DNA from: Halobacteriales archaeon
GTDB taxonomy: Archaea; Thermoplasmatota; E2; JACPAO01; JAHFTW01
Reading direction: 5' to 3'
NCBI GenBank assembly: GCA_020201445.1
Contig: JAIVGU010000230.1
Location: forward strand, 1-6,159
Length of the DNA: 6,159 bases
Within the stretch, counting starts at the first letter, position 1; each line of letters starts with the position of its first letter. The notes beneath the pieces are model-generated. The model was given only the letters and a program-made list of their open reading frames with translations, searched no databases and was not told the origin of the DNA. Below, in pieces: positions 1 to 6,159 of this stretch. Position numbers and translations under genes: made by a program.

Positions 1-554
1 CCCTCGTTCACCGGCGTGAGGCCGTTGTAGGTCTTGCGCTCGCGGATGTTCTGGCCGAGCAGGTGCATGAACTGGCGGCTGGTGCGGGGCCCGGCCAGGC
101 GCTTGTCGTCGGCCATGTAGCTGATGTAGCCGTCGCAGGCGCGCAGGAAGTCCTCGTCGATGTAGGAGTCGTAGAGGCGGTCGATCATGTGCTCGCGCAG
201 GAGCAGGTTGTCGACCGTGGGGCGCCCGATGCCGACCGGGCCGCCGAGGCTGATGTAGAGGTCGTCGTCGATGCAGCCGCCGGTGCTGACCCAGGCGTCA
301 ATGAAACCTGCCTCGACCATCTTGACGAACAGGTCGCGCATCCCAGTCGAGATGAGGGTGCCCGCAGTGGCCAGCACGACGGTCGGGCGGTCGGGGTCCT
401 GCAGGGCACGGCGCAGGATGTCGCACACCATGCCGATCTGGCGGCCCTGGGCCGACGTGTCGCGCATCATCTCGACGAGCTTGACGACGTCCTTGGTCGG
501 CTGGACCTGGGTGACGGGCGGGAGGTTGCCTTGAACGTTTTTCCCTAACGTCAA
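1..554 (-). CDS. Deoxyhypusine synthase family protein, N-terminal part (runs off the left edge)
   Basis: This is the N-terminal ~184 residues of a deoxyhypusine synthase-like enzyme. The family transfers the aminobutyl group of spermidine to a lysine of translation factor aIF5A, using NAD, in the cytoplasm. Family features in order: a segment around RDTSAQGRQIG (31-41) leading into DILRRAL, a hydrophobic strand and TLISTGMRDLFVKMVEAG (66-83), then the NAD-binding-type stretch DAWVSTGGCIDDDL (86-99), and LREHMIDRLYD (119-129), where the family has LR..gI.RIyD. The catalytic lysine lies in the missing C-terminal half, so activity cannot be judged. No ATG or GTG lies before residue 29. The chosen TTG at 554-552 overlaps the preceding gene's TGA (TTGA) and gives a normal-length N-terminus; an in-frame TTG at 572 is an alternative. 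The family is near-universal in archaea, with homologues in some bacteria. A homospermidine synthase-like activity is possible but less likely. Confidence 0.85.
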   Translation of the reverse strand, partial: MTLGKNVQGNLPPVTQVQPTKDVVKLVEMMRDTSAQGRQIGMVCDILRRALQDPDRPTVVLATAGTLISTGMRDLFVKMVEAGFIDAWVSTGGCIDDDLYISLGGPVGIGRPTVDNLLLREHMIDRLYDSYIDEDFLRACDGYISYMADDKRLAGPRTSRQFMHLLGQNIRERKTYNGLTPVNE

Positions 555-1084
555 GCGTAGTAGCCAAGCCAATAGTCGAGCGTGCAGGGGACCGTTTCCG
601 AGAAACCCTCGACGAAAAACACGTAGTCGCCACTGGGCAGGTCGGCCTCGGTGCCTTCGTCGTCGGCCTCATAGATGTCCGTCTTCAGCGCCCAGGCATC
701 GACCTCTTCCCCCTGAAGGAACCGCTCGAAGTCTTCCTGAAGCAGGAAGCCGGCCTGAACGGGTTGGTCCGAATGCACTTCGTAGCCCATGGTGGCCGAG
801 TCGTCCACGCTGAAGTCGAAATTGAGGACGTAAAGCGGCTGCAGACTGACGTCCGACTCCTCTTGGAAGTCTTGCCATGCCGGCTCCGTCGATAGCGTCT
901 CCGGAACCTCGCCAAGAACGCGGGCATCGGTCAGGTAGTAGTTGTTCACGACCTGCGGCTGCGGCTGGGGGTCGGCATGTCCTCCCCAGAGAGCCCGCGA
1001 AAGCGGATTCTCGGTGAGCCCCAGGACAGCAAGGAGCGCAGCGGTTGCGATTGGGACGAGGATTTTGGTGCTGGTGGTGGCCAC
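551..1084 (-). CDS. Membrane-anchored exported protein of unknown function
   Basis: I do not recognise this 177-residue protein. The N-terminus is basic then hydrophobic (residues 9-22, ILVPIATAALLAVL), fitting a membrane anchor or signal sequence. A proline/glutamine-rich spacer (about 38-45) leads to an acidic domain (60-177) with alternating strand-like segments: LYVLNFDFSV (84-93), VQAGFLLQEDFERFL (109-123) and SGDYVFFVEGF (151-161). The last resembles the 'paGdYvl.v.g' strand of small extracytoplasmic beta-sandwich domains, so an outward-facing beta-rich domain is inferred. There is one cysteine (C167). The open frame continues to 1735, but that part is antisense-like shadow inside the next gene's region. 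The GTG at 1084-1082 was chosen because the hydrophobic stretch begins just after it and a TATAAA box lies about 22 bases upstream, right for a leaderless archaeal transcript. An in-frame TTG three codons upstream is possible. Its TGA overlaps the start of the synthase gene. Confidence 0.7.
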   Translation of the reverse strand: MATTSTKILVPIATAALLAVLGLTENPLSRALWGGHADPQPQPQVVNNYYLTDARVLGEVPETLSTEPAWQDFQEESDVSLQPLYVLNFDFSVDDSATMGYEVHSDQPVQAGFLLQEDFERFLQGEEVDAWALKTDIYEADDEGTEADLPSGDYVFFVEGFSETVPCTLDYWLGYYA

Positions 1085-1105
1085 AAGCTGCAAACGGCCA
1101 TGGAG

Positions 1106-1111
1106 TTTATA
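1106..1111 (-). promoter_or_regulatory. Archaeal TATA box (TATAAA) for the exported-protein gene
   Basis: Read on the minus strand, TATAAA lies in the 62-base gap between two genes, in an otherwise GC-rich window. Its centre is about 24-26 bases before the GTG at 1084. An archaeal box A usually sits about 26 bases before the transcription start, so the transcript would begin at or next to the start codon (leaderless). No Shine-Dalgarno sequence is visible before the GTG, consistent with this. The same promoter probably serves the overlapping deoxyhypusine synthase gene. Confidence 0.55.
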
Positions 1112-1146
1112 GGATTGACATTCCAGGTTTGAGTGGCTTGGCCTTC

Positions 1147-1788
1147 CTAGCTGGAACGCGTGGGAGAGCGGATTCGCGACCCCAGCCACGCCACCAGCGC
1201 CACGCCGCCGGCCACCAGGGAGCCGACCCACGCCATGGCCATGTCCTTGACGGCGTCGAAGGAGTCGCCCTGCGTCCCGAGGAAGGCGTCGCCGAGGTCG
1301 GGGGCGACGATAAGCGCGGTGGCCATCTCGACGATCTCGTAGACGGCGGAGGTGGCGAGCACGGCCATGAGGGTGAGGGCCCAGCCGGTGCCGCGGGGGA
1401 CGCCCGTCCAGGCAGCCAGGGCCTCGACGCCGACAGGGGCCAGCAGGAGGCCCCAGGAGAGGTGGACGAGGCGGTCGAAGGAGTTGCGTCCACCCTGCGG
1501 CGCCCACGGGCCGGGGACGTTGGAGTAGGTCCAGTGCGAGCCGATGACGTGCAGGCAGAGGAAGAGGGTCAGCAGCATCACCGACCAGGTGGAGAACGGC
1601 CGCTTGCGGTCGACCCAGACGAGAACGGGGACGGAGAGGAAGACCAGGAGGTTCTCCAGGAACCAGTCGAAGCGGTAGGTCGGCTCCCACGCCGCCCACG
1701 CCCAGACGGCGACGAAGACGGTCGGGAACACCCACAGGAGCGGGCGGTCGGGGCGGGAGGCCACACGGGTTCGACTTCGCACCGCCAC
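1147..1788 (-). CDS. DUF2238 (YjdF family) integral membrane protein
   Basis: A 213-residue polytopic membrane protein whose motifs match DUF2238 (E. coli YjdF, COG3647), a family with no established function. Visible signatures are the membrane-embedded HVIGSHWTYSNVPG (80-93, with H80 and H85), NSFDRLVHLSWGLLLAP (102-118, with H109), the helix YEIVEMATAL (150-159), and GTQGDSFDAVKDMAMAWVGS (171-190), the most characteristic family motif. Conserved His, Glu and Asp in or near membrane helices would suit metal or ion binding, but that is inference. About five or six hydrophobic segments are visible (roughly 17-34, 46-60, 69-82, 108-127, 138-160, 184-201). The start is a GTG at 1788-1786, 19 bases after the stop of the upstream exporter gene; later in-frame GTGs (1782, 1764) are possible. 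No clear Shine-Dalgarno is seen. It is probably co-transcribed with the exporter. Confidence 0.85.
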   Translation of the reverse strand: MAVRSRTRVASRPDRPLLWVFPTVFVAVWAWAAWEPTYRFDWFLENLLVFLSVPVLVWVDRKRPFSTWSVMLLTLFLCLHVIGSHWTYSNVPGPWAPQGGRNSFDRLVHLSWGLLLAPVGVEALAAWTGVPRGTGWALTLMAVLATSAVYEIVEMATALIVAPDLGDAFLGTQGDSFDAVKDMAMAWVGSLVAGGVALVAWLGSRIRSPTRSS

Positions 1789-1807
1789 TTGAGGGTTGCC
1801 GGCGCCT

Positions 1808-2566
1808 CTACAGGCCCAAGATCTGCCACAGCAGCCGCAGCAGCAGCGCCCCCGTGATGACGATGAACAGCGGCTTGAGGAAGCGGTCGCCGTGGCGCAG
1901 GGTGGTGTGGGAGCCGACGTAGCCGCCCAGCGCCATCGCCGCCGCCATCGGGAGGCCGACCTGCCAGTCCACCTTGCCGGCCCAGGCGAAGTAGGCGAGC
2001 GCGCTCAGGTTGCTGCCCAGGTTCAGCACCCGGCCCAGCGCCGCCGCCCGCCGGAAGCCGTAGCCGAGGAACGAGATGATGGCGAAGATGAGCATCGTCC
2101 CGGTGCCGGGCCCCAGCAGGCCGTCGTAGGTGCCGATGTCGAGCGCCGCCAGCGCCATCGCCACGACCGGCCACCGCCCCAGCTTGAGGCGGTCCTCGGC
2201 GCCGAAGCGGGGCCGCAGCAGGACGTAGGCGCCCATGGCGACCATGACCGCCACGATGACCGGCCGTAGCCACGCCGCGTCGGAGTGCAGCACGGCCCAC
2301 ACGCCGACGGCGCCGCCCACGAAGGAGAGCGGCATGAGCCAGAGCGACCGCAGCGGCACCGCCCCCTTGTGCAGGTAGTTGGAGGAGGCGACCAGGGCGC
2401 TGGAGGTGCCGCCGAGCTTGTTCGTCCCCAGGGCGGTGGCGTTGGGGAGCCCGACGACAAGCAGCGCGGGCAGGCTCATCACGCCGCCCCCGCCCACCTG
2501 GCTGTCGATGAAGGACGAGACGAACCCGACGGCCGCCAGGAACAGGAGCTCGGCGCCGCTCGCCAC
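1808..2566 (-). CDS. TauE/SafE (YfcA-like) family anion exporter
   Basis: A complete 252-residue membrane protein of the TauE/SafE family (COG0730), whose studied members move sulfite, sulfoacetate or related organosulfur anions across the membrane. Two repeated signature halves are present: FIDSQVGGGGVMSLPALLVVGLPNATALGTNKLGG (19-53) and DIGTYDGLLGPGTGTML (143-159). The pattern resembles the YfcA subgroup, where the substrate is unknown. About eight hydrophobic segments are visible. GTG at 2566-2564 is used as the start: an in-frame TAG lies 21 bases upstream and no ATG lies between. The gene is divergent from the truncated SulP fragment across an intergenic palindrome. It leads a same-strand run into the DUF2238 gene. 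No convincing TATA box or Shine-Dalgarno was found upstream. A sulfur-anion substrate is suggested by the SulP stump nearby, but this is weak evidence. Confidence 0.92.
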   Translation of the reverse strand: MASGAELLFLAAVGFVSSFIDSQVGGGGVMSLPALLVVGLPNATALGTNKLGGTSSALVASSNYLHKGAVPLRSLWLMPLSFVGGAVGVWAVLHSDAAWLRPVIVAVMVAMGAYVLLRPRFGAEDRLKLGRWPVVAMALAALDIGTYDGLLGPGTGTMLIFAIISFLGYGFRRAAALGRVLNLGSNLSALAYFAWAGKVDWQVGLPMAAAMALGGYVGSHTTLRHGDRFLKPLFIVITGALLLRLLWQILGL

Positions 2567-2620
2567 GGGGCGCGGCAGGCTGGCGTCCTACATGGGGGCT
2601 GCGGCCTCCCCTCTCCCCCG

Positions 2621-2762
2621 GAACACAGATTCTCAGATGATTTGGGAACTTTCCTGGTCCACAGCAATTTCACAGATGCTCCGGCCGCGTGCGCGCCAGG
2701 AAAGCATCTGTGGAATTGCCACCAACCGGGAAACCCAAAAGTCCTCTGTGGAATCGGTGTTC
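2621..2762. repeat. 142-base imperfect palindrome (two 60-base arms, 22-base loop)
   Basis: The left arm is 2621-2680, the loop 2681-2702 and the right arm 2703-2762. The outermost 12 bases pair at 11 of 12 (2621-2632 with 2751-2762), and the innermost 17 at 16 of 17 (2664-2680 with 2703-2719). The middle pairs at about 7 of 8 around 2651-2658 and otherwise needs small compensating gaps. Pairing stops abruptly outside both ends. The motif TCTGTGGAAT occurs twice in the right arm (2707-2716 and 2745-2754, 38 bases apart), with related inverted copies in the left arm. The segment is clearly richer in A+T than its surroundings. It could be a miniature inverted-repeat element, an old transposon remnant, or a structured regulatory region between the divergent genes. 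No transposase and no clear target-site duplication were seen. Confidence 0.75.
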
Positions 2763-2799
2763 GCCCACGCTTGGCCCGGAAACTGGCAGCTTGGCGCGC

Positions 2800-3069
2800 G
2801 TGGCCAAGCCGCCCAAGGTCGTCGTCCTGCGGATGCGGGCGGTCCCCTACCTCGACGCCACCGGCCTCAACGCCTTGGAGGACGCCATCCAGGGGCTCAA
2901 GAAGCGCGGCACCCGCGTCATGCTGGCGGGCATCCAGACCCAGCCCCTCGACATGATGGAGCGCAGCGGCGCCGTCCACCTCATCGGCGACGACAACCTC
3001 TTCAAGGACACCAGTGCCGCCCTGGCCGAGGCCCGCCGCTTCCTGGGGCTCCCGGGGGACAAGCAATAA
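2800..3069 (+). pseudogene. 3' remnant of a SulP-type anion permease (partial STAS domain)
   Basis: The 89 codons from GTG 2800 match the later part of the STAS domain that ends SulP sulfate permeases: PKVVVLRMRAVPYLDATGL (5-23), then LEDAIQGLKKRGTRVMLAGIQTQPLDMMERSG (26-57), and IGDDNLFKDTSAALAEARRFLG (62-83). The DATGL turn is intact. Missing are the first STAS strand and helix ('i.GplFFgaa...') and the whole ten-plus-helix transporter. The frame can be followed upstream to about 2770 (residues LGPETGSLAR), just beyond the palindrome, where resemblance to SulP fades. This fits a permease gene cut by an insertion or deletion at the palindrome. No promoter or Shine-Dalgarno was found. A GTG at 2689 inside the palindrome loop would give a 126-residue product, but its extra N-terminus resembles nothing. 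A functional standalone STAS protein is unlikely because the core sheet would be incomplete. Confidence 0.75.
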
Positions 3070-3070
3070 G

Positions 3071-3092
3071 AGGGGCCTCTCTACGCGCCCCT
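3071..3092 (+). terminator. Possible weak hairpin after the SulP remnant
   Basis: AGGGGC (3071-3076) and GCCCCT (3087-3092) can pair as a 6-bp GC stem with a 10-base loop, just after the TAA at 3067-3069. It is followed by a short TTT but no real T-tract. The stem is short for a region this GC-rich and may be chance. It is recorded as the only structure seen in the gap before the RLAN gene, which itself shows no AT-rich promoter. Confidence 0.2.
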
Positions 3093-3122
3093 GAGCCTTT
3101 GTCCAAGCCCAAGCCCCCGGTC

Positions 3123-3776
3123 ATGGAGCCGGTGCAGCGCCTCCCCCGCCGCCGCCTGGAGAAGCCCGGCAACGGCTCCCGCAAGCCGTTCATCAACCTG
3201 TGCGGCGACTACCGCTTCCTGCGCGCCGGCTACTGGGCGCTCGTCGACGCGGAGCTGAACGGCGTCGAGTCCTCTCCCACCCCCATCCAGGCGGTGACGG
3301 CGCAGAACGCGGCCGCCTGCCTGCTGGTCGCCAAGCACAGCGGCATCGAGACCGTGGAGTGGCGGATTGCCCGCAAGCCGCAGGACGTGGAGCCGCCCTG
3401 CCTGCTGGTCCCCGTCGCCGGCCTCACCGACACCTGCTACGAGGTCAAGTCCACCCGCAGCCGCGCCGCCCAGTGGCGCTCGGCCACCCAGAACGGCACC
3501 CGCCCGACGCTGGCGGTCAAGCTCAACGGCGACCTGCGCTCGATGCGGATGATCGTCGGCGTCACCGCGCACGACAACTTTCACCTCGCCTGGGACGTCT
3601 GGCGCACCTTCGGCGTCCCGCTGGCGGAGATCTGGTACGTCGAGGGCGGCGACCCCGACGGGCCGGAGGGCAGCAAGCCGCTGTTCCTTGGCCTCGACCC
3701 GCTGCCGCTGCACGAGCTAACCGAGCGCGAGCTGCGCCTCTACGAGGACGTCTCGCAGCGCCCGATGGAGGCTTGA
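3123..3776 (+). CDS. Standalone RLAN domain protein (N-terminal partner of RimK-like ATP-grasp ligase)
   Basis: This 217-residue protein resembles the RLAN domain (RimK-like ATP-grasp N-terminal domain). Key stretches are PFINLCGDYRFLRAGYWALVDAELNG (22-47), where fused family members have 'vinLcrsyrY...gYYvsLLAEArG', and the C-terminal WDVWRTFGVPLAEIWYV (157-173) followed by LFLGLDPLPLHELTERELRLYED (187-209), matching the 'lF..f.aPLL' and 'plplheLt..E' end of the domain. In bacterial relatives this domain is fused to the ATP-grasp ligase; here it ends at a TGA and the ligase begins 8 bases later. No catalytic residues are known for it; a substrate-recognition or structural role for the ligase is inferred. 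It has no signal peptide. ATG 3123 was chosen, with an in-frame TTG at 3099 as an alternative. The basic N-terminal ~20 residues look disordered. Confidence 0.75.
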   Translation: MEPVQRLPRRRLEKPGNGSRKPFINLCGDYRFLRAGYWALVDAELNGVESSPTPIQAVTAQNAAACLLVAKHSGIETVEWRIARKPQDVEPPCLLVPVAGLTDTCYEVKSTRSRAAQWRSATQNGTRPTLAVKLNGDLRSMRMIVGVTAHDNFHLAWDVWRTFGVPLAEIWYVEGGDPDGPEGSKPLFLGLDPLPLHELTERELRLYEDVSQRPMEA

Positions 3777-3784
3777 GGCCGGGC

Positions 3785-4681
3785 ATGGCGCACGTGGCGA
3801 TCGTGTCCGACGCATCGAGCCGCGACCGGCAGGTGGAGCTCGACGCGATGAACACCTACGTCGCGCAGGCCCCCGACCACGGCCACTCCGCGGACATCAT
3901 CGATGTGGACGACTTCGCCCGCCTGCCGGAGTTCGACGCCGCCTTCCTGCGCCTCGACACCTCCGTGCTGGGCCTGCCCTTCGCCGTCTCGCGCTACGCC
4001 TGGAAGCTCGGCCTGCGCATCGTCGACGACCCCAAGTCGATGCTGACCTGCATGAACAAGGCGCACGTGCAGGGCCTCCTGGAGCGCGCCGGCATCCCCA
4101 CCCCCGACACCGTCCTGTTGACGAAGGAGGGCCGCGAGCACCTCGACGCCCCCGCGATGTTCCAGGAACTTGGCACCCCAATCGTGGTCAAGGCCCCCAG
4201 CGGCGCCTTCAGCAGCGCCGTCGAGAAGGCGCACGATGCCAAGCAGCTCCAGACCCTGGTGCGCCGCTTCGCCTTCCAGAGCGACGTCATTCTCCTCCAG
4301 CGCTACACCCCCAGCACCTACGACTGGCGGGTCGGCGCCCTGTGCGGCGACCCCATCTACGCGGCGCGCTACCACATCCCCAAGGGCGGCTGGCGCATCC
4401 ACGACACCCCCGAGGGCTCCAGCAAGAAGGAGTGGGCCAAGATCGAGCGCGTCCCCCTCGGCAAGGTCCCCTACGCCGTGATGGAAACCGCCCTCGCCGC
4501 CTGCAGCCAGGTGGGCAACAGCCTCTACGGCGTCGACCTCAAGCAGCGCGAGGACGGCAGCGTCGTCGTCATCGAGGTCAACGACAACCCCAACATCGAC
4601 CCCGGCGGCGAGCTTCCCAAGGATTCCCCGGTGTTCGGGCAGATCATCGACAAGATTGCCCGCGAGGGGCCGCGGGCCTGA
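3785..4681 (+). CDS. RimK-like ATP-grasp ligase (catalytic domain of the RLAN-linked family)
   Basis: A 298-residue cytoplasmic ATP-grasp enzyme related to RimK (COG0189). Such enzymes form amide bonds by activating a carboxylate as an acyl phosphate and attaching an amino acid or peptide amine. Landmarks: a Rossmann-like preATP-grasp region (1-80), DDPKSMLTCMNK (81-92), ATP-binding VVKAPSGAFSSAV (134-146, K136), SDVILLQRYTPSTYDWRVG (166-184), SLYGVDLKQ (246-254), and the metal/ATP motif VIEVNDNPNID (262-272). The combination DWRVG, YGVDLK and EVNDNPNID is typical of the RLAN-RimK branch rather than ribosomal RimK. The loop reads AFSSAV where relatives usually have SFSrGV, a small departure. 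The target is unknown. ATG 3785 is preceded by GAGG-type purine tracts overlapping the end of the RLAN gene. Coupling with RLAN is nearly certain, since together they reconstitute the usual single protein. Confidence 0.92.
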   Translation: MAHVAIVSDASSRDRQVELDAMNTYVAQAPDHGHSADIIDVDDFARLPEFDAAFLRLDTSVLGLPFAVSRYAWKLGLRIVDDPKSMLTCMNKAHVQGLLERAGIPTPDTVLLTKEGREHLDAPAMFQELGTPIVVKAPSGAFSSAVEKAHDAKQLQTLVRRFAFQSDVILLQRYTPSTYDWRVGALCGDPIYAARYHIPKGGWRIHDTPEGSSKKEWAKIERVPLGKVPYAVMETALAACSQVGNSLYGVDLKQREDGSVVVIEVNDNPNIDPGGELPKDSPVFGQIIDKIAREGPRA

Positions 4682-4717
4682 TTGCTTCCCGGATGGGCAC
4701 GAAGGCCAAGCCGCGCC

Positions 4718-4747
4718 GCTTGTATACTTGTATAACTGTATACAAGC
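4718..4747 (+). promoter_or_regulatory. Palindromic operator/promoter with three TGTATA boxes before the toxin-antitoxin genes
   Basis: A perfect 10-base inverted repeat (GCTTGTATAC at 4718-4727, GTATACAAGC at 4738-4747) flanks a 10-base spacer that carries another TTGTATA. TGTATA occurs three times in the same orientation at 4721, 4729 and 4737, exactly 8 bases apart. The block ends one base before the ATG at 4749. It is the most AT-rich spot in the right half. The first TATA lies about 26 bases before the ATG, suiting an archaeal box A for a leaderless transcript, so a protein bound here would cover the promoter. The next gene encodes a ribbon-helix-helix domain, whose dimers typically bind short direct or inverted repeats. 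Autorepression is inferred. Confidence 0.75.
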
Positions 4748-4748
4748 C

Positions 4749-5165
4749 ATGGGCCGGACGACAGTTTCACTTTCACCTGCCACCCGGGACAGGCTCCTTG
4801 GCCTGAAGCGGCAATGGCGGCTCAAGACGACGGAGGACGTCCTGGTGAGGCTGTTGCAGGGGCAGCCGTTCGGCGCCAAGGCGCTCTACGGACGGAACAA
4901 GAAGGCGGTCGACGCGGTGCTCCAGCGCCACGGCATGAAGCGGCTCGTCGCCTTTGGGTCGCGCGCCCGGGGCGACGCGCGGTTCGACAGCGACCTCGAC
5001 CTCGTGGGCGACCTTCCCATCAAGGCCGGCATGTTTGCCATCGCCCACGTGAAGGATGAGCTGGAGGAAGCGATGGGCGTCCCCGTGGATTTCATCCCCT
5101 TCAGCGGAGTGTCGCCATGGCTGAGCGCAGAGATCGACAGGGATGGAGTGGCACTCGTTGGCTGA
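4749..5165 (+). CDS. mntA: MntA-type antitoxin: ribbon-helix-helix domain fused to minimal nucleotidyltransferase
   Basis: A 138-residue protein with two parts. Residues 1-38 form a ribbon-helix-helix-like module: a strand RTTVSLS (3-9), helix ATRDRLLGLKRQW (11-23), then TTEDVLVRLLQ (27-37). Residues about 50-138 are a minimal nucleotidyltransferase (MNT) domain with GSRARGDARFDSDLDL (70-85), which fits GSX10DXD with metal ligands D82 and D84, and a third acidic residue D114 in VPVDFIP. In type VII toxin-antitoxin systems MntA neutralises HepT by adding AMP units to a tyrosine near the HEPN active site; that is known from the family, not shown here. MntA antitoxins are usually just the NTase domain, so the RHH module is an addition and probably autoregulates through the adjacent operator. 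ATG 4749 directly follows the operator and starts the RHH strand. The 3' end overlaps hepT by 23 bases. Confidence 0.88.
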   Translation: MGRTTVSLSPATRDRLLGLKRQWRLKTTEDVLVRLLQGQPFGAKALYGRNKKAVDAVLQRHGMKRLVAFGSRARGDARFDSDLDLVGDLPIKAGMFAIAHVKDELEEAMGVPVDFIPFSGVSPWLSAEIDRDGVALVG

Positions 5166-5493
5166 CCGCGACCGGAAATCCTTGCAGGACGTGGTCGACC
5201 ACGCCAACCTCGCCATGGACTACCTGAAGGGAATCGACGAGGCCAAGCTCCTGCGCAACCGCAAGCTCCAGCTCGCCGTCGAGCGCCTGGTCGAGATCGT
5301 GGGCGAGGCCGCCGGCCGTGTGTCCCCTGCCACCCAAGCCACGCTGGCGGTCGACTGGCGGGGACTGCGAAGCCTGCGCAACGTCGTGTCCCACCAATAC
5401 GACTTCGTCGACCACCGCCGCCTGCTGCACTTCATCACGCACCTGTTCCCGGCAACTGTGGCCGCCATCGAGGCCTTCCTGGAGGCATCTTAA
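5143..5493 (+). CDS. hepT: HepT-family HEPN toxin (DUF86)
   Basis: A 116-residue all-alpha HEPN protein. It carries the RX4HXY signature R79-N-V-V-S-H84-Q-Y86 in LRSLRNVVSHQYDFVD (75-90), plus the preceding helix AVERLVEIVGEAAGRVS (45-61) typical of DUF86. In the family the Arg/His pair forms the RNase site in a dimer and the tyrosine (here Y86) is the residue AMPylated by MntA, so all key residues are present and the toxin appears intact. Targets in characterised systems include tRNA or mRNA; the target here cannot be read. ATG 5143 overlaps mntA by 23 bases. A TTG at 5158 preceded at good spacing by GGAG (5146-5149) is an alternative that would shorten the protein by five residues and overlap by 8. 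Either way translation is coupled to the antitoxin. Confidence 0.9.
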   Translation: MEWHSLADRDRKSLQDVVDHANLAMDYLKGIDEAKLLRNRKLQLAVERLVEIVGEAAGRVSPATQATLAVDWRGLRSLRNVVSHQYDFVDHRRLLHFITHLFPATVAAIEAFLEAS

Positions 5494-5494
5494 G

Positions 5495-5965
5495 TTGGCC
5501 CGCCATGGCCAAGCCGTGCCGACCCCCAAGGTCCGCCGCGCCAAGCCCGCCGACCTGCCGGCCGTCGAGGCGCTGGAGCGGCTCGCCTTCCAGGACTACC
5601 GCCGGGCCAGCAGCGCCAGCCTGCGCCGCAGCCTCTTGAGCCCCCGCCAGTCGGTGTGGGTCGTGGATGGTCCCAAAGGCCAGTTGGGCGGCCTGCTTGT
5701 CCTGTGGCACTTCCCGCATCGGGTCCGCATCTACGACGTCGCGACGCACCCCGACCTGCGCGGGCAGGGCATCGGGCGGGCGCTCATCGCCCACGCGGAG
5801 AGGGAGGCGCTTGCTGCCGGCTGCTCCTGGATGACCCTTGAAGCGGAGGAGGCGGACCCGGACCTGGTGGCGTGGTACCAGCACCACGGCTACGCCGTCG
5901 TGGACCGGCTGAAGGACTTCTACCACAAGGGCTGTCACGCGGTGCGGATGACGAAGCGGCTCTAG
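5495..5965 (+). CDS. GNAT family N-acetyltransferase
   Basis: A 156-residue GNAT fold enzyme, which would transfer an acetyl group from acetyl-CoA to an amine. The N-terminal part, VRRAKPADLPAVEALERLAF (13-32), is the usual strand 1-helix 1. Motif A is YDVATHPDLRGQGIGRALIAHAEREA (80-105), with the CoA pyrophosphate loop R89-G-Q-G92-I-G94, followed by WMTLEAE (112-118), WYQHHGYAVVDRLKDFYHKGCHAVRMTKRL (127-156). This ending ('GY...r..dyY.dg.dA..M.k.L') is shared by RimI-type enzymes and by GNAT proteins that accompany RLAN/RimK ligases in bacteria. The TTG at 5495 begins one base after the hepT stop and has GGAGG at 5481-5485 with a 9-base spacer, inside the end of hepT. A GTG at 5516 is an alternative. 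Its substrate is unknown; a role with the upstream ligase is inferred from neighbourhood. Confidence 0.85.
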   Translation: MARHGQAVPTPKVRRAKPADLPAVEALERLAFQDYRRASSASLRRSLLSPRQSVWVVDGPKGQLGGLLVLWHFPHRVRIYDVATHPDLRGQGIGRALIAHAEREALAAGCSWMTLEAEEADPDLVAWYQHHGYAVVDRLKDFYHKGCHAVRMTKRL

Positions 5966-5966
5966 C

Positions 5967-6159
5967 ATGGACCCCGCGCCCTGGGCCGCCGCCGTCTTCG
6001 CCGCGACGTTCTTTCTGCTCGCAGCCGGTCGCGTCGGGCATCTGCCGCTGCCGCGCGGCACGACGGCGCTGGTGGGCGGCCTGCTGACCGCGCTGCTCTA
6101 CGGCCTCGCCTGGGACGTCGTCGACTGGGACGTCATGGCGCTCCTCGCCGGGCTGATGA
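5967..6159 (+). CDS. ArsB/NhaD-type (ion transporter superfamily) membrane protein, N-terminal part
   Basis: The 64 visible residues start at ATG 5967, one base after the acetyltransferase stop (TAGCATG), and run off the right edge. They show a first hydrophobic helix (8-20, AAVFAATFFLLAA), a basic loop with LPLPRGTTALVGGLLTALLYGL (26-47), and WDVVDWDVMALLAGLM (49-64). The last matches the 'aiDWdtllLlfGmM' motif near the N-terminus of ArsB/NhaD and related SLC13-like transporters. Members move arsenite, sodium/proton or organic/inorganic anions, and the substrate cannot be set from this fragment. The tight spacing implies co-transcription with the acetyltransferase. Confidence 0.7.
   Translation, partial: MDPAPWAAAVFAATFFLLAAGRVGHLPLPRGTTALVGGLLTALLYGLAWDVVDWDVMALLAGLM

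Follow-up and report, generated by a model that had tools for sequence, protein, structure and literature searches.

A class I HEPN–MNT toxin–antitoxin pair of an archaeon with a predicted ribbon-helix-helix module on the antitoxin and a candidate operator next to it

The HepT/MntA system of Shewanella oneidensis (SO_3166/SO_3165) consists of an MNT gene that lies upstream of, and overlaps, a HEPN gene, an arrangement also found in the gene pair described here, and its proteins likewise carry the GSX10DXD and RX4HXY motifs. Its complex is a hetero-octamer of two MntA and six HepT molecules, and for a Legionella HEPN–MNT pair a distinct binding mode is described in the accessible part of the report. 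Little is known about the way in which HEPN–MNT pairs regulate their own genes, and one experimental report on this, for Shewanella, was met in the literature searched. In the accessible text of PMC4621449, gel shift is used to show that Shewanella MntA binds its own promoter, which it represses; promoter activity is 1.6-fold higher in a strain lacking both genes, and no DNA-binding domain is identified in that text. The accessible part of PMC6929052 restates that the MNT protein is a DNA-binding repressor, and Xre-MNT is the subject of a Streptococcus suis paper (PMC8406773). The archaeal HepT/MntA pair CL1 of Thermococcus cleftensis belongs to class I, as does the pair analysed here, and adenylylation of its toxin is shown in the accessible part of PMC7641770. 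Ribbon-helix-helix (RHH) domains have been described on the other half of such systems: in the paREP1 RHH–HEPN fusions of Thermoproteales, RHH is likewise joined to one HEPN–MNT half, but it sits on the HEPN side and none occurs in an operon with an MNT gene (PMC2701414), whereas here it sits on the MNT protein. The same 2009 survey considered that a DNA-binding component is possibly encoded in trans (PMC2701414). We found no description of an RHH–MNT fusion in the open-licence PMC literature searched.

In this study, we analysed a 6,159-nt stretch of archaeal DNA, referred to as the window, which contains such a fusion as one half of a gene pair. The features of the locus are as follows.

4682..4748, plus strand: intergenic stretch and presumed promoter, between the upstream ORF (ending at 4681) and mntA
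4718..4747, no strand: candidate operator with perfect 10-bp arms (4718-4727 and 4738-4747) and a 10-nt spacer
4749..5165, plus strand: mntA, RHH–MNT antitoxin of 138 aa (PF01909, E=1.6e-9; 118 homologs; AF2 model with a mean pLDDT of 91.7)
4749..4868, plus strand: RHH module, MntA residues 1-40, from fold prediction and conservation (extended to residue 9, helix 10-22, helix 28-37)
4875..5162, plus strand: linker helices and minimal nucleotidyltransferase domain, MntA residues 43-138 (GSX10DXD at 70-84)
5143..5493, plus strand: hepT, predicted HEPN RNase toxin overlapping mntA (PF01934, E=1.9e-14; RX4HXY at residues 79-86)

Judged by its sequence, the gene pair is a class I HEPN–MNT (type VII) toxin–antitoxin module with predicted activities, according to the class definition in the accessible part of PMC7641770. 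MntA is a PF01909 protein with a GSX10DXD motif, which is present in 118/118 homologs, and the adjoining HepT is a PF01934 protein with an RX4HXY motif, present in 38 of 39 HepT homologs; both Pfam families score above cut-off, and the motifs are intact on both proteins, as the initial annotation had stated. The NCBI equivalogs NF047752 (MntA_antitoxin) and NF047751 (HepT_toxin) are a narrower yardstick than class I, and with scores of 39.4 and 23.8 the two proteins fall below their curated 60-bit cut-offs, so that the pair is a diverged class I member and belongs to neither equivalog. In a fold search, the best PDB match of MntA was 7bxo, a toxin–antitoxin structure with AMP-PNP (TMq 0.57), and the solved Shewanella HepT/MntA complexes were among the top matches. 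PADLOC assigned MntA to the candidate system PDC-S09, over residues 45-135 at best, and matched HepT to nothing. The hepT gene could start at ATG 5143 (116 aa) or at TTG 5158 (111 aa), and the 111-aa HepT entry in the protein collection (P0241) fits the TTG start. Among 39 HepT homologs compared, the window's own excluded, the longest contigs of the HepT and MntA homologs were equally long for six of the eight nearest HepT homologs and for none of the 31 others; this suggests, but is not proof, that the two genes lie on the same contigs. The pair itself is of a common kind, and its distinguishing feature is the RHH module built into the antitoxin.

An RHH-like module at the N terminus of MntA had been proposed in the initial annotation, which also named structure prediction of this region as one test on which the proposal could fail. 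In the prediction, residues 1-40 do form a strand-helix-helix, with the strand extended and unpaired in the monomer model and the two-helix N terminus modelled confidently, and residues 1-50 folded alone gave structural matches to CopG, MazE, NikR, Arc and ParD, all of which are RHH proteins. The claim that this N terminus is not a normal part of MntA has also held up: the NCBI MntA model covers residues 62-136 only, with residues 1-40 falling outside, and the GS motif starts at residue 70, compared with residue 27 in Shewanella MntA, which has no recognized DNA-binding domain, residue 33 in T. cleftensis MntA and residues 29-32 in four plain bacterial MNT proteins. A start at residue 33 would leave no room in the T. 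cleftensis protein for an RHH module of such size. In profile searches, the window MntA had no match to RHH family models at E<=1, and weak RHH_1 matches were seen in 7 of the 95 aligned family members. RHH antitoxins of type II systems neutralize their toxins through a C-terminal binding tail that is disordered when the antitoxin is alone, and are not known to do so through an enzyme domain. Like these proteins (CopG/ParD/MazE/VapB kind), the window MntA has a predicted RHH fold in residues 1-50, and its gene has an inverted repeat in the presumed promoter; however, its RHH module is followed by a confidently predicted nucleotidyltransferase domain, and no segment has a pLDDT below 50. In an RHH strand alternate residues face the DNA, and residues 3, 5 and 7 would therefore form the reading triad of this protein.

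The module was found whole in 101 of the 118 MntA homologs with a profile built from 46 of these same proteins, the count taking in all homologs. Among the remaining 17, ten start inside or after the module, three (P0035, P0057 and P0063) deviate and four are short hits that lack it. In alignment A1, which holds the window protein and 94 of the 118 homologs, truncated, long and N-terminally deviant ones omitted, the module is conserved down to 32% full-length identity: T4, T5, R13, L16, L19 and L35 are conserved in at least 90% of the rows, and positions 6 and 8 remain hydrophobic. Of the 95 rows, 45 have W and 44 have A at position 7, whereas at position 3 there is G in 43 rows, R in 36 and H in nine. 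All seven module carriers that bear an organism name are from Thermoplasmatota. In a scan of genome contigs, one of four loci matched across the N terminus, and in the viral contigs searched there were two matches at most, both confined to the nucleotidyltransferase part. Two of the deviating homologs differ in their N termini: P0057 has an additional module ahead of the usual one, with a DUF7557 match above cut-off (E=9.8e-8) that overlaps a weak RHH_1 match (0.013), and in P0063 the RHH is replaced by an unrelated N terminus, some 85 residues long, in which no Pfam family scores above cut-off. Such additions and replacements are as expected of a swappable module.

The site at 4718-4747, to which the initial annotation had pointed as a possible binding site beside mntA, is a perfect inverted repeat and as such a candidate operator. 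It ends one base ahead of the mntA start codon and contains TGTATA units at 4721, 4729 and 4737, that is, in 8-nt steps. The Shewanella promoter has two dissimilar palindromes near -10 and -35, whereas the window has this one inverted repeat before the start codon. When the 67-nt intergenic stretch was shuffled, an equally good repeat arose 3 times in 2000, but shuffling of the whole window produced one at some position in 46 of 200 cases, and for this reason the position and sequence of the repeat weigh more than the repeat itself.

For the archaeal homologs, translated in-frame N-terminal extensions stood in for upstream DNA, and 19 homologs had at least four residues before the searched motif, one of which (P0120) is a false match lacking the module. 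In this set, which favours genes that have an in-frame start further upstream, in which the patterns were picked post hoc and to which archaeal TATA boxes could contribute, seven of ten extensions of R3-type homologs read [HY][TK]CI, 3/3 of the H3 type read [SN]YNFI and 4/4 of the G3/W7 type read [SN]Y; P0059, whose residue 3 is A, matches none of these patterns. In one frame, TATACTTGTATA at 4723-4734 of the window would encode [HY][TK]CI too. The H3 and G3/W7 extensions suggest a different half-site, which may be GTTATA.

RHH–MNT proteins also occur in bacteria, and the module, which had been called unusual, is so in comparison with ordinary MntA proteins but is the normal state within its own family. 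Alphaproteobacterial RHH–MNT/HepT pairs have the architecture and gene order of the window pair; the RHH–MNT gene adjoins hepT on Lichenicola, Roseomonas and Roseibium plasmids, and both motifs are present in 4/4 pairs read. A query with the Lichenicola protein gave 376 homologs at E<=1e-5, and of 43 alphaproteobacterial proteins scanned (alignment A4, made up of the Lichenicola query plus 42 homologs from the 120 listed) 36 had a ParD match (best 5e-7) and 29 an RHH_10 match. Part of this architecture is already annotated in protein databases, where ParD and nucleotidyltransferase domains are precomputed for three bacterial homologs among the matches listed.

The upstream element of these pairs is GTGCACA, in place of TGTATAC in the window. 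This word, chosen after inspecting the sequences, or its complement is present at most 100 nt upstream in 6/6 alphaproteobacterial plasmid RHH–MNT loci and in 0/7 control MNT loci, the controls being drawn from 19 weaker hits, with RHH absent as judged by eye only and three having other long N termini. The six were read from ten plasmid records with at least 80% query coverage, the other four being Roseomonas mucosa records of the same identity as one read; since the pair of Pannonibacter loci is nearly identical and Roseomonas contributes another two, they amount to fewer than six independent cases. In four loci the word lies at about -27 to -42, and in those from Pannonibacter at about -90. 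Only 2/6 RHH–MNT loci (Lichenicola and Roseibium) and 1/7 controls had an inverted repeat whose arms measured at least 7, and in the alphaproteobacterial family 9 of 11 N-terminal extensions of at least ten residues fit a loose GTGCACA pattern. On the Roseibium plasmid (L015, 459-2009), the RHH–MNT/HepT pair is immediately preceded by a ParDE pair.

In the two Pannonibacter loci (L016 and L025), the RHH–MNT protein lacks the GS and DXD residues, and RHH and GTGCACA are retained. The next gene encodes a metallophosphoesterase and no hepT is listed in the gene table, which is incomplete; in the plus frame searched there was, outside the MNT gene, no HepT-fitting RX4HXY, apart from one stray match in L025. 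Retention of RHH and GTGCACA where catalytic residues are missing and no toxin was found is expected if RHH acts on DNA in its own right, and the Pannonibacter protein is perhaps a former antitoxin that has turned regulator.

In Pseudobutyrivibrio (Bacillota), an RHH-like nucleotidyltransferase (NikA-like, E=0.013) precedes a PF05168 HEPN gene, and about 42-77 nt upstream of the nucleotidyltransferase there is an inverted repeat of 12 bp. As this HEPN protein belongs to PF05168 and lacks RX4HXY, the pair is nearer class II. The Pseudobutyrivibrio protein was matched in 5 of 291 genomes of its class, and only the match in the source genome starts before query residue 36; the form looks rare in Bacillota. 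Profile comparison of the archaeal and alphaproteobacterial N termini, which are only weakly comparable, neither showed nor contradicted common descent, although an alignment of the full-length profiles begins at residue 4.

We consider it likely that the window carries a type VII operon, most probably of a Thermoplasmatota archaeon, in which MntA both AMPylates HepT and, via the added N-terminal RHH module, acts as repressor of the operon. Based on the intact motifs and on published relatives, the nucleotidyltransferase half would transfer AMP to Tyr86 of HepT and thereby disarm the RNase, while the RHH half would dimerize and set its strand into the major groove of the inverted repeat. The repeat lies immediately ahead of the start codon and within reach of the presumed promoter, which it overlaps, and binding there would repress the operon; when the level of MntA drops, repression would be lifted and the antitoxin remade. 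More speculatively, binding of HepT to MntA may alter operator occupancy, as in the conditional cooperativity of type II systems. The union of two mechanisms in one MNT protein, put forward in the initial annotation, is supported as far as the RHH module, the motifs and the candidate operator are concerned; as a function, AMPylation combined with autorepression is not new, since Shewanella MntA binds and represses its own promoter (PMC4621449, accessible part).

Other explanations need to be weighed against autorepression. RHH domains are dimerizers and HEPN–MNT complexes vary, as the Shewanella and Legionella examples illustrate, the latter from a partly accessible source, and the RHH fold could have been kept for dimerization or contact with HepT, altering complex assembly without transcriptional regulation. 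We regard this as unlikely, because an inverted repeat abuts mntA, GTGCACA marks all six bacterial RHH–MNT loci and none of the controls, RHH and GTGCACA persist in Pannonibacter where catalytic residues are gone and no toxin gene was found, and homolog groups share a fixed core but differ at positions 3 and 7, which are expected to point towards DNA. It also seems improbable that the module binds DNA but serves promoters elsewhere, or that it is left over from a formerly separate RHH antitoxin, with the palindrome belonging to an unrelated regulator or being a chance occurrence. RHH antitoxin genes can adjoin such pairs, as in Roseibium, and nearly a quarter of the whole-window shuffles contained a comparable repeat; however, the repeat stands one base before the start codon, it was rarely matched in local shuffles, and upstream elements are seen in other lineages too.

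Finally, the N terminus of MntA might be a false extension caused by a wrongly chosen start codon, given that plain MNT proteins of 97-98 aa begin about 30 residues before GS and that ten collection entries begin inside or after the module. Against this stand the confident two-helix model and the presence of the whole module in most homologs, even at low full-length identity; we hold a false start to be very improbable and rejected it on the conservation of the module.

What is new in the window pair, as far as the open-licence literature searched shows, is a dedicated RHH module on an MNT protein with matching candidate operators; the kind of system is known and the function has a precedent. 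An MNT protein with a recognizable DNA-binding module and compact candidate operators makes autoregulation directly testable, and the same applies to a possible effect of toxin binding or AMPylation on operator occupancy. A wider reading, which we put forward tentatively and would not favour over its opposite, is that RHH–MNT proteins may form a HEPN–MNT subclass that recurs in Thermoplasmatota, Alphaproteobacteria and Bacillota and may have been assembled repeatedly. In this subclass a single protein would read its own operator and AMPylate the toxin, with the modification state of the toxin feeding back on transcription. According to this reading, archaeal strand residues 3 and 7 would covary with the upstream operator, R3/A7 going with TGTATAC-like sites and both H3/A7 and G3/W7 with GTTATA-like ones, and the Pannonibacter RHH–MNT would have outlived catalysis and toxin to become a plain regulator.

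Several other features were noted in the window. Upstream of mntA lie two adjacent ORFs that are ATP-grasp-like by eye only: the ORF at 3123-3776 has a weak match, below cut-off, to a RimK-like ATP-grasp N-terminal domain, and that at 3784-4681 has no Pfam or NCBIfam hit. On the minus strand, a deoxyhypusine synthase-like ORF (3-572) runs off the window end; its best match is 1,9-bis(guanidino)-5-aza-nonane synthase with 108.5 of 500 bits, a low score probably caused by the ORF being cut there. Rfam gave no match anywhere in the window, including an imperfect foldback of about 142 nt at 2621-2762, which lies between a tauE-like gene and a STAS-like ORF and has its main arms at 2650-2680 and 2703-2733. 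The DNA fold of 2615-2765 has an energy of -42.3 kcal/mol compared with -20.5 +/- 2.9 kcal/mol for 200 shuffles (z -7.6), and the foldback looks like a small inverted-repeat element.
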